Assembly: GCF_018860665.1 (NCBI RefSeq) | Contig: NZ_JAHKPK010000028.1 | Location: forward strand, 62,001 to 126,000 | DNA length: 64,000 nucleotides | Direction: 5' to 3' | Origin: Pacificibacter marinus | GTDB lineage: Bacteria > Pseudomonadota > Alphaproteobacteria > Rhodobacterales > Rhodobacteraceae | Part shown: positions 1-64,000 of the stretch, one piece after another | Layout: each line of letters opens with the position of its first letter | How positions within the stretch are numbered: position 1 is the first letter of the stretch | Program-made: the position numbers and the translations under genes | The notes under the pieces: model-generated | The model's database searches: none | Seen by the model: only the letters and a program-made list of their open reading frames with translations | Told to the model about the DNA's origin: nothing

Positions 1-174
1 TCACAGCTTGCCCCATGGTTGGTCAAAAACGCGGCACTCTTGGTCTTGCCCGGTACGATGTTTATGCCAAAGGGGCATAGCGGTGGTGAAAAACACCTGC
101 GTATTGCCTTTGCCAATGCCGATCTCGCACAAATCTCGCAGCTTTTTGATCGTCTGGCACAGATTGAGCCCTAA
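1..174 (+). CDS. Class I/II PLP-dependent aminotransferase, C-terminal fragment (5' end outside window)
   Basis: An open frame enters from the left edge and ends at TAA 172-174. It encodes 57 residues including LPGTMFMPKGH and HLRIAFANAD, which is the usual end of the small domain of fold-type I aminotransferases, where the Arg binds the substrate carboxylate. No start is visible, so the substrate cannot be named. It lies 74 bases upstream of the PpiD-like gene on the same strand. The family assignment rests on the C-terminal motif only. Confidence 0.7.
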   Translation, partial: SQLAPWLVKNAALLVLPGTMFMPKGHSGGEKHLRIAFANADLAQISQLFDRLAQIEP

Positions 175-248
175 TCTGGCCCGATCTGCCTTGCGAGCCG
201 CCGCCGAACCCCCTAGACAATTCGCAGTTTGATGGGAGACAGATCGAT

Positions 249-2099
249 ATGGCGCGCAAAAACGGTTCCGGCAAAAAAATGGTTGTCTGGGGTATCCTCG
301 GTCTTTTGATCGTGGGCCTTGGCGGGTTTGGCACGGCCAACTTTGGCGGCTCGATCAGCAATGTCGGCTCTGTCGGTGATCGCGATATCGACGTAAACAC
401 CTATGCCAATGCTTTGACGAACGAGATCAGCCGTTTTGAGCAGCAAATCGGCCAGCAGATGTCGATTGAGCAGGCCGAACAAATCGGTATCCCTGCCCGC
501 GTGTTGAACCAATTGTTCAACCAAGCGGCACTTGACGGCGAAACAGCACGCCTTGGCCTGTCTGTTGGCGACGCAGCTGTGCGCAGCCAGCTTTTGTCTA
601 TCCCAGCATTTCAAGGCTTGGACGGCACATTTGACGCCGACACATACAGAGCCTCGTTAAACCGCATCGGTGAAAATCCATCGTCTTTTGAAGAGGGCTT
701 GCGCGAAGATTTATCACGCGCTTTGTTGCAAGGGGCTTTGACGACAGGCGTGACGATGCCTGACATTTACGGTGATGTCGTTGTGGAATGGATCGGCGAA
801 CGCCGCACGATTTCAGTCGCGACCATGGGCGATGACGCTCTGTCCACAGGCGTCCCTGTGCCAACAGAGGCGGATATCAAGGCACAATATGACGCCAATC
901 CAGACGCCTATACCGCGCCCGAAACGCGCAATGTCACCTATGTTTGGCTCACACCCGCCATGATCAGTGACGAGGTTGATCTGGATGAGGCCAGCCTACG
1001 CCAGATTTACGACGATAACATCGCGCAATTTGTGCAAGCAGAACGCCGCTTGGTCGAGCGTCTGGTCTTTGGCACAGTCGAGGACGCCGCAGCAGCCTCT
1101 GCGCGGCTAAAAGCGGGCGAGACCACATATGATGACGAAATCACAGCCCGTGGTTTGGATATCGTTGATGCAGACATGGGTGACGTCGCTCTAAGCGACC
1201 TTGGCCCCGCCGGCGACGCTGTTTTCGCGCTTGAGGTCTCCGGTGTCTCGGATGTGATCAATACCGACCTCGGCCCTGCAATTTTCCGTGTGAACGGCAT
1301 CTTGGAGGCTTCTGAAATTTCCTTTGACGAGGCCCGCGCGGATTTGTCGGTCGAAATGGCCGCAGACGCAGCCCGCCGCGATATTTCCGACATGATCGAA
1401 GATCTTGATGATCTTTTGGCCTCAGGTGCGACCTTAGAAGAAGTGGCCGCTGAAACCCGTATGGAGCAAGGCCAACTGGGCTGGACAGCCACATCAGAAG
1501 ACGGAATCGCGTCCTATTCTGCTTTTGTCGCAGCAGTGCGCGCCGCCGAAGTGGGCGATTTCCCTGAAATCATTGAGCTGTCCGATGGCGGTATCTTTGC
1601 CATGCGCCTTGATTCTGTAACCCCTGCTACGCTGAGCCCTCTTGAAGATGTGCGTGACCAAGTCGTCGCCGATTGGGAAGTGGCCGAAACAGCCCGTCAA
1701 ATGCTCGTGCGGGCGCAAGATCTGGAAAGCCAAGTCGCCTCAGGCACACCGCTTGCGGATCTTGGCCTGCCCGTTGAAACTTTCGAGACCATCACACGCC
1801 AAGACTTCATCTCGACGATGCCAGAAGGCTTTATCGACGTTGTGTTTGAACCAGGTTTGGCAACCGGAGCCACAACACTGATCGAAGGCGACGGACGGGT
1901 TATCATCGCCCTGATTGATGCCGTATTGCCGCCAGAAGATACAGCAGACAACACAGCCATCGCCGACAGTTACATCGCCTCTGCCGCGCAAGGTGCTGCC
2001 CAAGACGTAATCGCAGCCTTTTCAAGCGCGCTGCGCACCCGCGAAGGCATTTCGATCAACCAAACTGCGGTTGACGCGATTCACGTTCAACTGCCGTAA
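249..2099 (+). CDS. PpiD/SurA-type membrane-anchored peptidyl-prolyl isomerase
   Basis: This 616-residue protein begins with a short basic stretch followed by one membrane segment (about residues 11-32). A SurA_N-like helical chaperone domain follows (about 35-180), then a parvulin-like region (about 255-370) and a C-terminal half resembling the end of PpiD. The order matches PpiD, an inner-membrane protein with a periplasmic chaperone body that helps fold exported and outer-membrane proteins. The parvulin part is poorly conserved, so isomerase activity is uncertain, as in many PpiD proteins. The start follows GGGAGAC at a suitable distance. It lies 32 bases upstream of trpE on the same strand, so the two may be co-transcribed. 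I saw no tryptophan leader peptide in that gap. Confidence 0.85.
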   Translation: MARKNGSGKKMVVWGILGLLIVGLGGFGTANFGGSISNVGSVGDRDIDVNTYANALTNEISRFEQQIGQQMSIEQAEQIGIPARVLNQLFNQAALDGETARLGLSVGDAAVRSQLLSIPAFQGLDGTFDADTYRASLNRIGENPSSFEEGLREDLSRALLQGALTTGVTMPDIYGDVVVEWIGERRTISVATMGDDALSTGVPVPTEADIKAQYDANPDAYTAPETRNVTYVWLTPAMISDEVDLDEASLRQIYDDNIAQFVQAERRLVERLVFGTVEDAAAASARLKAGETTYDDEITARGLDIVDADMGDVALSDLGPAGDAVFALEVSGVSDVINTDLGPAIFRVNGILEASEISFDEARADLSVEMAADAARRDISDMIEDLDDLLASGATLEEVAAETRMEQGQLGWTATSEDGIASYSAFVAAVRAAEVGDFPEIIELSDGGIFAMRLDSVTPATLSPLEDVRDQVVADWEVAETARQMLVRAQDLESQVASGTPLADLGLPVETFETITRQDFISTMPEGFIDVVFEPGLATGATTLIEGDGRVIIALIDAVLPPEDTADNTAIADSYIASAAQGAAQDVIAAFSSALRTREGISINQTAVDAIHVQLP

Positions 2100-2131
2100 G
2101 ACACGAAAACCAAAGTAAAAGGTCATTTCAA

Positions 2132-3646
2132 ATGGCAAAAATCATCCCTGCGTTTGACGCCTTTGATGCCGCTTATTCGGCGGGTGAAAACCAAGTGGTC
2201 TATGCCAAAGTGGCCGCTGATTTGGACACGCCTGTTTCGATTATGCTTAAACTCGCTGGCGCGCGGTCGGATAGTTTTATCCTTGAATCCGTCACTGGCG
2301 GCGAAGTGCGCGGGCGTCATTCCATCATCGGGATGAAACCTGATCTGGTGTGGAAATGTGATGGCACGACAGCACATATCAACCGTGATGCGCGCTTTGA
2401 TTCCACCGCCTTTACGCCTGAGACTACCGATCCTCTGACCTCATTGCGGGCCTTGATTGCCGAAAGCAAAATTGATTTGCCTGCTGAACTGCCCTCGCCC
2501 TCTGCGGGCCTGTTTGGCTATCTTGGCTACGACATGATCCGTCATGTCGAACACCTGCCCAATGTGAACCCTGATCCTATCGGCACCCCTGACGCGCTGA
2601 TGATGCGCCCCACTGTTGTGGCTGTGCTTGACGGCGTCAAAGGCGAAGTCACAGTTGTATCCCCTGCTTGGGTCAAATCCGGCCAGTCGTCCCGTGCCGC
2701 TTACGCCCAAGCGGCAGAGCGTGTCATGGATGCGCTGCGCGATTTGGAACGCGCACCAGAAGGCACATCCCACGATTTGGGCGAAAGTTATGAGGCCCCC
2801 GAGGCCGTGTCGAATTTCACCCGTGAGGGCTATAAACAAGCCGTCGATAAGGCGAAAGACTACATCAAAGCGGGCGATATTTTTCAAGTTGTCCCTTCGC
2901 AGCGCTGGACCCAAGACTTCCCGCTGCCGCCTTTCGCGCTTTACCGCTCATTGCGTCGCACCAATCCGTCGCCCTATATGTTCTTTTTCAACTTTGGCGG
3001 TTTCCAAATCATCGGCGCATCGCCTGAGATCTTGGTACAAGTCAAAGACGGCACCGTCACCATTCGCCCCATCGCGGGCACCCGCAAACGCGGTGCCACC
3101 CCTGCGGAAGATACCGCGCTTGAGCTGGATCTTTTGGCGGATAAAAAGGAACTGGCAGAACATTTGATGTTGCTGGATCTGGGACGCAATGACACGGGCA
3201 AGGTCTCAAAAATCGGTACAGTTCACCCCACCGAAGAATTCACAATCGAGCGCTATAGCCATGTGATGCACATCGTGTCCAACGTTGTGGGTGAGCTGTC
3301 CGACGACCAAGATGCCCTGTCCGCTTTGCTGGCGGGCTTGCCTGCGGGCACTGTGTCTGGTGCCCCCAAGGTGCGCGCGATGGAAATCATCGACGAACTT
3401 GAGCCAGAGAAACGTGGTATCTATGGCGGTGGTGTTGGATATTTCTCATCAGGCGGCGATATGGACATCTGTATCGCGCTGCGCACGGGTGTGCTGAAAG
3501 ACAAAAAGCTGTATATCCAAGCGGGCGGTGGCGTTGTTTATGACAGTGACCCTCAGCTAGAGTTTGAGGAAACCGTTAACAAATCCAACGCTTTGCGCAT
3601 GGCGGCACGGGACGCAGGCATGTTCACCAAGGCGGGGAATGCCTAA
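2132..3646 (+). CDS. trpE: Anthranilate synthase component I
   Basis: The 504-residue protein converts chorismate plus ammonia (from the TrpG glutaminase) to anthranilate, the first step of tryptophan synthesis in the cytoplasm. The N-terminal domain carries ILES, the usual LLES feedback site for tryptophan. The chorismate-binding domain (about 235-495) contains GASPEILV, RPIAGTRKRG, LDLGRNDTGKV and LPAGTVSGAPKVRAMEII, with the conserved catalytic and Mg-binding residues. Length and motifs are standard. trpG, trpD and trpC are not in the visible downstream region: the next gene is convergent, so trpE ends this transcript. Confidence 0.96.
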   Translation: MAKIIPAFDAFDAAYSAGENQVVYAKVAADLDTPVSIMLKLAGARSDSFILESVTGGEVRGRHSIIGMKPDLVWKCDGTTAHINRDARFDSTAFTPETTDPLTSLRALIAESKIDLPAELPSPSAGLFGYLGYDMIRHVEHLPNVNPDPIGTPDALMMRPTVVAVLDGVKGEVTVVSPAWVKSGQSSRAAYAQAAERVMDALRDLERAPEGTSHDLGESYEAPEAVSNFTREGYKQAVDKAKDYIKAGDIFQVVPSQRWTQDFPLPPFALYRSLRRTNPSPYMFFFNFGGFQIIGASPEILVQVKDGTVTIRPIAGTRKRGATPAEDTALELDLLADKKELAEHLMLLDLGRNDTGKVSKIGTVHPTEEFTIERYSHVMHIVSNVVGELSDDQDALSALLAGLPAGTVSGAPKVRAMEIIDELEPEKRGIYGGGVGYFSSGGDMDICIALRTGVLKDKKLYIQAGGGVVYDSDPQLEFEETVNKSNALRMAARDAGMFTKAGNA

Positions 3647-3669
3647 ACTCAGGACAGGTGCCCCCGCAG

Positions 3670-4131
3670 CTAAAGTGGCAATTCGGTGGTTGATTTAATT
3701 TGTTCCATCGAAAGAAGTGCTGTGACGTTGTAGATGTTCACCTCTTTGATCAGCGCTTGATAAAACGCGTCATAGGCCTTTGCGTTTGAAACACGCACCT
3801 TGAGAATATAATCAATCTCGCCCGCCAAACGGTGCGCTTCCAACACTTCAGGACGGCGTTTGAGCACTTGCAGGAATTTTTCCTGCCAATCCGCTTCATG
3901 AGCGTTGGTTTTTACCAAAACAAAGAAACAAGCCTCAAGCCCAAGCGCATCGGGATCAAGTATCACAGTTTGCTGACCTATCACGCCGTTTTCACGCATT
4001 TTCCGGATGCGATTCCACACTGGCGTCTTGGAAGACCCCACTTTTCGAGCAATTTCGTCCAAAGATTGACTTGCATCGACCTGCAACTCGCCCAAAATTT
4101 TCCGATCCATTGCATCCAATTGGACTGCCAT
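3670..4131 (-). CDS. Lrp/AsnC-family transcriptional regulator
   Basis: The 153-residue protein has an N-terminal winged helix-turn-helix (about 4-60, including LDEIARKVGSSKTPVWNRI) and a C-terminal RAM ligand-binding and oligomerisation domain (about 65-145, with LAGEIDYILKVRV). This is the normal Lrp/AsnC layout; such proteins sense amino acids and bind promoters as octamers. It faces away from the DUF2849-cysI-cysH operon across a 142-base divergent gap. By inference it may control itself and the sulfur genes, perhaps sensing cysteine or methionine. The ligand is not shown by the sequence. Confidence 0.9.
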   Translation of the reverse strand: MAVQLDAMDRKILGELQVDASQSLDEIARKVGSSKTPVWNRIRKMRENGVIGQQTVILDPDALGLEACFFVLVKTNAHEADWQEKFLQVLKRRPEVLEAHRLAGEIDYILKVRVSNAKAYDAFYQALIKEVNIYNVTALLSMEQIKSTTELPL

Positions 4132-4208
4132 TTCGGTTTTCTCCTTATTTGTGGAACCAGCACCCTGTGCAGCCCGCGGAATGGAACAAACATCCTTATT
4201 CCCCAGAC

Positions 4209-4227
4209 CCTATAGTAGTTTCATAGG
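4209..4227. promoter_or_regulatory. CCTAT-N9-ATAGG inverted repeat in the lrp/cys divergent promoter region
   Basis: Two five-base arms, CCTAT and ATAGG, lie nine bases apart in the 142-base gap between the Lrp-type gene and DUF2849. A wider CTTATT...AATAAG pair flanks it. Lrp-family proteins bind AT-rich dyads of about this size, so this is a possible operator. The arms are short and could occur by chance. Confidence 0.3.
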
Positions 4228-4273
4228 ACAATGTTCTAAATAAGAAGAGAAATTACACAAGTCTGGATCGCAC

Positions 4274-4570
4274 ATGGCACGCCCTTTTACGCCCAAGATT
4301 GTCACCGCAAACGCCCTGCTTGAAGGCGATGTTATCTATTTGTCAGCCTCTGACACATGGGTGCGCGCTTTGAGCGATGCTGCACTCTTTGACACGCAAG
4401 AGGTCGCAGAAGAGCGCCTCGCCTTTGCTGCCAAAGACGGTATGGTCGTTGGCGCCTATCTTGTTGATGCGGTGGCGGGCGAAAACGGTCCAGAACCAAC
4501 CCATTTCCGTGAAGATTTCCGTCGCACCGGACCTTCCAACCACAATCACGGCAAACAGGCGGAGCTTTAA
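4274..4570 (+). CDS. DUF2849 family protein, first gene of the sulfite-reduction operon
   Basis: This 98-residue soluble protein begins MARPFTPKIVTANALLEGDV and matches the DUF2849 family, a small alphaproteobacterial family almost always found in front of the nitrite/sulfite reductase gene. Its biochemical role is unknown. One base separates its stop from the cysI start, so the two are translationally linked. cysG, which often precedes this family, is absent here. A role in sulfite reductase maturation or in sulfur metabolism is inferred from context only. Confidence 0.85.
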   Translation: MARPFTPKIVTANALLEGDVIYLSASDTWVRALSDAALFDTQEVAEERLAFAAKDGMVVGAYLVDAVAGENGPEPTHFREDFRRTGPSNHNHGKQAEL

Positions 4571-4571
4571 G

Positions 4572-6242
4572 ATGTACTCTTACAACGATTTTGACGAAGC
4601 CTTTGTGCGCGAGCGCGTTGCACAGTTTTCCGGCCAGGTGGCGCGCCGCATTGATGGCTCTTTGACCGAAGAAGAATTCCGCCCTTTGCGGTTGATGAAC
4701 GGCTTGTACCTGCAATTGCACGCCTACATGCTGCGCGTGGCGATCCCTTATGGCACGTTGAATCCTGATCAAATGGACCAGCTTGCGATGATCGCTGAAA
4801 AATTCGACAAGGGCTATGGGCACTTCACCACGCGTCAGAACATTCAGTACAACTGGCCAAAACTGCCAGATGTGCCTGCTATTCTTGAAGCATTGGCCGA
4901 TGTTGAAATGCACGCCATTCAGACATCAGGCAACACCATTCGCAACGTGACAGCCGATCATTTCGCGGGGGCCGCAGCTGATGAAGCCTTTGATCCGCGC
5001 CCTGTGGCCGAGCTTATTCGCCAATGGTCTACAGATCATCCAGAATTCCAGTTCTTGCCGCGCAAATTCAAGGTTGCCGTAACAGGCGCATCACATGACC
5101 GCGCGGTTGTACGCGCCCATGACATTGGTATCGTTTTGAAAGAACAGAACGGTGTTAAAGGGGCTGAAGTCATCGTGGGTGGCGGTTTGGGCCGCACGCC
5201 GATGGTTGGCAAAACCTTATCCGACTTTGTGCCTTTCAACGATCTTCTGCCCTATATCGAGGCAACGGTTTCCGTGTGGAACCTGTTGGGCCGTCGTGAC
5301 AACAAATACAAAGCGCGTATTAAGATCACGGTTCACGAGCACGGCTTGGACGATATCCGTGCCCGCGTTGAAGAGCGTTTTGCGCAGATCAAGCCGACAT
5401 TCGGCGGCATCGATATGGAAATGCTTGCACAAATCGAACAATTCTTTGTCGCGCCTGTTTTCGTTGACAAGCCTGTGGATGCCTACACCCGCGCCTATGA
5501 AAACGATCCTGTGTTCCGTGCTTGGGCGGACACCAACTTGGCCGCGCATAAGAACGATAATTATGCAATTGTAACAGTGCCTTTGAAGAAACCAGGCACG
5601 ACGCCGGGCGATGCTTCGGCAGATCAGATGCGGTCTTTGGCGCAGCTGGCACGCGACTATGCACATGACGAATTGCGCATCTCTCACGAGCAAAATGTGA
5701 TCTTGCCACATGTGCACAAATCGAACCTTCCTGCGCTACACGCGATTTTGAAAGCCAATGATCTGGCGACAGCCAATGCCGGTTTGATCTCAGATATCAT
5801 CGCCTGCCCCGGCATGGATTACTGCGCGCTGGCAACGGCCCGCTCCATTCCCGTTGCACAAGGTATCGCCACGCGGTTTGACGAGTTGAAACTTGAGCAA
5901 GACATCGGCGAGCTGAAAATCAAAATCTCAGGCTGCATCAACGCCTGTGGCCACCACCATGTCGGTCACATCGGCATTTTGGGCTTGGACCGTGCTGGCG
6001 TTGAAAACTACCAGATCACCCTTGGCGGTGATGGTACCGAAACCACGGTGATTGGCGATCGCACGGGGCCAGGTTTCGCCTATGACGAGATAATTCCCGC
6101 AATCGAGCGCTTGGTTTACGCCTATTTGGACCTGCGCGTCGATGCCGATGAAACCTTTTTGGCAACCTACCGTCGCTTGGGCATGACACCATTCAAAGAG
6201 GCACTTTATCCCGCCAAAGAGGGCAAAGCAGATGCCGCATGA
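4572..6242 (+). CDS. cysI: Nitrite/sulfite reductase, sirohaem and [4Fe-4S] hemoprotein
   Basis: The 556-residue enzyme reduces sulfite to sulfide with six electrons in the cytoplasm. Two ferredoxin-like half domains alternate with two sirohaem-binding domains. The cluster ligands are Cys412 and Cys418 (CPGMDYC) and Cys455 and Cys459 (CINACGHHH), the classic C-x5-C...C-x3-C pattern shared by the [4Fe-4S] cluster and sirohaem. The start chosen is ATG 4572, one base after DUF2849; a longer frame would overlap that gene. No flavoprotein cysJ is present, so electrons probably come from ferredoxin, in line with the nearby ferredoxin-NADP reductase. The neighbours point to sulfite rather than nitrite as substrate. 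Confidence 0.93.
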   Translation: MYSYNDFDEAFVRERVAQFSGQVARRIDGSLTEEEFRPLRLMNGLYLQLHAYMLRVAIPYGTLNPDQMDQLAMIAEKFDKGYGHFTTRQNIQYNWPKLPDVPAILEALADVEMHAIQTSGNTIRNVTADHFAGAAADEAFDPRPVAELIRQWSTDHPEFQFLPRKFKVAVTGASHDRAVVRAHDIGIVLKEQNGVKGAEVIVGGGLGRTPMVGKTLSDFVPFNDLLPYIEATVSVWNLLGRRDNKYKARIKITVHEHGLDDIRARVEERFAQIKPTFGGIDMEMLAQIEQFFVAPVFVDKPVDAYTRAYENDPVFRAWADTNLAAHKNDNYAIVTVPLKKPGTTPGDASADQMRSLAQLARDYAHDELRISHEQNVILPHVHKSNLPALHAILKANDLATANAGLISDIIACPGMDYCALATARSIPVAQGIATRFDELKLEQDIGELKIKISGCINACGHHHVGHIGILGLDRAGVENYQITLGGDGTETTVIGDRTGPGFAYDEIIPAIERLVYAYLDLRVDADETFLATYRRLGMTPFKEALYPAKEGKADAA

Positions 6243-7029
6243 GGCCACGCGCCTAAGGGAAGAATTCGGCACTGTGGATGAACGTGTGGCGCGCTTGAAT
6301 GCGCGCTACAAAAACCATTCAGCAACATCCGTGTTGGAATTGGCTTTGCGCGATGCCGAGCTGGGCCGGATTGCTTTGGTGTCATCCTTTGGGGCGGAAT
6401 CTGTCGTGCTTTTGCATATGATTTCGGTGATCAAACCCACCACGCCTATTGTGTTCATCGACACGCAGATGTTGTTTCAAGAGACGATTGATTATCAACT
6501 CGAGCTGATCGAAAAACTCGATTTGCGCGATGTGCGACGCATTCAACCAACCCCTGCGACTGTGGCCAAGATTGACCCTGATGGGACCCTCAATCAACGC
6601 GACACGGACGCCTGCTGTAGCTTGCGTAAAACCGTGCCCTTGCAAGAAGCGATGGACGGTTATGACGCGTGGATCACAGGGCGCAAACGGTTTCAAGCGG
6701 GCACGCGTGCCGCACTGGATTTTTTCGAGAACGAGCTTGATACACGTATTAAAATCAATCCTTTGGCCCATTGGGCACCTGAGGATGTCAAAGACTATAT
6801 GATCAACAACCGCCTGCCCCGTCACCCGCTTGTGGCCAAAGGTTACCCATCGATTGGATGTGCGCCTTGCACATCACCGGTGAAAGACGGCGAAGATCCC
6901 CGTGCGGGGCGGTGGCGCGGTCAGGAAAAAATTGAATGTGGCATTCACTTCGTGGATGGCAAAATGGTGCGCGGCCCGCTGCCCGTAACGGACAGCACGG
7001 TAGGCACCGAAAAAGGAGACGCAGCATGA
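6232..7029 (+). CDS. cysH: Thioredoxin-dependent adenylyl-sulfate (APS) reductase
   Basis: The 265-residue enzyme reduces APS to sulfite in assimilatory sulfate reduction. It has the PP-loop-type fold with SSFGAESVVLL near residue 51 and the catalytic ECGIH at Cys236. A CC pair (Cys128-Cys129) and CAPC (Cys210, Cys213) supply the four ligands of a [4Fe-4S] cluster. In this family the cluster marks use of APS rather than PAPS. It overlaps the end of cysI by 11 bases and its own stop overlaps the next start (ATGA), so cysI, cysH and DUF934 are translated together. Confidence 0.95.
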   Translation: MPHEATRLREEFGTVDERVARLNARYKNHSATSVLELALRDAELGRIALVSSFGAESVVLLHMISVIKPTTPIVFIDTQMLFQETIDYQLELIEKLDLRDVRRIQPTPATVAKIDPDGTLNQRDTDACCSLRKTVPLQEAMDGYDAWITGRKRFQAGTRAALDFFENELDTRIKINPLAHWAPEDVKDYMINNRLPRHPLVAKGYPSIGCAPCTSPVKDGEDPRAGRWRGQEKIECGIHFVDGKMVRGPLPVTDSTVGTEKGDAA

Positions 7030-7409
7030 GCGTGATTGTACAAGACAGCGGCTTTGTGGCTGAAGATTTCACTGGTGAGTGGCTGGATTTGCCCTCTGAC
7101 ACCGATCCGTCAACCTTGGCGCAGTTTTCTGGTGCGACAGCCATTCGCGTTGATTTTCCTGCCTTTTCTGATGGGCGCGGCTTCACTTTGGCCAAATTGT
7201 TGCGCCTTGCTGGCTTTACGGGGCGCTTGCGTGCCAATGGCCATGTGATTGCGGATCAATACGCCATGGCGCGTCGGTCCGGGTTTGACGAGGTGTCCAT
7301 ATCCGATGATTTGGCAGCACGCCAACCTGTGGATCAATGGTTGGCCCGTGCTGATTGGCAGGCGCATGATTATCAAGCCCGCGTGCGCGCCGCAGCCAAG
7401 TCAGGTTAA
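7026..7409 (+). CDS. DUF934 family protein, last gene of the cysI-cysH operon
   Basis: This 127-residue protein contains FPAFSDGRGFTLAKLLR and LRANGHVIADQ, the core of DUF934, sometimes described as an oxidoreductase associated with sulfite reduction. Its start overlaps the cysH stop as ATGA. The family is found almost only beside cysI/cysH in proteobacteria, so it very likely supports sulfite or APS reduction. No cofactor motif is visible and the reaction is unknown. Confidence 0.88.
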   Translation: MSVIVQDSGFVAEDFTGEWLDLPSDTDPSTLAQFSGATAIRVDFPAFSDGRGFTLAKLLRLAGFTGRLRANGHVIADQYAMARRSGFDEVSISDDLAARQPVDQWLARADWQAHDYQARVRAAAKSG

Positions 7410-7447
7410 CGAGACGGTCAAAGCAGTGGCGACGTGACGCCTTTTCT

Positions 7448-7496
7448 CTGACCTAAATCAAAGTTATATGGGGAAAACCCATTATAGAGGGCCCGA
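7448..7496 (+). promoter_or_regulatory. Candidate fpr promoter with a degenerate FNR/CRP-type half-conserved box
   Basis: CTGAC-N4-ATCAA at 7448-7461 keeps one perfect FNR half site and a weak second half. A -10-like TATAGA lies at 7483-7488. A start of transcription near 7495 would put the dyad centre close to -41, the position for class II activation. The imperfect left arm makes this tentative. Confidence 0.3.
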
Positions 7497-7520
7497 TACC
7501 CACGGGCATTGAGTGATCAA

Positions 7521-8354
7521 ATGACAGACCAAACAGCTGTAACAGAAAAACCCAAAGCGGTTCCAACCTTGCCAAACGCGGCGAAAGTGACCGCTGTGAC
7601 CCATTGGACGGACCGTTTGTTTTCGTTCAAAGTCGAGCGCCCGCAAACTTTGCGGTTCCGGTCTGGTGAATTCGTGATGATTGGCCTGATGGGCGACCCT
7701 GACCCGAACACAGGCAAGCAAAAACCGCTTTTGCGTGCTTATTCCATTGCCTCCCCGTCTTGGGACGAAGAGCTTGAGTTCTATTCAATCAAGGTGCCCG
7801 ATGGCCCGCTGACCTCGCGTTTGCAGCATATCAAAGTGGGCGATGAGATCATTTTGCGTCCAAAACCTGTTGGTACGCTGGTGACCGATGCGATCTTGCC
7901 AGGCAAACGCTTGTGGATGTTTGCCACAGGTACGGGTGTCGCGCCATTTGCGTCTTTGATGCGCGAACCCGAAGTGTATGAGAAATACGAAGAAGTCATT
8001 TTGATGCACACCTGTCGCGAAGTTGGTGAGCTGGAATATGGGCGCAAGCTGGTCGAGCACATCAAATCTGATGAAATTCTGTCAGAAATCGAAGCTGGCA
8101 AGCTGCGCTATTACCCGACCACCACCCGCGAAGAGTTTCATCACATGGGCCGCGTCACCGATAATCTGACTTCGGGCAAAGTGTTCGAAGACTTGGGTGT
8201 GGCACCGCTGAACCCAGAAACAGATCGCGGCATGGTCTGTGGTAACTTGGCGTTCAACAAAGACATCATGGCGATTTTGGATGGTTTTGGTCTGCGCGAA
8301 GGGGCCAATTCTGAGCCGAAAGAATATGTGGTCGAAAAGGCCTTTGTCGACTAA
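7521..8354 (+). CDS. fpr: Ferredoxin-NADP reductase
   Basis: The 277-residue flavoprotein moves electrons between NADPH and ferredoxin or flavodoxin. The FAD domain has LRAYSIASP (RxYS motif), the NADP domain has FATGTGVAPFASL, and a short aromatic-containing tail ends in EKAFVD, as in bacterial subclass I Fpr. I chose ATG 7521. An in-frame TTG at 7509 would add four residues, but no better ribosome site precedes it. It has its own promoter region about 110 bases after DUF934 and its own terminator. It could feed the single-subunit sulfite reductase upstream; that link is inferred. Confidence 0.93.
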   Translation: MTDQTAVTEKPKAVPTLPNAAKVTAVTHWTDRLFSFKVERPQTLRFRSGEFVMIGLMGDPDPNTGKQKPLLRAYSIASPSWDEELEFYSIKVPDGPLTSRLQHIKVGDEIILRPKPVGTLVTDAILPGKRLWMFATGTGVAPFASLMREPEVYEKYEEVILMHTCREVGELEYGRKLVEHIKSDEILSEIEAGKLRYYPTTTREEFHHMGRVTDNLTSGKVFEDLGVAPLNPETDRGMVCGNLAFNKDIMAILDGFGLREGANSEPKEYVVEKAFVD

Positions 8355-8380
8355 AGGGGCCGACCCTCTTCCCCTCGATC

Positions 8381-8410
8381 AACCCCCTGCCCTAACCGGT
8401 GGGGGTTTTT
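8381..8410 (+). terminator. Intrinsic terminator after fpr
   Basis: AACCCCC (8381-8387) pairs with GGGGGTT (8401-8407) and is followed by further T residues. It begins 27 bases after the fpr stop. Confidence 0.8.
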
Positions 8411-8461
8411 CGTTGTGGCGATGCGCAGACTTGTGGTTGACCCGATATAATCTTGCGCCAT

Positions 8462-8495
8462 AAAAAAAGCCGCGCAGGCTGAGACCGCGCGGCTT
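8462..8495 (-). terminator. Intrinsic terminator of the repeat lipoprotein gene
   Basis: On the minus strand AAGCCGCGC (8495-8487) pairs with GCGCGGCTT (8475-8467) and runs into seven T residues. It follows the lipoprotein stop by about 20 bases and is arranged back to back with the fpr terminator. Confidence 0.9.
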
Positions 8496-8516
8496 AAAGA
8501 GTGTCTATAGAAAAGG

Positions 8517-9353
8517 CTAAAGGCCAAGAAGCGTACGCGCTTTTTCCAACACAGCGTTCAACAAGACAGGATTGTTTTGCGCTTGCTCAAGAGCAGTGGT
8601 TACTGTTGCTTTTGCTTCGTCACCGATTGGTGCCAAGGCGATGTAACCTTTGGCTGTTTCAAGATCAAAGCCTTCAACTTGCAAGGCGTCACTTGCAGCT
8701 GTCGCGTCAAACTCGGTCACAGCCTCAGCAGCTTCTGTTGCTTCCGTGGCCATTTCAGTTGTCGCATCAGCAGCCTCTGTCGCGGCTTCCGTTGAATCGG
8801 TTGCCATGTCTGTCGCACTGTCAACAACGTCTGTCGCCACATCTGCTGCGTCAGTGGCCATGTCTGTCGCACCATCAACAACGTCAGTCGCAGCCTCTGT
8901 TGCCGCATCAGCAGCGTCGCTTGCCATGTCTGCCGCATCGGAGGCCATGTCTGTCGCGCCTTCAACAACGCCAGTCGCAGCATCTGTTGCCGCGTCAGCA
9001 GCGTCGCTTGCCATTTCAGTGGCTGCATCCGTCGCGTCAGTGGCCATATCTGTCGCGCCTTCAACAACGCCAGTCGCAGCATCTGTTGCCGCGTCAGCAG
9101 CTTCGCTTGCCATCGCAGCAGCGTCTGCCGCAGCATCAGCGGCATCTTCTACAGCACCTTCAACGGCGTCTTTTGCAGCATCGATCATTGAGCCTGCAGA
9201 GTCAGCTACAGCATCGGCAGCCGATTCAGTTGTTTCCGTTACAGATTCGACAACAGCAGATGTTGCCTCAGCCGCCTTTTCTTCTTCTTTACAAGCAGCC
9301 AAGCTGAACGCGAGGCCAGTTGCTACAGCAGCAGTAACAAAACGATTGGTCAT
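8517..9353 (-). CDS. Lipoprotein with long Ala/Asp/Thr-rich helical repeats
   Basis: The 278-residue protein has a signal peptide ending in the lipobox LAAC with Cys21, so it should be lipid-anchored in the envelope. Residues about 25-210 are almost entirely Ala, Asp, Thr, Glu, Val, Met and Ser in repeats such as AADAATDAATGVVEGATDMA. They have no Pro and few large residues, a pattern expected of a long acidic amphipathic helix or coiled coil. A more normal globular tail of about 60 residues follows (QVEGFDLETAKGYIALAPIG...). AAGGACT precedes the ATG. I recognise no family for the repeat. Possible roles are an envelope spacer, surface or stress protein. Confidence 0.85.
   Translation of the reverse strand: MTNRFVTAAVATGLAFSLAACKEEEKAAEATSAVVESVTETTESAADAVADSAGSMIDAAKDAVEGAVEDAADAAADAAAMASEAADAATDAATGVVEGATDMATDATDAATEMASDAADAATDAATGVVEGATDMASDAADMASDAADAATEAATDVVDGATDMATDAADVATDVVDSATDMATDSTEAATEAADATTEMATEATEAAEAVTEFDATAASDALQVEGFDLETAKGYIALAPIGDEAKATVTTALEQAQNNPVLLNAVLEKARTLLGL
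8951..9112. repeat. Internal direct repeats inside the lipoprotein gene (99-base period)
   Basis: The block beginning CTGTCGCGCCTTCAACAACG at 8951 recurs at 9050 and is almost identical for more than 50 bases. The 99-base shift equals 33 residues. Shorter related copies begin near 8864 and 8810. This shows recent in-frame duplication and possible copy-number variation. Confidence 0.85.
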
Positions 9354-9544
9354 TTTTTAGTCCTTACCAAAACAGGTTAATTCTTTCATACCAAGCTCAT
9401 ATGACATGCTGTATCTGCAAAGAAAAGGGTGTCAAAAGACACAAAAGTCCCCATAAAGAGAAACAAGCGCATCATTGCCTAAATTGAGGTTGTAAGCGCC
9501 GCTCAAAAGACTTACTTTTCGCATGGATAACATCAACAGCTTAT

Positions 9545-9558
9545 AGGAGCTTATCATA
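9545..9558 (+). promoter_or_regulatory. infC ribosome-binding site and ATA start codon
   Basis: AGGAG at 9545-9549 is followed by six bases and ATA 9556-9558. An in-frame stop at 9544-9546 rules out any earlier start. Non-canonical AUU/AUA-type starts are a known hallmark of infC and allow IF3 to repress its own translation. Confidence 0.85.
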
Positions 9559-10101
9559 GCCCGCAGACCTCACAATGCCCCGCCCCAACGCGATACCGGA
9601 CCTCGGACGAACGAAGCCATTCGTTGCCCAGAGGTTCGCCTGATCGGTGCAGAGGGTGAAAATGTCGGAGTCGTCACGCCTGCGCGTGCGATGGATCTCG
9701 CAGCCCAAGCAGGGCTCGACCTCGTGGAAATTTCTCCGAACGCGGCGCCGCCCGTGTGTAAGATCATGGATTTTGGCAAGTTCAAATACGAACAGCAAAA
9801 ACGTGAATCTGAAGCACGCAAAAACCAAAAGATCATCGAAATCAAGGAAGTCAAATTCCGCCCTGGTACAGATGTGCATGACTACCAAGTCAAAATGCGC
9901 AATGTTTTGAAATTCTTGGGCACTGGCGACAAAGTTAAAGTCACTTTGCGTTTTCGGGGTCGTGAAATGGCGCACCAAGATTTGGGACGCCAACTTTTGG
10001 AACGCGTCGCTGCTGACGTGAAAGAAATTGGTCGCGTTGAAAGCATGCCAAAAATGGAAGGCCGTCAGATGATTATGATGGTCGGTCCGCTGCCAAAATA
10101 A
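9556..10101 (+). CDS. infC: Translation initiation factor IF-3 (ATA start)
   Basis: The 181-residue factor binds the 30S subunit, prevents premature 50S joining and checks the start codon. It begins (M)[20 protein letters not shown], followed by the N-domain ([26 protein letters not shown]), the lysine-rich linker and the C-domain ([31 protein letters not shown]). Starting at the first ATG (9691) would remove 45 conserved residues, so ATA 9556, preceded by AGGAG, is the start. rpmI and rplT, which often follow infC, are absent; a strong terminator comes next, so the gene is monocistronic here. Confidence 0.95.
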
Positions 10102-10194
10102 CGCAGCACAAGACATACAAAAACGGTCGCACGCCTGAAGCAATCGGGCGGCACCATCAGACGCCCTCTTCATGAGGACCAAGTCTGACAGGGT

Positions 10195-10230
10195 TACCCT
10201 CGAAGCGTCAGGCTTCGAGGGTATTATTTT
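10195..10230 (+). terminator. Intrinsic terminator after infC
   Basis: TACCCTCGAAGC (10195-10206) pairs perfectly with GCTTCGAGGGTA (10212-10223) around a five-base loop, followed by TTATTTT. It lies about 95 bases after the infC stop. Confidence 0.92.
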
Positions 10231-10273
10231 GACTCAAGCCTGATGAAAGCCCCCTAAAGCCTCCAATTTCCCT

Positions 10274-10316
10274 AAAAAAAAGGCGTCGCAGGTGAAAACG
10301 CACACCCTGCGACGCC
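10274..10316 (-). terminator. Strong intrinsic terminator of the candidate small RNA
   Basis: On the minus strand GGCGTCGCAGG (10316-10306) pairs perfectly with CCTGCGACGCC (10292-10282) around a 13-base loop, followed by eight T residues. It lies about 240 bases beyond the FadB-like gene, too far to be that gene's obvious terminator. Confidence 0.92.
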
Positions 10317-10432
10317 GAGGTCATTGCCAGCCCACGCACAACAGGCGGACAACGTTGCAAATGCGCATTGCATTCACAGGAGGGAAGCAAAGCATCATCT
10401 GATGAAGGGTCATCGTCGTTGCTTTGCGCTCA
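10274..10432 (-). ncRNA. Candidate FNR-activated small RNA (about 160 nt)
   Basis: A complete minus-strand transcription unit without a convincing gene lies between the convergent ends of infC and the FadB-like gene. It has a perfect FNR box centred about 41.5 bases before the predicted start, a -10-like element and an intrinsic terminator. The predicted RNA begins with a nested hairpin: 10420-10427 pairs with 10387-10394, enclosing GATGA/TCATC. A CCCTCCT stretch follows (10384-10378), complementary to a Shine-Dalgarno sequence, and the terminator hairpin ends it. This architecture matches trans-acting small RNAs, and the regulation would resemble enterobacterial FnrS. A 60-codon frame starting at 10390 runs through the terminator and is not credible. 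Existence and targets are inferred. Confidence 0.6.
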
Positions 10433-10438
10433 TAAGAT

Positions 10439-10480
10439 TGAATACGATGCCACGTCAGCAACAGCTTTGATCTGCATCAA
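10439..10480 (-). promoter_or_regulatory. Perfect FNR/FnrL box and -10 element of the candidate small RNA
   Basis: TTGATGCAGATCAA (10480-10467, minus strand) is an exact TTGAT-N4-ATCAA dyad. A -10-like TATTCA lies at 10444-10439. A start about seven bases later (near 10432) sets the box centre at -41.5, the class II activator position. On the plus strand the same box faces only the 3' end of a convergent gene. Confidence 0.65.
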
Positions 10481-10557
10481 GTTGTGTTTGAAAAACCGCG
10501 TGGCCCCAATGGCTAACGCCGAGGTTACAGATGCAAACTGCCTTTAAAGCCAAAGCC

Positions 10558-12663
10558 TTAGCTCAAATTGAGGCTCTCAAGATTATCGCCGTTTTTGATA
10601 AGATCTGCCCAAATTTGAGCAGGTTCCCAAATGTCGGGCGCTTCTGCTGCAAACTCACGTAATTTCTTTTGCACCACCAAAGGACGCATGACATCCGCAG
10701 TCAACATCGGCCCCCCTTGCCAACGCGGAAACCCTTTTGCCAACAGCATAACGGCATCAATATCACCGGGCCGTGCGACGACGCCCTCTTGCAACAGACG
10801 CGCGCCGGCATTGGCCTGCGCCAAAATAATGCGATCGCATATTTGAGCTTCACTCAAGGTCACACGACCGATCCCCGCCCCCTCACGCAGCACATCAATA
10901 ATGGCCAGCGCCGCGTGATCGTCTGTGCGTTGCGGGGTTTGGTCGGTTAAAACATAATCGTAAAACCCGCCATCCCCACCGCGCCCTGTTCGACCAGCCT
11001 CTCTAAGCACACTGGCAGCCACACCGGTAAAATATTCCAAACCGAGCGCATCCATATTGGCGCAAGGCCCCGTTGGCATCCCGAAATGTTCCATCGCTTG
11101 ATCGATACGCGACGGCGCAACGCCCATCAGCAATAGTACATCCACGGCATCCCAAGCGGCCTTTTCCAGCGTATTGGCGATCAAACCGTCATGTGCGGAC
11201 AGACAAACAGGCACCTTGCCCATTTTGCGTACAACCGCGTGTGCCGTGGCCAAAGCAACCTCAGAAAGCGCTTCAGTACGCACCACCTCGACCACGCGGA
11301 TCGCTTGGGCAGGGGCAAAGAAATGCAACCCCAGAAACCGCTCAGGATGAGACAGATCTTGCGCCATTCGGGCAAACCCACGATCGCTTATGGTCGCCAA
11401 AACGGCGTCTTGTGAAATAAATTCTTCGATCCGCGACAATATTTGCGCGCGCCGCTCAACCGTGCCAGAGGTGGCCTCAATCACAAAATCGCAATTCGAC
11501 AGGCTTTGCAGCTCAGACGCCCCTGAAAATTGCCCCAGTATCTTATCGCGGATTTCTGGCGTGATATGCCCCTGTTGCGCTGCTTGCTCATATGAGCGGG
11601 TGATTTTACGTTGAGCCAAAGCCACCTGATTGGCGTCTGAGCCAAACACCACAACCTCAAACCCATGATCAAGGGCTGCCATTGCAATGGCCAGCGCCAT
11701 ATTGGACACCCCCGCGATGCCTATGGTGGACGCGGCACGGGATTTGCTAAGGTTCAGGCCTGCGGGACGTGCTGCGCGACGCTCGGCCAAATAGGCATGA
11801 CGCATCGCACGCACCTGCTTTGACCCCAAAGCATCCAAACGTGCAGCATTTTCACGAAACACGCCAGCCTCAAAGGGCAGCAAAAGAGCCGCCTCAACAC
11901 AGTCAACAATGAACCCAAAGGCTTTGATATGTGACTGGCCCGCACGCGCGCGGTGCTTGGTAACGGCATCCATATAGGCCGCCCCATCAGACAGTCCCGT
12001 CATGACATCACAGGTGCGGCGCACCACAAGACCATCATTGATCAGGCTTTGGCAAAACGCATTCACCCCACGCATGTCGCGCATATCGACCACGTCATCG
12101 CAAATACCAAGTAACTGCGCATGTTGCCCCGCCACGGATTTTCCAGACAGCATCATTTCAAGAGCCGCAGCAGCACCAATCAAACGCGGCAAGCGTTGGG
12201 TCACGCCGCCCCCCGGCACCATGCCAAAGGTGATTTCAGGGGCGCCAAGTCGCGCTTTTGGGCCACATACACGGTAATGCGCGGCCAATGCCAAAGCCAG
12301 CCCTCCCTCGAACACCGACCCACGTAAGGCCGCAACAACGGGTTTGTGACTGTTTTCGATGGTGCGGCACAGATCATCAAGTGATGGCGTGGCCTCCAAT
12401 GATCCAGCCTCAAGGTCGGCCAATTCTGCGGCCCCCAATCCTGTTGAAAACCCTGCTCCCTGCCCGTGCAGACAAATGACTTTAACGTTTGGATCATCTT
12501 GCGCGATCTGCAAGCTGCTCAACAAAGACCGCCGCACATCAAGTGTCAGCGCGTTCACAGGTGGATTGCAAAGTACGATATAGGCAACGCCGCCATCGTG
12601 GCGCGTATCAACTAAGGGGGGCTGTACCTGCTCTGCGGCAGACTTGGCATCGGATGTGGTCAT
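10558..12663 (-). CDS. FadB/FadJ-like enoyl-CoA hydratase / 3-hydroxyacyl-CoA dehydrogenase, divergent
   Basis: The 701-residue protein has the multifunctional layout: crotonase domain (about 15-200), linker helix, 3-hydroxyacyl-CoA dehydrogenase NAD domain (about 310-485) and C-terminal domain (about 490-690). APEITFGMVPGGG keeps one crotonase catalytic Glu, but the second is replaced in FEGGLALALAAHYR. The dehydrogenase keeps LHFFAPAQ and VVEVV with the catalytic His and Glu. Its dinucleotide loop, however, reads IGIAGVSNMA instead of GxGxMG, so NAD binding may be weakened. It should act on acyl-CoA in beta-oxidation but may have a reduced or altered activity. No thiolase is adjacent. GGAGAGG precedes the ATG inside a hairpin. 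Confidence 0.85.
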   Translation of the reverse strand: MTTSDAKSAAEQVQPPLVDTRHDGGVAYIVLCNPPVNALTLDVRRSLLSSLQIAQDDPNVKVICLHGQGAGFSTGLGAAELADLEAGSLEATPSLDDLCRTIENSHKPVVAALRGSVFEGGLALALAAHYRVCGPKARLGAPEITFGMVPGGGVTQRLPRLIGAAAALEMMLSGKSVAGQHAQLLGICDDVVDMRDMRGVNAFCQSLINDGLVVRRTCDVMTGLSDGAAYMDAVTKHRARAGQSHIKAFGFIVDCVEAALLLPFEAGVFRENAARLDALGSKQVRAMRHAYLAERRAARPAGLNLSKSRAASTIGIAGVSNMALAIAMAALDHGFEVVVFGSDANQVALAQRKITRSYEQAAQQGHITPEIRDKILGQFSGASELQSLSNCDFVIEATSGTVERRAQILSRIEEFISQDAVLATISDRGFARMAQDLSHPERFLGLHFFAPAQAIRVVEVVRTEALSEVALATAHAVVRKMGKVPVCLSAHDGLIANTLEKAAWDAVDVLLLMGVAPSRIDQAMEHFGMPTGPCANMDALGLEYFTGVAASVLREAGRTGRGGDGGFYDYVLTDQTPQRTDDHAALAIIDVLREGAGIGRVTLSEAQICDRIILAQANAGARLLQEGVVARPGDIDAVMLLAKGFPRWQGGPMLTADVMRPLVVQKKLREFAAEAPDIWEPAQIWADLIKNGDNLESLNLS

Positions 12664-12666
12664 ATC

Positions 12667-12703
12667 CTCTCCGCGGGTCCGTTTTTTACATCTTTGCGGA
12701 GAG
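12667..12703 (-). promoter_or_regulatory. Hairpin that hides the ribosome-binding site of the FadB-like gene
   Basis: On the minus strand CTCTCCGC (12703-12696) can pair with GCGGAGAG (12674-12667), which contains the Shine-Dalgarno sequence three bases before the ATG. The 8-bp stem is perfect and the loop is 21 bases. This could gate translation in response to temperature, a ligand or a small RNA. Confidence 0.45.
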
Positions 12704-12776
12704 TGACATCAAAAAGCAAGACCCCTTTGACTTCGGTTAAAAGTCGAACGGCTCTGTGCCAAATTTACCATTTGGA

Positions 12777-13004
12777 TCAATCGCTTGTGCCATCATTAGA
12801 GCCTATTGGATACACGGCGTCTGCGCCATTTTGCTCCAATGCACGCTCCAGATCGACAAGATCTTGCGGCAAGGGCAAGCCCATAGCGCGCAATTCAGAC
12901 AGTTTTTCGCGCAAACTCTCTTGTAAGATATGTCGATCTGCAGGACGCGCTGCAATTTCATCAAGGATCATATAAGCTTGGATTTTAAGCGCTTCGAATG
13001 CCAT
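12777..13004 (-). CDS. Small hypothetical protein, 75 residues
   Basis: A soluble, mostly helical 75-residue protein (MAFEALKIQAYMILDEIAAR... LREKLSELRAMGLPLPQDL...). AGGGAGG sits at good distance before the ATG, so it is a real translated gene. I recognise no family. It follows the 62-residue gene on the same strand with a 36-base gap and precedes the FadB-like gene, so the three may share a transcript. Confidence 0.7.
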   Translation of the reverse strand: MAFEALKIQAYMILDEIAARPADRHILQESLREKLSELRAMGLPLPQDLVDLERALEQNGADAVYPIGSNDGTSD

Positions 13005-13040
13005 GTCGGCCTCCCTTTTATATTATAAATATGCGGTCGT

Positions 13041-13229
13041 CTAAACTGGGATATTGTCCCAAAAATCGTCTCCGGCGTCGTCATCATCTTGAGCTTGCGC
13101 TTGCGTGATCTCGTCAGGCTTGGGCTCGATCTGCTCGTGCAATTTGGATTTTAACTGCGTGGCAATGACATCATCGACCACAAATTCATCGACGATTTGA
13201 TCAATCTTGGTATCGGTTTTAGTGTACAT
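13041..13229 (-). CDS. Small acidic hypothetical protein, 62 residues
   Basis: A perfect AGGAGG lies five bases before the ATG at 13229, which I prefer over an upstream in-frame ATG at 13280 with no ribosome site. The protein (MYTKTDTKIDQIVDEFVVDD...) is helical at first and ends in an acidic tail, DDDDAGDDFWDNIPV. No family recognised. Confidence 0.7.
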   Translation of the reverse strand: MYTKTDTKIDQIVDEFVVDDVIATQLKSKLHEQIEPKPDEITQAQAQDDDDAGDDFWDNIPV

Positions 13230-13515
13230 AGGATCCTCCTGATGTGTGCAGGTTAAAGCGAAGGGTTCATGCGGCTTCATGTTGGCGTTTTAGGTGCTGC
13301 CCTAATGCGCATAAGACAGAACATCTTGGCGCGTCTCGTCCGTATCATCGCCATAAGGGATGCAATCGGACGCTCAGCTCAGCTGGCCCTTCCACTTGCC
13401 CTGACAACGAAACACAGCGTCTCGACGGCGTGGACGCATGTTGTCGTCATCCATCATAAACGGCCCCCTTCGTCAAAAGCATCGCGCAAACTGACGTGGA
13501 CTGCCTTGATGCAGG

Positions 13516-14652
13516 TCAATCAATCGAGGGTAAATCGCCCATGGCGGGAAAATCAGACAGATCGCCAATATCGCCAAGCGGCGGCAGATCGCCCCCCATG
13601 TTGCCAAGCGATGGAAAATCATCAGGCATATTTTCTGTGGCGGAAAAATCGCCCATACTCGGTATGTCAGCCCCAAGATCATCGGGCATGCCATCCGCCG
13701 CGAGTGCAGGGAAATCTGTGCCCCCCATGCCAGCCACTCCAATGTCACTCAAGCCATCACGCGCGCCATGATCGCCATCCAGACTGGCTGGCCCATCCAT
13801 ATCCACACGAATGGCGCGGTGACCGTTCATTTGTCCCAACCGACCAAATGAAACGCGCCGCCCGTCGGCCACCAGCTCGACACGCATTAACGCCTCATGC
13901 GGAATTGGGATGGTCATGCCAACGCCCAAGCTTGCCGCATCCGACAAAGGCAATGAAATGCGGTGCAACACGGTATCAAGATTGGCTTCTGTTTTCATCA
14001 CCGAGGTTTTGAAATCTCTTTGCCAATCCGATTGTGTCCCAGGTTCCGGTTTTGGTTTGGGGCGATACGCAGGATAAATGAACATGATTTCGCCGCTGCG
14101 TAGCCCCAGCCCCATATCAACGGAAATACGAAACATGCGGTAACGAATATCATCAAAGGCAATGGGAATGGACCGCGTTTCAGACAATTGCGCGGCAGTA
14201 CGATAGCCGTCAATTTGCGGTGGGTCGGCAGCCTCTTGTACGATATGTTCGAAATGCGCGAGCATTTGATCAATAAGATCAAAACACATCACGGAATCTG
14301 TTGAAGTGGGTTTGCGGTCTTCAGGCGCGTGTTTTTGCACGTTGCCTGTGGTCATCTGTTCCACAACAGAGGTCGTGACAGCGAGGCTAAACACAGCCAA
14401 ACCGTAAGCGTTCTCAGGCCCTTCCAATAGAGCCAATAGTGAATTGTCTGGAATTTGGTCCGGCAAACGGCTTGTCGATGTCAGTTCTTCGACCACATCA
14501 GTCACCTGCATCACCATGCCCGTGCTGTCCTCAGCCGCTTTGGCAACAGCCAAGCGCAGGGCTTTTGCAGCAGACATAGATGTGACTTCAGGCGGAGGAC
14601 GCCCGACGCCCGCCTTACGGCGCATTGCGGAAATGAGGTCATCGTCAGACAT
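13516..14652 (-). CDS. Orphan FliM/FliN-family protein with SpoA domain and acidic repeat tail
   Basis: The 378-residue protein begins MSDDDLISAMRRKAGVGRPP. Its middle part (about 60-200) resembles FliM, and a SpoA (C-ring) domain lies at about 225-295 (LDTVLHRISLPLSD, VELVADGRRVSFGRLG). The last 80 residues are low-complexity repeats rich in Asp, Pro, Gly and Met, such as DLPPLGDIGD. Flagellar FliM binds CheY and forms the motor switch. No flagellar gene is nearby, so this is either a motor switch protein encoded apart from the main cluster, as in other Rhodobacterales, or a repurposed SpoA protein. Confidence 0.8.
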   Translation of the reverse strand: MSDDDLISAMRRKAGVGRPPPEVTSMSAAKALRLAVAKAAEDSTGMVMQVTDVVEELTSTSRLPDQIPDNSLLALLEGPENAYGLAVFSLAVTTSVVEQMTTGNVQKHAPEDRKPTSTDSVMCFDLIDQMLAHFEHIVQEAADPPQIDGYRTAAQLSETRSIPIAFDDIRYRMFRISVDMGLGLRSGEIMFIYPAYRPKPKPEPGTQSDWQRDFKTSVMKTEANLDTVLHRISLPLSDAASLGVGMTIPIPHEALMRVELVADGRRVSFGRLGQMNGHRAIRVDMDGPASLDGDHGARDGLSDIGVAGMGGTDFPALAADGMPDDLGADIPSMGDFSATENMPDDFPSLGNMGGDLPPLGDIGDLSDFPAMGDLPSID

Positions 14653-14816
14653 TGCGCTGCATCTTTAGGGTATTTAAGTGGTCTTGGCTCAATTTAAGAT
14701 CCCCAAATGGGTTTCTTTAACTTTTGACCAGACGAGATAAACAAATCATTGATTGCAGAGCATTATATTCACTTCTCGTCATTTTTCACTTGAAACGACA
14801 CCAACTTTGCCCAAGG

Positions 14817-17522
14817 TCAACGCCCTTTGTGATGCACCCGTGGCACATCAATGCGAAAGGCCGCCCCGCCTTGCCCCGGCAAATAAGAAATACTGCCGCC
14901 CAAGTTGACCACGATTTCGCGACAAATCGCCAGTCCCAAGCCCGCGCCGCCTGCTTTGGCCTGATCCGTCAACCTGGAAAATTTCTCAAAAATCATGTTT
15001 TGCTTGTGTTTGGGAATGCCAGAACCGTTATCTATAAAATCGATTTGAATATGATCATTCGCCAAACGTTGCGCCGAGATACGCAAAACGGGCACATCGG
15101 CGTCACAGTATTTGCGGGCATTGGCGATGAGATTGATAAAGACCTGCGCCAGACGATCAGTATCTGTTTCAATCGCAATATGTTCGCTTATGGCATTGCG
15201 TTCGATCCCCAAATCCTGCCCCTCAAGCCCCTGCGCCGTGGTGTCCAAAGCGCGTTCGATCACATCATGCAAATTGGTGCGCGACCAGTTGAGCGAAACC
15301 TGACCATTTTCCAAAACAGACAGGTCCAACAGGTCATCCAACAACCGCGTCAGCCGTCGCGCCTCATCGTGGATGATGCCTGAAAACCGCGTCAGACTTG
15401 CAGGGTCCATTGGCTCACTAGACTGCCCGCCATCGCGCAGGATTTCCGAAAAGGCGCGAATAGAGGTCATCGGCGTGCGCAACTCATGGGAAATTTGGCT
15501 TAAGAATGCGTCTTTTTGAATCGATAACTCAGTAAGTTTTTCATTGGCTTCACGCAATTTACGCGCCGTGCGCGCCAGTTCTTCGGATTGCAGTTCAAGC
15601 TGGCTGGAATGTTCCAACATCTGCGCCGTTTCATCCGCAACGGCCATCAAATCTTCAACGGACACAACAATGCCGCCCGCGATTTGCCCCAACATTGCAT
15701 GGGCTGTGGCCGCCCCGACCGACCCCGCAAGCTCGCGTTCCAAACGTTCCAAAAACTGCGGCGTGGCGTCGGGCAAATAGCCTTGTTTTCCTTGTGCTTC
15801 TGCCTCGACATGAAACAAGGTCTGCGCCTCAGACGCGCCGATAATGCGCTGCGCCATCACCAATAAATCTTCGGCCTCAGCTGTGCCTTGTGCCCAGCTG
15901 CGCGTGGAGCCCGTGTGCTCGAACACATTGACGAATTGCGCCCCTTGCAAACGTTCAACAGGCCGCGGAAATGACACAAGTGAGCCTAATAGAAATGCGC
16001 CAGTGTTCAAGGCCAAGGACCAGACAACGGCGTGAACAACGGGATCAACGCCCATCACGCCAAACAAGGCCTGCGGGCGCAATAGACTTACCCCCCAAGG
16101 CCCATTGGCCAAAAGATCTGCGCTATACCCTGCGGCCTCGCCGAATGACGGCAAAAACATCGTATAGGCCCAAACAGCAAAGCCAACCAAAAGCCCTGCG
16201 ATAGCGCCTGTGCGCGTGGCACCGCGCCAGAAAATCCCCCCAAGCATGGCTGGCAACACCTGCGCGATCCCCGTGAACGAAATCATTCCAATCGCGGCCA
16301 AGGCTTCGGACCCGCCTGAGAGGCGAAAATAGAAGTACCCAAGCGCCAAAACGCCTGCGATGGACAGACGCCGTGACAGCAACACGACAGACCGCACATC
16401 GCCCGATACGGTGGCACCGTCTTTGCGAAACGATAGCCAAATGGGCATTACGATGTGGTTTGACACCATAGTCGACAGCGCAATTGCAGCGACGATAACC
16501 ATGGATGTGGCTGATGAAAACCCACCCAAAAAGCTAATTGTTGCAAGACCTTGCTGGTCATACTTCAACGGCAAAGTCAGAACGAACATATCAGGGTTGG
16601 ATGTCGCAGGCAGCACGTCCAGCCCCACCACTGCGATGGGGATTACAAACAAAGACATGCCAAAAAGATACAGCGGAAAGGCCCAGCCTGCCGTGAACAA
16701 ATGCCGCTCTTCGGCGTTCTCAACCACCAAGACTTGGAACATGCGTGGCAAGGTCAAAAACGCGGCACCAGATAGGATCGTCAACGTGATAAACCGAGTA
16801 CCATCGATGTCGACTTTAGACACAGACGAGGCATCAATCCGCGCCAACATATCACCCACCCCGTCGCCAATGCCCCAGACAACGAAAATGCCAACCCCGA
16901 CAAGACCCAAAAACTTGACCACAGCTTCCAGCGCGATGGCAGTCACAACGCCGTGGTGGCGCTCGTTGGCATCCAGATTCCGTGTCCCAAATAATATGGT
17001 GAACAAGACCAGACCTGCGGCCACCCATAAGGCTGTGTGGTTCAGATCTGGCTCCACTAGCCCCCCCGGATTGGCCACACCAAACACAGCAAAAGATAAG
17101 GCAACGGATTGAAGTTGCAGCGCAATATAGGGCGTCGTTCCGACCACAGCCAGAACGGTCACCAATACCCCCAAAGTGGTTGATTTGCCGTAACGCGATG
17201 AGATCAAATCCGCCACCGAGGTGATCCGCTGTGTGCGCCCGATGCGCACAAGTTTGCGCAGAATCCACCACCAGCCGATCATCACCATGGTCGGCCCCAT
17301 GTAAATGGTCGCGAACTCAATACCCGAGCGCGCCGCATAGCCAACAGCGCCGTAAAACGTCCAAGCAGTGCAGTAAATCGACAAAGACAGCGTATAGATG
17401 ACAGGGGAGCGCAACCATCCAAGCTGCCCCCGCTCGGCGCGTTTTTCTGCCCAAAACGCGACAGCAAATAAAAACAACGCGTAGCTCAGGCAAGCCAAGA
17501 CAAGAAGGTTAAACGATAACAT
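14817..17522 (-). CDS. Solute-symporter-linked sensor histidine kinase (CbrA/CrbS type)
   Basis: The 901-residue protein combines an SLC5/sodium-solute-symporter module of about 13 membrane segments (residues 1 to about 500) with a linker and a coiled coil (about 615-670). A HisKA dimerisation domain with phospho-acceptor His679 (SQISHELRTPMTS) follows, then a HATPase domain (NLIANARKY, DNGSGIPK, GAGLGLAI). In CrbS and CbrA this layout couples solute transport or sensing to signalling, and CrbS controls acs. The gene lies directly after a small membrane protein and a response regulator on the same strand, and acs is encoded 8 kb away. An acetate or short-chain-acid signal is inferred. Confidence 0.9.
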   Translation of the reverse strand: MLSFNLLVLACLSYALFLFAVAFWAEKRAERGQLGWLRSPVIYTLSLSIYCTAWTFYGAVGYAARSGIEFATIYMGPTMVMIGWWWILRKLVRIGRTQRITSVADLISSRYGKSTTLGVLVTVLAVVGTTPYIALQLQSVALSFAVFGVANPGGLVEPDLNHTALWVAAGLVLFTILFGTRNLDANERHHGVVTAIALEAVVKFLGLVGVGIFVVWGIGDGVGDMLARIDASSVSKVDIDGTRFITLTILSGAAFLTLPRMFQVLVVENAEERHLFTAGWAFPLYLFGMSLFVIPIAVVGLDVLPATSNPDMFVLTLPLKYDQQGLATISFLGGFSSATSMVIVAAIALSTMVSNHIVMPIWLSFRKDGATVSGDVRSVVLLSRRLSIAGVLALGYFYFRLSGGSEALAAIGMISFTGIAQVLPAMLGGIFWRGATRTGAIAGLLVGFAVWAYTMFLPSFGEAAGYSADLLANGPWGVSLLRPQALFGVMGVDPVVHAVVWSLALNTGAFLLGSLVSFPRPVERLQGAQFVNVFEHTGSTRSWAQGTAEAEDLLVMAQRIIGASEAQTLFHVEAEAQGKQGYLPDATPQFLERLERELAGSVGAATAHAMLGQIAGGIVVSVEDLMAVADETAQMLEHSSQLELQSEELARTARKLREANEKLTELSIQKDAFLSQISHELRTPMTSIRAFSEILRDGGQSSEPMDPASLTRFSGIIHDEARRLTRLLDDLLDLSVLENGQVSLNWSRTNLHDVIERALDTTAQGLEGQDLGIERNAISEHIAIETDTDRLAQVFINLIANARKYCDADVPVLRISAQRLANDHIQIDFIDNGSGIPKHKQNMIFEKFSRLTDQAKAGGAGLGLAICREIVVNLGGSISYLPGQGGAAFRIDVPRVHHKGR

Positions 17523-17849
17523 CTAAGACGACCCGTCGCCAAAAGGGCTTTTGCCTGCAGGCTCAGTGGGATTTTCCTGCGCCGTGTCACTGTCATGTGC
17601 GTCATCACGCATCAAAGCCCGTGCAATCAATCCAGCAACCGCAATGGCCCCAATCCAAACGGTGAAAATATGCACATAACCACGCACGCCGCCGCCAACA
17701 GGCTCGTCGCTGCCAGCACCGCCCCAAAGCAATGGTACTAAATACAGTAAAAACAAAAAGATCGGTAAAAGTCTTTGCGCATCAATCAAACGTCGCCTGC
17801 GATAAGACGCGCGCGCCAAATACAGCGGAGAACGCCGCGGCTCACTCAT
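17523..17849 (-). CDS. Small two-helix membrane protein between response regulator and symporter kinase
   Basis: The 108-residue protein MSEPRRSPLYLARASYRRRR... has a basic N-terminus, two membrane segments (about 26-42 and 57-75) and a polar tail. I chose ATG 17849, which overlaps the response regulator stop by eight bases. Its stop directly abuts the kinase ATG. Position and topology resemble the DUF485/DUF4212-type small subunits that accompany SSS permeases such as ActP. It may be the accessory subunit of the symporter part of the kinase; this is inference. Confidence 0.75.
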   Translation of the reverse strand: MSEPRRSPLYLARASYRRRRLIDAQRLLPIFLFLLYLVPLLWGGAGSDEPVGGGVRGYVHIFTVWIGAIAVAGLIARALMRDDAHDSDTAQENPTEPAGKSPFGDGSS

Positions 17850-18252
17850 CGCTTGGCGCATCCGCAACTGTTGGAGTCGTCTGCTGCTCGGACACCAAAG
17901 CATTCACGGCGTCCAGCATATCAGAGTTGGAAAACGGCTTTGTCATAAAGGCCGATACACCTGCCGCTTGCGCCATATCGCGGTCTTTTTTCTGCCCCCG
18001 TGCTGTGAGCATCAAAATGGGCAAATTTGCATGATCGGCATCACAGCGCAGCTCGCGCAAAATATCAAAACCTGATTTTCCGGGCAACATCACATCTAAG
18101 ATGACGATGTCAGGGCGCTTTTTGCCCACCGCCGCCACAGCCGTCGCCCCATCAGAGTGCGTTTCCACAATCCAACCGTCGCGCGACAAGATAAATCTTA
18201 TCGCCTCAATAATGTTTGGTTCATCTTCGATCAGCAAGACGCGTTTGCTCAT
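17842..18252 (-). CDS. Single-domain (REC-only) response regulator
   Basis: The 136-residue protein is one receiver domain: acidic pocket EDE near residues 9-11, phospho-acceptor Asp53 (ILDVMLPG), Thr83 (LTA) and Lys105 (MTKPF). No output domain follows; the last 15 residues are a disordered tail. It is the first gene of the kinase operon and overlaps the next gene by eight bases. Unlike CrbR it has no LuxR-type DNA-binding domain, so it must act through protein contacts or a phosphorelay. Confidence 0.93.
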   Translation of the reverse strand: MSKRVLLIEDEPNIIEAIRFILSRDGWIVETHSDGATAVAAVGKKRPDIVILDVMLPGKSGFDILRELRCDADHANLPILMLTARGQKKDRDMAQAAGVSAFMTKPFSNSDMLDAVNALVSEQQTTPTVADAPSDE

Positions 18253-18278
18253 CTGACTTCCCCTCTCCTATACGATTG

Positions 18279-18295
18279 AAAGATTAGAAATCTTT
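18279..18295. promoter_or_regulatory. 17-base palindrome upstream of the response regulator
   Basis: AAAGATT-AGA-AATCTTT is a perfect dyad 27 bases before the response regulator ATG. A second register, TTGAAA...TTTCAA, extends it. It may be an operator or part of a hairpin in the leader. Confidence 0.35.
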
Positions 18296-18447
18296 TCAAA
18301 TCGCCTGTCCCCACGCTAAAACCTGAGCGCTTGAACCCTTTCCTCTCCCAAAGATCGGGTCACAATACTGTGTATTTCATCCTGCTTAGGGCGCTTGTTG
18401 CATCATGTCAAAGCCTGTTGCACTTAGACTATCCCCCTTCAACCGGT

Positions 18448-19836
18448 TTATGACGGGGAATGCTCCATCGCCAAAAGTGACGGCTCACGGCGCGCAGGAC
18501 AGCCCGCACGCGCACAAACGCGGCAATTCGTGCCGACCTCAACGACATCGCCTGACACTTGCGCTGCCGTCAGGCTTTGTCCGTTTGGCAAAGCTGCCGT
18601 AGCGGCGTCCATAGGAACAAAAAGCATCGTGGCCTCAACCACTTCAGGCGCATCAAACCCAGCTTGAGAAACAGGCTGGCAAACCGCATAGGCTAAAAAT
18701 TGACGCGGAGGTTGGCCCATTTGTTCGATCACTCGCCGCACTGGCGCTAAGGGGCGCAACAATGCTTGGTACAAGGGCCAAAGCGGACAAGCCGCGCCAA
18801 ACCGAGGCGGCGCGAAGCCGTCCAGAGGTTTGCGAAAGGTTAAGGTTCCAGAGCCATCACAGGTCACCAGCCCCAGATCGGCACGGCCCTCACAAGGGGG
18901 GAGTGTCGCAAGCCGGCGCATGGCTGCGGCCAAATCAGCGCCTGTCCGCTGTGCCAAGGCCGCCGGATCAGGACCGCTGGCGGTCAAGACCTCTTCGACT
19001 GTCTCAATCGGCATCATGGCAGCATCGGCACGGGCACGTGTCAACCAACGTGCGGCCATAGATCGGGCCGCAGGCGAGGTCAAAAGGTCACTTTGTGATG
19101 CGACTGCAAAGGCTTCTTCAAGGTTTGTATCGACCGCGCCATGATCATCTGTTTCCACATCGAGATCAGGCAAAGCATAGGCTGTACTGGCCAACCAACG
19201 TTCGACTTCATCCAGTGGCGCGTTTGGTGCCTCGTCCACTTTTCCGACGGTGTCCAAATAGCGCACCAAAGCTTGCGACCCCATAGCCAATCGCTGACTG
19301 TCTTCATACATATTGCGGTGGAACCGCACCTGCCATTCGGGGTCGATATCGCCGCCATTGTTCAAAATCCCAGCCGTGGACCGGATCGCTGTCACGGTTG
19401 AAATCACCTCGTGCAAAGCGTCAGACAAGAACGGATCATGCGCCAAACGGTCACTAAGCGCCTCGACGCGGCGCTCCAACGTGGTGATCTGTTCGCGTTG
19501 TTGCACCACCAGCCCAGCCCAACCGGAAAACCGCCCTGCGAATTCTTCGATACGGTCTGTTTCAATCGGGTATTGCACCGCACCGCTTTCTGCCACGGCA
19601 TTTTTCAACCCATCGATCAAAGGAGCCTGCGCGCCTTCGGTCAGGGCCGACACTTCGACTTTGAGTTCACGCGCCAAATCAACAAGCAGTTTGCCACCGA
19701 TTCTGCGTCGATTGTGTTCGATAAGGTTAAGATAGGCAGGTGAAATGCCAACAGTGCGCGCCAAATCAGCTTGTTTCAGGCCCTCCAACGACCTGCGTTC
19801 ACGAATGCGTGTTCCTGTTAGCGCTGAGCGTGGCAT
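18448..19836 (-). CDS. Short-chain acyl-CoA regulator, XRE plus DUF2083 (ScfR/PccR/RamB family)
   Basis: The 462-residue protein has an N-terminal XRE helix-turn-helix (about 10-65, with LKQADLARTVGISPAYLN) and a long C-terminal region. This ends in a cysteine-containing segment (CRVCARAGCPARREPSLL) typical of the DUF2083 regulators. Members such as RamB, PccR and ScfR sense short-chain acyl-CoA and control acetate, propionate or methylcitrate metabolism. I chose ATG 19836 over an in-frame TTG at 19857. It is divergent from the ABC importer operon that leads to acs, which fits control of short-chain acid uptake and activation. Confidence 0.9.
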   Translation of the reverse strand: MPRSALTGTRIRERRSLEGLKQADLARTVGISPAYLNLIEHNRRRIGGKLLVDLARELKVEVSALTEGAQAPLIDGLKNAVAESGAVQYPIETDRIEEFAGRFSGWAGLVVQQREQITTLERRVEALSDRLAHDPFLSDALHEVISTVTAIRSTAGILNNGGDIDPEWQVRFHRNMYEDSQRLAMGSQALVRYLDTVGKVDEAPNAPLDEVERWLASTAYALPDLDVETDDHGAVDTNLEEAFAVASQSDLLTSPAARSMAARWLTRARADAAMMPIETVEEVLTASGPDPAALAQRTGADLAAAMRRLATLPPCEGRADLGLVTCDGSGTLTFRKPLDGFAPPRFGAACPLWPLYQALLRPLAPVRRVIEQMGQPPRQFLAYAVCQPVSQAGFDAPEVVEATMLFVPMDAATAALPNGQSLTAAQVSGDVVEVGTNCRVCARAGCPARREPSLLAMEHSPS

Positions 19837-19935
19837 AGTATTCCCGTGTTCTTTCAATGGCTTTCTGCGAGCGCAAAGCGGCTATGCTGCAATCGCGCGA
19901 AAATCATTTTACAGTTTAATCATGTATCCTGTGTA

Positions 19936-20020
19936 TTTGTTAACAAAAAAACCTTTTAAACAAAAGCACTTGTTGAGTCATTTTCACTTCACCCGCAATA
20001 CTTGGATATCCTGTTAACAG
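19936..20020. promoter_or_regulatory. Two palindromes with TGTTAACA core in the ScfR/ABC divergent region
   Basis: TTTGTTAACAAA (19936-19947) and CTGTTAACAG (20011-20020) share the core TGTTAACA, 74 bases apart, between the ScfR-type gene and the ABC substrate-binding gene. RamB/PccR-type regulators use TTTG...CAAA-type sites. These are the best candidates for the regulator's operators. Confidence 0.4.
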
Positions 20021-20107
20021 CTCAATCGTTAAGGGCGAGGCAGGAAACGCAACATCGGCGCGAGGAGGCGCAGGTCTTGCGGACTGAAACCCTAAGGGAG
20101 GATTTCC

Positions 20108-21451
20108 ATGTCCAATTCACTTCTAACGCGGCGCGGTTTGCTGAAGACAAGTGCCGTCGCCGGCGCAGGTCTAGCCCTGCCCACGATTTTCACATCTGGC
20201 GCGCGAGCGTTTACCAATGATCCAACAGGCGGCACGGTCACGCTTGGCTTTAACGTGCCACAGTCTGGCGCCTACGCAGATGAGGGCGCAGACGAATTGC
20301 GCGCCTATGAGCTTGCGGTAGAGCACCTCAACGGTGGCGGCGACGGCGGTATGCTCAATACCTTCAGCTCAAAAGCGCTGGAAGGGAACGGCATTCTTGG
20401 CAAAAAAGTCGAATACGTCACAGGCGACACGCAAACGAAATCTGACGCGGCGCGTGCCTCTGCCAAATCCATGATCGAAAAAGACGGCGCAGTGATGATC
20501 ACTGGCGGCTCGTCTTCTGGTGTGGCGATTGCTGTTCAAGGGCTGTGCCAAGAAGCTGGCGTGATCTTTATGGCGGGTCTCACCCACTCGAACGACACAA
20601 CAGGCAAAGATAAAAAGGCAAATGGCTTCCGCCACTTCTTTAACGCTTACATGTCTGCGGCCGCATTGGCCCCTGTGCTTGAAAAGCTATACGGTAAAGA
20701 TCGCACAGCCTACCACCTGACGGCAGATTATTCATGGGGCTGGACCCAAGAAGAATCCATCGCAGCTGCGACTGAGGCTATGGGCTGGAAAACAGCCGAG
20801 AAAGTGCGCACGCCACTTGGTGCTGGCGACTTCTCATCCTATATCGCGCCTGTGTTGAACTCTGGCGCGGATGTTTTGGTCTTGAACCACTACGGCGGAG
20901 ACATGGTCAACTCACTTACAAACGCGGTACAATTTGGTCTGCGCGACAAGCAAGTGAACGGCAAAAACTTTGAAATCGTTGTGCCGCTCTACTCTCGTCT
21001 GATGGCGCGCGGTGCAGGCAAAAACGTGGCAGGCATCCATGGATCCACGAACTGGCATTGGTCTTTGCAAGATGACGCTTCCAAAGCTTTCGTGAAATCC
21101 TTTGGCACGAAATACGGTTTCCCACCCTCTCAGGCGGCCCATACCGTTTACTGTCAGACATTGCTTTACGCAGATGCTGTGGCACGTGGCGGATCGTTCA
21201 ATCCATGTTCCGTTGCAGAAGCGCTCGAAGGCTTCGAATTCGACGGTTTGGGCAATGGACCAACACTTTACCGTGCAGACGATCACCAGTGCTTTAAAGA
21301 CGTTCTGGTTGTGCGCGGTAAGGAAAATCCAACATCCGAGTTCGATCTTTTGGAAGTTGTTGAAGTCACTCCTGCGGCGCAAGTGACTTATGATGCAGAT
21401 CACCCGATGTTTGCTGGGGGCGCTTTGGGCGCATGTAACCCAGGCGCATAA
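20108..21451 (+). CDS. ABC importer substrate-binding protein (branched-chain amino acid/urea/amide type), Tat signal
   Basis: The 447-residue periplasmic protein starts with a twin-arginine-like signal (LLTRRGLLKTSAVAGAG, cleavage near residue 34). A type I periplasmic-binding fold follows, with GFNVPQSGAYADEG and MITGGSSSGVAIAVQ. It resembles the UrtA/AmiC/FmdD group more than classical LivJ, so the ligand could be an amide or carboxylic acid. GGGAGG precedes the ATG. It leads an operon of two permeases, two ATPases and acetyl-CoA synthetase. The ligand is probably something that yields acetate or is activated by Acs. Confidence 0.88.
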   Translation: MSNSLLTRRGLLKTSAVAGAGLALPTIFTSGARAFTNDPTGGTVTLGFNVPQSGAYADEGADELRAYELAVEHLNGGGDGGMLNTFSSKALEGNGILGKKVEYVTGDTQTKSDAARASAKSMIEKDGAVMITGGSSSGVAIAVQGLCQEAGVIFMAGLTHSNDTTGKDKKANGFRHFFNAYMSAAALAPVLEKLYGKDRTAYHLTADYSWGWTQEESIAAATEAMGWKTAEKVRTPLGAGDFSSYIAPVLNSGADVLVLNHYGGDMVNSLTNAVQFGLRDKQVNGKNFEIVVPLYSRLMARGAGKNVAGIHGSTNWHWSLQDDASKAFVKSFGTKYGFPPSQAAHTVYCQTLLYADAVARGGSFNPCSVAEALEGFEFDGLGNGPTLYRADDHQCFKDVLVVRGKENPTSEFDLLEVVEVTPAAQVTYDADHPMFAGGALGACNPGA

Positions 21452-21476
21452 GGGGTTTTGGGTTATACCAAGCTTC

Positions 21477-21505
21477 GGCTGGACGCGCGCCCTGCGCGCC
21501 CAGCC
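21477..21505 (+). other. Intercistronic hairpin between binding-protein and permease genes
   Basis: GGCTGG (21477-21482) pairs with CCAGCC (21500-21505), and an inner GCGCG/CGCGC stem extends it. No T run follows on the plus strand. Such hairpins stabilise the upstream mRNA and allow more binding protein than permease. Confidence 0.6.
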
Positions 21506-21634
21506 AACATAATAAAAAACGATGAACTGACAGCAACTCAATCAAAATCTGGGCCTTTTCACACGCACTGCACGGGGCATGCCTCCGCGCGGATGTGACA
21601 GAATTTTGCCAGAAGAAATGAACAGGTGGGGACG

Positions 21635-22666
21635 ATGGACGCCATCCTACTGCAGATCCTAAACGGGCTTGATAAAGGCTCGGCCTATGCGCTGATTGCG
21701 CTTGGGCTTACACTTATTTTTGGCACGCTTGGCGTGGTCAACTTTGCGCATGGCGCGATCTTTATGATCGGCGCTTTTTGTGCGGTGACACTGTCACGTC
21801 TTTTGTCGCTCTCGTTTGAAACGGTTGATCCGACAAAGACCGACTTTCTTGGCAACCCTGCCACCATCAAAACTCCCTATGTCGAGGCGTGGTTTGGGCC
21901 TGAGTTTGGCAGCGCGATGATCGACTGGGCAGTGCCGCTTGCGATCATTTTTTCAATTCCGGTTATGATTGCCGTTGGGTTCATCATGGAGCGCGGGCTG
22001 ATCAAGCATTTCTACAAACGCCCCCATGCCGATCAGATCCTTGTGACCTTTGGGTTGGCCATCGTTTTACAAGAGGTGATCAAATACTTCTACGGCGCGA
22101 ACCCAATTTCGACCCCTGCCCCTGAGGTCTTCAAGGGCTCATTCGATTTCGGCGTGATGTTTGGATTTGATCCCAACGCCATCATCTATCCCTACTGGCG
22201 CATGGTTTATTTCTTGTTTGCTGCGGTTGTGATCGGGGCTGTGTTTTCATTCCTGCGCTTCACCACCTTCGGGATGGTTGTGCGTGCAGGTATGGCAGAC
22301 CGCGAAACCGTTGGTTTGCTTGGCATCGATATCGACCGTCGGTTTACCATCATGTTCGGCTTGGCGGCGGCTGTCGCGGGCATGGCGGGCGTTATGTACG
22401 CGCCTATTTTGTCGCCAAACTATCACATGGGCATGGACTTTTTGGTGCTGTCCTTTGTGGTTGTGGTTGTCGGCGGCATGGGGTCATTGCCCGGCGCTGT
22501 CGCGGCAGGGTTCTTGCTTGGCATCCTTGAGAGTTTTGCCTCCATGAACGAAGTGAAATCCATCTTACCCGGCATCGACCAAATCGTGATCTACGTCGTC
22601 GCCATCATCATTCTATTGACCCGCCCCCGCGGTTTGATGGGCAAACGCGGCGTGATGGAGGAGTAA
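21635..22666 (+). CDS. ABC importer permease, LivH type
   Basis: The 343-residue integral membrane protein has about eight helices with FGTLGVVNFAHGAIFMIGAF near the start and VVVVGGMGSLPGAVAAGFLLG near the end, both hallmarks of LivH/UrtB permeases. I chose ATG 21635, preceded by AGGTGGGG, over an in-frame GTG at 21626. It pairs with the LivM-type permease that begins three bases after its stop. Confidence 0.92.
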   Translation: MDAILLQILNGLDKGSAYALIALGLTLIFGTLGVVNFAHGAIFMIGAFCAVTLSRLLSLSFETVDPTKTDFLGNPATIKTPYVEAWFGPEFGSAMIDWAVPLAIIFSIPVMIAVGFIMERGLIKHFYKRPHADQILVTFGLAIVLQEVIKYFYGANPISTPAPEVFKGSFDFGVMFGFDPNAIIYPYWRMVYFLFAAVVIGAVFSFLRFTTFGMVVRAGMADRETVGLLGIDIDRRFTIMFGLAAAVAGMAGVMYAPILSPNYHMGMDFLVLSFVVVVVGGMGSLPGAVAAGFLLGILESFASMNEVKSILPGIDQIVIYVVAIIILLTRPRGLMGKRGVMEE

Positions 22667-22669
22667 ACC

Positions 22670-23893
22670 ATGCTTGGATTAAACAAAACTGACTCAAAGT
22701 TCTTGCTGATTGTCATCTTGCTGACTTTGTTTACCCCCTTCTTGATGCAACCATTTGCGGCAGATTCTGGCCTTGACCAATTCAACGGCGGCTACCCTGA
22801 CTTGATGCAAAAAGTTGCGATCTTTGGCATCTTTGCCGTTGGATTCAACATCCTGTTTGGCCTCACAGGCTATCTATCTTTCGGTCACGCGGCCTTTTTG
22901 GGCATGGGATCTTACGCGGCTGTGTGGATGTTCAAACTGCTGACCATGAATGTGATCCCTGCCATTTTGTTGTCGATGATCGTCTCTGGTCTGTTGGCTG
23001 TGATCATCGGCTACATTTCCTTGCGCCGCTCCGGTATTTACTTTTCGATCCTGACGCTGGCCTTCGCGCAAATGTGCTACAAAATGGCCTATTCCGTGCT
23101 GACGCCCATCACCAATGGCGAAACAGGTTTGCAACTGTCTTTAAGTGATCCGCGTATCTTGGATGGGGCAACCGAAAGCACATCGCTGCCTGTGACCAAT
23201 ATCTTTGGCTTGGCGATGAACAGCTCTTATAAGCTTGAGGCCCTGAACCGTGTGTTCACCTTTAACGTCGGCTTTTACTTTTGTGCGATCATAGCGAGCA
23301 TCGCGTTCTACATCGCCATTCGCCTGTTCCGTTCGCCGTTCGGGATGATGCTGCGGGCTGTGAAATCCAACCAACAGCGGATGAATTACATGGGTCTGAA
23401 CACCAAGCCCTACACTTTGGCGGCCTTCGTGATTTCTGGCATGTATGCTGGCCTTGCTGGCGGTTTGCTGGCGGCGATGGACCCTTTGGCGGGCGCTGAC
23501 CGTATGCTTTGGACGGCCTCTGGCGAGGTTGTCATCATGACGATCCTTGGTGGTGCGGGCACCTTGATGGGCCCTGTTTTGGGCGCAGGTGTGATCAAAT
23601 ACCTCGAAAACATCTTTTCCAAAATCAACGAAAGCGTTCTGCATTCTTGGTTCCATTGGTTGCCAGATGGTCTGGAAGAAGTCGTGGTTTGGGTCTTTGC
23701 CCGCTTCACAGGCGAAGGCTGGCACCTCACTTTGGGCCTGACGTTCATGTTGGTTGTGACCTTCTTGCCGGGTGGTTTGGTCGAGGGCATCAAGCGCCTG
23801 AAAAAACTAACCAAACGCGGGCAAAAACCAAAAGACAAATTGGACGCCCCCGACCCCGAGCACACCCCACCACCGTCCAAGCACGTCGTTTAA
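22670..23893 (+). CDS. ABC importer permease, LivM type
   Basis: The 407-residue integral membrane protein contains [20 protein letters not shown] and [17 protein letters not shown], the conserved loops of LivM/UrtC permeases. About ten helices are followed by a charged cytoplasmic tail of roughly 35 residues. GGAGGAG precedes its ATG. It forms the membrane heterodimer with the preceding LivH-type protein. Confidence 0.92.
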
Positions 23894-23906
23894 AGAGGTA
23901 TCAGAT

Positions 23907-24668
23907 ATGGGAATTCTTGAAGTCAAAGGCGTTGGAAAACGGTTCGGTGGTTTGCAAGCCTTGGGAGATGTCAATCTTTCAGTGCAAGTGAACACAGTCC
24001 ACGCCATCATCGGTCCAAACGGGGCTGGCAAATCGACTTTGCTCAACTGTTTGGTCGGCAAACTCATCCCTGATACAGGGTCTGTCACATTTGATGGCAA
24101 ATCCGTTCTGGGACGAAAGCCGCATGAAATCAACCAGATGGGCATCAGCCGCGTCTTTCAAACCCCCGAGATCTTTGGCGATCTCACGGTGATGGAAAAT
24201 GTGTTGATCCCCTGCTTTGCCAAACGCGATGGCGCTTTTCGTATGCACGCTTATGAGAGCATCGAACAAGAACCAGATATCGTGAACAAGGCCGAACAGA
24301 TGCTGATCGATGTCAATATGATCGAAAAGCGTCACATGACAGGCTCGTCCCTGTCGCGCGGCGACAAACGTCGCCTTGAGATGGCCATGTGTCTGGCGCA
24401 AGACCCGCGTCTTTTGTTGCTCGATGAACCAACAGCGGGCATGGCGCGGGCTGATACAAACAACACCATCGATCTGCTCAAACAGATCAAAGAAGAACGC
24501 GATATCACCATGGCGATCATCGAACACGATATGCATGTGGTGTTTTCTCTTGCTGATCGCATCACGGTTCTGGCCCAAGGCACCCCTCTGGTCGAGGACA
24601 CGCCGGACAACATCAAAGGCCACCCAAAGGTTAAAGAAGCCTATTTGGGCGAAACGCAGGAAGTTTAG
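23907..24668 (+). CDS. ABC importer ATPase, LivG type
   Basis: The 253-residue ATPase has Walker A GPNGAGKST, a signature region SLSRGDKRRLEMAM (a variant of LSGGQ), Walker B LLLLDEPTAGM and switch His in IIEHDMHV. The extended insertion and C-terminal tail match LivG/UrtD. It lies 13 bases after the LivM-type gene. The Arg in the signature (SRGD) is a common variant in this subfamily. Confidence 0.92.
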   Translation: MGILEVKGVGKRFGGLQALGDVNLSVQVNTVHAIIGPNGAGKSTLLNCLVGKLIPDTGSVTFDGKSVLGRKPHEINQMGISRVFQTPEIFGDLTVMENVLIPCFAKRDGAFRMHAYESIEQEPDIVNKAEQMLIDVNMIEKRHMTGSSLSRGDKRRLEMAMCLAQDPRLLLLDEPTAGMARADTNNTIDLLKQIKEERDITMAIIEHDMHVVFSLADRITVLAQGTPLVEDTPDNIKGHPKVKEAYLGETQEV

Positions 24669-24677
24669 GAGCGCATC

Positions 24678-25442
24678 ATGGCTGAAAAACAATTTAACAC
24701 CGCCACAAATATCGCCGCCAATCATGCCGAATCTGCCCCTGCGTATTTTTCGGTCTGGGACCTGCACGCTTACTACGGCGAAAGCTACATCGTGCAAGGC
24801 ATCTCGTTCAACGTTCACGAGGGCGAAATCCTTGCCCTTTTGGGCCGCAATGGGGCTGGCAAAACCTCGACTTTGCGTGCTCTTGCCCGTCTTGATGATC
24901 CGATGGTGACCCATGGCGAAATCTGGCTCGATCATCAACATCTGCACACGATGAAAGCGCATGAGGCCGCCATTGCAGGCCTTGGTCTTGTCCCCGAAGA
25001 TCGGCGCATCATTCCGGGGCTCACTGTGGAAGAAAACCTGCAATTGGCCCAAATTGTCGAACCGATTGGTTGGTCTCTTGAACGCATTTACGAGTTGTTC
25101 CCACGCCTGCGCGAACGGCGCAAACAAGAGGGCGTGACCCTGTCTGGCGGCGAACAACAGATGCTGTCCATCGCCCGTGCCTTGGCACGCGATATCAAGG
25201 TGCTTTTGCTGGATGAACCTTACGAAGGTCTTGCCCCTGTAATCGTCGATGAAATCGAAAAAACGCTTCGGATTATTAAAGCACAGGGGATCACCACAAT
25301 TTTGGTCGAACAAAATGCGGTGCGCGCCTTGAACCTTGCGGATCGTGCGGTCATTCTTGACACAGGGACCGTTGTTTTTGACGGTTCAGCCAAAGAGGTG
25401 CTCGAAAACGAGGCCCTGCGCGCTGAATACCTTGCGATTTAA
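24678..25442 (+). CDS. ABC importer ATPase, LivF type
   Basis: The 254-residue ATPase carries Walker A GRNGAGKTS, signature LSGGEQQML, Walker B VLLLDEPYEGLAP and LVEQNAVRAL, as in LivF/UrtE. It begins nine bases after LivG with an AGGAG-type ribosome site. With LivG it forms the asymmetric ATPase pair of this importer. Confidence 0.92.
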   Translation: MAEKQFNTATNIAANHAESAPAYFSVWDLHAYYGESYIVQGISFNVHEGEILALLGRNGAGKTSTLRALARLDDPMVTHGEIWLDHQHLHTMKAHEAAIAGLGLVPEDRRIIPGLTVEENLQLAQIVEPIGWSLERIYELFPRLRERRKQEGVTLSGGEQQMLSIARALARDIKVLLLDEPYEGLAPVIVDEIEKTLRIIKAQGITTILVEQNAVRALNLADRAVILDTGTVVFDGSAKEVLENEALRAEYLAI

Positions 25443-25447
25443 GTGAC

Positions 25448-25478
25448 GCCCTGCCCACCACATTTTGGTCGGCAGGGC
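25448..25478 (+). other. Hairpin between the importer operon and acs
   Basis: GCCCTGCC (25448-25455) pairs with GGCAGGGC (25471-25478), and an inner ACCA/TGGT extends the stem. There is no following T run. It may cap the importer mRNA or reduce readthrough into acs. Confidence 0.6.
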
Positions 25479-25527
25479 AATCCGCACTGCCACCGTGCGC
25501 ACCAACGATGTTCTGGGGAGGACGATC

Positions 25528-27477
25528 ATGACGACGAAGACTTATTCACCTGATGCCGCATTTACGGCGTCTGCTCATGTTGATCGCGCGGGCTATGAGG
25601 CGATGTATGCGGCCTCTGTGGCGGATCCTGAGGCGTTTTGGGGGGAGCAGGGCAAAATCCTGGATTGGATCGAGCCCTACACGACCGTCAAACAGACCGA
25701 TTTCAACTTCGGCCAAGTCGATATCAAATGGTATGCCGACGGTGTTTTGAACGTCTCGGCCAATTGTATCGACCGCCATTTGCCCACCCGCGCGCTGCAA
25801 ACCGCGATCATTTTTGAACCCGATGATCCCGATGCCGAGGCGCAGCACATCACCTACAAAGAGCTGTCGGATAAGGTCAATCGCTTTGCCAATGTGCTCT
25901 TGTCCCAAGGCGTGATGCGCGGAGATCGCGTGGTGATTTACCTGCCGATGATCCCAGAGGCCGCTTACGCCATGCTGGCTTGCGCGCGCATCGGCGCGAT
26001 CCATTCTATTGTTTTCGCTGGTTTTTCCCCTGATGCTTTGGCCAATCGCATCAATGATTCCGGCGCAAAACTTGTGATCACAGCCGACACAGCCCCGCGC
26101 GGCGGGCGCAAAACAGCGCTTAAATCCAACGCCGATGCGGCGCTGCTGCATTGCTCTGACAAGGTGCGCTGCTTGGTGGTCAAACACACCGGCGATCAGA
26201 CCACTTGGATCGATGGCCGCGATGTGGACGTCAAATACCTGATGCAGCACGCTTCGCCTGAGTGCCCGCCCCGTCCGATGAATGCCGAAGACCCGCTGTT
26301 CGTGCTCTACACATCCGGCTCGACCGGCAAACCCAAAGGCGTGGTGCACACGTCCGGCGGCTATCTGGCCTATGCGGCGATGACCCATAAATATGTGTTC
26401 GATTACCACGATGGCGATGTGTTTTGGTGCACCGCAGATGTGGGCTGGGTCACGGGCCACAGCTATATCGTCTACGGCCCGCTGGCCAATGGCGCCACAA
26501 CCGTGATGTTCGAAGGCGTGCCGACATACCCCGATGCGGGGCGGTTCTGGGCCGTATGTGAAAAACACAAAGTGAACCAATTCTACACCGCGCCGACAGC
26601 CCTGCGCGCGCTGATGGGACAAGGCAATTCCTTCGTCGAAAAATACGATCTGTCTGATATCAAAGTGCTGGGCACCGTGGGCGAGCCGATCAATCCAGAA
26701 GCGTGGAATTGGTACAATGACGTCGTCGGCAAAGGCCGCGCGCCGATCGTTGACACATGGTGGCAAACGGAAACCGGCGGGCATCTTTTGGCGCCTCTGC
26801 CCGGAGCGATTGCCACCAAACCCGGATCGGCCACCCTGCCGTTCTTTGGCGTGCAACCGGTGATTTTGGATGCCACAACAGGCGAGGAAATCACCACGGT
26901 TGAGGCAGAAGGGGTGCTCTGTCTCAAGGACTCATGGCCCGGTCAAATGCGCACCGTTTGGGGCGACCACGAGCGCTTTCAAGAGACCTATTTCCAACAG
27001 TACAAAGGCTATTATTTCTCAGGCGATGGCTGTCGCAGAGATGCCGATGGATACTACTGGATCACGGGGCGCGTTGACGATGTGATCAACGTCTCAGGCC
27101 ACCGCATGGGCACCGCCGAAGTGGAAAGCGCGCTGGTGGCCCACGCCGCCGTCGCCGAAGCCGCAGTTGTCGGATTCCCCCATGAAATCAAAGGCCAAGG
27201 CATCTACGCCTATGTCACTTTGATGAACGACCAAACCCCATCCGAGGCCTTGAAAAAAGAGCTAGAAACATGGGTCCGCACAGAAATCGGCCCCATCGCC
27301 AAACCGGACTTCATCCAATGGGCACCGGGCCTGCCCAAAACCAGATCCGGCAAAATCATGCGCCGAATCCTGCGCAAAATCGCTGAAAACGACACCAGCA
27401 CAATGGGCGACATCTCAACCCTCGCCGAACCCGCCGTCGTCGAGGATCTTATCAACGGGTCGATTCATAACGCCTAA
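25528..27477 (+). CDS. acsA: Acetyl-CoA synthetase
   Basis: The 649-residue enzyme activates acetate to acetyl-CoA through acetyl-AMP. It shows [16 protein letters not shown] (P-loop), [21 protein letters not shown] and, near the end, [13 protein letters not shown]. That last motif holds the catalytic lysine whose acetylation switches off Acs in other bacteria. ATG 25528 is preceded by GGGGAGGA; an upstream in-frame extension has no such site. It follows the ABC importer by 85 bases. Regulation by the neighbouring ScfR-type protein and symporter kinase is likely but inferred. Confidence 0.96.
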
Positions 27478-27502
27478 AACAGCCCGTCTTGACACGATGA
27501 AA

Positions 27503-27539
27503 GGCCGCGCACTCAAAATTATGAGCGTGCGGTCTTTTT
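27503..27539 (+). terminator. Intrinsic terminator after acsA
   Basis: GGCCGCGCACTCA and TGAGCGTGCGGTC form a stem of about 12 pairs with one mismatch and a short AT loop. A run of T residues follows. Confidence 0.88.
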
Positions 27540-27640
27540 CATAAGGTAACGGACGGTACTAAGACCAATGATCTGCATATTTGCGCAACCAAAAGGTTTT
27601 ATTAACCCAAAATTTGTCTCTTTAAGCGCAATCTGGCGCC

Positions 27641-28498
27641 ATGGAAACGCAGATCATCACCGACCCTAAGCACTGGGAAGGACTCGCAAATTTGGCGCAA
27701 GCCCCTTTCCAGCAACGCTGGCTTTACGGTGATGCGGTTCAACGCATCGGGCGCGATGTGTTGCGCTTGGCCGTCATGCATCAAGGTGAACCTGTTGCCA
27801 TCGCCCAAATCATGCAACGCAAAATAATGGGGTTTGAGGTCTCTTTGACCAGCCGCGGACCTGTATTCTTGCAAAGCGGTCACTCGAATGACGTGCTGCG
27901 CGCTTTGCGATCAACGTTAAAAACCGCCTCGCTCAAATTGATGTCTCCAGACACCCGCTTACGACGCTTTTCACTCTCTTCCAAGCCACAGATTTGCGAA
28001 TTGGACTTAAGTCTTGACCTGCATGACCTGCGTGCAGCCCAGCACCCCAAATGGCGCAATGCTTTGAAAAAGGCCGAAGCCTCACGATTGAAGGTTGCCC
28101 AGATCACAGCGACGCCAGTTGCGCTCGCGCCACTGCTACAAGCCGAAAAAGACCGGCAATCCCATGGCCGGTATCGTGGACTACCGCCAGAATTCACACT
28201 GGCCATTCAAGATGTTGCGCCCAAATCCTTACTGCTTTTTAACGCAAGTGACGCGCAAATGCTGTTCATCCGGCATGGTAATACCGCCAGCTATCACATG
28301 GGGCACAATGGACCTGAAGGGCGACAAGTCAATGCCCATAACTTGATCCTTTGGAATGCGATCAAACGTTTGCAAAAGCTTGGCGTGACGCGCCTAGATC
28401 TAGGCACCATAGATCCCAAACGCGCTCATAACCTTGCACGGTTCAAACAACGATGCGGCGCCCAGACGCGTCAACTTAGCCCCGCTCAATTGCTCTAG
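27641..28498 (+). CDS. FemAB-like / GNAT-fold acyltransferase
   Basis: The 285-residue soluble protein has the double-GNAT appearance of FemAB-type or peptidoglycan-bridge-like transferases (PF13480). It shows PFQQRWLYGDAVQRIG near the start, HPKWRNALKKAE and YHMGHNG in the middle, and NLILWNAIKRLQKLGVTRLDLG toward the end. Members transfer aminoacyl groups from tRNA or acyl groups from CoA; the substrate here is unknown. It stands alone between two terminators and is unrelated to its neighbours by context. Confidence 0.8.
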   Translation: METQIITDPKHWEGLANLAQAPFQQRWLYGDAVQRIGRDVLRLAVMHQGEPVAIAQIMQRKIMGFEVSLTSRGPVFLQSGHSNDVLRALRSTLKTASLKLMSPDTRLRRFSLSSKPQICELDLSLDLHDLRAAQHPKWRNALKKAEASRLKVAQITATPVALAPLLQAEKDRQSHGRYRGLPPEFTLAIQDVAPKSLLLFNASDAQMLFIRHGNTASYHMGHNGPEGRQVNAHNLILWNAIKRLQKLGVTRLDLGTIDPKRAHNLARFKQRCGAQTRQLSPAQLL

Positions 28499-28506
28499 GC
28501 CAAAAC

Positions 28507-28535
28507 GCAAAAGGCCCCAAGCAGTGCTTGAGGCC
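28507..28535 (-). terminator. Terminator of the pyrimidine importer operon
   Basis: GGCCTCAAGCAC and GCTTGGGGCC (minus strand) form a near-perfect stem followed by TTTTGCGTTTTGG. It sits between the convergent ends of the acyltransferase and the substrate-binding gene and may serve both strands. Confidence 0.8.
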
Positions 28536-28561
28536 CCTCGACAATTGCACGTACCGCGTGC

Positions 28562-29548
28562 TTACTTCATCATCATCATGTCGGTGATGTCAGATGTGTA
28601 AGCGCCGGTTGGCTCCATAGTGATCACAGGATCAGACCCGCCAGACAGCAAAGACGCGACAGTACGATCATAGTCAGCCATTTCAAGCGCACCTGTAGAG
28701 CCCTCGATCAACTTGGCCACTTCACCCATCATACGGATTTGGTGTGCCTCAGATTGTGCGCCTGTCTCATCGTACTCAAGTACGATCTCTGCGGCCTCTT
28801 CTGGGTTCCCAGAAGCCCAAGCCCAACCCGCCATGGAGGCTTTGACAAAACGTGCCATTTTGTCTTTGAACGCCTCATCTGTCAGGCTCTCCTCCAAAAC
28901 GTAAAGACCGTCTTCTAGCGTCGCAACGCCTTGATCTTCATACTTAAACGTAATCAAGTCGTCGGCTGAAATACCCGCATCCAGAACCTGCCCGTATTCG
29001 TTATAGGTCATAGTGGAAATACAGGCCGCTTGCTTTTGCAACAATGGATCAACGTTGAAGCCCTGCTTGAGAACGGTCACGCCGCCCTCAGACCCATCGG
29101 TGGCAAGACCCAATTTGCCCATCCAGCTCAGGAACGGATATTCATTGCCATAGAACCAAACGCCGAGCGTTTTGTCAGCAAAGTCTTCCGGCCCTTCAAT
29201 ACCGCTTTCTTTAAGGCAGGTCAGCATCATACCAGAGGATTTGAAAGGCTGCGCAATGTTCACCACAGGCGCGCCATTTTCACGCGCGGCCAAGGCAGAT
29301 GGCATCCAGTCAACCATCACATCAGCGCCGCCGCCAAGCAGCACTTGCACAGGTGCCACATCAGGGCCGCCAGGCTTGATCGTGACGTTCAAATCTTCGG
29401 CTTCATACAGACCTTTTTCCAGCGCCACATAATAGCCCGCGAACTGCGCTTGGGTGACCCATTTCAATTGCAGCGTCACATCGTCAGCGGCAAACGCACC
29501 TGTTGTCATTGCAGCCAGCGCTGTCGCGCTCAAAAGTAGATTCTTCAT
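28562..29548 (-). CDS. ABC importer substrate-binding protein, NMT1/THI5 (pyrimidine) type
   Basis: The 328-residue periplasmic protein has a Sec signal peptide (cleaved after GAFA, residue 20). It then reads like the NMT1/ThiY family (LQLKWVTQAQFAGYYVALEKG, GGADVMVDWMPSALAARENG). Family members bind pyrimidine-like or nitrogenous ligands. It ends in the unusual MMMMK. It is the last gene of an operon with dihydropyrimidinase and the amidohydrolase, so its ligand is probably uracil, thymine, a dihydropyrimidine or an N-carbamoyl intermediate. The ligand choice is inferred from context. Confidence 0.88.
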   Translation of the reverse strand: MKNLLLSATALAAMTTGAFAADDVTLQLKWVTQAQFAGYYVALEKGLYEAEDLNVTIKPGGPDVAPVQVLLGGGADVMVDWMPSALAARENGAPVVNIAQPFKSSGMMLTCLKESGIEGPEDFADKTLGVWFYGNEYPFLSWMGKLGLATDGSEGGVTVLKQGFNVDPLLQKQAACISTMTYNEYGQVLDAGISADDLITFKYEDQGVATLEDGLYVLEESLTDEAFKDKMARFVKASMAGWAWASGNPEEAAEIVLEYDETGAQSEAHQIRMMGEVAKLIEGSTGALEMADYDRTVASLLSGGSDPVITMEPTGAYTSDITDMMMMK

Positions 29549-29605
29549 AATACAACCTCCAAGTTGTTGAACTGCCGAGGTTTTCCCCGTGCAATTTGTC
29601 AGCGG

Positions 29606-30382
29606 TTACCCGCGTTGTGAGGGATGCCAAAAGGTCACCCTCTTTTCAATTAAAGCCACGACCCCATAAAGCGCCGTACCCGTCAAAGCCGATATGGTGA
29701 TTTCAGCCCAAACCATGTCCGTTGCCAAGCGCCCCATCTCAGTTGTGATGCGAAACCCCATTCCACGGATCGGAGAGCCAAAATATTCAGCAACAATCGC
29801 CCCAATCAACGCCAATGTGACGGCAATTTTCAAACCGTTGAACACAAAAGGCAGTGCCGCTGGCAGGCGCAATTTCAAAAGCGTTGCGACATGCCCCGCC
29901 GCATAGGTGCGCATCAAATCTCGCTGCATCGTATCGGTATCGGCAAGACCGCCAAGCGTGTTCACCAACATCGGAAAGAACACCATAATCGCCACAACAG
30001 CAGCCTTGGAATGCCAATCAAAGCCAAACCACATGACCATGATGGGCGCCAAACCAACGATAGGCAGCGCGGCAAAGAAATTGGCCACGGGCAACAAACC
30101 ACGCTTGAGAAAGGCAAATCGATCGATCACCAAGGCCACCGCAATACCCGCGAAACTGCCCATCCAAAGCCCGTTCAAAGCACCTTTGACAACCGTTTGC
30201 ACCCAGTCGCCCCAAAGGATCGGCAAAGATCCGAAAATAGCAGCCCCAATTGCAGAAGGCGGCGGCAACAGTGCTGGTGATATGCCAAAGACCATCACCG
30301 CGACTTCCCACAAAAGCAAAACCAAAAGGCCGAATCCTACAGGGTATGCGATACGTTCAAACTTCGTGTCGACACGGGTCAT
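29606..30382 (-). CDS. ABC importer permease (TauC/SsuC type), pyrimidine system
   Basis: The 258-residue membrane protein has six predicted helices and the EAA-loop region (DLMRTYAAGHVATLLKLRLP) of BPD-type permeases. Its start overlaps the stop of the partner permease by four bases. It shares clear sequence pattern with that partner, so the two likely form a heterodimeric channel. Confidence 0.9.
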   Translation of the reverse strand: MTRVDTKFERIAYPVGFGLLVLLLWEVAVMVFGISPALLPPPSAIGAAIFGSLPILWGDWVQTVVKGALNGLWMGSFAGIAVALVIDRFAFLKRGLLPVANFFAALPIVGLAPIMVMWFGFDWHSKAAVVAIMVFFPMLVNTLGGLADTDTMQRDLMRTYAAGHVATLLKLRLPAALPFVFNGLKIAVTLALIGAIVAEYFGSPIRGMGFRITTEMGRLATDMVWAEITISALTGTALYGVVALIEKRVTFWHPSQRG

Positions 30383-31275
30383 ACTGGCTGCCCTCCCATG
30401 GCGCGGCGCAGGATTTTTTCAATCGCTCCCACGGTGAAAATCAAGATTGCGGCCAATATAGCGGCGGCAAACAATGCGGCCCACATGATCATAGGCTCAC
30501 CAAATTGCGACCCAATCAACATGCGTGCCCCAAGGCCAGAAATCGCACTTGTGGACAACTCGCCCACCACAGCCCCGACAAAAGCGGCGGCTATGCTAAC
30601 TTTCAACGAGGCAAAAAAGTAGGGCATAGACGCAGGAACCCGCAGTTTCCAAAACACCGCGGATCGTTTTGCCCCGTAGGTGCGCAGCAAATCCAACTGC
30701 ATGTGATCGGGACTTGTCAGCCCTTTGATCATACTGACCATCACGGGGAAAAAGCTTAAATAGGCCGCAATGATCGCCTTGGGGACAAGCAGCGACCCTG
30801 CCCCAATAGCATTGCTCAACACGACGATGATCGGCGCCAAAGCCACAATCGGAATGGTCTGCGAAATGATCGCCCAAGGCATCAGGCTGAGGCGCCCAAC
30901 ACGGCTGAGCACGATCAAGGCCGCCATGGCGATGCCGACCACGACGCCTAAGGCAAAGCCCCAAAGCGTTGTTTTTAAAGTGATTGACCCTTGATAGATC
31001 ATCGACCGTTTTGAGGTGATTTTCTTTTCAACAGTGGTGTCCCAAAGCTCTGCGGCCACTTGATGCGGCACAGGCAACAGAGGCCGATCTTGCTGCATGG
31101 TGTCCTTGACCACTTCGGAAAAGCTCGGCTCTGTGCCCGCACGCGCGGCCTGATCATAAGTCCATGTGGAATTCATCTTGATCGCCGCCGCGTACCAAAC
31201 CACCACCAATACGGCAACGACAGTCAGCACAGGCAAAACCGAATACGTAAAAGTTGAAGGCTTGCCCGGAATCAT
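30379..31275 (-). CDS. ABC importer permease with periplasmic insertion, pyrimidine system
   Basis: The 298-residue permease has an N-terminal helix, then a periplasmic stretch of about 60 residues (MNSTWTYDQAARAGTEPSFS...), then the TauC-type core with LDLLRTYGAKRSAVFWKLRVP. It overlaps the ATPase gene upstream and the second permease downstream by four bases each. The N-terminal extension sets it apart from its partner and may dock the binding protein. Confidence 0.9.
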   Translation of the reverse strand: MIPGKPSTFTYSVLPVLTVVAVLVVVWYAAAIKMNSTWTYDQAARAGTEPSFSEVVKDTMQQDRPLLPVPHQVAAELWDTTVEKKITSKRSMIYQGSITLKTTLWGFALGVVVGIAMAALIVLSRVGRLSLMPWAIISQTIPIVALAPIIVVLSNAIGAGSLLVPKAIIAAYLSFFPVMVSMIKGLTSPDHMQLDLLRTYGAKRSAVFWKLRVPASMPYFFASLKVSIAAAFVGAVVGELSTSAISGLGARMLIGSQFGEPMIMWAALFAAAILAAILIFTVGAIEKILRRAMGGQPV

Positions 31276-32048
31276 TCGTCATGCCCCGCGCGCAAACCAT
31301 CACGCACACGATGGGCAATTTGGATAAACTCTGCGCTGTCACGAATGTTCAAAGGTCGATCTTTGGGCAAAGGACTGTCGATGATATCCGTAATGCGTCC
31401 AGGGCGCGGCGACATGACTACGATTTTGGTGCTCAGGTAAACGGCTTCGGGAATGGAATGCGTCACAAAGGCGATGGTCTTTTCCGTGCGCGCCCAGAGC
31501 TTTAAAACCTGTTCATTCAGATGATCGCGCACGATCTCATCCAGCGCCCCGAAGGGCTCATCCATCAACAAGATATCCGCATCGAAAGCCAGCGCCCGCG
31601 CGATCGATGCGCGCTGCTGCATACCGCCGGACAATTGCCAAGGGTATTTTTTCTCAAAGCCAGCGAGGTCCACAAGCTCTAGCACTTTTCGAACACGCTC
31701 AGCCTGTTCAGCTTTAGAAAACCCCATAATTTCGAGCGGAAGTTTCACATTTCCACCAATTGTGCGCCAAGGGTACAATCCCGCGGCCTGAAACACATAG
31801 CCATAAGAGCGCGCTTTTCGCGCGTCTTCTGGCGACAATCCATTCACTTTCAAATCACCGCCAGTGGGCGTTTCCAACCCTGCGATACAGCGCAAAAGTG
31901 TGGTTTTTCCACAGCCAGACGGACCAATAAAGGACACGAAATCCCCTTTGTTGATCTCAAGGTTCACATCCTTGAGCGCATGGATCGGGCCATCGTTGGT
32001 TTGAAAGGTAAGGTCCACACCGGACACATCAATCACTGGCGAAGTCAT
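31272..32048 (-). CDS. ABC importer ATPase (TauB/SsuB type), pyrimidine system
   Basis: The 258-residue ATPase has Walker A GPSGCGKTT, signature LSGGMQQRASIARAL, Walker B DILLMDEPFGALD and switch His in FVTHSIPEAVYL. It is the first importer gene after dihydropyrimidinase, 85 bases downstream, across a GC hairpin. Confidence 0.93.
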   Translation of the reverse strand: MTSPVIDVSGVDLTFQTNDGPIHALKDVNLEINKGDFVSFIGPSGCGKTTLLRCIAGLETPTGGDLKVNGLSPEDARKARSYGYVFQAAGLYPWRTIGGNVKLPLEIMGFSKAEQAERVRKVLELVDLAGFEKKYPWQLSGGMQQRASIARALAFDADILLMDEPFGALDEIVRDHLNEQVLKLWARTEKTIAFVTHSIPEAVYLSTKIVVMSPRPGRITDIIDSPLPKDRPLNIRDSAEFIQIAHRVRDGLRAGHDE

Positions 32049-32104
32049 AACTGGTCTTTCTGGCCTGGCTTTGTGCTAGGTCCATTATTTGTCCCTGTCG
32101 CGAT

Positions 32105-32126
32105 GGGGGCCGTTATTCTGGCCCCC
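32105..32126 (-). other. Intercistronic hairpin between dihydropyrimidinase and importer ATPase genes
   Basis: GGGGGCC (32105-32111) pairs with GGCCCCC (32120-32126) around an eight-base loop, without a T run on the minus strand. It probably marks an mRNA processing or partial termination point between the enzyme and importer parts of the operon. Confidence 0.6.
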
Positions 32127-32133
32127 GCCGATC

Positions 32134-33588
32134 TTATACCCCCGTCACCGGAATACCTGTGCGCTCCACTGGGCGCGGGGCTGTGAGGTCTTTCCATTTC
32201 GACAAAGCGGTGTTCACGGTGGCATTGGCGTCGCGCGCAACGAATTCGCCGTGCCCCTCGACGGCTTTCAATTCACCATTGTCAACGGCAACATAGCCAC
32301 GGGTCAAAACATAGCGCGGCAGGCCTGTGACCTCGATGCCCTCAAACACATTGTAGTCAATGGCAGAGGCCTGCGCATCGGCAGTAATCGTTTTGCTGAT
32401 CTTCGGATCCCAAACGATCAAATCCGCATCAGCCCCAACAAGAACCGCGCCCTTTTTAGGATAACAGTTGAGGATTTTCGCGATATTCGTCGAGGTCACC
32501 GCCACAAATTCGTTCATAGTAATGCGTCCAGTATTGACGCCCTTGGTCCACAAGACCGGCAAGCGATCCTCCAGCCCGCCAGTGCCATTGGGGATTTTCG
32601 AAAAATCGCCGATACCATTGCGTTTTTGCTCTGTCGTGAAGGCGCAGTGATCTGTCGCCACGCAAGACAATGTGCCTGACGCCAGACCAGCCCAAAGGCT
32701 GTCTTGGTGCTGCTTGTTGCGAAACGGTGGTGACATAACGCGACGGGCGGCGTGGTCCCAGTCCTCGTGGAAGTATTCAGACTCGTCCAAGACAAGATGC
32801 TGCACCAAAGGTTCGCCCCAGACCCGTTTGCCCTGCATTTTGGCACGGCGAATGGCTTCGTGAGATTCTTCGCAAGAGGTGTGAACCACATACAAAGGCG
32901 CCCCCGCCATATCAGCGATCATAATCGCGCGGTTTGTCGCTTCGCCCTCAACCTGTGGCGGGCGCGAATAGGCGTGGCCTTCGGGACCTGTATTGCCTTG
33001 CTCTAACAATTGCGCGGTCAACTCGGCAATCACATCGCCGTTTTCCGCATGTACAAGCGGCGTCGCCCCAAGTTCGGCACAGCGTTTGAACGAGCTGTAA
33101 AGTTCATCATCATTCACCATCAACGCGCCTTTATAGGCAAGGAAGTGTTTGAACGTGTTAATGCCCTTTTCTTCGGTGATGATTTTCATGTCCTCAAACA
33201 CTTGCTCACCCCACCAAGTGATCGCCATGTGGAAGGAATAATCACAAGACGCCTGAGCGGATTTATTGTCCCAGACCTTCAAAGCGTCGAGCAGGCTTTC
33301 TCCTGGTGCAGGCAGGCAAAAATCGACCACCATCGTGGTACCACCCGCAAGGGCCGCGCGTGTACCAGAGGCGAAATCATCTGCCGAATGCGTGCCCATA
33401 AACGGCATTTCAAGATGCGTGTGCGGATCGATCCCGCCGGGCATGATGTAACAGCCTGTGGCGTCAATCACCTCATCGCCCGAAAGATCTGGCCCGATCT
33501 CGATGATCTTGCCTCCGTCGATTTTCACATCAGCTTCATAGGTCAGATCGGCGGTAACGATGGTGCCGTTTTTGATCACTTTGGTCAT
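32134..33588 (-). CDS. hydA: Dihydropyrimidinase (D-hydantoinase)
   Basis: The 484-residue cytoplasmic amidohydrolase opens 5,6-dihydrouracil or dihydrothymine to N-carbamoyl-beta-amino acid. GGIDPHTHLEMPFMGT holds the first two metal-binding His (His56, His58). HFLAYKGALM holds the carbamylated bridging Lys153, and LVHAENGD and the later VVHTSC supply the remaining active-site region. Length and motifs are standard. It lies between the amidohydrolase (upstream) and importer genes on the same strand and performs the second step of the reductive pathway after PreAT. Confidence 0.95.
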   Translation of the reverse strand: MTKVIKNGTIVTADLTYEADVKIDGGKIIEIGPDLSGDEVIDATGCYIMPGGIDPHTHLEMPFMGTHSADDFASGTRAALAGGTTMVVDFCLPAPGESLLDALKVWDNKSAQASCDYSFHMAITWWGEQVFEDMKIITEEKGINTFKHFLAYKGALMVNDDELYSSFKRCAELGATPLVHAENGDVIAELTAQLLEQGNTGPEGHAYSRPPQVEGEATNRAIMIADMAGAPLYVVHTSCEESHEAIRRAKMQGKRVWGEPLVQHLVLDESEYFHEDWDHAARRVMSPPFRNKQHQDSLWAGLASGTLSCVATDHCAFTTEQKRNGIGDFSKIPNGTGGLEDRLPVLWTKGVNTGRITMNEFVAVTSTNIAKILNCYPKKGAVLVGADADLIVWDPKISKTITADAQASAIDYNVFEGIEVTGLPRYVLTRGYVAVDNGELKAVEGHGEFVARDANATVNTALSKWKDLTAPRPVERTGIPVTGV

Positions 33589-33656
33589 ACTTAAGTCTCC
33601 CGTTTTGAAATGCGGCGCGTCGTGATATGCGCGCCTGCTTTTTCGATATTCAATGC

Positions 33657-34913
33657 CTATTCGACGACTTGAGCCGTGGCCAAAACCGCATGCAGCAGTA
33701 CATCAGCCCCAGCGGCGGCCCATTCAGGACTGATCTCTTCGGCCTCGTTATGGCTTAGTCCATCCACACAAGGACACATAATCATCGATGTCGGGTATAA
33801 GTCATTGATCCAACAAGCATCATGCCCCGCGCCAGAGACGATGTCCATGTGGCTATAACCAAGTGTTTCGGCCGCGTTGCGCACGGCTGTCACACAAGCC
33901 TCGTCAAAGGCAGGCGGGTTGAATTGGCCGACAATTTCGGTTTCAAGCGTCACGCCAATCTCGTCGCAAAGCTTCGGCGCGCGGTCATAGAATTCTTCCA
34001 GCATCGCATCGATCACGTCTTGCAAATGCGAGCGGAAATCGATGGTAAATACGACTTTACCGGGGATGATGTTACGCGAATTCGGGTAAACATCCACATG
34101 GCCAATGGCGCCAACTGCATTGGGCTGGTGTTTCATCGCGATCTCGTGGACCAGCTCGGTGATCCGCGCCAAGCCGCGCCCTGCGTTTTTGCGCATCGGC
34201 ATGGGCGTTGACCCCGTGTGACTTTCTTTGCCTGTCACCGTACATTCGATCCAGCGCAGCCCCTGCCCGTGGGTGACCACGCCAATGTCTTTCTTTTCGG
34301 CTTCCAAAATAGGGCCTTGTTCGATGTGCAGCTCAAACATGGCGTGCATTTTTCGCGCCCCCACCTGTTCGGAGCCAACCCAGCCGATGCGTTTCAATTC
34401 ATCGCCAAAACTCTTGCCCTCAGCATCAACACGATCGTAGGCCCAATCTTGCGTGTGCTTGCCCGCAAACACGCCAGAGGCCAGCATCGCAGGGGCAAAG
34501 CGTGTGCCTTCTTCGTTGGTCCAGTTGGCAATCACGATGGGATGTTTGGTTTTCAGGCCAAGATCATTCATCGTGCGCACGGCCTCAAGCGCGCCAAGCA
34601 CACCAAGAACCCCGTCGTATTTGCCCCCCGTGGGCTGCGTATCAAGATGCGACCCCATGTAAACAGGCAAGGCATCGGGATCAGTGCCAGCGCGTGTTGC
34701 GAACATATTGCCCATCGTATCGACGCCCATGGTCATGCCCGCGGCCTCGCACCATGATTGGAACAAAGCGCGCCCTGCGGCGTCTTCATCGGTCAATGTC
34801 TGACGGTTGTTGCCGCCTGCAATGCCGGGGCCGACTTTGGCCATATCCATCAAAGAGTCCCAAAGACGCGCCCCGTCGATCCGCATGTTGCTTTTGTCTA
34901 CTGAGCTGTTCAT
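33657..34913 (-). CDS. M20-family Zn-dependent N-carbamoyl amidohydrolase (probable beta-ureidopropionase)
   Basis: The 418-residue enzyme matches the AmaB/HyuC/allantoate amidohydrolase group. MGSHLDTQPTGGKYDG holds the metal ligands His89 and Asp100, and WTNEEGTRFAP holds the catalytic and bridging Glu pair. ESHTGSTPM and the C-terminal GHDACW complete the site. Family members hydrolyse N-carbamoyl amino acids. Beside dihydropyrimidinase the likely substrate is N-carbamoyl-beta-alanine or its methyl form, giving beta-alanine, CO2 and ammonia. GGAG precedes the ATG. It is the first gene of the leftward hydrolase-importer operon. Confidence 0.9.
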   Translation of the reverse strand: MNSSVDKSNMRIDGARLWDSLMDMAKVGPGIAGGNNRQTLTDEDAAGRALFQSWCEAAGMTMGVDTMGNMFATRAGTDPDALPVYMGSHLDTQPTGGKYDGVLGVLGALEAVRTMNDLGLKTKHPIVIANWTNEEGTRFAPAMLASGVFAGKHTQDWAYDRVDAEGKSFGDELKRIGWVGSEQVGARKMHAMFELHIEQGPILEAEKKDIGVVTHGQGLRWIECTVTGKESHTGSTPMPMRKNAGRGLARITELVHEIAMKHQPNAVGAIGHVDVYPNSRNIIPGKVVFTIDFRSHLQDVIDAMLEEFYDRAPKLCDEIGVTLETEIVGQFNPPAFDEACVTAVRNAAETLGYSHMDIVSGAGHDACWINDLYPTSMIMCPCVDGLSHNEAEEISPEWAAAGADVLLHAVLATAQVVE

Positions 34914-34970
34914 CTTTTTTCTCCAATTTCTGGTCTTGAAACGCGCAAATTCACTGCGGCGTTTTTGTTC

Positions 34971-34986
34971 TCGACAGTTCTGTCGA
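34971..34986. promoter_or_regulatory. Perfect 16-base palindrome, candidate RutR-type operator
   Basis: TCGACAG-TT-CTGTCGA lies between the amidohydrolase gene and the 28-residue peptide gene. It shares TnGAC...GTCnA and the two-base centre with the RutR consensus. It fills exactly the 17-base space between TTGTTC (34965-34970) and CATTCT (34988-34993) on the plus strand, where a bound repressor would block RNA polymerase. Confidence 0.5.
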
Positions 34987-35025
34987 TCATTCTACTTCAA
35001 TGTGACACAATCAATGGAGGACATC

Positions 35026-35112
35026 ATGTTCAAAGGTCTCACAACATCCATCGCAATCATCACGGGTCTCATGGTCGGCGCACCTGCGCTTTTGATCATG
35101 ATGTTTGAGTGA
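35026..35112 (+). CDS. 28-residue membrane microprotein in the pyrimidine locus
   Basis: MFKGLTTSIAIITGLMVGAP... is one hydrophobic helix of about 20 residues with a short charged start and acidic end. GGAGGA lies four bases before ATG 35026; an in-frame ATG at 35014 overlaps that ribosome site and is less likely. It is the only plus-strand gene in a leftward block and lies behind the RutR-like palindrome. A hairpin begins inside its last codons. I know no named family. It could tune the neighbouring importer or be a small membrane stress protein. Confidence 0.6.
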   Translation: MFKGLTTSIAIITGLMVGAPALLIMMFE

Positions 35113-35132
35113 CCCCGAGCGGGATCACTCAA
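35105..35132. terminator. Hairpin at the end of the microprotein gene
   Basis: TTGAGTGA (35105-35112) pairs with TCACTCAA (35125-35132) and an inner CCC/GGG adds three pairs. Only a short T run (GGATTTTA) follows, so it is a moderate terminator shared with the convergent transaminase gene. Confidence 0.6.
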
Positions 35133-35137
35133 GGATT

Positions 35138-36466
35138 TTAGTCTAGCGTTTTGAGCACATCGGCAATGGTCCCGATCAATGTGTCGATGTGTTCTTTTTC
35201 AATGATCAAAGGCGGTGACAGGGCGATGATATCACCCGTAGTGCGTACGAGAACGCCTTTATCATAGCATTTCAAAAACGCATTGAACGCCCGCTTGGTG
35301 GGTTCGCCTGCGATGGGGGCAAGCTCAATCGCACCGATCAGCCCCATGCCGCGAATATCGATCACATGCGGCAGGCCTTTCAAGCTGTGCAAAGCATCTT
35401 GCCAATAGCCCTCAAGCCCTGCGGCACGGGCAAACAGGTCTTCTTCGGCATAGGTTTCCAGTGTCGCAAGACCTGCGGCGGCGGCCATCGGATTGCCCGA
35501 ATATGTATAGCCGTGGAACAATTCGATCATATGTTCAGGGCCTTGCATAAAGGCGTCATGAATGTCGCCCGTGGCCAAGACCGCCCCCATTGGAATCACA
35601 CCATTGGTCAGCCCTTTGGCTGTGGTGATCATATCCGGCATAACCCCGTAATGTTCAGCGGCAAAGCTTGATCCAAGACGTCCGAAACCCGTGATAACCT
35701 CATCAAAAATAAGTAAAATACCATGTTTCGTACAAATTTCGCGCAGGCGTTGCAAATAGCCTTTGGGCGGCAATAGAACACCCGTCGACCCCGCCATCGG
35801 TTCGACAATCACAGCGGCAATTGTTTCGGCCCCATGCAGCGTCACGATGCGTTCCAGCTCGTCTGCCAAATGCGCGCCATGTTCCGGCTGACCTTTGGTA
35901 AAGGCGTTCTGATCCGGCAAATGGGTGTGCGGCAGGTGGTCGACGCCAGCCAAAAGCGTGCCAAACATCTTGCGATTGGTCACGATACCGCCGACAGAAA
36001 TCCCGCCGAAGTTCACCCCGTGATAGCCACGTTCGCGGCCAATCAAACGGGTGCGTTCGCCCTGCCCTTTTGCACGATGATAGGCCAAGGCAAGCTTCAA
36101 AGCTGTTTCAACAGATTCAGAGCCAGAGTTGGTGAAAAACGCATGTTCAAACGGCGCAGGCGCCATATCGACCAATTTGCTTGCCAGTTCAAACGCTTTC
36201 GGATGACCCATCTGAAATGCGGGCGCGTAATCCAATTCGGAGACCTGTTTTTGCACCGCTTCGACAATTTTCGGACGATTGTGCCCCGCGTTGCAACACC
36301 ACAACCCTGCAGTGCCATCCAAAACCTGACGTCCGTCATCTGTCGTATAATGCATACGATCTGCGGACACGAACATTCTGGGCTGTTTTTTAAACTGCCT
36401 GTTCGACGTGAACGGCATCCAGAAAGCCGACAAATCATTTGGGCGTGTGTAGCCGTCCATAGCCAT
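35138..36466 (-). CDS. Class III omega-amino acid:pyruvate transaminase (probable beta-alanine transaminase)
   Basis: The 442-residue PLP enzyme begins MAMDGYTRPNDLSAFWMPFT. Key motifs are LDGTAGLWCCNAGHNRP, FTNSGSESVETALKLA, VIVEPMAGSTGV, FDEVITGFGRLG and the PLP lysine in TTAKGLTNGVIPMG. The family uses beta-alanine or other omega-amines with pyruvate. Here the product would be malonate semialdehyde from uracil or its methyl form from thymine. I chose ATG 36466, which has ACGAGG at good distance; another in-frame ATG lies at 36484. A perfect RutR box lies upstream. Confidence 0.9.
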   Translation of the reverse strand: MAMDGYTRPNDLSAFWMPFTSNRQFKKQPRMFVSADRMHYTTDDGRQVLDGTAGLWCCNAGHNRPKIVEAVQKQVSELDYAPAFQMGHPKAFELASKLVDMAPAPFEHAFFTNSGSESVETALKLALAYHRAKGQGERTRLIGRERGYHGVNFGGISVGGIVTNRKMFGTLLAGVDHLPHTHLPDQNAFTKGQPEHGAHLADELERIVTLHGAETIAAVIVEPMAGSTGVLLPPKGYLQRLREICTKHGILLIFDEVITGFGRLGSSFAAEHYGVMPDMITTAKGLTNGVIPMGAVLATGDIHDAFMQGPEHMIELFHGYTYSGNPMAAAAGLATLETYAEEDLFARAAGLEGYWQDALHSLKGLPHVIDIRGMGLIGAIELAPIAGEPTKRAFNAFLKCYDKGVLVRTTGDIIALSPPLIIEKEHIDTLIGTIADVLKTLD

Positions 36467-36555
36467 AGTGTACCTCGTTGTCATTCAATAGAAGCGCGCG
36501 CCTGCCTTGCATGGCAATAGCCGTTTTGCACCTGCGATCGCCAGCACGCCTCACT

Positions 36556-36571
36556 TTGACCAAATGGTCAA
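36556..36571. promoter_or_regulatory. Perfect RutR operator
   Basis: TTGACCA-AA-TGGTCAA matches exactly the known RutR site TTGACCA-N2-TGGTCAA. It lies between the transaminase (minus) and rutR (plus), about 90 bases before the transaminase start and 170 before rutR. In E. coli RutR lets go of DNA when it binds uracil or thymine, so uracil would induce these genes. Confidence 0.85.
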
Positions 36572-36741
36572 GACCACGTTAACAGCGCGCCAACACGGGT
36601 CAAGGACAGTCACCCGCCTAAAAACCACGCTGCCAGAAAATTTTCCATTTTTCAGGTAAAATCACCTTGGGAATGGCGTTTTTTTCAGCAACGCTGTAGC
36701 CTTTATAAACGGCGAGACGCGTAAAAAGGAATCGGCACCCT

Positions 36742-37362
36742 ATGCCAAGCAAGATACCGCGAACGAGAATCCAAAAAAAGAACCACGAAACTATACTCGA
36801 AGCCGCCTTGGATGTGTTTTCACGACATGGTTTTCGCGGCGCGACACTGGATCAAATCGCCCTTGAATCAGGCCTATCTAAGCCAAACCTACTGTATTAT
36901 TTCCCTTCAAAAGTCTCGATACATCGCGCCTTGCTTGAGCGACTTATGACCAATTGGCTCGACCCTTTGTACAAACTCGATGCCAATGGCGATCCGGTGG
37001 AAGAAATCCTTGCCTATGTTTTACGCAAACTCGATATGGCCCGCGAATATCCGCGCGAAAGCCGTTTGTTTGCCAATGAAATCGTCCAAGGCGCCCCCAA
37101 TATTGCTGATCAAATTGAAGGCGAATTGAAAGCCCTCGTGGATGATAAAGCACAGGTCATCAAGGGCTGGTCACAAGCGGGACGTATCGCAAATGTTGAC
37201 CCGTATCATCTGATCTTTTCAATTTGGGCCACCACGCAGCACTATGCCGATTTCGATGCGCAGGTCCGCAAAATCATCGAAACTGATGGCTCATCTCATT
37301 TTGACGATGCAGGGGTCTTTTTGAACCGAATGTTCCGTCAAATGCTCGCACCCGACGCCTAG
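36742..37362 (+). CDS. rutR: Uracil-responsive TetR-family regulator
   Basis: The 206-residue regulator has a TetR helix-turn-helix (about 15-65, ATLDQIALESGLSKPNLLYY). It also has the RutR-like C-terminal domain with YPRESRLFANEIVQGAPNIA and a YADFDAQV segment. It matches the RutR family closely. A perfect RutR box lies in its own upstream region. It probably represses the transaminase, the hydrolase-importer operon and preTA, and is released by uracil or thymine. Confidence 0.92.
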   Translation: MPSKIPRTRIQKKNHETILEAALDVFSRHGFRGATLDQIALESGLSKPNLLYYFPSKVSIHRALLERLMTNWLDPLYKLDANGDPVEEILAYVLRKLDMAREYPRESRLFANEIVQGAPNIADQIEGELKALVDDKAQVIKGWSQAGRIANVDPYHLIFSIWATTQHYADFDAQVRKIIETDGSSHFDDAGVFLNRMFRQMLAPDA

Positions 37363-37472
37363 ATCTTACCAAAGATTAACCATCCGTTTAAAAACCTGTG
37401 GATGTTAACCCTTTGGCAAGTTTAACCCTTTATACATTTGTAGGTGGGGGCTCCAAAGGTAAGGAGTTCAGC

Positions 37473-38108
37473 ATGTCCGATATACTTGGCGTGTCAGCCT
37501 TCGGTGGCGGCGGGGTTTCACTTAGGTCTCCTCCTCAAAATCTAGGGCAAACAGTGCCGAAAGTCGCCGCGATTGCGGATGACATTTCGGCCACATTTAA
37601 CAAAGGGCGCAATCTCCCTGGCCAGAATGGCGACAGCTTCGAGACAACTCAATCGGCCCGTGAAGATGCAGGTGCCTATGCGCCTTCTGATCCGCGTGAT
37701 GCGCTCGCTCCAAAACAGCCTTTGGATGTCGATACATTGACAGGCCCGACGCCGGCTTTCCAAGCCAGTTTACTTGAGGTCGAAAGCGATCTGCGCAATG
37801 TCATTGCGCGTGTCGAAGCCAAACGTGCCCAAATATCTGACGCCGCAGCAATTGCACCGGCCCCTCTGATGGACACGACCAATGGCGTTTCTGAATCACA
37901 AGGCAGCATTCGGATTTCGTCAACGGCCCGACGTGATTTGCGCGATGAGGTGCCAATGACAGATGCCTCGGCGACAACAGATCTTGTGCCCAAAGCCCCG
38001 CAAGTCGATGTTCAAACTGAGGTTTTGGATCGCGAAGCGGCCTATTCTGGGCGCGCGGCAACACCACAGACACCCTATAGCAAATCAAGCACTATGGATT
38101 TGTCTTAA
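37473..38108 (+). CDS. Hypothetical protein, 211 residues, mostly disordered
   Basis: AAGGAG lies six bases before ATG 37473, giving MSDILGVSAFGGGGVSLRSP... A longer in-frame start at 37398 has no such site. The protein is rich in Ala, Ser, Asp, Pro and Thr. It has one likely helical stretch (about 105-125, SLLEVESDLRNVIARVEAKR), no signal peptide and no membrane segment. I recognise no family. It sits between rutR and the convergent preA and shows no clear functional link to them. Confidence 0.6.
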   Translation: MSDILGVSAFGGGGVSLRSPPQNLGQTVPKVAAIADDISATFNKGRNLPGQNGDSFETTQSAREDAGAYAPSDPRDALAPKQPLDVDTLTGPTPAFQASLLEVESDLRNVIARVEAKRAQISDAAAIAPAPLMDTTNGVSESQGSIRISSTARRDLRDEVPMTDASATTDLVPKAPQVDVQTEVLDREAAYSGRAATPQTPYSKSSTMDLS

Positions 38109-38228
38109 ACTGGGCCGGTTTCCCATTTGGGACATTCAATGGGATTTCTGTGCATTTCAAATGCAAAAACAAGGCTAGAACGGCCTGCATAGATCAACAA
38201 AATCATTTTACGACAGTAACTTAAATGC

Positions 38229-38256
38229 AAAACCCCCGCACTCGAAAGTACGGGGG
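38229..38256 (-). terminator. Terminator after preA
   Basis: CCCCCGTACT and AGTGCGGGGG (minus strand) pair around a TTCG tetraloop with one mismatch, followed by TTTT. It lies about 55 bases beyond the preA stop. Confidence 0.9.
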
Positions 38257-38310
38257 ATCATTATGAACCGCATCAGAATTGGTGCGGCGATCACACCTGT
38301 GCTATAGGTA

Positions 38311-39615
38311 TTACTCAGCTGCGACGAACGACGGGTTGTTAGGATGTTTGGTCCAATCGCTGGACTCTGACGACACGGTTTGGCCTGTGCGCGCGTCCAG
38401 ATCACCGGGTTCCAGCGTTTTCATGGTGATGCAGCCTTCAATCGGGCAGACATTCACGCATAAATTACAGGCAACACATTCGTCATCCATCACTTCGAAC
38501 ACACGATCAGCCGTCATTGAAATCGCTTGGTGCGATGTGTCTTCACAAGCCGCATAACACCGACCACATGAGATACATTCATCTTGATCAATCACAGCTT
38601 TGGTCACGTGATTGAGGTTCAAATACTGCCAATCCGTCACATTCGGCACCGCTTTTCCAGAGAGTTCCGCGACTGATGTCATGCCCTTGCTGTCCAAATA
38701 TTCAGACAAGCCAGAGATCATTTCCTCAACAACTTTAAACCCATAGGTCATCACAGCCGTACAAACCTGAACATTGCCCGCACCAAGCGCCAAAAACTCG
38801 GCCGCGTCACGCCAAGTGGTCACGCCACCAATACCAGAGATCGGCAAATCACGGGTTTCAGGATTGCGCGCGATTTCCGCAACCATATTCATCGCAATCG
38901 GTTTCACAGCAGGACCGCAATAGCCGCCATGGGTGCCTTTGCCGTCGATCATCGGCTCAGGGCTAAAGCTATCAAGGTTCACGCCGACAATTGAATTGAT
39001 CGTATTGATCAAAGACACAGCGTCCGCGCCACCGCGTTTGGCCGCTTCGGCTGGCAGTAAAATATTGCTGATGTTCGGCGTCAGCTTGACGATAATCGGC
39101 AGGCCTGTGGCCTCTTTACACCAACGCGTCACCATCTCGATATATTCGGGCACTTGTCCCACAGCCGACCCCATGCCGCGTTCTGCCATACCGTGCGGAC
39201 AGCCGAAATTCAGCTCAAAGCCGTCACAACCGGTCTCTGCAATGCGCGGCAGGATGTCTTTCCAGCTTTTCTCGTCGCACGGCACCATAACAGAGGCAAC
39301 CAAGGCGCGATCGGGGTAATCTTTTTTCACGCGGGTCATTTCCGCAAGGTTCACCTCTAGCGGGCGATCCGTGATCAACTCGATGTTGTTCAGGCCCAAA
39401 AGGCGGCGATCCGCACCAAAAATCGCGCCGTACCGCGGCCCGTTGACGTTGACCACGGGCGGGCCTTCTTCGCCGAGTGTTTTCCAAACAACACCGCCCC
39501 AGCCAGCCTCGAAGGCGCGGCGCACGTTATATTCTTTATCCGTGGGCGGCGCGGAGGCCAACCAAAATGGATTGGGGGACTTAATGCCGCAAAATTCGCT
39601 TGTTAGATCTGCCAT
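38311..39615 (-). CDS. preA: NAD-dependent dihydropyrimidine dehydrogenase, PreA subunit
   Basis: The 434-residue subunit holds the FMN (beta/alpha)8 domain that reduces uracil and thymine to dihydro forms (about 1-320: ASAPPTDKEYNVRRAF, ELNFGCPHGM, PISGIGGVTTWRDAAEFL). A ferredoxin-like tail has two [4Fe-4S] motifs, CISCGRCYAAC and CVACNLCVNVC. The conserved loop ELNFGCPHG contains the catalytic Cys region. It begins three bases after preT, and the two form the PreAT complex. Together they do the first step of the reductive pathway. Confidence 0.96.
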   Translation of the reverse strand: MADLTSEFCGIKSPNPFWLASAPPTDKEYNVRRAFEAGWGGVVWKTLGEEGPPVVNVNGPRYGAIFGADRRLLGLNNIELITDRPLEVNLAEMTRVKKDYPDRALVASVMVPCDEKSWKDILPRIAETGCDGFELNFGCPHGMAERGMGSAVGQVPEYIEMVTRWCKEATGLPIIVKLTPNISNILLPAEAAKRGGADAVSLINTINSIVGVNLDSFSPEPMIDGKGTHGGYCGPAVKPIAMNMVAEIARNPETRDLPISGIGGVTTWRDAAEFLALGAGNVQVCTAVMTYGFKVVEEMISGLSEYLDSKGMTSVAELSGKAVPNVTDWQYLNLNHVTKAVIDQDECISCGRCYAACEDTSHQAISMTADRVFEVMDDECVACNLCVNVCPIEGCITMKTLEPGDLDARTGQTVSSESSDWTKHPNNPSFVAAE

Positions 39616-39618
39616 GAT

Positions 39619-40971
39619 TTAGCCCTCGCCCATCAAAACTGCATGAATATCCATCGCCGCATCGCGCCCTTCGGCGACGGCAGTCACTGTCAAATCGTCA
39701 CCACCAGAGGCGCAATCGCCACCAGCCCAGACATTTTCTACCGTGGTTTTGCCAAAGACATCGACAGCGATTTTGCCACCTTCAATCGTCAGCCCCTCAG
39801 GCGCACCAAGCAGGGTTTGCCCAATGGCCACAAGCACTTGATCGGCTGCGACATGAATCATTTCACCTGTGCCTTTAAGCGATCCATCCACCTCTGCCGT
39901 GTATTCGAACACAACCTCAGAACACGTCCCCTCGCCCAAAACAGCAGAAGGCTGCGCATTATACAAGATCGTGACGCCTTTAGAGGTCGCCAAATCTTGC
40001 TCAAATACAGACGCTCCCATGCGGTCTTTGCCGCGTCGGTAGGCCATCGTCACGTTTTGCGCGCCCAATAGTTTGGCTTGCACAGCGGCATCAACGGCGG
40101 TCATGCCGCCACCAATCACCACAACATTACGTCCGATTGGCAATGTCGACAGATCATCGCATTGGCGCAGTTTCGCGATAAAATCGACCGCGTCATCTAC
40201 GCCATCAAGGTCGACACCCTCAGCACGCAGACTGTTCACACCGCCAAGGCCAATGGATAAAAACACGGCATCAAAGTCGGCTTTCAACCCGTCCAGCGTG
40301 ATCTCTTGTCCAAGCTTTTGACCCGATTGCACCTGAATGCCCCCAATGGACAACAGCCAATCGACTTCCTTTTGAGCGAAATCTTCAGTGGATTTATAAC
40401 TCGCAATGCCAAATTCATTCAGGCCGCCAAGCTTTTCGCGGGCATCAAACAAGGTCACTTCATGGCCCAGCATCGCCAAACGATGTGCCGCAGATAACCC
40501 CGCAGGCCCAGCACCGACAACTGCAACCGTTTTACCAGTCGCCTCACCACGCGTATAAGGATGTGCAGATTCCGTCATCAGAGTGTCAGTGGCGTAGCGC
40601 TGCAAACGGCCAATTTCGACAGGCTTGCCTTCGGCAATTTCGCGCACGCACACTTCTTCGCACAAGGTTTCAGTGGGGCAAACCCGTGCGCACATACCGC
40701 CCAAGATGTTCTGATCGAAAATCGTTTTGGCCGCCGCTTTCGGCGTGCCGGTGACGATTTGGCGAATGAACATGGGGATATCAATAGAGGTCGGGCAAGC
40801 CGTCATACAGGGCGCGTCATAACAAAAATAACATCTGTCGGCGGCGACTTGTGCCTCGTGATCGGCCAAGGGTTCGTGAAGGTCAGTGAAATTTTCGACT
40901 AAGGCATCCGGTTCCAGCCTGCCTGCCACAATACCACTGTGTCGTTCCCTACTTTGCATCTTTGGCTCCAT
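39619..40971 (-). CDS. preT: NAD-dependent dihydropyrimidine dehydrogenase, PreT subunit
   Basis: The 450-residue subunit carries FAD and NAD(H) sites and feeds electrons to PreA. It resembles the small subunit of glutamate synthase. N-terminal cysteine clusters (CYFCYDAPCMTACP, CARVCPTETLCEEVC) hold FeS centres. VAVVGAGPAGLSAAHRLA binds FAD and VVVIGGGMTAVDAAVQAKL binds NAD. GDCASGGDDLTV closes the FAD domain. It is the first gene of the preTA operon, with a RutR-like box 42 bases upstream. Confidence 0.95.
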   Translation of the reverse strand: MEPKMQSRERHSGIVAGRLEPDALVENFTDLHEPLADHEAQVAADRCYFCYDAPCMTACPTSIDIPMFIRQIVTGTPKAAAKTIFDQNILGGMCARVCPTETLCEEVCVREIAEGKPVEIGRLQRYATDTLMTESAHPYTRGEATGKTVAVVGAGPAGLSAAHRLAMLGHEVTLFDAREKLGGLNEFGIASYKSTEDFAQKEVDWLLSIGGIQVQSGQKLGQEITLDGLKADFDAVFLSIGLGGVNSLRAEGVDLDGVDDAVDFIAKLRQCDDLSTLPIGRNVVVIGGGMTAVDAAVQAKLLGAQNVTMAYRRGKDRMGASVFEQDLATSKGVTILYNAQPSAVLGEGTCSEVVFEYTAEVDGSLKGTGEMIHVAADQVLVAIGQTLLGAPEGLTIEGGKIAVDVFGKTTVENVWAGGDCASGGDDLTVTAVAEGRDAAMDIHAVLMGEG

Positions 40972-41012
40972 CGCTATATGACTATGCGATCCAAGGTGCC
41001 ATATCCGCTTTT

Positions 41013-41028
41013 TTTATCAAGTGGTAAA
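41013..41028. promoter_or_regulatory. RutR-like operator upstream of preT
   Basis: TTTATCA-AG-TGGTAAA keeps the TT-A--CA and TGGT-AA positions and the two-base centre of TTGACCA-N2-TGGTCAA. It sits 42 bases before the preT start. It is imperfect, but its position in the third pyrimidine promoter of the same locus supports it. Confidence 0.45.
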
Positions 41029-41244
41029 TTTTAGAACTCCCCGATGATGGCCGTCGACATTGATCATAAATACACAAAAATAGCGATATTAATTAAATAT
41101 AAATACTAAAATTGACTTTATTGCGCCATATACCTTTGCTTTTATTGGGTTTTCAGCCAAGACGCCGTACCGTATAAGCAAACAAAGAAAATATTTTCGC
41201 TTGCCTTTTTTATAGGCATAAGCGGCAGAAACTGGGTTGGACCA

Positions 41245-41739
41245 ATGACAAAGACAAACGATTCCGATGTAAAGTTCATTCAAGCACTGGCAGAATTGCT
41301 CACAGCGAATGATCTCACAGAACTTGAAGTGATGCGCGAATATGGCGACAGCGACAGTTTGAATGTCCGCGTAAGCCGCCAGCTTCCAGTGCAGCAAGTT
41401 GTCCAATCTGTCGCCGCAGCCCCTGCTCCGATCGCAGCTGCCGCACCTGCTGCTGCCGCTGCCGCAACGGCAGCACCTGCCGCGGCAGCGGACCCATCTA
41501 ACGATCCAAATGCCGTGCCCTCCCCAATGGTTGGCACCGCTTACCTGTCAGCCGAGCCGGGTTCTGCAACTTTCGTCAAAATCGGCGATCAGGTCACTGA
41601 GGGTCAAACCTTGATGATCATCGAAGCTATGAAAACCATGAACCATATCCCTGCGCCAAAATCTGGCACAGTGAAACGTGTGCTTGTGGATGACGGAACG
41701 CCAGTTGAATTTGGTGCTCCTTTGATGATCATCGAATAG
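41245..41739 (+). CDS. accB: Acetyl-CoA carboxylase biotin carboxyl carrier protein
   Basis: The 164-residue carrier has an N-terminal domain (about 1-45), an Ala/Pro linker (about 52-85) and the biotinyl domain (about 90-164) with EAMKTM, where Lys130 takes biotin. It shuttles CO2 between AccC and the carboxyltransferase in fatty acid synthesis. accC follows with a 12-base gap, the usual accBC operon. The 273-base upstream region is AT-rich; I could not define a single promoter in it. Confidence 0.96.
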   Translation: MTKTNDSDVKFIQALAELLTANDLTELEVMREYGDSDSLNVRVSRQLPVQQVVQSVAAAPAPIAAAAPAAAAAATAAPAAAADPSNDPNAVPSPMVGTAYLSAEPGSATFVKIGDQVTEGQTLMIIEAMKTMNHIPAPKSGTVKRVLVDDGTPVEFGAPLMIIE

Positions 41740-41751
41740 GTGGGCGCCCAC

Positions 41752-43098
41752 ATGTTCGATAAAATCCTCATTGCCAACCGTGGCGAAATCGCGCTTCGCG
41801 TGATCCGTGCTTGTCGTGAAATGGGAATCAAATCCGTTGCCGTTCATTCGACAGCTGACGCTGATGCCATGCATGTGCGCATGGCTGACGAAGCTGTGTG
41901 CATTGGCCCCAATTCATCCACGGACTCATACCTGAGCTTCCCTGCCATCATCGCGGCCTGCGAAATCACAGGCGCGCAAGCGATCCACCCTGGCTACGGT
42001 TTTCTGTCTGAAAACGCGGCCTTTGTGCAAATCGTCGAAGACCACGGCTTGACCTTTATTGGCCCCTCTGCGGAACACATCCGCCAGATGGGCGACAAGA
42101 TCACTGCCAAAGAAACCGCGCAGGTCTTGGGCATTCCCATTGTGCCGGGCTCTGACGGCGGGGTGCCTGATGTGGCGGCGGCGAAAAAAGCAGCCGCAGA
42201 GATGGGTTACCCTGTCATCATCAAAGCCACAGCTGGCGGCGGTGGTCGCGGCATGAAAGTGGCCTTGAACGAGGACGAGCTGGAAACATCTTTCCGCACA
42301 GCCCGTTCAGAATCCAAAGCCGCTTTTGGTAATGACGAAGTTTACATGGAGAAATATCTCCAAAAGCCACGTCACATCGAGGTGCAAGTCTTTGGTGATG
42401 GCCAAGGTGGTGGCGTCCACTTGGGCGAACGCGATTGTTCCTTGCAACGTCGTCACCAAAAGGTCTTTGAAGAGGCCCCCGGCCCTAGCATTACCCCAGA
42501 AGAACGCGCTCACATCGGCGGCATCTGTGCCAATGCGATTGCCAAAATGGGTTACAAAGGCGCTGGCACTGTCGAGTTTTTGTATGAGGACGGCGAGTTC
42601 TTCTTTATCGAGATGAACACACGTTTGCAGGTGGAACACCCTGTAACCGAAGCCATCTTTGGCCAAGACCTTGTGCGCGAACAGATTCTCGTGGCCTCTG
42701 GTGAAAAACTGTCTTTCACCCAAGACGATTTGGTGCTCAATGGCCATGCCATCGAAGTGCGAATCAACGCGGAAAAACTGCCGAACTTCTCGCCTTGCCC
42801 AGGTAAGATCACACAGTACCATGCCCCAGGTGGGCTTGGCGTGCGTATGGACAGCGCATTGTATGACGGCTATTCGATCCCGCCCTATTACGACAGCTTG
42901 ATCGGTAAACTCATCGTGCATGGACGCAATCGCCCCGAAGCACTGGCCCGCCTGCATCGCGCTTTAGGCGAGTTGATCGTTGATGGTGTCGACACAACAG
43001 TCCCACTGTTTGACATGCTACTGCAAGAAGAAGACATTCAGACTGGCAATTACAACATCCATTGGCTGGAAAAATGGCTCGATAAAAACCTAAGCTAA
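41752..43098 (+). CDS. accC: Acetyl-CoA carboxylase biotin carboxylase subunit
   Basis: The 448-residue ATP-grasp enzyme carboxylates biotin on AccB. Motifs include [20 protein letters not shown], the glycine-rich [21 protein letters not shown] and [16 protein letters not shown] with the metal ligands. I use ATG 41752 rather than an in-frame GTG at 41740, because family members begin MFDKIL. It ends before a clear terminator. Confidence 0.97.
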
Positions 43099-43118
43099 GG
43101 GTTTGATCCGACAGTGAT

Positions 43119-43147
43119 AAGGTCGCCTTCGGGCGGCCTTTTCTTTT
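43119..43147 (+). terminator. Intrinsic terminator after accBC
   Basis: AAGGTCGCC (43119-43127) pairs with GGCGGCCTT around a TTCG loop, with one wobble, and is followed by TTCTTTT. Confidence 0.92.
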
Positions 43148-43183
43148 GCAATTCCTCTTCCCGTAATTCAACATAGATACCAA

Positions 43184-43828
43184 ATGGACCACGTAACCCT
43201 GACACCGCAAATGATGCTGAACGCCTATACCAATGGCGTGTTTCCGATGTCTGACAGTCGTGATGACCCTGATCTGTATTGGGTTGATCCGACAGATCGC
43301 GGCATCTTTCCACTAGACGGGTTTCACATTTCAAAATCCTTGGCGAAAACCATTCGGCTTGAGCGCTTCTCGATCCGTTTCAACACCGATTTTGATGCCA
43401 TTGTTGAAGGCTGCGCAGATCGCCCTGAGACATGGATCAACGACACTATTTTTGATCTGTACAGACAATTGCACGCCATGAAGTTTTGCCACTCTCTGGA
43501 AGTGTATGAAGAGGATGCGCTTGTGGGGGGCGTTTATGGCCTGACCATTGGCACGGCCTTCTTTGGCGAAAGCATGTTCTCACGCCGCACGGACGCGTCG
43601 AAAGTGGCACTGGCCTATATGGTCGCCCGATTGCGTGCCACAGGGTTCACACTGTTCGACACACAATTCATCACACCGCATTTGGCATCACTCGGGGCAA
43701 TTGAAATACCGCGTGCAAAGTATCATGGATTGTTAGGTCAGGCGCTTGAGCATCGCGCAGATATCGAAGCCTTACCTGCCCCGCTCACGCCTCAGGACGT
43801 GCTGCAGGTCAGTGGCCAAATATCGTAA
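43184..43828 (+). CDS. aat: Leucyl/phenylalanyl-tRNA--protein transferase
   Basis: The 214-residue enzyme adds Leu or Phe from tRNA to proteins with N-terminal Arg or Lys, making them N-end-rule substrates for ClpAP. It shows MLNAYTNGVFPMSD, YWVDPTDRGIFPLDGFHISKSL, GGVYGLTIGTAFFGESMFS and LFDTQFITPHLASLGA, all typical of Aat. No strong ribosome site precedes the ATG. Its last 37 bases overlap the convergent DUF2155 gene. Confidence 0.95.
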   Translation: MDHVTLTPQMMLNAYTNGVFPMSDSRDDPDLYWVDPTDRGIFPLDGFHISKSLAKTIRLERFSIRFNTDFDAIVEGCADRPETWINDTIFDLYRQLHAMKFCHSLEVYEEDALVGGVYGLTIGTAFFGESMFSRRTDASKVALAYMVARLRATGFTLFDTQFITPHLASLGAIEIPRAKYHGLLGQALEHRADIEALPAPLTPQDVLQVSGQIS

Positions 43829-44331
43829 CGCGCGTGATCCATCGCGTTCAATGCAGGGCTAGACGACACCATCCAGCCAGAAAAGACTGGTTCATCAACA
43901 CCTTGCGCATGGACCATCAAATAGGCATAGGCGTCCCCTGACGGGTTATCCTCTGGGTAACGACAGTCCGCAAGATAAATTGAAATACGACCAAAGACAG
44001 CAGGCTGCCCGACCGCAATGGTCAGGTCTTGGACCTCACCTGTCAGCTTATCAAGGGCACGCAGGTTCACACCTGTGCCCGCGGTCACTTTCACCTGCGT
44101 TTCGGTGGTGATGTCTCGCAGCTCTTGTTGAAAACCAGACCCAGGGAACGATTGCAGGTCTTCCAACGATAAACCATCACCACCAAAGCCAATGCCGCTG
44201 TCATCCAAAGGCTGTACTAAAATTTGATCAACACCAGTTTGAAAGTCGTCGCCAAGACCATTGTCTTGCGCCCAGATCGGAGCGCCCAGCGACACCGCCA
44301 AAACCAAAGAGGTTAAGCCCGCGCGCATCAT
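43792..44331 (-). CDS. DUF2155 family secreted protein
   Basis: The 179-residue protein has a Sec signal peptide (cleaved near Ala21, PIWAQ). The conserved DUF2155 domain (about 75-175) shows VKVTAGTGVNLRALDKLTG, FGRISIYLADCRYPEDNPSGDA and FSGWMVSSSPALNAMDHARYD. Function is unknown; it is an alphaproteobacterial periplasmic protein usually beside NDUFA12 and mlaD, as here. It overlaps mlaD by four bases, and its 3' end overlaps aat by 37 bases. Confidence 0.9.
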   Translation of the reverse strand: MMRAGLTSLVLAVSLGAPIWAQDNGLGDDFQTGVDQILVQPLDDSGIGFGGDGLSLEDLQSFPGSGFQQELRDITTETQVKVTAGTGVNLRALDKLTGEVQDLTIAVGQPAVFGRISIYLADCRYPEDNPSGDAYAYLMVHAQGVDEPVFSGWMVSSSPALNAMDHARYDIWPLTCSTS

Positions 44332-44783
44332 TCGCTACCGCCGCTGGCGGTGACAAATTTCAACAACAGATTGATCAAACTGACCGAGCCTTGAGTGTCA
44401 GCGATCACTTGACCATCTTCAAAATTAAAAGCTGATCCGCCGGGCACGAGCTCGATAAAATTGCCACCAAGCAATCCTTCAGAGGCGATCATCGCCGCAG
44501 TGTCATCGGGAAGAATAAGATCACCATCCAAAGACAAAGCAGCTTCAGCGCGAAAATTATCATAGTTCAAAGTCAGATCAGAGATTGATCCCACTTTGAC
44601 ACCGGCCAGCCGCACATCTGTTCCCACGGATACGCCCTCTGCAGAGCGAAAAGACGCTGTCAGCGTGTAGCGGTCATCTGCGCCAGTGGAAAATCCGGTG
44701 ACTTGGCCTGCATAGACAAGAACCCCAAGCGCAAGCGCAAGAACCCCAGCCCCGACGGCAATCTCTGTCGTGTTTTCAGACAT
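44328..44783 (-). CDS. mlaD: MlaD-type MCE-domain phospholipid-transport protein
   Basis: The 151-residue protein has one N-terminal membrane helix (about 9-28) and one MCE domain (about 38-115, YTLTASFRSAEGVSVGTDVR, ASEGLLGGNFIELVPGG). MlaD forms a hexameric ring that shuttles phospholipids between inner and outer membranes. The partners mlaE, mlaF and mlaC are not in this window. It sits directly after the NDUFA12 gene, with one base pair to no spacing, and overlaps the DUF2155 gene, so the three are co-translated. Confidence 0.93.
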   Translation of the reverse strand: MSENTTEIAVGAGVLALALGVLVYAGQVTGFSTGADDRYTLTASFRSAEGVSVGTDVRLAGVKVGSISDLTLNYDNFRAEAALSLDGDLILPDDTAAMIASEGLLGGNFIELVPGGSAFNFEDGQVIADTQGSVSLINLLLKFVTASGGSE

Positions 44784-45167
44784 TTATTCTGGCTGCCATG
44801 CCTCATAATCGCGGCGATCCGCAGGACGCGCGCGACGAATGGATCCAGCAGGCGCATAGGCCGCAGCTGTCCCAGTCTGGTTTTCAAGATGGGGTTTTTC
44901 CCAGGTTTTATGCACAAGCGGCGTTGTGCCGGGGGCTTCATCAAAAGTTTGATGCAGCCAACCGTGCCAATCAGGGCTGATACGAGAAGCTTCAACTTCA
45001 CCATTAAAGATCACCCAGCGTTTGCTGTCATCTTTATTGCGGTAATAGATATTGCCCTGCACATCGTCACCAACTTTGATGCCGTTGCGCCATGTGAAGA
45101 GTTGCGTGCCGAGCGTCTGATCTTTCCACCAGACGAGCCCGCGGAGAACTGAGTTCACGATGCCCAT
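44784..45167 (-). CDS. Complex I accessory subunit, NDUFA12/B17.2 family
   Basis: The 127-residue protein contains [37 protein letters not shown] and [19 protein letters not shown]. These match mitochondrial NDUFA12 and its alphaproteobacterial homologues, which bind peripheral-arm complex I (NADH:ubiquinone oxidoreductase). Its presence is characteristic of Alphaproteobacteria. It is the first gene of a tight three-gene unit with mlaD and DUF2155, away from the nuo operon. Confidence 0.95.
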
Positions 45168-45296
45168 GGGTAAGCCTTTCGAATTGCGTTGTTCATTCTA
45201 TGAACCATTGTTGCGACAAGGTCCAGAGGATTGGAGCGTTTGCACGGCTGAGAAGCGAAATCACGCATAGCCTTTTGGTCCATCATGCCGGTGCTG

Positions 45297-45330
45297 AAAA
45301 AAGAGGCCCCAGCACATCTGTACTGGAGCC
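45297..45330 (-). terminator. Terminator after clpX
   Basis: GGCTCCAG and CTGGGGCC (minus strand) pair with one wobble around a ten-base loop, followed by TCTTTTTT. It lies about 30 bases after the clpX stop. Confidence 0.88.
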
Positions 45331-45361
45331 TTTGTCTTCGACATCACGCCGCCAGCCAGAC

Positions 45362-46630
45362 TTAGCCTGCGCTAGCTTCTTTAACGTCTTCTTTTGAATA
45401 GATCATCAAAGGCTGTGCTTCGGTGTTTACCGCTTCCTCGTTCACCACAACTTCGCTGACATTGTCCATTCCAGGCAAATCAAACATCGTGTCGAGCAAG
45501 ATGTCTTCCAAGATCGACCGCAGACCACGTGCACCTGTTTTGCGTTCAATCGCACGCTTGGCAATCGCGGACAGCGAATCTTCTGTGAAGGTCAGCTTGG
45601 TTTTCTCAAGCTCGAACAAGCGCTGATACTGTTTGACCAAAGCATTTTTAGGCTGCGTCAAAATAGTGATCAAAGCGGATTCATCTAGATCTTCCAGCGT
45701 TGCAAGAACCGGCAAACGACCCACGAATTCTGGGATCAAACCAAATTTCAGCAAATCTTCGGGCTCAAGCTCACTTAGCAATTCACCTGCGCCGAGGTTT
45801 TCAGATTCTTTCACATCAGCACCAAAGCCAATGGATGTGCCCTTGCCGCGCTGCGCGATGATGCGATCGAGCCCTGCAAAGGCGCCGCCACAGATGAACA
45901 AAATGTTGGTCGTGTCCACTTGCAAAAATTCTTGCTGTGGATGCTTGCGGCCACCCTGAGGCGGAACAGAGGCAACAGTGCCTTCCATGATTTTCAACAA
46001 AGCTTGCTGAACGCCCTCGCCCGACACATCGCGCGTGATTGACGGGTTATCCGATTTACGGGTAATTTTGTCGACTTCATCAATGTAAACGATACCGCGC
46101 TGCGCGCGCTCAACATTATACTCAGAGGCTTGAAGCAGTTTGAGGATGATGTTTTCAACGTCTTCACCGACATAGCCCGCTTCTGTCAGAGTTGTCGCAT
46201 CAGCCATCGTGAAAGGCACATCAAGAATACGCGCAAGGGTTTGAGCAAGCAGTGTTTTACCACAGCCAGTTGGCCCCATCAGCAAGATGTTGGACTTGGA
46301 CAATTCGATATCGCCCGCACCACTGCTGGCGTGATTAAGACGTTTGTAGTGGTTGTGGACCGCAACAGACAGCACGCGCTTGGCAGTCGTCTGACCGATC
46401 ACATAATCATCTAGGAACCCAGAAATTTCTTTGGGGGACGGCACACCTTCGGAAGCTTTCAAACCGGATGATTTGGTTTCTTCACGAATGATATCCATAC
46501 ACAGTTCAACGCATTCATCACAGATGAACACGGTCGGTCCCGCGATGAGCTTGCGCACTTCATGTTGGCTTTTGCCACAAAAAGAACAATAGAGCGTATT
46601 TTTGCTGTCACCACTGGACGAGTTCGACAT
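45362..46630 (-). CDS. clpX: ATP-dependent Clp protease ATP-binding subunit ClpX
   Basis: The 422-residue AAA+ unfoldase delivers substrates to ClpP. The N-terminal zinc domain has CSFCGKSQ and CDECVELC. Walker A is GPTGCGKT, Walker B is IVYIDEVDK, and [13 protein letters not shown] is the conserved arginine-finger neighbourhood. The length is standard. It follows clpP on the same strand, with a hairpin in the gap. Confidence 0.98.
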
Positions 46631-46750
46631 TACAATCCCCTAAGGCTGATCGCCTTTTAATTCCGTAAAATTGGCCCAAACAAAGGCCAATCAGTTTGCC
46701 CGTTACATGAAAGTGTAAGGCAGCGTATTTGTGGGCACAATGCCAAAATC

Positions 46751-46775
46751 CTGCCCAAGCGTTACACTTGGGCAG
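46751..46775 (-). terminator. Hairpin between clpP and clpX
   Basis: CTGCCCAAG and CTTGGGCAG pair perfectly (9 bp) around a seven-base loop. On the minus strand GATTTTGG follows, so it is a partial or true terminator about 13 bases after the clpP stop. Confidence 0.75.
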
Positions 46776-46787
46776 AACGACAAAGTG

Positions 46788-47417
46788 CTAGACTTTCTCA
46801 GCGAGCGGTTCGCGTGTTTCGACGATATCATCGATCAAACCGAAGTCTTTGGCATCTTGGGGCGACATAAAGTTATCGCGTTCAAGCGCATCCACAACAG
46901 ATTTCATTTTTTGACCGGTGTGCTTGACGTAGATTTCGTTCAAACGATCTTTGAGTTTTTGAGTTTCTTGCGCATGGATCATGATATCCGTGGCTTGACC
47001 TTGGTAACCACCAGAAGGCTGGTGCACCATAACGCGTGAATTTGGCAACGAGAAGCGCATACCTTTTTCGCCAGCCGTCAACAGCAAAGACCCCATGGAC
47101 GCCGCTTGGCCCATAACCAAAGTCGACACTTTGGGGCGGATGTACTGCATGGTGTCATAGATCGACAGGCCAGAGGTCACGACACCGCCAGGGCTGTTGA
47201 TATACATAGAAATTTCTTTGGACGGGTTTTCCGCCTCAAGGAACAACAGCTGAGCACAGATCAGTGATGACATACCGTCATGCACGGGACCGTTTAGAAA
47301 AATGATGCGCTCTTTGAGCAGGCGCGAGAAAATGTCGTAGGCACGTTCACCACGGCTGGTCTGTTCGACCACCATCGGAACGAGCGTATTCATGTATGTA
47401 TCAATTGGGTCTCTCAT
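46788..47417 (-). CDS. clpP: ATP-dependent Clp protease proteolytic subunit
   Basis: The 209-residue serine protease forms the tetradecameric chamber that works with ClpX or ClpA. The catalytic triad is Ser107 (GQAASMGS), His132 (VMVHQPSGG) and Asp181 (ERDNFMS). [13 protein letters not shown] is the oxyanion-hole strand. The short start [20 protein letters not shown] matches mature alphaproteobacterial ClpP. Confidence 0.98.
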
Positions 47418-47793
47418 CGGTCCCTGCCTCTTATCTGTCTTTTTTGATGGTTAGCGCGGAAGTGTTACTCGAATCTTATTAAGACCATCGAGAAGCTGCA
47501 AGTGCGCCTGAAGTCTTGTATCTGTGCCATGATCTTTCGTTTTTCAAGTCAGTGCAAACCGATAACGAAGCTTTTGGATCAAAATGATATTATACCTTTA
47601 AATACAAAAAGTTACGAACAAGGTCCACCACCCTATCTTGCGACACATCCAAGGCCAGAGCGGTAATGACGCAAGGCCTGTTGCCGCATTGCATCAAATT
47701 TCAACAAAATTTAATTAAAATGCCGACTCGCCCCCTTCAGCTCTGGAAACAGCCACTCAAATGACACTTGAGCGATCGAAATCCGGCGTTCGA
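47418..47793. other. 376-base intergenic region upstream of clpP
   Basis: This gap holds the clpP promoter region at its left end and AT-rich sequence without a credible reading frame. Short inverted repeats near 47745-47800 (CTCAAGTGTCATTTGAG and ATCGAA...TTCGAT on the minus strand) may end the transcript of the 71-residue gene. I see no RNA gene. Confidence 0.5.
47519..47547 (-). promoter_or_regulatory. Candidate clpP promoter
   Basis: On the minus strand TTGAAA (47547-47542) and CAGATA (47524-47519) are spaced by 17 bases, about 100 bases before the clpP ATG. The -35 reads CTTGAAA with the preceding base, which also fits a heat-shock sigma -35, but no matching heat-shock -10 is clear. Confidence 0.35.
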
Positions 47794-48009
47794 TTATGAT
47801 TCCGGTGGTGGCGTGTAATCCTCAGGGTTGAAGCTGATGAAAAACTGATACAGCAAATAGACACCAGCGCCCAAGAAGATCGCGCCAAACATGTTGTTGC
47901 CATAGGCCAATTCTACCCCTGCCCAGACAAGGCAGACCAAGCAGGCCAGAGCCCTGCGCCACAAAGGGCGAAAAAACGGCGTCTTCACGTTCCAGATTTG
48001 CTTTTTCAT
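47794..48009 (-). CDS. Small membrane protein, 71 residues, end of the imelysin operon
   Basis: MKKQIWNVKTPFFRPLWRRA... has two membrane segments (about 19-36 and 40-58) and a short Pro/Glu tail. It starts ten bases after the DUF1513 stop, and its ribosome site overlaps that region, so it is the last gene of the iron-related operon. No family recognised. A role in holding or helping the periplasmic partners is only a guess. Confidence 0.65.
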   Translation of the reverse strand: MKKQIWNVKTPFFRPLWRRALACLVCLVWAGVELAYGNNMFGAIFLGAGVYLLYQFFISFNPEDYTPPPES

Positions 48010-48018
48010 AACATCACT

Positions 48019-49104
48019 TCACCCCAATATAGGCAAAGACACAAGGTGATTGTCCCAAGCCAAACCAGATGTCTTGTTCAGCACGCGACTGTCCGCCTCA
48101 ATCGATAGCAACGCCCCCTGCCCGTCAGAGGCCAAATATCCGTCACCTTTCGCGGCCAGCCCGCTGACATCTGCACGCGACACAGAGGACATAAATTGAC
48201 CATCCGTTGCAAACCTATGAATGCGCCCACCTCTCGATGAGGTAATCGCCAACTCTGTCCCCGCACCATTGAACGCGATGGAACTGGCGTAGGCTTTCAT
48301 CGACAGTTGATCAGCCAAAGGCGCCTCGAACAAGACCGGATCAGCGCCCCGTTTATGCAGTCCGAGCAACGGCACGATGTCAAAGGGATCGCCCTGCCAT
48401 TGCATCGCAAACCCGACTTGATCATCGGCCACCGAAAGATGGCGGATCGAAGCGTGATGCAGATCCTCAGCCAAGATATGCTGTTCTTGCAGCGAAAACT
48501 CTGGCGTCAAATAGGCCAAGGACGGCTGCATCGTCTCAAGGTTTAATTTATCGCGCCCCTCGCCATGATCTGGATGGGTCAAAATGCCACCATTTGCGAC
48601 CACCAGAGTCCCGTCGGACAATGCGCGAATGTCATGCGGGCCGATGCCGTGGCTGTCAACTTCGCCGATCCGCACATAACCTTTGCTGCGCTGCCAAAGC
48701 CCCAAACAGCCTTTCGATTCAGCATAGTTGTTTTCTGTGGTGACCAAGATATCGCCGCCCTGAACGAATACCCCGTGCCCCATGAAATGCCGCCCGGAGG
48801 GCGCTTGCAATTTATGCGTGACCTGACCATTGGCACAGTCGATCACGAGCGCGTAGGTGCCAGGTCTGCGGGCAAACCCCACGGCCTCGGGTCGCGTTGG
48901 ATGAGCTGCGGCGGCATGTCCGCGCGCAGGAAGCCCCACACGGAACACAATTTGCGCCTCGGCGCTCAGGCCATATAGCGCGAAATCTCCGTTTTGATCA
49001 CGCGCAGCCCCTAAATACGCAGGGTTTCCAGCATCCGCCCAAGTCAACCGAGGCGTCAGACTGGCGGCTGCCATCCCAAGTAAAAATCCACGGCGAGAGG
49101 TCAT
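48019..49104 (-). CDS. DUF1513 family protein with Tat signal
   Basis: The 361-residue protein starts MTSRRGFLLGMAAASLTPRL, a twin-arginine signal. A beta-propeller-like DUF1513 domain follows with GHGVFVQGGDILVTTENNY, GIGPHDIRALSDGTLVVANGG and HASIRHLS. I chose ATG 49104, one base after the preceding gene; a longer frame would run into it. The family occurs with imelysins and DUF1111 di-haem proteins in iron-regulated operons. Its function is not known, but periplasmic iron handling is likely. Confidence 0.9.
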   Translation of the reverse strand: MTSRRGFLLGMAAASLTPRLTWADAGNPAYLGAARDQNGDFALYGLSAEAQIVFRVGLPARGHAAAAHPTRPEAVGFARRPGTYALVIDCANGQVTHKLQAPSGRHFMGHGVFVQGGDILVTTENNYAESKGCLGLWQRSKGYVRIGEVDSHGIGPHDIRALSDGTLVVANGGILTHPDHGEGRDKLNLETMQPSLAYLTPEFSLQEQHILAEDLHHASIRHLSVADDQVGFAMQWQGDPFDIVPLLGLHKRGADPVLFEAPLADQLSMKAYASSIAFNGAGTELAITSSRGGRIHRFATDGQFMSSVSRADVSGLAAKGDGYLASDGQGALLSIEADSRVLNKTSGLAWDNHLVSLPILG

Positions 49105-49105
49105 A

Positions 49106-50146
49106 TCAATCTCCGTCTGAGGCGTTGAACCCTGCGGAAATGCCCAAAGGTGCGCCGATATCATTGGCGATAGACTCTGTTGCCGCCTCGATGCGCTGCG
49201 CGATGATTTCGATCTTGAGGCGCCCCATGGGATCATCCACCGAAGCGAATGTCGGATCGTCCAAATCCTGCAATTTGGCCAAGACCTCGTCCAAAATTTC
49301 AAGGGTATGTGTCGGGACCTCTGGCGCCATAGCGACGACGAATTCACGCGCGGCTTGCACGGATAACATCACGTTGCGCGCGGAGCGTCCTGACCGATAG
49401 GCCTCTGCACGTTTGGGGCGCGGTTTTTCGAAACTGCCAAGGGGGCGACCGATACGTTGCTCTGCGGAATTTTCCAATCCCGTCAGCAGCATGGTGTAAA
49501 GCGCCTGCGCCGCTTCCGTCTCGGATAAATAGCGTTGATTGTCCACCGCACCTGCAGTGGTTAAGGTTGCGGCGAACCCGTCTTCGCGGGTCCATTCTCC
49601 AGCGATATGATCTGCGGTTTGTGCCAAGTCGTGGGTGATGGCTTGTACCAATTCACAAGAATAGCTGCCTTGATCATATGCATTAAATGAATCATCGAAG
49701 AGCATGTATTCTAAGGCAAAAAGACCACGCGCAGCGATTGACACATGGGCAAATTCATCTGCGTTTGACACAGCTGCATCTTGATCCGCGATCAGAGCAG
49801 AGAGCGTTTTGGGGATCATGCCTTTTTTGTCAGGCCAAAACGCGATTGTCAGCCCTCGTGCATCGGCTTCGACAGGTCCGATGTTCAGGTGTTGCAACCC
49901 CATCCAAGCATCGAACCCCGCGTTATAGGCCGGCACAAGTGCGCCTGCTGTACAATCGGATTTCGCAGAATCCTCAAGAGCATTTATGTGCGTCGAAAAG
50001 TTCAAAACCGCAGGAACGGCATGCTGCGTCACAACGCGCACCACAGCGTCCGCTTGCGGGCCAGCATATGCGCCACTGCCTGCAAATAAGACAACCGATG
50101 CTGCAAGCGATTTGAGCGTTATTCGAACAAAAGATGTCATCATCAT
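49106..50146 (-). CDS. Imelysin-family protein without the GxHxxE histidine
   Basis: The 346-residue periplasmic protein has a signal peptide (cleaved after GAYA, near residue 28) and an imelysin-like helical domain. At the place of the metal-type GxHxxE motif it reads GLFALE, so His is replaced by Phe. It starts within the stop of the di-haem gene (ATGATGATG). It probably works with the first imelysin and DUF1111 protein in iron acquisition; the altered motif suggests a different ligand or a structural role. Confidence 0.88.
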   Translation of the reverse strand: MMMTSFVRITLKSLAASVVLFAGSGAYAGPQADAVVRVVTQHAVPAVLNFSTHINALEDSAKSDCTAGALVPAYNAGFDAWMGLQHLNIGPVEADARGLTIAFWPDKKGMIPKTLSALIADQDAAVSNADEFAHVSIAARGLFALEYMLFDDSFNAYDQGSYSCELVQAITHDLAQTADHIAGEWTREDGFAATLTTAGAVDNQRYLSETEAAQALYTMLLTGLENSAEQRIGRPLGSFEKPRPKRAEAYRSGRSARNVMLSVQAAREFVVAMAPEVPTHTLEILDEVLAKLQDLDDPTFASVDDPMGRLKIEIIAQRIEAATESIANDIGAPLGISAGFNASDGD

Positions 50147-51741
50147 AGGCTTTCTAAAAAGCGGATCAGCGCCGCGCGGTCTTCACTTGGCATGTCCACA
50201 ACGGTATCGCGAGCGCTTTCAGCCTCGCCACCATGCCACAGCACAGCTTCTAACAATGAACGCGCGCGCCCGTCATGTAAAAATTGCGTGTGCCCAGACA
50301 CCTGTTCAGTCAAACCAATGCCCCAAAGCGGTGGCGTGCGCCATTCTGACCCCGTTGCGCGCAGCTCTGGTCGGCCATCCGCCAAGCCCTCGCCCATGTC
50401 GTGCAAAAGAAAATCGGAATAGGGCCAAATCAGCTGAAAACTTTGCGCTTTGCTGCTGTCGTCCTCTAGGCGATGGGTCACATATTTCGGTGTATGGCAC
50501 GACGCACAACCGATATTATAGAACACCTCTTTGCCCTGCAAAACCTGCGGATCATTCACATCGCGGCGCGCTGGCACGGCCAAGTTGCGCGAATAAAAGG
50601 AAACCAGATCAAGACCTTCAGCGTCGATTTCATCTCCGCGTTCATCATTATCACCATGCACGGCCGCCAGACATTCGGTTTGCGCTTGCGTACAATCGCC
50701 AAAAGGACGCGGCGCGAGTGGCGATGAAATACCGATATCGCCAGCAAAAGCGTCAGCCGATTGTTCCTTGACCGTACCGTGGCCCGATTTCCAACCAAAA
50801 CGGCCCAAGATAGGCGTGTTAAATTCGCTAGACCAGACAACTTGTGCGCGCCCTGAAATACCGTCGCCATCAGCGTCATCAGCATCTTCATGTGCTAAAA
50901 TATCGGCCGCAGGAATGGCTTCCACCAGCCCCAGTCCGATCATGGGCGGCGCAACGCGGGGTGAGATTTGAACATCAGCAGCAAAATCACCATAACCAGC
51001 GTTGGTCATACGATAGCTTGGCACCCGCAGGCTTGCTGTTTCACCATCTGACAGCGCGATAGGTTGCTCAACATAGCTGACCTCCATTTGCGCCTCAGCG
51101 GCGTGGCCTTGGATCGCTAAATCTTGCAACTGGCCCCCATAGGTGGGCTCTGGCGCGGTGCGCGGCGTGGCGGCATCGCCATCAAGAGCCGCCAGATAAG
51201 TCTCGATCTCAGTCAAAGGCACATCATCTGGCTTTGGCACAGAGAGGCGCAAGAACATCGACACGCGGCTGTCGTCTGCGCCCTCAGGCGTGTGCCCGCG
51301 CCCGTCTTTCAAATGGCAGCGCTGACAGGAACGCGCATTGTACACCGGCCCCAATCCGTCAGAGGCCAAAGTGGAGGATGGTGACGACACCCAAAGCTTT
51401 TTGAACAGCCCATTGCCCAGCTTAAAGTCCAATTCATGTTCAAAACTCAAGGACTCTGAGGACTGCGAAAAGGCATCATGATCGGTGCGTGCGCGGGTCG
51501 TTGCCTTGCCTGCGGAATTTTCCTCAAACTTTTCTGCTTTGGAAAAATCCGATGTCGGCGCGGTGGCGGATTTAATACGCTGCGCTTCAGATTCGGTGCG
51601 CGGCACGACAGATAAATACGGCTCGCCGACCTTCGGCACCTCAGAACTGGCCCCGCTCGCAAATGGCATGGCGCAGCCAAGCGAAATTGCGAGTACTGAA
51701 ACAGTAGAGCTGGGGACGAAGAATGAACTGCTACGTGCCAT
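50143..51741 (-). CDS. DUF1111 di-haem oxidoreductase (thiol oxidoreductase-like)
   Basis: The 532-residue periplasmic protein has a signal peptide (about 1-31) and two c-type haem motifs, CQRCH (Cys139, Cys142, His143) and CASCH in the C-terminal half. It resembles DUF1111/MauG-like peroxidase-type proteins. In this operon type it may oxidise iron or reduce it for delivery to the imelysin partners. AAGGA precedes the ATG. It follows the first imelysin by about 100 bases, across a hairpin. Confidence 0.9.
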   Translation of the reverse strand: MARSSSFFVPSSTVSVLAISLGCAMPFASGASSEVPKVGEPYLSVVPRTESEAQRIKSATAPTSDFSKAEKFEENSAGKATTRARTDHDAFSQSSESLSFEHELDFKLGNGLFKKLWVSSPSSTLASDGLGPVYNARSCQRCHLKDGRGHTPEGADDSRVSMFLRLSVPKPDDVPLTEIETYLAALDGDAATPRTAPEPTYGGQLQDLAIQGHAAEAQMEVSYVEQPIALSDGETASLRVPSYRMTNAGYGDFAADVQISPRVAPPMIGLGLVEAIPAADILAHEDADDADGDGISGRAQVVWSSEFNTPILGRFGWKSGHGTVKEQSADAFAGDIGISSPLAPRPFGDCTQAQTECLAAVHGDNDERGDEIDAEGLDLVSFYSRNLAVPARRDVNDPQVLQGKEVFYNIGCASCHTPKYVTHRLEDDSSKAQSFQLIWPYSDFLLHDMGEGLADGRPELRATGSEWRTPPLWGIGLTEQVSGHTQFLHDGRARSLLEAVLWHGGEAESARDTVVDMPSEDRAALIRFLESL

Positions 51742-51801
51742 TATCGCTATCCTTGCAAATATTTACGTGAACGATCACGCATACACCCATAAAAGTGTTG
51801 T

Positions 51802-51827
51802 GCATAGGCGAAGACCCCCGCCTATGC
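51802..51827 (-). other. Intercistronic hairpin after the first imelysin gene
   Basis: GCATAGGCG (51802-51810) and CGCCTATGC (51819-51827) form a perfect 9-bp stem. On the minus strand only ACAACACTTTTA follows, so it probably limits but does not stop transcription into the di-haem gene. Confidence 0.6.
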
Positions 51828-51845
51828 CGTTTTTGTCAGCCGCGT

Positions 51846-53102
51846 TTATTCGAAAACCGCATCAGGATCGTCAAGGCTGTCAGAGCCTTCGATCCCCACA
51901 CCGTCCACGTCAAGAACCGCAACCGCGCGTTCGATTGAGCGTGTTTGAGCGACAAGCGCATCAACAGCTGACAAGATCAATTCTTCACCCGCAGCATTGC
52001 CGCGCTCAAGCATTTGATCGTATGAAAAACCAGCTTCAGCCGCCGATTTGATCTGACCAAGTTCGGACATTGTTGCATCAATCGCAGAGGTCAATTCTGC
52101 TGCTACGGCAGGGTCAGTTGCGGCCAACAAATCTTGCAAACTTTCGCCGCTGACTGTGTTGCCAGATCCAGACACATATTCACCAACAAAGACGTTGCGG
52201 ATGCCAAGGCCATCGTAGAAATGCGAATTATGTGTGTTGTCTGAGAAACAATCATGCTCTTCTTCTGGGTCGTTCAACATCACGCCCAATTTCATGCGCT
52301 CGCCCGCTTGCTCGCCGTAGGACAATGATCCCATTCCGGTCAGGATCGCTGTGATACCCGCTTTAGGATCAGCAGTCACAGCTGCACGTGCTTCGCCCTC
52401 TGCGCCCCATTGCGCCGCCATGTATTCAAGATCGGACACAAGCAAATCAGCGGCAGCCGACAAATACGCGCCGCGACGATCACAATTGCCATTGGTGCAG
52501 TCATCGCCAGTTGCGTAATCTGTAAACGGACGATTGCCCGCACCGTGGTTTGTGCCGTTCAGGTCTTGGCCCCAAAGCAAAAACTCAATCGCGTGATAGC
52601 CAGACGCCACGTTGGATTCGACTTCATCCGCTTCGTGCAGTGTTTCGCCAATCAACTCAGGCGTAATATCAGTCGCATCGATATCAACACCAGACAGTGT
52701 GAACATTGGGTTTGCAATCACGTTGAGTGCTGCAAATTCGTTTTCATCTGTCGCGCCGCCGTAAGCTGCATCAACGTAATCGATCAAGCCCTCGTCCAAA
52801 GGCCAAGCGTTCACTTTGCCTTCCCAATCATCCACAATCGGATTGCCGAACCGGAAGACTTCGGTTTGTTGATAGGGCACGCGGGCTTCGATCCAAGCAG
52901 CTTTTGCAGCGGCCAGAGTAACGTCGGACGGATCAGAAATCAGCGTATCGATGGCAGCGCGTAAAGCTTGGGCTGAGGTCAGGCTGTCACTGTAAGAGGC
53001 TTCGGCGATATTGGCGTAGGTGGTCAAAACCTCTGCTGGGCCAGCAAGGGCGGGAGCGACAGGCAAAGCTGCCACGGCGAAAGCGGTCATCATGCGTTTC
53101 AT
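51846..53102 (-). CDS. irpA: Imelysin-family iron-regulated protein (IrpA type)
   Basis: The 418-residue periplasmic protein has a signal peptide ending ALA at residue 20 and the imelysin domain with the GxHxxE-type motif GYHAIEFLLWGQD. It also has TDYATGDDCTNGNC and VGEYVSGSGN, typical of IrpA. Imelysins are thought to bind iron or haem in the periplasm. It leads a five-gene operon with a di-haem protein, a second imelysin, DUF1513 and a small membrane protein. An iron-box promoter lies upstream, so expression should rise under iron limitation. Confidence 0.92.
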   Translation of the reverse strand: MKRMMTAFAVAALPVAPALAGPAEVLTTYANIAEASYSDSLTSAQALRAAIDTLISDPSDVTLAAAKAAWIEARVPYQQTEVFRFGNPIVDDWEGKVNAWPLDEGLIDYVDAAYGGATDENEFAALNVIANPMFTLSGVDIDATDITPELIGETLHEADEVESNVASGYHAIEFLLWGQDLNGTNHGAGNRPFTDYATGDDCTNGNCDRRGAYLSAAADLLVSDLEYMAAQWGAEGEARAAVTADPKAGITAILTGMGSLSYGEQAGERMKLGVMLNDPEEEHDCFSDNTHNSHFYDGLGIRNVFVGEYVSGSGNTVSGESLQDLLAATDPAVAAELTSAIDATMSELGQIKSAAEAGFSYDQMLERGNAAGEELILSAVDALVAQTRSIERAVAVLDVDGVGIEGSDSLDDPDAVFE

Positions 53103-53212
53103 GTTTGGTCCTCGGTCTCGGCGTTAGATTTTGGCGCGCGAGTTTTGAAGGTTTACAGCCCATAGGCTTTCAAACATTCACCACCAGCATCGCCACTATA
53201 TGCGTGATGCTG

Positions 53213-53261
53213 TATCTGACTTTTTCCATAAGGCATGTCAATCCTGATTTTTTATATCAGG
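53213..53261 (-). promoter_or_regulatory. irpA promoter with RirA-type iron box (TGA-N9-TCA)
   Basis: CCTGATATAAAAAATCAGG (53261-53243, minus strand) contains TGA-N9-TCA, the alphaproteobacterial iron-Rhodo box core bound by RirA. A perfect -35 TTGACA (53241-53236) follows directly, and 17 bases later CAGATA (53218-53213) is a weak -10. A repressor here would block polymerase when iron is plentiful. The leader would be about 100 bases. Confidence 0.65.
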
Positions 53262-53357
53262 TATATAGACGCCCGGTCCCAAGCATAAAAGTTAAAACAA
53301 TAGTCTTTAAAATAAGCATATTATCAAGAATTTGAATGACACCTGACATTCAGGACA

Positions 53358-53462
53358 TCATACAGCGCGTCTAAATGCGCGTCGCAAAAATGACCGTATA
53401 CCTGATTTAGATGGCTCCAACAGACAGCCCAAAACAAATGCAACCGGATTAATTTCTACCAT
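53358..53462 (-). CDS. Candidate 34-residue peptide between sitD and irpA
   Basis: GAAGG lies seven bases before ATG 53462, and the frame encodes MVEINPVAFVLGCLLEPSKS followed by a basic amphipathic stretch (RSFLRRAFRRAV). It lies in the 493-base gap between the sit operon and irpA, the rest of which holds the irpA promoter. The peptide could be membrane-active, but there is no homology evidence; the frame is short enough to be chance. Confidence 0.3.
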   Translation of the reverse strand: MVEINPVAFVLGCLLEPSKSGIRSFLRRAFRRAV

Positions 53463-53518
53463 GATGACACCTTCAAAAAGAGTATTCTCAATCGAATACA
53501 GGTGCCCTTTTAGAAATT
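53451..53518. repeat. Three-tier nested inverted repeat downstream of sitD
   Basis: AATTTCTA/TAGAAATT (53451-53458 with 53511-53518) encloses CACCT/AGGTG (53468-53472 with 53500-53504). That encloses GTATTC/GAATAC (53482-53487 with 53494-53499). On the minus strand the inner hairpin is followed by TCTTTTT, so it may end the sit transcript. Confidence 0.5.
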
Positions 53519-53595
53519 GACTTTAAACCTCGCGTGACAGCGTTATGGCGTTTTTTTAACAATAAACTAAGACTATTCGCACTCACACTGCATGA

Positions 53596-54438
53596 TCAGC
53601 CTAATGCCGCACGCCGCGACATCCGCCGCGTGATCCGCATCCGGCGCACAAAGGCGATAATGAACAGCAGCGTCAAGATTAACACAATCGTCGGCGCGGG
53701 CGAGCTGTCCAGATAAAAACTGGCATAGGTGCCAGCGAACATCGCAAAGGTGCAAGCGGCCATAGACACGAACATCATTGGCGCGAAACTGCGGGCGACC
53801 AAAAAGGCAATCGCCCCCGGCGTGACCAGCAAGGCCACCGCCAAAATCAGCCCAACGGCGCTGAGCGTGGCGACGATGGTCAACGATAAAGCCGCCAACA
53901 GGCCGTAGTGCAAAAAATTGGTGTTCAGCCCCGAGGCCTGCGCTTGCGCCGGATCAAAAGCGTGCAACAACAGATCGCGCCATTTCAGCCCCAAAAGCAG
54001 GGTCACAAAAACGCCGATGATCCCCGCCGTCCACAGGTCTTGTGACCCCACGCCCAGCATATTGCCAAACAACACGTGATCCAGATGCTCGTTGGTGGTG
54101 ATCGCGGTGTACATAATGATGCCAAGCCCGAACATGCCTGAAAACACGACCCCCATCACGGTGTCTTTTTTCACGCGGCTATGATCAGAGAGATACCCCG
54201 TGGCAACAGCGCAGGCCATGCCCGCGACAAAAGCCCCGACAATCAGCGGCAATCCCAATATCCACGCCAAAACGATCCCCGGCAGGGTCGCGTGACTGAC
54301 GGCATCCCCCATCAAGGCCCAGCCTTTGAGCACAAGAAAACACGACAACAAAGCTGTCGGCGGAGCGATCAAAATAATGATCCAAAAGGCGTTTTGCATG
54401 AAGGCGAATTGAAACGGTTGTAACAGGATGTCGATCAT
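53596..54438 (-). CDS. sitD: Manganese/iron ABC importer permease SitD
   Basis: The 280-residue membrane protein has about eight helices and the ABC-3 family motifs VLKGWALMGDAVSHATLPGI and LLVTPGAIAFLV. It overlaps sitC by four bases and is its close relative; the two make the channel heterodimer. It ends with a basic tail (RRMRITRRMSRRA). Confidence 0.92.
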   Translation of the reverse strand: MIDILLQPFQFAFMQNAFWIIILIAPPTALLSCFLVLKGWALMGDAVSHATLPGIVLAWILGLPLIVGAFVAGMACAVATGYLSDHSRVKKDTVMGVVFSGMFGLGIIMYTAITTNEHLDHVLFGNMLGVGSQDLWTAGIIGVFVTLLLGLKWRDLLLHAFDPAQAQASGLNTNFLHYGLLAALSLTIVATLSAVGLILAVALLVTPGAIAFLVARSFAPMMFVSMAACTFAMFAGTYASFYLDSSPAPTIVLILTLLFIIAFVRRMRITRRMSRRAALG

Positions 54439-55319
54439 TTCACATCCCCCTTCATCACTGCCGATTTAGACGCGATAGCCTCGCGTGCGATGCGTTTGCT
54501 GGCCAATATGCCATGCTTGGGCGCGAAGACAAAAGCGATCAAAAACACTGCTGTTTGCAACACGACGATGATCCCGCCCGTGGCACCGTCCAAAAAATAA
54601 CTCATATAAGCCCCGATAAAACAGGTCGCGGCCCCAATGAACACCGACAACGCAATCAAGCGCGGAAACCGGTCGCACAGCAAATAAGCCGTGGCCCCTG
54701 GTGTGACCACCAAGGCGATCACCAAAAACGCGCCCACGGTCATCATCGCGGCCACAATTGCTGCCGATAGCAACATGAAAAACACAACCTTCAACAGCTC
54801 AGGCTTTAACCCGATGGACCGCGCATGGGTTTCGTCGAAAAATGTCACCATCAGGTCTTTCCACTTGGCCAAAAGCACCACCAAACAAACCACGCCGATG
54901 ATCGCCAATTGCAGCGTGTCCTCAGGCGTGATGGCCAAAATATTGCCCATAATGATAGTCTGAATGCTCACCGACATGGGCGACATCGACACCATAAACA
55001 GGCCAAGCCCAAAGAAAGAGGTGAAAATAATCCCGATGATCACATCAATTTTCAAACCGGAACGTTCAGACAAAAACAACATCGCGGCGGCGGCCAATCC
55101 CCCCGCCACAAAAGCACCCAAAGCAAAGGGCAAGCCAAGCATATAAGCGCCGGCCACGCCAGGAACAACAGAGTGACTGAGCGCATCACCGATCAAAGAC
55201 CAACCTTTAAGCATCAGATATGACGACAAAAAAGCGCAAACGCCCCCTACAAGGGCAGAAACCCACATCGCGTTGAACATGTAACTATAGCTGAAAGGTT
55301 CCAACAATAGGTCAATCAT
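54435..55319 (-). CDS. sitC: Manganese/iron ABC importer permease SitC
   Basis: The 294-residue ABC-3 permease contains [20 protein letters not shown] and [18 protein letters not shown]. It overlaps sitB and sitD by four bases each. It ends with a hydrophilic tail of about 30 residues. Confidence 0.92.
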
Positions 55320-56203
55320 AGCGCGTCTTCTTTGGCTGCGTCTGATTTATCGCCATACATCACGAATGGCCGCTCGTCGTCGGTGATGATACGCACCTCG
55401 CGGGTGTCGTCATCGTCATGCAGTTCTGTTCCCCCCAAGGTAAAGTGCCGCAAAACACCGCCAAAAGCGCGCTCAAGATTGTCATGGGTAAAGACCTCTT
55501 CGGTGGTGCCGTAAGCCAGCACAGTGCCTTTAACCAAAACAGTGCGATCACAAAACTCAGGGACGGACCCAAGATTATGCGTCGAGACCAACATCACCCG
55601 CCCCTCGTCGCGCAATTCGCGCAAGAGCGTAATGATTTGCTCTTCGGTTTTCACATCGACGCCCGTAAAAGGCTCGTCCAGCAAAATCACCTGACCGTCT
55701 TGGGCCAAAGCGCGGGCCAAGAACACCCGCTTGCGTTGTCCGCCTGACAGTTCGCCAATCTGGCGTTTGCGAAAGTCGAGCATATTCACACGGCGCAACG
55801 CCTCATCGACGGCGGCATGATCGGCTTTGCGCGCATGGCGCAAGAACCCCATGTGGCCATAGCGGCCCATCATCACCACATCCTCGACAAGCACAGGAAA
55901 AGCCCAATCGACCTCTTCGGCTTGCGGCACATAGGCCACAAGGTTTTCGCGCAAAGCGTCTTTCACCGTTTTGCCGAGCAACCGAATTTCACCATTTGCA
56001 GCAGGAACGAACCCCATGATCGCCTTGAACAAGGTCGATTTCCCCGCGCCGTTCACGCCAACAAGTGCCGTAATCGTCCCGCGCGGGATTTCGAAACTTG
56101 CATCATGCAGCGCCATATGGCCGTTACGATACGTAACCGTCACATCGCGCGCCATAATACCGCCGCTTGTAGACGAGTTCAGGAGAGACTGGGGCTGTGT
56201 CAC
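55316..56203 (-). CDS. sitB: Manganese/iron ABC importer ATPase SitB
   Basis: The 295-residue ATPase has Walker [10 protein letters not shown], signature [15 protein letters not shown], Walker [13 protein letters not shown] and switch His in [13 protein letters not shown] start at 56203 is preceded by AAGGA; ATG 56155 is an alternative that would remove 16 residues. It lies 57 bases after sitA. A Glu/Asp-rich tail follows the ATPase core. Confidence 0.93.
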
Positions 56204-56260
56204 GGGGGGCGTCCTTTTGAAAATATCTGTTTTTTTATCAGGCTTTAAATTCAGTGCGTT

Positions 56261-57178
56261 TTATTGGCTTTGCTCTGTCAGACCATTCACCACAGTTTGC
56301 GCGGTAACACGTAGCAGATCAAGATAGGTCGGCACCGGTCCATCTGCGGCACTTAAGCTGTCAACGTAAAGCTCACCACCGTAACGCGCACCGGTTTCGC
56401 GGGCGACTTGTTTGGCGGGCGACGTGTTGACCGTGCTTTCACAAAACACCACGGGAATATCATTGTCACGCACACCATCAATCACGCTGCGCACCTGTTG
56501 CGGTGTGCCTGTTTGGTCTGCATTCATTGGCCAAAGGTAGAGTTCTTTCAAGCCAAAATCACGCGCCAAATAACTGAACGCGCCTTCGCAGGTGACAAGC
56601 CAACGTTTGTCGTCTGGCAGTGTCTCGAGCAGGGCTTTGAGCGGTGCAATCGTGGCACGAATTTCATCTTTGTACTCAGCAGCATTGTTCAAATAGGTCA
56701 ATACATTGTCTGGATCATTTAATGACAAAGCTGCAGCGATATTGTCAACATAGATCAACGCATTGTCCAATCCCATCCATGCATGAGGATTGGCTTTGCC
56801 TTCGTAAGCGCCCGCGGCGATTGAGATGGGTTCGATCCCGTCGGTCAATGTGGCTGATGGAATATCGCCAAGGTTGCTCAAAAACTGTTCGAACCATAGC
56901 TCCAAGTTCATACCGTTCCACAAGATCAGATCGGCATCTGAGGCCCGTACGATATCGCGGGGCGTGGGTTGATAGCCGTGGATTTCCGCCCCCGGCTTGG
57001 TGATCGACACAATATCTGCCGCATCCCCCGCCACGTTTTGTGCCATCTCGGCCAATACCGTAAATGTGGTCACGACTTTCAGGCGTTCTTGAGCAGCAGC
57101 GCCATGCGACGTTAGCGCGAAACCTGCACTTAGCGCGATTGCGGATGTCAGAGTTCGGAAAACAGATGGGGTGTTCAT
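56261..57178 (-). CDS. sitA: Manganese/iron ABC importer substrate-binding protein SitA
   Basis: The 305-residue periplasmic protein has a signal peptide (cleaved near AAA-QE, residue 30). The cluster A-I metal-binding fold shows TKPGAEIHGYQPTPRD, ANPHAWMGLDNALIY, EGAFSYLARDFGL and VFCESTVNTSPAKQ, giving the His, His, Glu and Asp-type ligands. This set fits Mn/Fe binding; the His-rich loop of zinc-specific ZnuA is missing. I chose ATG 57178, preceded by AGGAGCC. It heads sitABCD. Confidence 0.93.
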   Translation of the reverse strand: MNTPSVFRTLTSAIALSAGFALTSHGAAAQERLKVVTTFTVLAEMAQNVAGDAADIVSITKPGAEIHGYQPTPRDIVRASDADLILWNGMNLELWFEQFLSNLGDIPSATLTDGIEPISIAAGAYEGKANPHAWMGLDNALIYVDNIAAALSLNDPDNVLTYLNNAAEYKDEIRATIAPLKALLETLPDDKRWLVTCEGAFSYLARDFGLKELYLWPMNADQTGTPQQVRSVIDGVRDNDIPVVFCESTVNTSPAKQVARETGARYGGELYVDSLSAADGPVPTYLDLLRVTAQTVVNGLTEQSQ

Positions 57179-57207
57179 GATGGCTCCTACAGATGAAATT
57201 CCACATC

Positions 57208-57259
57208 TGTAAAAGCCAGGCACTGAAACTTGTCAAGTAGTTGCGAACGATTCGCAACT
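57208..57259 (-). promoter_or_regulatory. sitA promoter with Mur/Fur box 1
   Basis: AGTTGCGAA-CGA-TTCGCAACT (57239-57259) is a perfect dyad of the alphaproteobacterial Mur-box type. Two bases later comes a perfect -35 TTGACA (57236-57231), 17 bases, then TTTACA (57213-57208). A bound Mn-Mur complex would block polymerase. An extra half site TTCGCAACT lies at 57272-57280. Confidence 0.8.
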
Positions 57260-57343
57260 AAAGGCCTAATATTCGCAACTGGCGGCGAAAATTGACCTCT
57301 CCAAGAGCCAATTCCCCCGTTTCAAGTCAACGAAATCGCCAAC

Positions 57344-57360
57344 TTGCGAATCATTCGCAA
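57344..57360. promoter_or_regulatory. Mur/Fur box 2 upstream of sitABCD
   Basis: TTGCGAA-TCA-TTCGCAA is a second perfect dyad with the same arms as box 1, about 100 bases further upstream and 50 bases beyond the end of the MYG1-family gene. It may strengthen repression by looping. Confidence 0.7.
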
Positions 57361-57409
57361 AGCGCGGCATCTCTAAAAACAGACACGCCACGCCCCGCTT
57401 TGATGTAAA

Positions 57410-58384
57410 TTAGCTGTCTTGCTGAGACGGGTTTTGCGCATCGTCAGTACCGCGTGACAGCTCTGCAATCGCCAAATCAGCCATCTGCATGATCGCCTCA
57501 CGCGAGTTTGCTACAGCGATGAAACGTGCGTTGTGGCAAAACTTAGCGCCTTTGACACCGCAAACCTCTTCCAGTTTCGCATCTGTCAGACCCGCCCAAG
57601 CGGCAGGCAGATCGGCGCGTTGCTCGAAGGTTTCATTGGACAGCTTGATCCCACCCAACATCCAGTCTTCGCCACGAGGATTGACCACAAACATGATGTG
57701 ATCCGCTTCGGCCTTATCCAAAGCAGACCGGTAAGGCATGCCCATAGGCAGCTCAAGAATGGGGGATGTTCCAGCCTTTTCAATCGCGGCCACAACAATG
57801 CTTTGCGCGCGCGCTTTGGCGGCCAGATTGCGGATTTGCGCCTCAACAAAGCTGCGCGCAATCGGCAAGGCCATCATGAACGCGTCATCATCTGCGGTGG
57901 GCGACGTGTCATCGAACACAGGTTTTAAGCTGCCCAAAAGCGATGGTAAGGTCATGATCGACAAAGGCCCCGCCACGGACGGCTCCATCGCGCCATTGTC
58001 CAGCAGATCGATGGGTAAGACGAACTTGGTGTCAAACTTGGCGTGGATCGCCTCAACGTCACCTTCAGGCACGCCCAGCGCGGCTAAATAATCGCGGCCA
58101 TACTGCGCCCAGATCAATCCGAAAGAGCTATAGGGCTGTTCATCATCGCGCAGCGGACCGGGGCGCTGGTGATGGTCAAAGATTTGCGCCGCCACATCAT
58201 AGGCACCGCCCACGTCATAGATGATCTTATCCGCACCCGGCGTGATCCATTGACGATCGCGGGTGCGCAAAAGCTTTGCTTCTGGAAACAGCCGCGTCAA
58301 CACAACAGAGGACAAAAGCTCATCCGCATGAAAGCCGCCGGAATGGGTGACAAGGTGCGTGATGGTCGTGGGGGTCATGGTCAT
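57410..58384 (-). CDS. MYG1-family DHH-like phosphohydrolase (UPF0160)
   Basis: The 324-residue protein has HSGGFHADELLSSVVL near the N-terminus, YDVGGAYDVAAQIFDHHQRP and PYSSFGLIWAQYG. These are the metal-binding DHH-like motifs of the MYG1 family, which includes a eukaryotic 3'-5' RNA exonuclease. The bacterial substrate is unknown. I chose ATG 58384, preceded by GAGGAG, rather than an in-frame TTG at 58399. It stands alone between the sit promoter and the MATE gene. Confidence 0.88.
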   Translation of the reverse strand: MTMTPTTITHLVTHSGGFHADELLSSVVLTRLFPEAKLLRTRDRQWITPGADKIIYDVGGAYDVAAQIFDHHQRPGPLRDDEQPYSSFGLIWAQYGRDYLAALGVPEGDVEAIHAKFDTKFVLPIDLLDNGAMEPSVAGPLSIMTLPSLLGSLKPVFDDTSPTADDDAFMMALPIARSFVEAQIRNLAAKARAQSIVVAAIEKAGTSPILELPMGMPYRSALDKAEADHIMFVVNPRGEDWMLGGIKLSNETFEQRADLPAAWAGLTDAKLEEVCGVKGAKFCHNARFIAVANSREAIMQMADLAIAELSRGTDDAQNPSQQDS

Positions 58385-58730
58385 ATGGGGGCTCCTCAAG
58401 AGGCGTCAAATCAGGATCGCGCCGAAACAGACGCCTTTGACTTGCCCTACCCGATGGCTTTGCAAATGAAAACAGCAAGATCACGACTAGAACAGTGTTT
58501 TGCCCAGCGCGCGGCAGATCACGTGACGCAAGAGACATCCCTGCCCTTGACGCAAATCTAAACCTCAGATATTTCACCAATCGGCCGCCGACGCCTGCCA
58601 CCCGCTGACATATCGTCTTGGTGAAGTTCTGGCGTTGACAAACGATGTGATCCTCTCCGCATATCGCGCGGATGGTAACGCGGGTGCCCGTCCTGAAATT
58701 GCGCGATCTTTGCACGAGGGCCACTTGGCT
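58385..58730. other. 346-base divergent gap between the MYG1-family and MATE genes
   Basis: The gap contains the promoters of both flanking genes. In-frame codons upstream of the MATE start overlap the MATE promoter and are not translated. I see no RNA gene or repeat beyond a short CCGC/GCGG hairpin near 58657-58671. Confidence 0.5.
58635..58663 (+). promoter_or_regulatory. Candidate promoter of the MATE gene
   Basis: A perfect TTGACA (58635-58640) is followed 17 bases later by CGCATA (58658-58663), about 70 bases before the MATE start. The -10 is weak. Confidence 0.45.
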
Positions 58731-60119
58731 ATGTCTCAGACCTCTAACGCGTATCTAACCGCTCCTATAGGCGTAACTTACGCGAAAACCGCAGTTCCTA
58801 TTATCTTTATCATGTCGATGAACGGGCTTTTGTCTGTCATGGACGCGATGTTCCTTAGTCATTACGTCGGGCCAAACGCGCTGGCTGCTGTCACATTGAT
58901 GTTTCCTATCTTTATGCTGATCGTTGCCTGTTCGACTTTGGTATCCAGTGGCATGTCCAGCCTTATGGCGCGCCATATTGGCGGCAATGAGATGGTTAAG
59001 GCCCGTGCCGTCTTTACAGGCGCGCATGGCTTGGCGCTTTTGACCAGTGCCTGCCTTATCGTGCTATTCGTTCTGGTTGGCGCGCCCCTGTCGCGTTTGG
59101 CCTCTGGCGGCAATGAAACGCTTGCGCGCATGGGCCTTACTTATATCGGCATCACAGTCTTTCTTTCTCCCCTATTGTTTGTCCTCTCCGTACAGTCTGA
59201 CACGCTACGCAATGAGGGGCGTGTGGGTTTTATGGCTGCTATGAGCCTGCTTGTGTCTTTGGCCAATATTGCTTTCAACTATGTCTTGATCGCTGTGCTG
59301 AACATGGGGGTCGCTGGCTCGGCTTATGGTACAGCCTTGGCGCAAGCTCTAGCCTTAGGGATCATCATCCTATTCCGTTTGCGCGGCACAACGGATTTGC
59401 GGCTTAATGCGTTACTGCAACACCGCCTGACCTCTGCTTGGTCTGACATTTTAGCCTTGGGCGCACCTCAAAGCCTTGGCTTTATCGGCTTTGCATTGGG
59501 CTCTGCCTCGATTATGGCCGCCCTGCAATGGGTCGACGCCCCGCAATATGAAAGCACTGTCTCGGCTTACGGTATTATCACCCGTGTGATGACCTTTGCC
59601 TATCTGATCATGCTGGGCCTGTCTTTGGCGATGCAGACGATCACGGGCAACAACTATGGCGCGCGTCTATGGCAGCGGACGAACGCCAGTCTGATGTTTG
59701 CTATGGTGGTGGCTTTCCTGTTTTGTGCCACGCTACAGGTCGTCTTGCATGCCTACGCGGTGCAAATCGGCCAAGCCTTTGTGTCTGATCCGGCGGTTGT
59801 GGCCGAAGTTGCGCGTCTTTTGCCGGTGATGACCAGTGCCTTTGTGCTCTCAGGGCCATTGATGATGATTTCAGCCCATTTCCAAGCCATAGGCGATGCA
59901 AAACGGGCCGCGCTGCTGAGCCTGTCCAAACCCTATCTCTTTGCCATCCCTTTAACGTTTATCCTGTCTGCGGGCTTGGGCGAAATTGGCATCTGGATCG
60001 CAAGCCCCGTGACCGAAGTCTTGGTGCTTGTCCTCACCCTATCCGTCTTGGCCAGCACAGCACGGCGCAACGGCCAGCGCTGGGGCTTGTTTTACACTGT
60101 ATCGGAGGATCTCAAATGA
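58731..60119 (+). CDS. MATE-family multidrug/cation antiporter
   Basis: The 462-residue protein has twelve predicted helices in two MatE halves (AVPIIFIMSMNGLLSVMDAM near the start of the first; LALGAPQSLGFIGFALGSAS in the second). It would export cationic drugs or metabolites using sodium or proton gradients. I chose ATG 58731, preceded by GAGGG, since the longer frame starts in the promoter. Its stop overlaps the next start as ATGA. Confidence 0.92.
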   Translation: MSQTSNAYLTAPIGVTYAKTAVPIIFIMSMNGLLSVMDAMFLSHYVGPNALAAVTLMFPIFMLIVACSTLVSSGMSSLMARHIGGNEMVKARAVFTGAHGLALLTSACLIVLFVLVGAPLSRLASGGNETLARMGLTYIGITVFLSPLLFVLSVQSDTLRNEGRVGFMAAMSLLVSLANIAFNYVLIAVLNMGVAGSAYGTALAQALALGIIILFRLRGTTDLRLNALLQHRLTSAWSDILALGAPQSLGFIGFALGSASIMAALQWVDAPQYESTVSAYGIITRVMTFAYLIMLGLSLAMQTITGNNYGARLWQRTNASLMFAMVVAFLFCATLQVVLHAYAVQIGQAFVSDPAVVAEVARLLPVMTSAFVLSGPLMMISAHFQAIGDAKRAALLSLSKPYLFAIPLTFILSAGLGEIGIWIASPVTEVLVLVLTLSVLASTARRNGQRWGLFYTVSEDLK

Positions 60120-60544
60120 CCACGACTTTACCAACACTGACTGAGGCCAAAACCCAAGCCAAACAATTGCGAAATGATTTGGCCGATCAGGGCCGCACGA
60201 TCAGCCATGCAAGCGCGCTTGAGCAGATCGCGCATACATACGGTTATCGTGATTGGAACAGCCTTTTTGCCGCCATTTCAAACCGTCCACCACAGGGGTG
60301 GGCCATTGGCGAACGCGTCTCTGGCCAGTATCTTTCGCAGCCCTTTACGGCAACGATCATCGCAGTTGAAATGACCCGCCCTGGTTGGTTTCGCTTGTCC
60401 TTAGACTTGGATCACCCCGTGGATGTCGTCACCTTTGACAGTTTTTCAAACCTGCGCAAACGTGTGCGCGGCACTGTCGGCCCTTTGGGCATTTCGCTTG
60501 AGAAAACATCAACCGGCACGCCGCATTTGCAAATTGATCTTTAA
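60116..60544 (+). CDS. Small glyoxalase-related (Glyoxalase_8-like) protein coupled to the MATE gene
   Basis: The 142-residue soluble protein begins LPTLTEAKTQAKQLRNDLAD and contains SHASALEQIAHTYGYRDWNS, the helical glyoxalase-related N-terminal domain (PF20066-like). A small beta region follows with WAIGERVSGQYLSQPFTATI. The domain is usually fused to, or encoded near, glyoxalase/bleomycin-resistance proteins; no glyoxalase fold is visible here. Its ATGA overlap with the MATE gene suggests a joint role, perhaps in resistance. Function unknown. Confidence 0.75.
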   Translation: MTTTLPTLTEAKTQAKQLRNDLADQGRTISHASALEQIAHTYGYRDWNSLFAAISNRPPQGWAIGERVSGQYLSQPFTATIIAVEMTRPGWFRLSLDLDHPVDVVTFDSFSNLRKRVRGTVGPLGISLEKTSTGTPHLQIDL

Positions 60545-60552
60545 AACGCACT

Positions 60553-60590
60553 TGGGGGCATTGAGCACAGTCTGATGTTCTATGCCCCCA
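60553..60590. terminator. Bidirectional hairpin between convergent genes
   Basis: TGGGGGCAT (60553-60561) pairs perfectly with ATGCCCCCA (60582-60590) and an inner GAGCA/TGTTC stem extends it. T runs on both sides are weak (TGCGTTTT on the minus strand). It probably ends both transcripts. Confidence 0.65.
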
Positions 60591-60609
60591 ACATGAGACC
60601 CTAAGCCCC

Positions 60610-62514
60610 CTAACGCTCAGAGGCCCTCACCCAAAGATAGGCCCCCGAGGCCAATTCCATATCCCCATGCGTTACAGGCGCATTTGAATAGTTGAAATAC
60701 AGCGTTTGGTCCTTGGTGCTGCGCTTGCGCAAGCCATCTGGCAAATTTTCGGTGGTCATACCCGCTGTGGCGCAAAGCGTCGCAAAAATACGCAAATATG
60801 CGTCCTGATCCAACCAAGCGGCCAAATACGACACATGCCCCTCTTGGCACATGATGTTCAGACCATCATTGGTGGTCTCGACCACATGGCCCGCCTCGAT
60901 GTCTTCATACCAGCGGATAACATGCCCGCCATTGCGCAAGGCCAAACGCACATTCGGGCGCAAAGACGCCACCCGTACTGTTTTGGCACCACCAACATCA
61001 GGGCCAAGGCTTGGCGGGATCTGCATGTCAGGCGTCTTCAAACCAGAGCGCGGCCCGACTACGATTTGCCCATCAAAGCGCTCAATTGCGCCGCGCAAAG
61101 CATCATTCCACGCCATTAGCCCCGGAATGACAACCAATTTGCGTGCGCCAAAATCGGTGGTATTGGCGGGCAGAATATCGACGTTCAAACCAAGCTTGCG
61201 CAATGCGCGGTATTGTTCGAACACCAGACGGAAGTAATCAAACCCCTGCCCTTGTGGCTGGATTTCCCACGCCCATTGGCTTTCGTAATCAAACACGATT
61301 GCCACATCTGCATCCACATGCTCGATCTCGCCCAAGATCTGCAATTCGTCATAAACCGCGCGGGCTTCAATCTGGCCTTGCGCGTTGACACTGTCAGGGC
61401 GCAACAGACCTGCGTGCAATTGTTCTTGCGCAAACGGCGCTTGGCGCCAGCGAAAATAGCTGACCACTTCGGCCCCATGCGCGATGGCTTCCATCGACCA
61501 CAGCTTGACCATACCGTCTTGCGGAATGGGATTATACGGCGCCCAGTTCACAGGGCCCGGTTGCTGTTCCATGATCCACCATCGCCCTTTGCCAACAGCG
61601 CGGTACAGATCGTGGTGAAACCCTTGAAAATCAGGATCACCATGGTTGGCATATTGCGCTTTCCACGCGTCATCTTCCTCTTGCAAGACATGTTCCAAAA
61701 ACCCCATAGGGTAGCTGTCCCAACTGGCAATTTCCAAATCATCGCCCACATCAAAGTGGTCAAAATCCAACACGCGCCCCATGTAATTGTGAATGAGCGG
61801 CGCGTCGGTATGTGGACGCATCGCTGCCACCTGCGCGCGGTTGAAGGCGACGACCTGATCTGAGGTAAAGCGCCGAAAATCCAACCAATGCGACGGGTTG
61901 GCTTCGGTCACTGTCAGGTTCGGCAAATCAACGGCATCAAAACTGTCGTATTCCATCGACCAAAAGATATTGCCCCACGCCTTATTCAAAGCCTGCGGCG
62001 ATTGGTATTTTTGCGCCAACCAGTCGCAAAACCCGTCCCGTGCATGTGATGAGAACGACACGGTGGTCTCATGACACCCATATTCATTATCGATCTGCCA
62101 TGCAGTCACATAGGGATTACGCCCGTAACGCTCAGCCATGGCTTTTGCCATACGTGCAGCCTCGGTGCGATAGCCCAGATGCGAGAAACAATAATGACGC
62201 CGCGAGCCGAATTTGCGCGGCTGGCCTTGCGCGTCCACCGCCAACATGTCGGGGTATTTGTCCAAGACCCAACGCGGCGGCGTGGCACTCGGTGTGCCCA
62301 TCACAACCTCAAGCCCAGCCGCGCCCAAGGTCTCGACCGCTTGATCCAGCCAATCCCATGTGAAAACACCCTCGGACTGTTCCAAGCGCGACCAAGCGAA
62401 TTCGCCAATACGCACCCATTTCAAGCCTGTTTCCATCATCCGTTCAGCGTCACGTGCCCAAACGTCTTGCGGCCAATGTTCTGGGTAATAGCACACCCCA
62501 AGTTCTGGCTTCAT
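60610..62514 (-). CDS. GH42 beta-galactosidase
   Basis: The 634-residue enzyme hydrolyses terminal beta-D-galactosides. The catalytic (beta/alpha)8 domain (about 1-385) has WQIDNEYGCH with acid/base Glu144 and WWIMEQQPGPVNW with nucleophile Glu316. A trimerisation domain (about 390-575) and a C-terminal beta domain follow. There is no signal peptide, so it acts on imported galactosides in the cytoplasm. It lies 64 bases after dgoA on the same strand, which links it to galactose catabolism. Confidence 0.95.
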   Translation of the reverse strand: MKPELGVCYYPEHWPQDVWARDAERMMETGLKWVRIGEFAWSRLEQSEGVFTWDWLDQAVETLGAAGLEVVMGTPSATPPRWVLDKYPDMLAVDAQGQPRKFGSRRHYCFSHLGYRTEAARMAKAMAERYGRNPYVTAWQIDNEYGCHETTVSFSSHARDGFCDWLAQKYQSPQALNKAWGNIFWSMEYDSFDAVDLPNLTVTEANPSHWLDFRRFTSDQVVAFNRAQVAAMRPHTDAPLIHNYMGRVLDFDHFDVGDDLEIASWDSYPMGFLEHVLQEEDDAWKAQYANHGDPDFQGFHHDLYRAVGKGRWWIMEQQPGPVNWAPYNPIPQDGMVKLWSMEAIAHGAEVVSYFRWRQAPFAQEQLHAGLLRPDSVNAQGQIEARAVYDELQILGEIEHVDADVAIVFDYESQWAWEIQPQGQGFDYFRLVFEQYRALRKLGLNVDILPANTTDFGARKLVVIPGLMAWNDALRGAIERFDGQIVVGPRSGLKTPDMQIPPSLGPDVGGAKTVRVASLRPNVRLALRNGGHVIRWYEDIEAGHVVETTNDGLNIMCQEGHVSYLAAWLDQDAYLRIFATLCATAGMTTENLPDGLRKRSTKDQTLYFNYSNAPVTHGDMELASGAYLWVRASER

Positions 62515-62578
62515 CTGCTATCCTAACGTCATTTCACTTCTAAATTAGCCAATACAAAACTCTGATTTTGTTCGAAAA

Positions 62579-63184
62579 TCATTCCAAAACCGCATCATAA
62601 GCCCGCACCATATCAGCCGCCTTTTGCGCCACATCAGCCGCCGTATCGCCAACACGGTACAAGGCTGATCCGATGCCAAAACCCGTGGCCCCTGCCTGAA
62701 CCCAAGCGCCAAAGTTTTCGGCCTTGGCACCGCCAACAGCGAAGCAATCAACATCTTTTGGCAACACAGCCCGCATCGCCCGCAACCCCACGGGGCCGAC
62801 AAGCTCGCCGGGGAAGAACTTCAAGGCATCCGCGCCCGCGTCAAGGGCAGCAAAGCATTCACTGGGCGTCATCACCCCCGGAAAGCTCAACATGCCTGCG
62901 GCCTTAGTGGCTTTGATCACCTCAGGATTACAATTGGGCGACACAATCATTTGCGCGCCGATATCAGCCAGCCGCATCACGTCTTCGGCGGTCAATACCG
63001 TGCCTGCGCCAAATGTCCCTTGGCCTTGAAACTCCGTCACCAAAACCTCAATGCTGGTGAAAGGATCAGGCGAATTGAGCGGCACTTCGATCTTGTCGAT
63101 TCCCTGCGCGATCAGCGCCTTCGCAATGGCATGCACCTCGGACGGCTGAACGCCGCGTAGAATTGCAATGATATTTCTGCTCAT
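62579..63184 (-). CDS. dgoA: 2-dehydro-3-deoxy-6-phosphogalactonate aldolase
   Basis: The 201-residue class I aldolase splits KDPGal to pyruvate and glyceraldehyde 3-phosphate. AILRGVQPSE and KIEVPLNSPDP are typical of DgoA rather than KDPG aldolase. GAGTVL, SPNCNPEVI and the Schiff-base Lys122 in ADALKFFPGELVGP complete the barrel. It overlaps dgoK by four bases. It is the last step of the De Ley-Doudoroff route in this operon. Confidence 0.95.
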   Translation of the reverse strand: MSRNIIAILRGVQPSEVHAIAKALIAQGIDKIEVPLNSPDPFTSIEVLVTEFQGQGTFGAGTVLTAEDVMRLADIGAQMIVSPNCNPEVIKATKAAGMLSFPGVMTPSECFAALDAGADALKFFPGELVGPVGLRAMRAVLPKDVDCFAVGGAKAENFGAWVQAGATGFGIGSALYRVGDTAADVAQKAADMVRAYDAVLE

Positions 63185-64000
63185 TTGAACACACTTTCAT
63201 AGACAGTCTTCAATCCGGAAAGGGTCATCATATCGACCTTTTCCACGTTTACAGTCGCACCGAGCTTTGAGAGCGCAGCACCATACAGCCGCGCCAATTC
63301 ACCCGCACCGATGATGACAATGTCTTTGCCCTGCCAAAGAGCCTTGGTCGCTCCAAGTTCCGTGCCAATCACCATGCCAGACAGGCGCGCTTTGCCGCTG
63401 TCATCCCCGCGCAGCAGTTGCGCGGCGCGCAATCCGAACAGCCCCGTCAGCAAAGCCTCTGGCGCTTGCGCACTCTCGGCAATGGCTTGCAAAAAACAAG
63501 CCTCATCCCACAGGCCCATACTGTGACGCAAGATCGATTTTTCTGCTAAGAGATCAAATAACTCTCCAGTCAGAACCGTTTGAAAAGACGTTATTTTACC
63601 TGCATCCACTGCCACCCATTTGCTATGGGTTCCCGGCAGACACAGCACACCTGAATACCTTGAATTTTGCGCCAGATAGCCTGCGATTTGCGTTTCTTCG
63701 CCGCGCATCACATCAGCGGGTTCAAGCTGTTGCAGCCCCGCAATCACCCGCACATCAATGCGCGGATCATGGGTTTGCACTGTCACCACCTGTGACGCAG
63801 GGCGCACAGGCACCGTTTCATAGGGGGCCTCGATCCAGCCTTGGCGCGACCCGACCATACCACAAGCGATCACAGGCATTGGCGCATCGCCAAGCCATGG
63901 TTCGATATGCGCCATCAGCACCGGCTCATATTGATCTTTCGTCAGCCCCAACATGCCTTGATCACTGGTGATATAATCTAACACCGCGCCGCTTGCACCC
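63181..64000 (-). CDS. dgoK: 2-dehydro-3-deoxygalactonokinase, 5' end outside window
   Basis: The frame continues to the right edge, so the N-terminus (about 25 residues with the first phosphate-binding loop) is missing. A GTG at 63984 is internal, not the start. The visible part has ITSDQGMLGL, IACGMVGSRQGWIEAPY, LCLPGTHSKWVAVDAGKI with the catalytic region, and VIIGAGELARLYGAAL. The enzyme phosphorylates 2-keto-3-deoxygalactonate before cleavage by DgoA. Its end overlaps dgoA by four bases. Confidence 0.93.
   Translation of the reverse strand, partial: GASGAVLDYITSDQGMLGLTKDQYEPVLMAHIEPWLGDAPMPVIACGMVGSRQGWIEAPYETVPVRPASQVVTVQTHDPRIDVRVIAGLQQLEPADVMRGEETQIAGYLAQNSRYSGVLCLPGTHSKWVAVDAGKITSFQTVLTGELFDLLAEKSILRHSMGLWDEACFLQAIAESAQAPEALLTGLFGLRAAQLLRGDDSGKARLSGMVIGTELGATKALWQGKDIVIIGAGELARLYGAALSKLGATVNVEKVDMMTLSGLKTVYESVFK

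Follow-up and report, generated by a model that had tools for sequence, protein, structure and literature searches.

Does the intergenic DNA between infC and a FadB/FadJ-like gene of Pacificibacter marinus encode a small RNA (sRNA) that is switched on by FNR at low oxygen and, if so, through which of its parts would such an RNA act? The question was raised by a prediction made for the window, i.e., the whole 64,000-nucleotide stretch of DNA analysed here, in which a complete small transcription unit with no credible gene was proposed on the minus strand. The original prediction comprised (i) an exact TTGAT-N4-ATCAA dyad, (ii) a -10 element placing this dyad at -41.5, (iii) a nested 5' hairpin, (iv) an exposed CU-rich stretch complementary to ribosome sites, and (v) an 11-bp perfect terminator followed by eight T residues. 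All of these elements were found in place on re-examination (Table 1), and two further hairpins, 2 and 3, which had been absent from that description, were recognized.

Table 1. Coordinates in the window of the predicted sRNA gene, its elements and its neighbours.
Feature	Position	Strand	Basis or remark
FNR/FnrL box TTGATGCAGATCAA	10467..10480	-	exact dyad, predicted site
-10 element TATTCA, weak	10439..10444	-	fits a start at 10432/10431; start inferred
Small RNA, 158 nt	10274..10431	-	start predicted at 10431 or 10432
Hairpin 1, nested, 5'	10387..10427	-	fold and covariation
Linker UUCCCUCC, anti-Shine-Dalgarno type	10379..10386	-	unpaired in the predicted fold
Hairpin 2	10356..10378	-	covariation
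Hairpin 3	10322..10354	-	covariation
Hairpin-3 loop GUUGUGCGU, KUUGUGCGU in 21/21 homologues	10334..10342	-	alignment
Hairpin 4, terminator stem-loop, 11 bp perfect, loop with UGCGUUU	10282..10316	-	
Terminator T run, 8 T	10274..10281	-	
FadB/FadJ-like enoyl-CoA hydratase / 3-hydroxyacyl-CoA dehydrogenase, upstream neighbour of the RNA on the same strand	10558..12663	-	
infC, translation initiation factor IF-3, convergent neighbour of the RNA	9547..10101	+	

In addition to the window's own locus, a DNA search of 101 genomes identified 17 correct ones within the genus, the closest of which, 92% identical over the query, came from a genome inferred to be Pacificibacter marinus D2R04. Three hits were dropped: two matches of 24-25 nt to the terminator region (L019 and L021) and one at a wrong place in genome G017 (L020), the true copy of which is L087. 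A covariance model, R1, was built from 17 of these 18 loci, window included, and covariance searching localized the RNA to 19 of the 20 genomes of the genus (Celeribacter/Pacificibacter), the single miss being a genome that is 85% complete (G006). Outside its training set, R1 recovered the RNA in G010 (115 bits) and G017 (136 bits) and, in other genera, in Aquimixticola (genome G101, locus L024; 88 bits) and Candidatus Halocynthiibacter (genome G148, locus L025; 51 bits), both of which possess the box. The loci scoring 51 bits or more, a set bounded by a gap in the scores, make up the 21 homologues referred to throughout. A model R2, whose training set contained the window sequence, matched the window RNA with 131.9 bits (E 1.7e-36), while the next best place in the window reached 15 bits; both the DNA search and the model indicated a single copy in the genome.

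Family scans with one genome per genus (394 genomes, 393 genera) gave strong matches beyond the own genus only in the two genera represented by G101 and G148; strict filters were applied and seven candidates were scored per genome, so that diverged homologues may have been missed. The numbers of positive genomes in the two scans were 14 and 18, with the box occurring only in the own genus, G101 and G148. Nineteen weak loci (L026-L036 and L135-L142; 20-31 bits) were rejected as homologues because they have neither an upstream box nor the TGTGCGTGG motif. Several of these weak matches (L026, L028, L030, L032, L033, L035, L135, L136 and L138), all from other Rhodobacteraceae, have in common another stretch, around CACCCCGGTTCCCTTCCTGTTGGCTACAGG, that is conserved and precedes a terminator. 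As judged from protein reading, that of L026 (G131:C34:373501-373658) is located after pufM-/pufC-like genes and before a dxs-like gene, and owing to this location it is probably the 3' element of the puf operon known as PcrX in Rhodobacter sphaeroides. A scan with a pattern containing box and loop, which cannot reveal homologues lacking either of them, returned carriers from Celeribacter, Pacificibacter, Aquimixticola soesokkakensis and Candidatus Halocynthiibacter alkanivorans; 15 of its 21 matches were confirmed by R2, and the remaining six, all outside Rhodobacterales, had no model match.

Conservation was concentrated in the proposed unit. The block from box to terminator was kept in all 21 homologues, with a mean pairwise identity of 0.90 in the box and 0.69 in the aligned RNA, compared with 0.36 and 0.26 (computed without gaps) in the 60 nt upstream and downstream, respectively. 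The predicted 5' end at 10431 reads GAGCGCA, a sequence recurring as GAGYGCA in the 19 genus homologues and diverged in the other two. The 158-nt RNA folds at -64.5 kcal/mol, as against -48.4 kcal/mol in shuffles (z -4.36), and the predicted lengths of the homologous RNAs range from 117 to 161 nt. In an alignment of the 21 homologues that was fitted to the model, thereby favouring structure somewhat, 97.0% of the cells are in standard pairs. Double changes are seen at 28 of 42 base pairs, as opposed to 12.2 in shuffles and 7-11 in controls with slid partners; none of 500 shuffles was as high on any of five measures. RNAalifold, run on a MAFFT alignment of 17 genus members, gave 16 of 42 pairs with double changes. 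Changes on both sides were observed in every hairpin, namely in 5/8 pairs of the outer and 2/3 of the inner stem of hairpin 1, 7/7 outer pairs of hairpin 2 (a hairpin absent in L025), 7/10 pairs of hairpin 3 and 7/12 of hairpin 4. No reading frame of at least 10 codons starting with ATG or GTG is common to all 21 homologues; one is common to four close Celeribacter sequences and another to L001 and L002. The covarying stems that the original prediction had proposed to look for across relatives were obtained, box and hairpins persist in close relatives, and the view of a unit devoid of a credible gene was borne out. Judged by this comparison of homologues, positions 10480-10274 of the minus strand are a predicted conserved non-coding RNA gene.

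With regard to its surroundings, in 20 of the 21 loci a FadB-like match on the same strand terminates 86-204 nt short of the RNA start; the 3' end of that gene could therefore be an additional source of part of the RNA. The other flank varies: infC was found in 5/21 loci (four of Pacificibacter type and that of Aquimixticola), in 10 loci the flank includes an AspT-like permease (by protein reading), which is in some cases not the nearest gene, and six loci have neither. In L025 the RNA and its box persist although FadB-like, infC and AspT-like genes are all absent within the 1.5-kb flank. Since neighbours change and the RNA is kept even where all three are missing, the RNA behaves as a unit of its own. 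A search of 80 genomes gave, among the matches listed, 29 FadB-like loci of other genera, which were scanned for TTGAYN4RTCAA; boxes occurred in five, and by coordinates only that of Aquimixticola (L107) is downstream of the gene. On the plus strand of the window, a strong terminator-like hairpin at 10195-10223, 3' of infC, would form a boundary between infC and the RNA gene that converges on it. Beside infC lies an Ala-rich, repetitive, lipoprotein-like open reading frame (8517-9353) with no NCBIfam match, and a similar Ala-rich frame accompanies infC in L004 and L024. Judged from sequence, the RNA locus is a free-standing, structured, non-coding unit with a putative promoter and an intrinsic terminator of its own.

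The predicted promoter includes the box; across the 64 kb of the window, no other exact TTGATN4ATCAA occurs. When one mismatch was allowed, five sites were seen in the window and 2.9 were expected, and inexact sites therefore mean little. A near-exact FNR-like site, TTGATGCAGGTCAA, at window positions 13506-13519 coincides with the 3' end of a gene that has a FliM-like match. Genome-wide (3.9 Mb), exact boxes occur at 19 places, as against none for a reversed control pattern. Of these, 15 were inspected: one lies ahead of a ccoN-like gene and another ahead of a ccoG-like gene (protein reading), as expected for an FnrL regulon, and one is the window's own. TTGAYN4RTCAA was found upstream of the RNA in 21/21 homologues and the exact TTGATN4ATCAA in 19/21; in all 18 genus loci from the DNA search, window included, the exact form stands at the same place with four variable inner bases. 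FNR sites activate from the class II distance when centred near -41.5. Counted from the RNA start, which is a modelled position, the box centre lies 41.5 or 42.5 nt upstream in 20/21 homologues, in agreement with the spacing originally proposed, and 44.5 nt upstream in L025, the RNA start of which may consequently lie a few bases upstream. At the -10 position, TA is kept in 20/21 homologues. Simple scans for promoters and terminators listed neither the promoter nor the terminator of the RNA and gave no excess over shuffles in the region; the promoter was probably missed because a -35 element is dispensable in class II FNR promoters, and the terminator because its loop is longer, or its inner stem more bulged, than the scan allows. 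The genome encodes FnrL (NF045989; 446.9 bits against a cut-off of 300) with the N-terminal cysteines that oxygen-sensing FNR proteins require, as well as Hfq (PF17209; 114.6 bits).

Which part of the RNA would do the work? Eight of the nine columns of the hairpin-3 loop, KUUGUGCGU, are invariant in the 21 homologues, and UUGUGCGU is invariant in all of them; the loop is kept in L025 although the stem that carries it has largely changed. The terminator loop, UGCGUUU in 19/21 homologues, echoes the UGCGU of this loop. The linker motif CCUCC is present in 19/19 genus homologues, absent in L024 and altered to CCUUCC in L025, where it is partly paired (predicted about 0.6 unpaired); in L004, CCUCC is predicted to be 0.2 unpaired, i.e., largely paired. 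A second unpaired stretch, CUUCC, was seen in the hairpin-2 loop of 15/21 homologues, all of Celeribacter type. The most constrained element among those predicted to be unpaired is the hairpin-3 loop. As the linker motif is not universal and the loop is invariant even with a changed stem, we ranked the loop above the linker as the candidate ancestral working part. Conservation of CCUCC holds for the genus and fails beyond it; masking of ribosome sites, the mode of action originally put forward, is supported in part, as it keeps the complementarity of CCUCC in its favour while losing rank to a loop that is under tighter constraint.

Targets were sought as exact complements, 11 nt long, to the loop (pattern ACGCACAAMAG) in 20 genomes, a search that imperfect pairings escape. 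It returned 121 places, 18 of which are the RNA gene itself, versus 83 for the reversed control. No exact 11-mer target conserved across the genus was found among 102 of the 103 non-self sites in the 20 genomes; among these sites, orthologous ones grouped into 15 clusters with two to four members each, many between close relatives. Two clusters span four genomes, and one of the two lies before a phoX-like gene. In four Celeribacter genomes (L253-L256, each representing the 60 nt before a phoX-like start codon, with the start at 1501 and the minus strand in L256) the exact loop complement ACGCACAAAAG directly precedes the ribosome site of a gene for a PhoX-like phosphatase. ACGCAC occurs upstream near the phoX-like start in 8 of the 18 genus genomes with both genes, the PhoX identity being assigned by Pfam. 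The motif is absent in the four Pacificibacter-type genomes, including the window's own, and the duplex energies calculated for these sites stand beside no control value. The gene was not accepted as a target; it stands as the best but weak lead.

We consider it highly probable that the locus encodes an antisense sRNA acting in trans, probably with the help of Hfq, that FnrL would switch on at low oxygen. Reduced FnrL would recruit RNA polymerase at the class II-positioned box, and the RNA would accumulate in low oxygen and pair with messenger RNAs through the hairpin-3 loop. In Celeribacter and Pacificibacter, the CU-rich linker may assist by covering ribosome sites and lowering translation, as may the hairpin-2 loop with CUUCC in homologues of Celeribacter type. 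Control by FNR is well supported by the comparative evidence; the weak -10 element, the modelled transcription start and the non-universal CCUCC count against this reading, as do a homologue set bounded by a score gap, the lack of a genus-wide target among exact 11-mers in 20 genomes and the FadB-like gene just upstream.

The roles of linker and loop could be distributed otherwise, such that an FnrL-controlled sRNA would mainly mask Shine-Dalgarno sequences via its CU-rich linker and the hairpin-3 loop would serve stability or protein binding. The unpaired CCUCC of the window RNA, its presence throughout the genus and the additional CUUCC in Celeribacter-type homologues fit this proposal, while L024, L025 and L004, in which the motif is missing, altered or largely paired, and a loop that hardly varies do not; we regard it as possible but would not favour it. 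The same rigidity of the loop, retained even in L025, together with the lack of a conserved complementary mRNA site among exact 11-mers in 20 genomes, would also suit a loop that binds a protein or another RNA, making the molecule a sponge or decoy in place of an mRNA antisense. Seed regions that pair with many targets, however, just as typically have invariant loops, the target search covered exact 11-mers only and no partner is known, and we hold this to be unlikely.

Two further explanations concern whether there is an independent gene at all. The proximity of the FadB-like gene on the same strand could mean that the element is mainly its 3' UTR and terminator, from which the RNA is perhaps cut, with the box being incidental. 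Against this stand the box itself, placed at the class II distance or close to it in 21/21 loci, the sharp rise of conservation at that point, and L025, which retains RNA and box with no FadB-like match in its flank, making such an origin very improbable. A chance assembly of palindrome, hairpins and terminator, to which the empty result of the simple scans might be thought to point, is hardly credible given conservation and covariation across 21 homologues. Returning to the FnrL-activated antisense sRNA, we tentatively offer, as a somewhat less than even proposition, a fuller picture: an FnrL-switched family, so far recorded in a few roseobacter genera, the working part of which would be a nearly invariant nine-base loop that pairs with many mRNAs or holds a partner, and one branch of which would in addition mask ribosome sites, may be the low-oxygen riboregulator of these bacteria.

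How does this RNA relate to known systems? Neither the window nor any of six homologous loci gave an Rfam match reaching the gathering threshold. Six weaker matches in the stretch (mir-2005, ncS54, AniS, FinP, mir-587 and BjrC68; 11-17 bits, E up to 10) were attributed to chance. AniS is an FNR-activated RNA of Neisseria; membership in its family, for which the gathering score is 50, was rejected at 14.1 bits. Literature searches on FnrL, sRNAs and Celeribacter in freely accessible main texts found no description of the RNA, and a term search showed that the main text of a Ruegeria pomeroyi sRNA paper mentions none of oxygen, FNR and infC. In these databases and texts the RNA is thus undescribed, as had been surmised.

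The CcsR or "cuckoo" RNAs of Alphaproteobacteria are characterized by a CU-rich motif, a CUCCUCCC-type loop and tandem copies. They resemble the window RNA in being sRNAs with a CU-rich motif of the anti-Shine-Dalgarno type; the family is named, and described as being under RpoH promoters, in the accessible parts of the literature (PMC10253847 for the name). The window RNA, in contrast, is a single copy that stands alone behind an FNR-type box, carries the CU-rich motif in a linker and has no Rfam match; by these features it falls outside that family.

As far as their accessible portions go, the papers on FnrL and sRNAs (PMC4263372, PMC6238624, PMC8139620, PMC10253847 and the SorX papers) concern PcrZ, Pos19 and SorX of R. 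sphaeroides. PcrZ comes from the same order and is a low-oxygen sRNA dependent on FnrL (PMC8139620, in part), 136 nt long with its own promoter (PMC6238624, in part). It differs by a PrrA consensus site, and its control by FnrL may be indirect (PMC8139620); going by this description, the two may be distinct RNAs. The family scans of 394 genomes (393 genera) showed no clear homologue of the window RNA beyond the three GTDB genera g1, g83 and g130. Pos19 (RSs0019) and SorX (RSs2461) likewise have FnrL ChIP-seq sites at their putative promoters (PMC4263372, as far as available). Pos19 is described in the available text as a 219-nt RpoE-dependent small coding RNA. RSs2461 was considered as a candidate because FnrL binds near its promoter (PMC4263372, in part), and it was rejected as the identity of the window RNA because it is SorX, an RNA that the RSP_0847 transcript yields from its 3' end; for Pos19 and SorX, too, the comparison was one of description. 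The sRNAs conserved in Celeribacter that a Paracoccus sRNA paper reports are, in its accessible part, also listed for R. sphaeroides, unlike the present RNA, for which no R. sphaeroides counterpart was seen within the range of the family scans.

Enterobacteria, along with a few other groups, supply most of the known FNR-activated sRNAs (PMC8139620), and in Rhodobacterales the links between FnrL and sRNAs consist of ChIP sites or possibly indirect effects, to judge from the parts of PMC4263372 and PMC8139620 available. Oxygen riboregulation in marine bacteria could be tested cleanly on a conserved sRNA that stands alone and has its activator site at class II distance, and its invariant loop gives clear predictions for mutants. 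Our findings suggest that the neighbour of this fatty-acid gene is a conserved sRNA gene that these bacteria would use to change gene expression at low oxygen. The parallel with FnrS of enterobacteria that had been drawn for this locus holds for the predicted promoter logic; no relationship in sequence was detected. Both are sRNAs with an FNR-type promoter of their own (PMC8139620, in part), and the window RNA, too, would act on mRNAs in low oxygen; unlike FnrS, it is characterized by four hairpins, a length of 117-161 nt among homologues, a CU-rich linker and the KUUGUGCGU loop, and FnrS was not among the weak Rfam matches at E up to 10. The RNA is hence a predicted new family of FNR-activated sRNAs, its expression being a prediction from sequence, which is FnrS-like in logic and has no detected sequence relation to FnrS.
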